This document shows, in pieces, positions 1 to 10,993 of a DNA stretch of 10,993 nucleotides (position 1 is the stretch's first letter; every line of letters begins with the position of its first letter). Under the pieces are notes generated by a model. The model was not told the origin of the DNA, searched no databases, and saw only the letters and a list, made by a program, of their open reading frames with translations. The translations under genes were made by a program, and so were the position numbers. Source of the DNA: an uncultured Clostridia bacterium (GTDB taxonomy: Bacteria; Bacillota_A; Clostridia; Christensenellales; CAG-138); contig CAMORL010000048.1 in the NCBI GenBank assembly GCA_946623765.1, positions 1-10,993 on the forward strand, read 5' to 3'.

Positions 1-63
1 CCAGACTTTTTTGTCAAACGGTTTGATCCCCGCAAAGCGCGGATCGTCTGAAAACTTGTTCAT
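1..63 (-). CDS. Start of a probable DegT/DnrJ/EryC1-type sugar aminotransferase (partial)
   Basis: Only the first 21 codons are present; the gene runs off the left edge. The peptide begins MNKFSDDPRF and ends PFDKKVW at the edge. The ATG at 61-63 has a GAGAGGT ribosome binding site five bases upstream (69-75), which supports a real start. Many PLP-dependent sugar aminotransferases of polysaccharide clusters have a short N-terminal stretch ending in a K-(I/V)-W motif just before the first conserved block, and a CapD-type 4,6-dehydratase gene is commonly followed by such an aminotransferase. The pair would make a 4-amino-4,6-dideoxy sugar nucleotide. The family call is inference from 21 residues and context; that this is a translated gene start is better supported. 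Confidence 0.5.
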   Translation of the reverse strand, partial: MNKFSDDPRFAGIKPFDKKVW

Positions 64-162
64 GGTGTACCTCTCAATACCCGGTTAACGTAAACGGTCC
101 CGCAGCTAAAATGCAGACCGGCAGCCTGTATCGTTTCAAGAAAAGATGTTTCTTCCAAGCGA

Positions 163-186
163 GCGCTTTGTGCGTTTCCAAAGCAC
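163..186 (-). other. Short stem-loop between vanZ-like gene and downstream gene
   Basis: Bases 163-170 and 179-186 can pair as an 8-bp stem (one G-U) around an 8-base loop. No T-run follows on the minus strand, so it is not an intrinsic terminator. It is the only structure seen in the 140-base gap between the VanZ-like gene and the next gene, and it may be chance or an mRNA-stability element. No convincing promoter was seen in this gap, so the downstream gene is probably part of the same operon. Confidence 0.25.
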
Positions 187-203
187 TGTCACTCGATGTA
201 ATA

Positions 204-659
204 CTATTCGATGGCGTTCTTTTTACGATGCAGAATCGCGTTTCGGAACAAACAACCGACCAGAATGCCGATCGATACGCCGATAAGATCGATCCATACG
301 TCGGCAATCATTGCGCCCCGATCGGAGAATATCTGCAGCGTTTCGTCCAGAAACCCCGCCAGAAATCCGGCTGCGGCGCTGTAGAGAATGTTTCCGCGAA
401 GGCAGAACACCAGCAGAAAAGCGAGTGCCGCGAATTCCGCAACATGCGCGATCTTTCGTGCGATATGATCGCCCTGTGCACGAATTCCAACGAAGCGAAG
501 CAGCGGATTGACGATATGCTCTGCAAACCAGCCGCTTTCGCCTGCGGATATGCTTCTCGGAAGGAGCGACTGGGTAAAGATGAACGCAGCGACAAGGACC
601 GTTACGGTCAGCAGAATGATCCGCTTTGCTTTGATCCGTTTATGCTCAGCCGGCTGCAT
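204..659 (-). CDS. VanZ-like family membrane protein
   Basis: A 151-residue integral membrane protein of the VanZ-like family. A basic N terminus is followed by a first membrane helix (about residues 13-30) and at least two or three more. The family signature is clear: RKIAHVAEF near residue 65, then FLDETLQ and DVWIDLIGV toward the C terminus. VanZ itself gives low-level teicoplanin resistance, but most family members in polysaccharide operons have no proven role. The ATG at 657-659 is chosen because AAGGAAG (666-672) lies six bases upstream. An ATG at 684-686 would add nine residues but has no ribosome binding site. The chosen start overlaps the end of the dehydratase gene by 14 bases, which implies translational coupling in the operon. 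Confident in the family, not in the function. Confidence 0.85.
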   Translation of the reverse strand: MQPAEHKRIKAKRIILLTVTVLVAAFIFTQSLLPRSISAGESGWFAEHIVNPLLRFVGIRAQGDHIARKIAHVAEFAALAFLLVFCLRGNILYSAAAGFLAGFLDETLQIFSDRGAMIADVWIDLIGVSIGILVGCLFRNAILHRKKNAIE

Positions 660-2709
660 GCAGCGCTTCCTTCTCTTCCGCACCATGCGTGCCGTACACT
701 GTGATCGGCTTGTTTTCCGATCCGTTGCTCTCCGGATGATAGGTCGACACCATGCCGATCAGCAGATTGCGGATGTGATCGTCGTTTGCGTACGCGGCTT
801 TCATCAGCGTGCCGAGGTTCTTGAAAAACAGTTCCTGATCAAGCGGGATCGGCGTGCCGATGTGGATCAGCTCGTTTTTCGTTTTCTTCAGTCCCTCTGC
901 CGCCATCAGCTTTTCTTCATACAGCTTTTCGCCGGGACGCAGCCCGGTGTACCGGATCTCGATGTCCACATCGGGTTTCAGACCCGCTTGCTTGATCAGA
1001 TTTCTTGCGAGCGTATCGATCTTGACGGGACTTCCCATATCGAGGACAAAGATTTCTCCGCCCTTTGCATAAGTTCCGGCAAGCATGACCAGACTGACCG
1101 CTTCCGGAATCGTCATGAAATAACGAATGATGTCCGGATGCGTGACCGTAACCGGTCCGCCCTTCTCGATCTGTTTCTTGAACAGCGGGATGACGGAACC
1201 GTTGCTTCCCAAAACGTTTCCGAAGCGCACGGCGACAAACTCCGTTTTGCAGTTGCGGAACACTTCGCCCGTCCCGTCCTTATCGGCATTCTCGTATCCT
1301 TCATGCGTAAAGAACTGCGGAATTTCGGCGGCTTTCCCTGCTTTGACTTTGGCGTCAAAACACTGTACGACCATCTCGCACAGACGCTTGCTTGCGCCCA
1401 TTGCATTGGTCGGATTGACGGCCTTGTCCGTGGAGATCAGAACAAACCGCTCGCAGCCGTGGATCATCGCCGCATAGGCCGTTTTATACGTGCCGAATAC
1501 ATTGTTCTTGATTGCCTCGCACGGGCTGTCCTCCATCAGCGGTACATGCTTATGCGCCGCCGCATGGTAGACGATCTCGGGGCGGTACGTGCTGAATATC
1601 TTGAACATCCTGCGGCTGTCGCGTACGGAGGCGATCAGAACCACAAGATCCAACGCCGGATAACGGTCCTTCAGTTCCTGCTGAATGTCGTATGCGTTAT
1701 TCTCATAGATATCAAGGATAATCAGCTGCTTCGGATCGTGCGCTGCAATCTGTCGGCAAAGCTCGCTTCCGATGGATCCGCCGCCGCCCGTTACAAGCAC
1801 GGTCTTGCCGTTGATGAACGAATAAACGCCGGAAAGATCTGCGCGGATCGGATCGCGTCCAAGCAGATCCTCCACCGCAACGTCCTTCATCGCGCCGACC
1901 GTGACCTGCCCGGAGATCAGCTGATAGATGCCGGGAAGCTGCTTGAGTTCGCAGTCGGTTTCGTTGCAGATCGCAAGAATATCGCGTCTCTGTTCCGCCG
2001 TCGCGCTCGGAATGGCAAAGTAGATCTTATCGATATGATACTTGTCAATGCTGGTCAATATCTCGTCCCGCCCGCCGACAATCTCAACGCCTTCCAAAAA
2101 CCGGTTCTTTTTATTCGGATCGTCGTCAATGATGCAAACGACCTTATCCTGTGAATCCGGATTTGTGAGGATGTCCTTTAAGATCATCTGTCCGGCATTG
2201 CCTGCTCCGATCAGCATGACAAGCGACCGACTTGCCCGGTTCTGAATCCGACGGGTCCTGAAATCCGCAAGCAAACGGTAGGAAAACCGGATACAGATCA
2301 AAAGGATCGTCTGAATCAATCCGCCGCCGATATAGTAAGAGATCGGCATGCGGTGAATGATCAGCGTGATTGCGGCGGCATGCACGGCGGAAAGCAGTAT
2401 CGAGACTTCAAAGGTACGGATCAGTTCTCTGAGCCCGACATATCGAAGCAGCGGCCGGTAAAGCCGGAATATCCAAAGGACCAGGATCGCGAATGCCGCA
2501 AAGAACGGTATAAACCAGCCGTAAGCTTCCAGATACTGTTTTTCGATCCTTGAGAAAATAAAATCGAACCGCATCCAGAGCGCAAGAAAATAGGATAAAA
2601 CGACTGCCAAATAGTCGCAAACAGCAAGCGTAATCGGCAGAAGCATCTGCTTCCGGCTTTTTCGGAACACGCCCGGCTGATTGTCTTGTTCGTTCTGTTG
2701 TCTGTTCAT
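646..2709 (-). CDS. Membrane-bound nucleotide-sugar 4,6-dehydratase, CapD/PglF/FlaA1 family
   Basis: A 687-residue protein of the long FlaA1/WbpM/PglF type, expected to convert UDP-N-acetylglucosamine to a 4-keto-6-deoxy sugar nucleotide for envelope polysaccharide or glycan synthesis. Residues about 22-145 form four membrane helices. A first Rossmann-like domain carries GAGNAGQ (168-174). The catalytic SDR domain carries the nucleotide-binding TGGGGSIGSE (307-316), TDKA (427-430) and NAMGASKR (435-442). In the last motif Met437 stands where classical SDR enzymes have the catalytic Tyr, as in other long membrane-bound members, and Lys441 is kept. PDIIRYFMTIPEA and LRPGEKLYEE are also typical. 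About 35 extra residues (roughly 452-487) lie between CEMVVQ and the FVAVRFGN motif. A GGAG ribosome binding site lies eight bases before the ATG. It sits 60 bases after the LCP gene in the same operon. Exact substrate is inferred. Confidence 0.93.
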   Translation of the reverse strand: MNRQQNEQDNQPGVFRKSRKQMLLPITLAVCDYLAVVLSYFLALWMRFDFIFSRIEKQYLEAYGWFIPFFAAFAILVLWIFRLYRPLLRYVGLRELIRTFEVSILLSAVHAAAITLIIHRMPISYYIGGGLIQTILLICIRFSYRLLADFRTRRIQNRASRSLVMLIGAGNAGQMILKDILTNPDSQDKVVCIIDDDPNKKNRFLEGVEIVGGRDEILTSIDKYHIDKIYFAIPSATAEQRRDILAICNETDCELKQLPGIYQLISGQVTVGAMKDVAVEDLLGRDPIRADLSGVYSFINGKTVLVTGGGGSIGSELCRQIAAHDPKQLIILDIYENNAYDIQQELKDRYPALDLVVLIASVRDSRRMFKIFSTYRPEIVYHAAAHKHVPLMEDSPCEAIKNNVFGTYKTAYAAMIHGCERFVLISTDKAVNPTNAMGASKRLCEMVVQCFDAKVKAGKAAEIPQFFTHEGYENADKDGTGEVFRNCKTEFVAVRFGNVLGSNGSVIPLFKKQIEKGGPVTVTHPDIIRYFMTIPEAVSLVMLAGTYAKGGEIFVLDMGSPVKIDTLARNLIKQAGLKPDVDIEIRYTGLRPGEKLYEEKLMAAEGLKKTKNELIHIGTPIPLDQELFFKNLGTLMKAAYANDDHIRNLLIGMVSTYHPESNGSENKPITVYGTHGAEEKEALHAAG

Positions 2710-2769
2710 AACTGCATCTCCGTCCTCTTCCGGTTTTCCGCGCGAGTCGCTTTCTCTCCCGCTCCGCCG

Positions 2770-4362
2770 TTACCGGAAGTCCACATATACTTCGTTGATC
2801 ACGCTGTCTTTGGTATACCAAAGATCCGTGCTGTAATTCCACTTCAGTTTGATCGGATTGTCAAAAGCTTCATTCAGTGCGTCTCCGCTTTTTTTCAGCT
2901 TCTTTTCCAACTCCCGCATCGTTTTGAGATACTGTTCAAACTGCGCAGTCTCCTCGTCGGAAGCTTTTCCGTCATAATGCTTCTGACGCCAGTCATCTGC
3001 AAGACGATATACCTGCAGCAAATCCGTATAATCCTTCCAGCACAGCGCGTATGCGGATTTCTGCTCCTCGCTCATTGCCGCCGAATCCGGCAGCGCATGA
3101 ACGGCGTCAAACAGTTTTTTGGTAAGATTCAGGTACTGAATCGCCCGGAATCCGTCCTTATGCAGAAACTTCTCGTATTCCGTGGAGTTGTATCCGATCG
3201 GTGCGGCGTCGATCCCGTACACTTTCTTCAGAATGTCCTTTCGCGCCTGCTGATCGATGAAGCAGTATGCCCATTCGTACTGCAGATGCGTTTCGCCCTG
3301 AATGCTGTACGTCTGAATGCTGTCCGCATCGATTTCCTTCGCAAAATTCGCCAGCGCAGCGGTCTGGGCAGGCGTGGTATTCGTATAGACATTGTCGCCC
3401 ATCGTCTTGAGAAGGTCCGGGATCATGGAAAGCGTGCCTTCCTGCTTGAGCTTCTTGAAGATTGCGACCAGCATCTTTCTCTGACGTGCGGTCCGCTTCG
3501 AATCCAATCCGCCGGCGGATCTGCGCATGCGCATGTATGCCATGACGCCCTGTCCGTCAAGATGGCGTCTGCCGCGTCCGATCGTACGTCCGTCAAACGT
3601 ATGCAGTGTGATATCCACATCAAAGTCGATCCCGCCGATCATATCGACCAGATCAATCAGCGCCTGGAAATCAACGCCGTAATAATACGGAATGGAAACG
3701 CCGCCGAGCCATTCCTCTGCCGTACGGCAGCTCAGTTCGAAGCCGGCTTTCGGATTCTGCATACCGCCGCCGACGTTGAATACGCCGTTGAATTTGTAGA
3801 ATCCGGAATAACCGGTCACCTTCGTCAGACAATCGCGCGCGATGGAAATCAGGCTGACTTCTTTCGTATCGAAGTTAACCGCCAGAACAATATTGGCGTC
3901 GGTATGCGGCATCGACCCGCTCGTCGATTTGCCGTTTTCATACGCGTCTATCCCGAACAGCGCAATATTCACGATCCCGTGCGTTTCGACGGATTGTTCT
4001 TCCGTCGGCGGTTCCGTCGGAATCGGCTCTCCCGTCTGAATCAGCTCTTCCGGATTACCGGTCGGCTCGATTGCCGGAACCGGTGAAGCCGGCATCGGGA
4101 TCGGCGTAGCGCCCGGTTCATCGGAGGGCAAATACGCGCTGATGTCGAATATCGGCGTCGCTTCTGCCGTTGCGTTTGCTGTCGTATACACGGTTTTGTC
4201 GAAGAACGCGTCCGGCCGTTTCAGAATATGCCACGCATAGATTCCTCCCGCAGCCAGCGCCAGCACGAGTACGCCGAGAATACTCCAGAGGACGATCTTT
4301 TTTGTCTTCGATTTCTTTTTCGATTTTTGTTTCAGGGTTTTCTGCTCTGTCAATTCCGTCAT
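2770..4362 (-). CDS. LytR-CpsA-Psr (LCP) family protein with C-terminal extension
   Basis: A 530-residue membrane-anchored protein of the LCP family, which transfers lipid-linked polymers (capsule, teichoic acid) onto peptidoglycan outside the cell. A very basic cytoplasmic stretch (residues 1-22) precedes one membrane helix (about 23-45). A low-complexity Pro/Thr/Glu linker (about 64-125) follows, then the LCP domain (about 130-310). Its signatures are NIALFGIDA (132-140), SIARD (173-177), KFNGVFNVGG (190-199), YYYGVDF, and the Arg-rich YMRMR...KRTARQRKML stretch (276-298). The retained Arg176 and Asp177, with the later arginines, correspond to the family's pyrophosphate/metal-binding residues. 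After the domain lies a long, charged, mostly helical tail (about 395-500) that is not part of the LCP fold. GGGAG lies eight bases before the ATG. The position after the kinase gene matches a CpsA role; assignment to capsule attachment is inferred. Confidence 0.9.
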   Translation of the reverse strand: MTELTEQKTLKQKSKKKSKTKKIVLWSILGVLVLALAAGGIYAWHILKRPDAFFDKTVYTTANATAEATPIFDISAYLPSDEPGATPIPMPASPVPAIEPTGNPEELIQTGEPIPTEPPTEEQSVETHGIVNIALFGIDAYENGKSTSGSMPHTDANIVLAVNFDTKEVSLISIARDCLTKVTGYSGFYKFNGVFNVGGGMQNPKAGFELSCRTAEEWLGGVSIPYYYGVDFQALIDLVDMIGGIDFDVDITLHTFDGRTIGRGRRHLDGQGVMAYMRMRRSAGGLDSKRTARQRKMLVAIFKKLKQEGTLSMIPDLLKTMGDNVYTNTTPAQTAALANFAKEIDADSIQTYSIQGETHLQYEWAYCFIDQQARKDILKKVYGIDAAPIGYNSTEYEKFLHKDGFRAIQYLNLTKKLFDAVHALPDSAAMSEEQKSAYALCWKDYTDLLQVYRLADDWRQKHYDGKASDEETAQFEQYLKTMRELEKKLKKSGDALNEAFDNPIKLKWNYSTDLWYTKDSVINEVYVDFR

Positions 4363-4532
4363 TGTTTTTTCTCCCGAACGATAAGGTCGCTTTCATTTTT
4401 TCGTTGCCTTCGGCATGCGGCGCGGAAAAACCCGCTCTGCATTACGAAAAAACGCTGTGTTCCGCCGTTCTGCAACGGGTCGGCTATGGCCGCGCACCGT
4501 CCGAATCGGCGTCTTTTGCCCCCCTTGTTCTG
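4363..4532 (-). other. 170-base intergenic gap inside the operon, with weak hairpins
   Basis: This is the longest gap inside the polysaccharide operon. On the minus strand a 5-bp hairpin (4465-4469 with 4474-4478, loop of four) is followed, after 12 unpaired bases, by six T (4447-4452). A short TGCC-GAA-GGCA hairpin lies further on, before the LCP ribosome binding site. The spacing between stem and T-run is too long for a standard intrinsic terminator. No sigma-A promoter was recognised. It could be a weak pause site or processing site, or carry no function. Confidence 0.3.
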
Positions 4533-6053
4533 TCAGAGAAGATTCGAAAGAATTTCCTCAGACGCGCGCATTACAGCTTTCCACTCCTCCGGATAACGCT
4601 GTTTCACGCTTTGCCACTCCGAATACCCCGTCTTCGTTCCGTGGATATCGCTTCCGACGGCAACGATCTTGCCTTCTTTCATCCAGTCGCGGAGATAACC
4701 GCTTTGAATGTACTTCATCAGCGCCGAAACATTGACCTGTCCGCTGACGTTCTCCATGGAAAGGAGCGTTTCTACCTGTTTCTTTTCGTAGCGGTCCACA
4801 TGCGCAAGAACGATCTGAATATCCGAGCGCGCGCTGAGCGCTTCGACGGAGTCGATCAAGCGGTCCGACCATGCCGCAAACGGCATCTCTAAAAGCAGCA
4901 GATTCGTTCCCATCAGGCAAAGGTCCTCGATATGCGGCATCTGATCGATCCCTTCGAATGCAAGGACCTCCGCCCCGAGGATGATCTTCGGCGCATCCCG
5001 ATCCAGCTGCGGTTTCAGATTCATCCAGCAGCGTGCGCGCTGCTCCAGAAACGCCTCCACGCTCATCTGTTCCCCATAGAAATGCGATGTTGCGCAGATC
5101 ACGTCGACACCGGCATCCTTTGCAAGCCGAACCTGCTTCAGAGAGGTTTCGACGTCCTTGCTGCCGTGATCGCAGCCGGGAAGAATGTGCGCGTGAAAGT
5201 CAATGTCCGCAGCGCTCTTGGCAGACGGCGCCTTCCGCGTAACCGCGGTTCTTTCCGGTGCGGAATTCGCACCATAGCCATACTTGTAGCCGTATTTGTA
5301 ACCGTACTTATAGCCGTACTTATACCCGTATTTGTAGCCGTACTTGCCGCCCTGCTTGAGATTCAGATCGTTGATAACGACGCCGCAGATCCGTGCGCCT
5401 GCGCTTTGCAGCGTGCTCTCGGCCTCCGTGAGATCTCTCTGCTTTGTTTTGCCTGACCGGGTGACAAGCACCATTCCGTCGACAACGCGGGATACGATCT
5501 GCGCGTCTGCGACTTCGTTGATCGGAGGTGTGTCGATGATAATATAATTGTATCGTCTGCGAAAGCGGTCGATCGCGTTCTGGAACGCGGCGGACGCCAG
5601 CATCTCCGACGGATTCGGAGGAATCTTGCCGCAGCAAATAATCGACAGCGGAATGCCGTCTACCTGATATACCTCACAGACGTCAACCTTTGCAATGAGG
5701 TCGCTCATTCCGTTTTTGGTGTGAATGTTCCATAGTCTTGCAATATTCGGCTTGCGCATATCGCAGTCGATGAGGAGCGTCTTTTTCCCGAGCATCGCAA
5801 AAGAAACCGCAATGTTCGACGCGGTCAGGCTTTTCCCTTCGGAAGGGTTCGCGCTCGTAACGCCGAAAACCTTGCATCCGCGGTCGTTCATGGATGCCAC
5901 GCTGTACATCAGATTCGTACGGAGCTGAACATAGGCTTCGCGAATGGCGAATGCGCTTGTATCGGTCAGGATCTTTTTCCGGTTCTCCTTAATCAGCGCG
6001 CGATCTTCCTGTTTGCGATTCTGTTCGGAATTCTTTCGTGATAACTTACTCAT
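4533..6053 (-). CDS. Fused CpsD-type tyrosine autokinase and CpsB-type PHP tyrosine phosphatase
   Basis: A 506-residue fusion of two capsule regulators that are normally separate genes. Residues about 25-235 are a BY-kinase (CpsD/Wze type), a P-loop ATPase that autophosphorylates on tyrosine when activated by its membrane partner CpsC. Seen are Walker A with SEGKS (71-75), Walker A' LLIDCDMRKP (93-102) and Walker B IIIDTPP (171-177). Residues 237-260 are six perfect KYGY repeats, the tyrosine cluster. After a linker, residues about 283-506 are a PHP-fold phosphatase like CpsB/YwqE: DFHAHILPG (285-293), Glu362, EMPF (389-392), LAHVDRY (416-422) and GSDIHG (467-472). The usual DDG after the first histidine motif reads DHG (295-297). 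The ATG at 6051-6053 is chosen because GAGAGGAG (6061-6068) lies seven bases upstream. It overlaps the cpsC-like gene by eight bases, so the two are probably coupled. Both domain calls are firm; the self-regulation is inferred. Confidence 0.93.
   Translation of the reverse strand: MSKLSRKNSEQNRKQEDRALIKENRKKILTDTSAFAIREAYVQLRTNLMYSVASMNDRGCKVFGVTSANPSEGKSLTASNIAVSFAMLGKKTLLIDCDMRKPNIARLWNIHTKNGMSDLIAKVDVCEVYQVDGIPLSIICCGKIPPNPSEMLASAAFQNAIDRFRRRYNYIIIDTPPINEVADAQIVSRVVDGMVLVTRSGKTKQRDLTEAESTLQSAGARICGVVINDLNLKQGGKYGYKYGYKYGYKYGYKYGYKYGYGANSAPERTAVTRKAPSAKSAADIDFHAHILPGCDHGSKDVETSLKQVRLAKDAGVDVICATSHFYGEQMSVEAFLEQRARCWMNLKPQLDRDAPKIILGAEVLAFEGIDQMPHIEDLCLMGTNLLLLEMPFAAWSDRLIDSVEALSARSDIQIVLAHVDRYEKKQVETLLSMENVSGQVNVSALMKYIQSGYLRDWMKEGKIVAVGSDIHGTKTGYSEWQSVKQRYPEEWKAVMRASEEILSNLL
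5274..5345 (-). repeat. Six in-frame 12-bp units coding KYGY (tyrosine cluster)
   Basis: Seventy-two bases encode KYGY six times without interruption, giving 12 tyrosines and 6 lysines in 24 residues. All six 12-bp units differ from each other in DNA, yet every difference is synonymous (AAG/AAA, TAC/TAT, GGC/GGG/GGT). That points to selection on the peptide rather than a fresh slippage expansion. Tyrosine-rich clusters are the autophosphorylation sites of BY-kinases; a YGX-type repeat is known at the end of pneumococcal CpsD. Confidence 0.95.
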
Positions 6054-6828
6054 TGACGATCTCCTCTCCCAGCGCGACTTCCCAGGTGTCGATCTCATCG
6101 CTGCTGATCACGATCATCGGCACCGTGCCGATTACCGGGCAGTTGCTGACCTTCTGAACCTCTTCGGAGGTATAGATGGTCGTATCCAGATAAGCGCGCA
6201 GCAGGAAGAATACGGCTGCAATAATAAACCCTGCCGCAAAGCCGATCACGACGTTGCGCGTGAGATTCGGACTGGAAGGCGATCTCGGAACGGTCGCATA
6301 GTCCACAATCTCCACGCCGCCCGCTTTCGTGATGCGGACGATCTGATCCGGCACGTACTTTGCAAAGGTGTTTGCAATGTTTGCGGACAGCACAGGATTC
6401 TCCGTGGTAATGTCGATCTGTATGAGCTTGGTTCCGTTCGGAACGGAGACCGACGTATACCCCGACAGCGACGCCGTCGTAATCTTCCTTTCGTTGTACT
6501 CCGGGTGTTCCTCCATGAAGCGCTCCGAGACCACATCAAGAACCGAATTGCTCTTTACAATGACCTGATACGTCTTGATGAGGTTATCCGCCGCCGCCAG
6601 CTCGCTGCTGCTGATGGAGCCCGTCTGATTCTGTTCCGCCGTCGTGAACACGTACATCGTCGTATGCGCCGTGTATTTCTTTTTGATCAGAAAGTGCGTC
6701 GCAAGACCGACGCCGAGCGCGACAACGAGTCCGGCGATCAAGATGAAGAACCACTTCGAGAGCAAAATCTGGAAAACATCCGCCAGATTGATCTCGATCT
6801 CATTTTTGTCCTTTCTCACCTGTTCCAA
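6046..6828 (-). CDS. Wzz/CpsC/YveK-type polysaccharide chain-length regulator and kinase activator
   Basis: A Gram-positive Wzz-domain protein of about 260 residues, usual for CpsC/CapA/YveK. Such proteins span the membrane twice, control polymer length, and present a cytoplasmic C-terminal tail that activates the partner tyrosine kinase. A short cytoplasmic N terminus with the helix NLADVFQIL is followed by membrane helix 1 (about residues 26-48), an external domain, a Pro-rich stretch PRSPSSPN, membrane helix 2 (about 191-213), then a tail of nearly 50 residues ending EEIVNE. The tail's EEVQKVSNCPVIGTVP is typical of the family. The start is a TTG. The TTG at 6826-6828 is preferred because AAAGGA (6838-6843) is nine bases upstream; another TTG at 6832-6834 would add two residues but is only three bases from that site. 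It is the first gene of the operon and overlaps the kinase gene by eight bases. Confidence 0.9.
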   Translation of the reverse strand: MEQVRKDKNEIEINLADVFQILLSKWFFILIAGLVVALGVGLATHFLIKKKYTAHTTMYVFTTAEQNQTGSISSSELAAADNLIKTYQVIVKSNSVLDVVSERFMEEHPEYNERKITTASLSGYTSVSVPNGTKLIQIDITTENPVLSANIANTFAKYVPDQIVRITKAGGVEIVDYATVPRSPSSPNLTRNVVIGFAAGFIIAAVFFLLRAYLDTTIYTSEEVQKVSNCPVIGTVPMIVISSDEIDTWEVALGEEIVNE

Positions 6829-7095
6829 AGTCAATAATCCTTTCTCTGCGTTTTCGAAACCGCTTGTCTGCCGTATTGCGTGATCAGCCGCGGTTCATTC
6901 ATTATTTCGTTCAGTTAGATGCGGTTTTTTCGTGTTGATACAATTCCGTACAGCATGGACACATTACCGCATACTAAAAGATAATAGCATTATACACCAT
7001 TCATTCGGTATCGTCAATATTGCCGGATCTTTTGTTCAATTACAGGTCCTCGACCGCCTGATCTGTCGGAATCTCCGAAACGGTTGTCGATTTCT
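6829..7095 (-). promoter_or_regulatory. AT-rich structured 5' leader of the polysaccharide operon
   Basis: There is no gene in this stretch of about 270 bases downstream of promoter P1. On the transcribed (minus) strand it contains several self-complementary pairs: TCGGA-GAT-TCCGA (7066-7078); GGTC-GAG-GACC (7045-7055), flanked by CAGG/CCTG; a 7-bp pair ATGCGGT/ACCGCAT (6966-6972 with 6919-6925) closing a 40-base loop; and AACCGC/GCGGTT (6890-6895 with 6858-6863), just upstream of the ribosome binding site. None is followed by a T-run, so no attenuator is seen inside the leader. LoaP-type antiterminators are known to bind hairpins in the leaders of their target operons, so one of these may be the loading site. 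That assignment is inference. Confidence 0.5.
6989..7017 (-). promoter_or_regulatory. Sigma-A promoter P2 of the polysaccharide operon
   Basis: The minus strand reads TTGACG (7012-7017), a 17-base spacer, then a perfect TATAAT (6989-6994). Transcription would begin near 6982, giving a leader of about 150 bases before the cpsC-like gene. This is the promoter closest to the operon and the one with the better -10 box. Confidence 0.8.
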
Positions 7096-7124
7096 ATCAT
7101 ACATGTTTAATATTATATCGTCAA
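7096..7124 (-). promoter_or_regulatory. Sigma-A promoter P1 of the polysaccharide operon
   Basis: The minus strand reads TTGACG (7119-7124), a 17-base spacer, then TATGAT (7096-7101). Transcription would begin near 7089-7091, about 260 bases before the first gene. It lies 41 bases beyond the loaP terminator and 107 bases upstream of P2. Its -35 region shares a 12-base identity, ATATTGACGATA, with P2. Confidence 0.7.
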
Positions 7125-7134
7125 TATGTCTGCC

Positions 7135-7148
7135 AAATGTTGACATTT
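7135..7148. promoter_or_regulatory. Small inverted repeat upstream of P1
   Basis: AAATGT and ACATTT form a perfect 6-bp inverted repeat around two bases, ten bases upstream of the P1 -35 box. It has the size and place of a regulator binding site, but such a short AT-rich palindrome can easily occur by chance. No regulator gene that would obviously use it is in view. Confidence 0.25.
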
Positions 7149-7164
7149 TGATTATCGTTTCAAC

Positions 7165-7196
7165 AAAAAAGACAACAGATGCGATTGTCTGCTGTC
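7165..7196 (-). terminator. Intrinsic terminator after loaP
   Basis: On the minus strand a 9-bp stem (7188-7196 with 7171-7179, one G-U pair) around an 8-base loop is followed directly by six T (7165-7170). It starts about 20 bases after the loaP stop codon and precedes P1 by about 40 bases. It separates loaP from the polysaccharide operon, unless LoaP suppresses it. Confidence 0.9.
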
Positions 7197-7217
7197 CCAT
7201 AGGATCACTTCATTCCG

Positions 7218-7742
7218 TTACGGTTCCTGTCCGGGCTTCCCAATATCCGCGTTTTCTCCGACGTACTCGATGGAGCACCATATATTCCGGAACATGGCGT
7301 CCCCGCCGCCGAGGGCGATCTGTACCGTTTTGCGGCTCTTGTTGACCTTCAGAACCTTTGCTTCCATACCGACGAGCGGTCCGCCGATAAAGGCGATCTT
7401 CGTGCCGACTTTTACGACCTGTGAAACGTCAATAAGTCCCTCGCAGCGCTTCAGCCAGTCGACAAACGCAAGGTCTTCGCCGTGCAGCGCGCAAACGCCG
7501 TCCTCATAGCGCAGAACCTTGAGAACACCGGAATACCGCAAAATCCTGTTCCAATCCGGATTGTCCTCCGCATCGAAAAACACATATCCCGGCAGCAGCC
7601 GCGCCCTGGTCCGTTTCATTCCGCCCGCATCCGGTTTGTTTTGAACGGCAAGCGGCGAAAACGCTGCGTACCCGCTTCGCTTCAGAAGGTCAATGACAAG
7701 CCCTTCCTGACCGCTTTTGCAAAACAGACAATAGCTTTCCAC
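7218..7742 (-). CDS. loaP: LoaP-like NusG paralogue, transcription antiterminator
   Basis: A 174-residue NusG-family protein. The N-terminal NGN domain (about residues 1-100), which contacts RNA polymerase, shows YCLFCKSGQE at the start and ARLLPGYVFFDAE (47-59), a hallmark of NusG and its paralogues. A C-terminal KOW domain (about 108-145) shows VKVGTKIAFIGGPLVGMEAK and KVNKSRKTVQI. Position beside a polysaccharide operon, rather than in the secE-nusG-ribosomal protein cluster, marks it as a specialised paralogue. In Firmicutes these are LoaP, which helps RNA polymerase read through terminators in long biosynthetic operons. The GTG at 7740-7742 is chosen: AAAGGAG (7750-7756) lies seven bases upstream, while the ATG at 7779-7781 abuts the -10 box of the gene's own promoter and cannot be translated from it. 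The exact subfamily is inferred from sequence and context. Confidence 0.88.
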   Translation of the reverse strand: MESYCLFCKSGQEGLVIDLLKRSGYAAFSPLAVQNKPDAGGMKRTRARLLPGYVFFDAEDNPDWNRILRYSGVLKVLRYEDGVCALHGEDLAFVDWLKRCEGLIDVSQVVKVGTKIAFIGGPLVGMEAKVLKVNKSRKTVQIALGGGDAMFRNIWCSIEYVGENADIGKPGQEP

Positions 7743-7749
7743 CGTGCCG

Positions 7750-7756
7750 CTCCTTT
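7750..7756 (-). promoter_or_regulatory. Ribosome binding site fixing the GTG start of loaP
   Basis: The minus strand reads AAAGGAG seven bases before the GTG at 7742. Conserved NusG similarity begins immediately after this GTG, and no comparable site precedes the upstream ATG at 7781. Confidence 0.85.
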
Positions 7757-7782
7757 CGCCCCGCCGTTCCCACGTTTTCATT

Positions 7783-7812
7783 ATTATAAAGATCGCCCGG
7801 CAGCATTGTCAA
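7783..7812 (-). promoter_or_regulatory. Sigma-A promoter of loaP
   Basis: The minus strand has consensus TTGACA (7807-7812), an 18-base spacer and consensus TATAAT (7783-7788). Transcription should start near 7776, giving a leader of about 35 bases before the GTG start. Confidence 0.88.
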
Positions 7813-7842
7813 GACGGCGCTGTCCCGGATTTTCCGCGTCTC

Positions 7843-7871
7843 TTGATTCGATGCCGAAAACGATCTATAAT
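7843..7871 (+). promoter_or_regulatory. Sigma-A promoter of the esterase gene
   Basis: The plus strand has TTGATT (7843-7848), a 17-base spacer and consensus TATAAT (7866-7871). Transcription should start near 7878, about 25 bases before the ATG. It lies back to back with the loaP promoter, with 30 bases between the two -35 boxes. Confidence 0.8.
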
Positions 7872-7903
7872 GAGCGTGAGAAACCGGAAAGGAAAACCAG
7901 CTT

Positions 7904-8659
7904 ATGATCCGTATCACAAAGATCCAGATTCCCGAACTGCCGACCGAAAAGCCCCGCAGATTGTATGTATACCTTCCGAAAGGATATGAACAAAGCGAAC
8001 AGCGCTATCCCGTCCTTTATATGTTCGACGGGCACAACGTCTTTTACGACAGTCATGCCACCTACGGCAAAAGCTGGGGCATGAAGCAGTATCTTGAAAA
8101 AACAAAGCTGCCGCTGATCCTTGTTGCGGTCGAATGCAATCCGGATGGATACCGCCGTCTGTTTGAATACAGTCCGTGGGACTTCTCCGCGCCCCGTCCC
8201 GTAGGCGACGTGGATGGGCTCGGCAAGGTTACGATGGATTGGTTCACGACGGTTCTGAAGCCCGGAATCGACGCATCGTACCGCACGCTTTCCGACCGCG
8301 ATCACACCGTGATCGCCGGAAGCTCTATGGGCGGTCTGATGGCAGTCTATGCCGCCGTGGAATACAACAGCATTTTCTCACGCGCTGCCGCGCTCTCACC
8401 GAGTCTTTGGGTGTCGCCTGCGAAGATGCGCGAGCTTGTGCGCTCCCATCCGCTTGCGGATCCGACGCGCATTTACCTTGACATGGGCACCGGTGAGATC
8501 GACCCGAAGCGCCGCGAGCTGACCGCGATGTTTGAGCTTGCGAAAAGCCTTTCCCGCGCCGGTGCGGACGTATCGGCAAACGTCATCCCCGGTGCGGTTC
8601 ACAATGAGGCCGCGTGGGAAAAGCGCATCCCGGATTTTATGAAATACCTGATGCCGTAA
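7904..8659 (+). CDS. Putative alpha/beta-hydrolase esterase (esterase D/Fes-like family)
   Basis: A 251-residue cytosolic hydrolase with no signal peptide or membrane helix. It has the layout of the putative-esterase family: RRLYVYLPKGYE (18-29), YPVLYMFDGHNVF (35-47), then the nucleophile elbow G-S-S-M-G-G at 139-144 with Ser141 as the likely nucleophile. Asp193 in YLDMGTGE (191-198) and His233 in GAVHNEAAW (230-238) complete a plausible catalytic triad. LFEYSPWDF (86-94) is also typical. Family members cleave esters such as S-formylglutathione, siderophore or acetylated-sugar esters; the substrate cannot be told here. AAAGGA lies ten bases before the ATG. It is a single-gene unit with its own promoter and terminator, so adjacency to the polysaccharide operon may not mean a shared role. 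Confidence 0.88.
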   Translation: MIRITKIQIPELPTEKPRRLYVYLPKGYEQSEQRYPVLYMFDGHNVFYDSHATYGKSWGMKQYLEKTKLPLILVAVECNPDGYRRLFEYSPWDFSAPRPVGDVDGLGKVTMDWFTTVLKPGIDASYRTLSDRDHTVIAGSSMGGLMAVYAAVEYNSIFSRAAALSPSLWVSPAKMRELVRSHPLADPTRIYLDMGTGEIDPKRRELTAMFELAKSLSRAGADVSANVIPGAVHNEAAWEKRIPDFMKYLMP

Positions 8660-8671
8660 AAACGGTGCAGC

Positions 8672-8702
8672 AAAGGAGGCGGAACGGATCCGCCTCCTTT
8701 TT
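8672..8702 (+). terminator. Strong intrinsic terminator between converging genes
   Basis: A perfect 12-bp stem (8672-8683 with 8689-8700) around a 5-base loop runs into five T on the plus strand (8698-8702), 12 bases after the esterase stop. On the minus strand the same hairpin ends in only three T, so it could also stop the converging oxidoreductase transcript, but less efficiently. Confidence 0.93.
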
Positions 8703-8716
8703 ATCGTTTATTCTCG

Positions 8717-10993
8717 TTACTCCTGCTCGGTCGGATAGTCCGACTTGCCGGTAATCTTGCGCTTGATGATCTTGCCCATGCGCTTCAATGCGTACGGTCC
8801 GACCAGCTTCATCATCTCCTCCGCAGTGTGCATATCGCTTGCGGCGGGCAGATCGCGGGAAAGATGGATCGCGTCGAACTCGCAGCGCGTCGTGCACAAA
8901 CCGCAGCCGATGCACTGGTTCAGATCGACCGTCGTCGCGCCGCAGCCGAGGCAGCGGCTCGCTTCGACCTTGACCTGCTCCTCGGTGAGCGGAAGCCGGA
9001 GATCCGCAAACGTCGCTCTCGCCTCGCCCGGCTTGAAGCCCGGACGCTGACGCGGCGAGCTGTCGAACGAATCGGGACGCGTGATGTCGTCGCGGTTGAA
9101 CTCGATGAACTTCCGAAGGTCTCTGCCGATCGTCATGGACTGACCCGGATGCACGAAGCGGTTGATGGAAACCATGCCCTCACGACCGTCCGCGATCGCG
9201 TCGATCGCGAACTTCGCGCCGTGGAAGATGTCGCCGCCGACGAAGACATCGGGTTCCGCGGTCTGCAGTGTCGTGGGATCGGCAACCGCCGTTCCGTTGC
9301 GACGGACTTCGACCTTGCTGCCTTCCAGCAGCTTGCCCCACTCCGCGCTCTGACCGATCGCCATCAGCACGTTTTCACACGGGATCGTCTTCGTATCGTT
9401 CTCGTCGTACTGCGGGCTGAAGCGGTGCTCGTCGTCGAACACGCGCGTGCAGCGCTTGAATACGATCGCGGTGACCTTGCCGGTTTCGTCGCGCAGGACT
9501 TCTTTCGGACCCCAGCCGTTTTCGATCGCAATGCCCTCTTCGAGCACTTCTTCGATCTCGTCCTTTGCGGCGGGCATTTCATCCCGCTGTTCGAGGCACA
9601 GCATCGTGACCTTGCCCTTTGTCGCACGGAGCGCCGTTCTTGCGACGTCCGCCGCGACGTTGCCGCCGCCGACGACAACGACGTCGCCCGAAAGCGTTTC
9701 GCTGCCGTTCTGATTTACGCGCTTCAGGAACGCGACGCCGGATTCGACGCCCTTTCCCTCTTCGCCCGGAACGCCCGCGGTTCTGCCGCCCTGCAGACCG
9801 ATCGCGATATAGAACGCTTTATAACCCTGTTTGCGGAGCTCGTCGAGCGTGACATCCTTGCCGACCTCGACGCCGCAGCGGATCTCCGCGCCCATCTGCT
9901 TAACGATCCCGATTTCCTTTTCGAGCACGTCTTTTTCGAGACGGAAGCTCGGAATCCCGTTCAAAAGCATGCCGCCGGGACGCGATTCCTTCTCGAACAC
10001 GGTGACCGGATAGCCCTCTTTGCGCAGATAATACGCCGCGGAAAGTCCCGCGGGACCCGCGCCGATGACCGCGATCGGGAAGTCCGTCCACTGGTTGCCC
10101 TCGCCGTTTTCGCAGATCTCGGTGAAGGTTTCGGGATGTTCAAGCTCCCACTTTGCGAGGAACTTCTTGATCTCATCGATCGCGACCGGCTTGTCGATCG
10201 TGCCGCGCGTGCAGCGGTCCTCGCAGCGGCGGTTGCACACCGCGCCGCAGACCGCCGGGAACGGGTTGTCCTGACGAATCAGTTTGACGGCTTCGGCATA
10301 TCTGCCTTCGGACGCCATCTTGATATAGCCCTGAACCGCGATGTGCGCGGGACAGGCGGTCTTGCACGGCGACGTGCCGGTGTCGTAGCAGTTCTCCTTA
10401 TTGTGATCACGGTAGTCGCGATCCCACTTGTCCTCGCCCCAGACGTGATCGTCCGGCAGATCGTGCATCGGATATTTCACCCGCGTGCCGTCCGCCTTGC
10501 AAAGCTTTTGACCGAGCTTCGCCGCGCCTGCCGGGCAAACCTCAACGCACTTGCCGCAGGCGACGCACTTCGATTTATCGACGTGCGCGCGGTATGCGGA
10601 GCGCGACATGTTCGGCGTGTTGAAGAGCTGCGAGGTGCGAAGACCGTAGCAGCTTCCCGGCGAGCAGTTGCAGATACCGACGATGCGGTTCGGACCGTCG
10701 AGATTCGTGATCTGGTGGACATAGCCCTTGCGCTCGGCGCGCTCGATGATCTCCATGACCTGCTCGCGCGTGACATAGTGCGCATCCTTGCCGGATTCCA
10801 CAAGGAATTCCGCGATGTCGCCCACGCCGATGCACATCTGGCCTTCGATGTCGCCGACGCCCTCGCCGCGGATGCGCTGTGCCTTGCGGCATGCGCACAC
10901 CATGGTGCAGAATTTGTCATACTTTTGCAGCCAGTGCGAAAGATGCTCGACGGAAACGCTCTGCGAGCTCGCGTCGATCGCCTTTTCGACCGG
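8717..10993 (-). CDS. GltD-like FAD/NAD(P) oxidoreductase with multiple Fe-S clusters (N terminus outside window)
   Basis: At least 758 residues; the frame stays open to the right edge, so the start is not in view. Numbered from the edge, a first region has Cys-rich motifs CTMVCACRK (28-36) and CNCSPGSC (108-115). A ferredoxin-like CxxCxxCxxxCP motif follows at 143-154, then the GltD-type N-terminal iron-sulfur domain (about 200-275, with CKTACP and CGAVCNRRCEDRC). Next come an FAD-binding Rossmann domain with GAGPAG (311-316), an NAD(P)-binding domain with VVGGGNVAADVA (440-451), and a closing FAD motif VGGD (585-588). C-terminal CLGCG (681-685) and CIGCGLCTTRC (694-704) would bind more clusters. 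This is the architecture of small glutamate synthase subunit relatives that move electrons between NAD(P)H, FAD and ferredoxin-like centres. No glutamate synthase large subunit is in view, so the true reaction is unknown. Confidence 0.92.
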   Translation of the reverse strand, partial: PVEKAIDASSQSVSVEHLSHWLQKYDKFCTMVCACRKAQRIRGEGVGDIEGQMCIGVGDIAEFLVESGKDAHYVTREQVMEIIERAERKGYVHQITNLDGPNRIVGICNCSPGSCYGLRTSQLFNTPNMSRSAYRAHVDKSKCVACGKCVEVCPAGAAKLGQKLCKADGTRVKYPMHDLPDDHVWGEDKWDRDYRDHNKENCYDTGTSPCKTACPAHIAVQGYIKMASEGRYAEAVKLIRQDNPFPAVCGAVCNRRCEDRCTRGTIDKPVAIDEIKKFLAKWELEHPETFTEICENGEGNQWTDFPIAVIGAGPAGLSAAYYLRKEGYPVTVFEKESRPGGMLLNGIPSFRLEKDVLEKEIGIVKQMGAEIRCGVEVGKDVTLDELRKQGYKAFYIAIGLQGGRTAGVPGEEGKGVESGVAFLKRVNQNGSETLSGDVVVVGGGNVAADVARTALRATKGKVTMLCLEQRDEMPAAKDEIEEVLEEGIAIENGWGPKEVLRDETGKVTAIVFKRCTRVFDDEHRFSPQYDENDTKTIPCENVLMAIGQSAEWGKLLEGSKVEVRRNGTAVADPTTLQTAEPDVFVGGDIFHGAKFAIDAIADGREGMVSINRFVHPGQSMTIGRDLRKFIEFNRDDITRPDSFDSSPRQRPGFKPGEARATFADLRLPLTEEQVKVEASRCLGCGATTVDLNQCIGCGLCTTRCEFDAIHLSRDLPAASDMHTAEEMMKLVGPYALKRMGKIIKRKITGKSDYPTEQE

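Follow-up and report, generated by a model that had tools for sequence, protein, structure and literature searches.

Bacterial tyrosine kinases of the BY-kinase type phosphorylate the tail of a neighbouring subunit within a ring. The closest described systems are CpsC-CpsD with CpsB in S. pneumoniae, CapA-CapB-CapC in S. aureus and Wzd-Wze-Wzb in L. rhamnosus. In each, the head of the locus encodes a co-polymerase, a kinase with a tyrosine cluster and an LCP protein, with a PHP phosphatase encoded nearby. The available parts of two reports describe a kinase tail that alternates between high and low phosphorylation and is reset by the phosphatase (PMC12220298, PMC4574921), and a third, likewise available in part, describes removal of phosphates from the Wzc tyrosine cluster by Cps4B (PMC2777267). 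How this cycling controls polymer synthesis was called undefined or elusive in extracts of papers from 2009 (PMC2777267) and 2015 (PMC4574921), and newer work may differ.

Here we describe a locus in a 10,993-nucleotide stretch of DNA (the window) that is built from the same protein families as these three systems. There, however, kinase and phosphatase are separate proteins, whereas here they form one chain in which the tyrosine cluster is an internal tether. Wzc-type PCP-2a BY-kinases, which act with the LMW-PTP Wzb, share the kinase fold and the tyrosine-cluster logic with this protein. They too are fusions within the same pathway, but their partner is the membrane co-polymerase rather than a phosphatase, and their phosphatase has another fold than PHP.

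One gene encodes a BY-kinase and a PHP phosphatase

A preliminary description, made from the letters of the window alone, had claimed a single uninterrupted frame carrying both enzymes. This was confirmed and its coordinates were correct; the gene lies on the minus strand, from 6053 to 4533, and the plus-strand frame is broken by stops (Table 1). Translation would start at the ATG at 6053-6051, which has AGAGGAG upstream, and the gene shares its first 8 bases with the end of the CpsC gene. Both halves fold confidently in the predicted structure, while their relative orientation is undefined in the model (pTM 0.52).

Table 1. Features of the window and the matches on which they rest.
Feature	Position	Strand	Basis
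BY-kinase/PHP phosphatase fusion gene (P0001), 506 aa	4533..6053	-	PF19567 and TIGR01007 matches
Kinase domain, residues ~20-232	5358..5996	-	Walker A 67-77, A' 93-102, B 170-177
Tyrosine-rich tether, residues 237-260, six KYGY units, 12 Tyr	5274..5345	-	Repeat, Tyr count, predicted disorder
CpsB/CapC-type PHP phosphatase domain, residues 284-506	4536..5204	-	PF19567
NusG-type antiterminator, LoaP-like, locus head	7218..7781	-	PF02357; NF033641 73.8 bits, below cut-off 125
CpsC/CapA-type polysaccharide co-polymerase	6046..6834	-	PF02706, PF13807; TIGR01006 144.7 bits, below cut-off 296
LCP (LytR-CpsA-Psr) glycopolymer transferase	2770..4362	-	PF03816; TIGR00350 above cut-off
Membrane nucleotide-sugar dehydratase, presumably CapD-like	646..2709	-	PF02719 380 bits
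VanZ-like protein, end of gene row	204..686	-	PF04892

The kinase half scored 187.9 bits against TIGR01007 (CpsD/CapB-type BY-kinase; cut-off 108.05) over residues 39-242. As had been proposed, this kinase carries Walker A (SANPSEGKSLT), A' (LLIDCDMRKP) and B (YIIIDTPP), all of them intact. Across the fused relatives described below, Walker A and A' were intact in all 14 rows covering them and Walker B in all 15. EX2RX2R is the oligomerisation motif known from CapB/Wzc work. At this site (window 5939-5919, minus strand) the protein reads EAYVQLR, with Val for the middle Arg, as do all 14 fused rows covering it, and six split relatives have EX2IX2R. The middle Arg was found in none of the 27 rows, fused and split, that cover the site; hence it was not used as family-defining. 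Because the kinase lacks this residue, it may not form rings as CapB and Wzc do. By analogy with its relatives, the kinase half would act as a tyrosine autokinase together with CpsC.

A tyrosine-rich tether joins the two enzymes

A tyrosine cluster that the preliminary description had overlooked is the tether joining kinase and phosphatase. Its DNA is a 12-bp imperfect tandem repeat (5275-5346, 81% matches over 6 copies), and pLDDT is below 50 over residues 234-273, tether included, so that the segment is predicted to be disordered. In 12 fused loci, 56-66 residues separate the end of the kinase from the PHP half, and these include 12-16 Tyr in every case, with 12 in the window. The tyrosine-rich segment found behind the kinase domain in TIGR01007-type proteins is present here, but internal rather than terminal. 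In seven split relatives, in which kinase and PHP are separate genes, a stretch of the same kind forms the C-terminal tail of the kinase (7-14 Tyr). The fusion therefore appears to have made the substrate tail into a linker, and this placing of the cluster is the strongest argument for a phosphorylation cycle within the complex.

The PHP half retains most of the Cps4B active site

The PHP half has the fold of YwqE and Cps4B and scored above the cut-off for PF19567 (CpsB_CapC; 74.2 bits versus 27, residues 284-475). Against the Cps4B equivalog NF041488 it reached 34.4 of 400 bits, under the NCBIfam cut-off, and the fusion is not filed as Cps4B. In the accessible part of the Cps4B report, the metal ligands are His5, His7, Asp14, His42, Glu80, Glu108, His136, Asp199 and His201; Asp3 contacts the ligands, and Arg139 and Arg206 contact phosphate (PMC2777267). 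The claim that the phosphatase is complete held for eight of the nine ligands (His287, His289, His324, Glu362, Glu389, His418, Asp469 and His471), and the equivalents of Asp3 (Asp285) and Arg139 (Arg421) are also kept. It did not hold at two positions at which the fusion differs from YwqE and Cps4B: Asp14 is His296, and Gly476 stands in place of Arg206, the second of the phosphate contacts. A further difference is that the PHP domain here is the C-terminal part of a larger protein.

None of the 27 aligned PHP rows, whether fused or split, varied at the equivalents of D3, H5, H7, H42, E80, E108, H136, R139, D199 and H201. Given the conserved ligands and Arg139, the binuclear M1/M2 site with its key arginine looks intact, while the third metal site is altered. 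Both active-site changes are shared by the split loci L010, L013, L015 and L016 and are therefore older than the fusion. In Cps4B, according to the part of the report at hand, an R206A mutant keeps about 40% of its activity (PMC2777267). Phosphotyrosine phosphatase activity would be expected of the PHP half by analogy with such relatives.

Both halves show purifying selection. Over 55 pairs among the 11 complete fused genes, pN/pS averaged 0.10 (maximum 0.18) for the kinase and 0.25 (maximum 0.38) for the PHP half, values that are rough because synonymous sites are near saturation. The faster evolution of the PHP half, together with the loss of Arg206 and the change of Asp14 to His, would suit a degenerate, non-catalytic domain retained as a structural or docking module. 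We consider this improbable, however, as all M1/M2 ligands and Arg139 are invariant in the 27 rows, the split relatives have the same changes, and pN/pS does not exceed 0.38 in any pair.

The fused frame is shared by a clade and apparently arose once

The preliminary description had raised the worry of an assembly join. The fusion was found as one frame in 11 other loci (L009 is truncated by a contig end), from 11 MAGs of different species at 72-83% identity in search listings. Their titles read Clostridia, Clostridiales, Lachnospiraceae or Bacillota, and five of the 11 name a ruminant stomach compartment; three further fused proteins (P0002-P0004) are in the databases. The evidence for the fusion comes from MAGs throughout, and since all relatives found are metagenomic, faulty assembly or a frame error in sequencing could be suspected. 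The recurrence of one frame in so many species at this divergence makes such an artefact hardly conceivable, and misassembly is ruled out for the clade. The gene is thus a real in-frame fusion of opposing enzymes, with the same architecture across a clade.

In a 28-row combined tree, with kinase and PHP sequences side by side, the 15 fused rows formed one clade (100/98) with no split row nested among them. The split locus L013 was its sister (99/95), followed by split L010, L015 and L016 (100/99). Separate trees were built from 22 rows each, leaving out six distant split rows. The PHP-only tree kept the fused rows together with weaker support (87/92). In the kinase-only tree they were not one clade (2 changes; L017 fell inside at 36/0), but a single fused clade was not rejected by the kinase-only data (p-AU 0.344). 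In the seven next-closest loci (L010, L013-L017 and L020), kinase and PHP are adjacent genes, the domain-nearest PHP start lying 5-19 bases past the kinase stop or, in L020, before it. The fusion apparently had a single origin, from two adjacent genes; the direction, two genes to one, is read from the rooting of the tree on more distant split loci.

Such close gene pairs are also what would be expected if the fusion were neutral, that is, if a stop codon between co-translated genes had been lost and the product behaved like two separate proteins with no new regulation. In line with this, L010 and L015 have PHP in the same frame with a single stop between, tyrosine tails of the same kind occur in fused and split proteins, and split proteins share the active-site changes too. 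Against it, the single frame has persisted in all 15 fused rows, with no split row among them in the combined tree, and the distance between the two domains varies only within the narrow range given above. On this evidence we regard neutral fusion as rather unlikely.

The possibility that stop codons are read through in the split relatives was also considered and rejected: the frame of PHP relative to the kinase stop is near chance. PHP follows in the kinase frame in six of 15 split loci (L010, L014, L015, L018, L019 and L045) and in another frame in nine, and L014 and L045 have two stops between the kinase and the same-frame PHP.

The preliminary description had noted that the window holds no separate cpsB-like gene, and PF19567 was indeed matched only by the fusion among the 8 window ORFs scanned. 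The equal amounts of kinase and phosphatase that it proposed follow by construction, provided that one chain is made. In 8 of the 11 complete fused genes, including that of the window, the PHP half has no in-frame ATG, GTG or TTG just upstream, and free PHP would therefore not arise from a simple internal start there. A GTG is present at this place in L001, L003 and L012, and in the partial L009 an ATG comes right before the DxHxH motif, at the start position of the split relatives; free PHP is therefore possible in these loci.

One fusion, L006, comes from a MAG labelled Lachnospiraceae and is absent from the listed matches of the 103-genome family survey described below. Its sequence is sister to that of L011, and it may be a misbinned contig or a transfer.

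Kinase-PHP fusions appear to be rare

As queries for protein searches we used the complete fusion, its PHP half alone and a profile of 75 rows. For the complete fusion, the best 120 of 3879 matches were considered, and for the profile the best 120 of 4506, so that distant relatives may be missed. Among the matches listed, the only fused proteins were P0002-P0004, plus P0005, in which PHP is out of frame past the first motif. In genome surveys, PF19567 matched 58 of 103 genomes of the family (with the fusion frame in 10), 64 of 396 in an order sample and 166 of 398 in a phylum sample, where frames were assessed among the matches listed. Frames of at least 388 aa outside the clade numbered three in the order list and six in the phylum list, again among the matches listed. 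G142 and all six phylum frames were examined, leaving out the partial or weak matches G392 and G101. None of the six phylum frames was a kinase fusion; in five, the BY-kinase is encoded in a different frame that overlaps or adjoins PHP, and in L083 none was found. G142 holds a different fusion (L078:569-2251, minus strand, 560 aa), with a CpsB/CapC-type PHP domain first and an ADP-ribosylglycohydrolase.

Neither the genome surveys nor the matches listed in the protein searches contained a complete kinase-PHP fusion outside the clade. The preliminary description had allowed that the architecture might prove common and already characterised; within the limits of these searches, complete fusions are confined to one clade. 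No paper describing it was found among the matches listed from the full-text literature, a body of text outside which most subscription papers lie. The architecture is apparently rare in the collections searched and is made wholly of known families.

A possible second, independent fusion is P0025, a metagenome protein of 356 aa known from one contig, which combines the C-terminal portion of a kinase, a short tyrosine-rich stretch and a PHP domain of the L014/L020 lineage. It matched 38 of 197 genomes in the family of G018, its nearest relative among the genomes compared, which is itself split. No stop-free frame over both halves was present among the listed matches of these 38 genomes, and the three matches that span both halves (G990, G899 and G915) all contain stop codons. 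P0122-P0130, in which PHP parts are linked to other partners, were not counted, as they are probably chimeric assemblies or fusions of another kind. Within this set, P0123, P0125, P0126, P0127 and P0129 carry near-identical PHP pieces on unrelated partners, P0126 and P0127 being joined at the same residue, and are probably chimeric.

Other phosphatases and kinases in the fused genomes

No second PF19567 match was found in 10 of 11 genomes of fused relatives; G008 has one further match, a separate CpsB-type gene. An LMW-PTP (PF01451) was present in 1 of the 11 (G006). From these counts, the fusion is the sole phosphatase of either kind found in nine of the 11, bearing in mind that MAGs may be incomplete.

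The main targets of the PHP domain could instead be other tyrosine-phosphorylated proteins, reached in trans, such as CpsC, sugar-nucleotide enzymes or a second BY-kinase, the fusion then being a recruitment device. CapC1 and CapC2 dephosphorylate not only CapB but also its targets, according to the portion of the report available (PMC6441080). Four of the 11 genomes have a second BY-kinase over the cut-off and no second PF19567, one of these kinases being a Wzz-kinase chain with a tyrosine tail. Seven, on the other hand, have no second BY-kinase over the cut-off, the tether would be the nearest likely substrate, and the S. aureus dehydratase CapD is described in the same portion as not phosphorylated (PMC6441080). 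We therefore view action mainly in trans as possible but on the unlikely side. The Wzz-kinase chain, in G005 (L086:3398-4939), ends in YGYGYGYYYG, and the 10-kb stretch around it gave no PHP match.

A proposed phosphorylation cycle

The reading that we favour, and think probable on balance, is that one protein is both a capsule or exopolysaccharide BY-kinase and its phosphatase, held at a fixed ratio and resetting itself locally. A single cytoplasmic protein would fill the CpsD role (BY-kinase) and the CpsB role (PHP phosphotyrosine phosphatase) and would dock at the membrane on CpsC. Neighbouring kinase domains would phosphorylate the tether tyrosines in trans, and the PHP domain on the same or a neighbouring tether would strip the phosphates. 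The phosphatase would thus stay concentrated at its substrate, 1:1 with the kinase, so that the phosphorylated state, which would be the regulator of polymerisation, would tend to be reset quickly and locally. The two activities, docking on CpsC and a role in polymer length are expected from the behaviour of relatives, while dephosphorylation in cis or within a ring, and the resetting behaviour, are conjecture, as is the intramolecular cycle with a self-resetting switch put forward in the preliminary description.

In the available part of one report, CpsD carrying a C-terminal GFP was functional (PMC4574921), so cargo behind the tyrosine cluster is tolerated. According to a partly accessible report, Wzd did not stably retain Wzb, the separate phosphatase of L. 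rhamnosus (PMC4340800); the main effect of tethering would therefore be on locality and ratio. A more speculative form of the proposal, which we put forward only tentatively, is a self-contained cycle in one chain, in which the tether would alternate between the kinase sites of the complex and the PHP site to which it is itself attached. The number of KYGY repeats, that is, tether geometry, and not enzyme abundance, would then set the phosphorylation level and the rhythm of assembly and disassembly, and thereby polymer length.

With kinase, substrate tail and phosphatase in one natural chain, ratio and place are fixed, so whether local, stoichiometric dephosphorylation suffices for normal polymer control becomes testable. 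The adjacent two-gene relatives are matched natural controls for the fusion.

Gene content of the locus

The genes of the window run in the order LoaP-like antiterminator, CpsC, fusion, LCP, CapD-like dehydratase and VanZ; genes for an esterase and an oxidoreductase lie outside this row. By gene content, this would be the putative head of a Wzy-type polysaccharide locus, and the CpsC/CapA-type protein is presumed to anchor the kinase at the membrane and to activate it. Among 11 fused loci, LCP was matched in all, CpsC in 10 (L009 is truncated), the LoaP-like gene in nine (absent from L006; L009 truncated), the CapD-like gene in nine (absent from L008; the L001 contig ends) and VanZ in seven. 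In L013, the split sister, the genes present are those for CpsC, kinase, PHP, LCP, the CapD-like protein and VanZ. A capsule-type locus thus seems largely conserved across the fused relatives.

An Rfam scan of the whole window gave no matches. A 12/12 promoter-like site lies upstream of the LoaP-like gene (7812-7783, minus strand), and a terminator-like hairpin with a T-run lies between this gene and CpsC (7198-7169, minus strand), both as consensus matches only; the hairpin is a possible target of antitermination.
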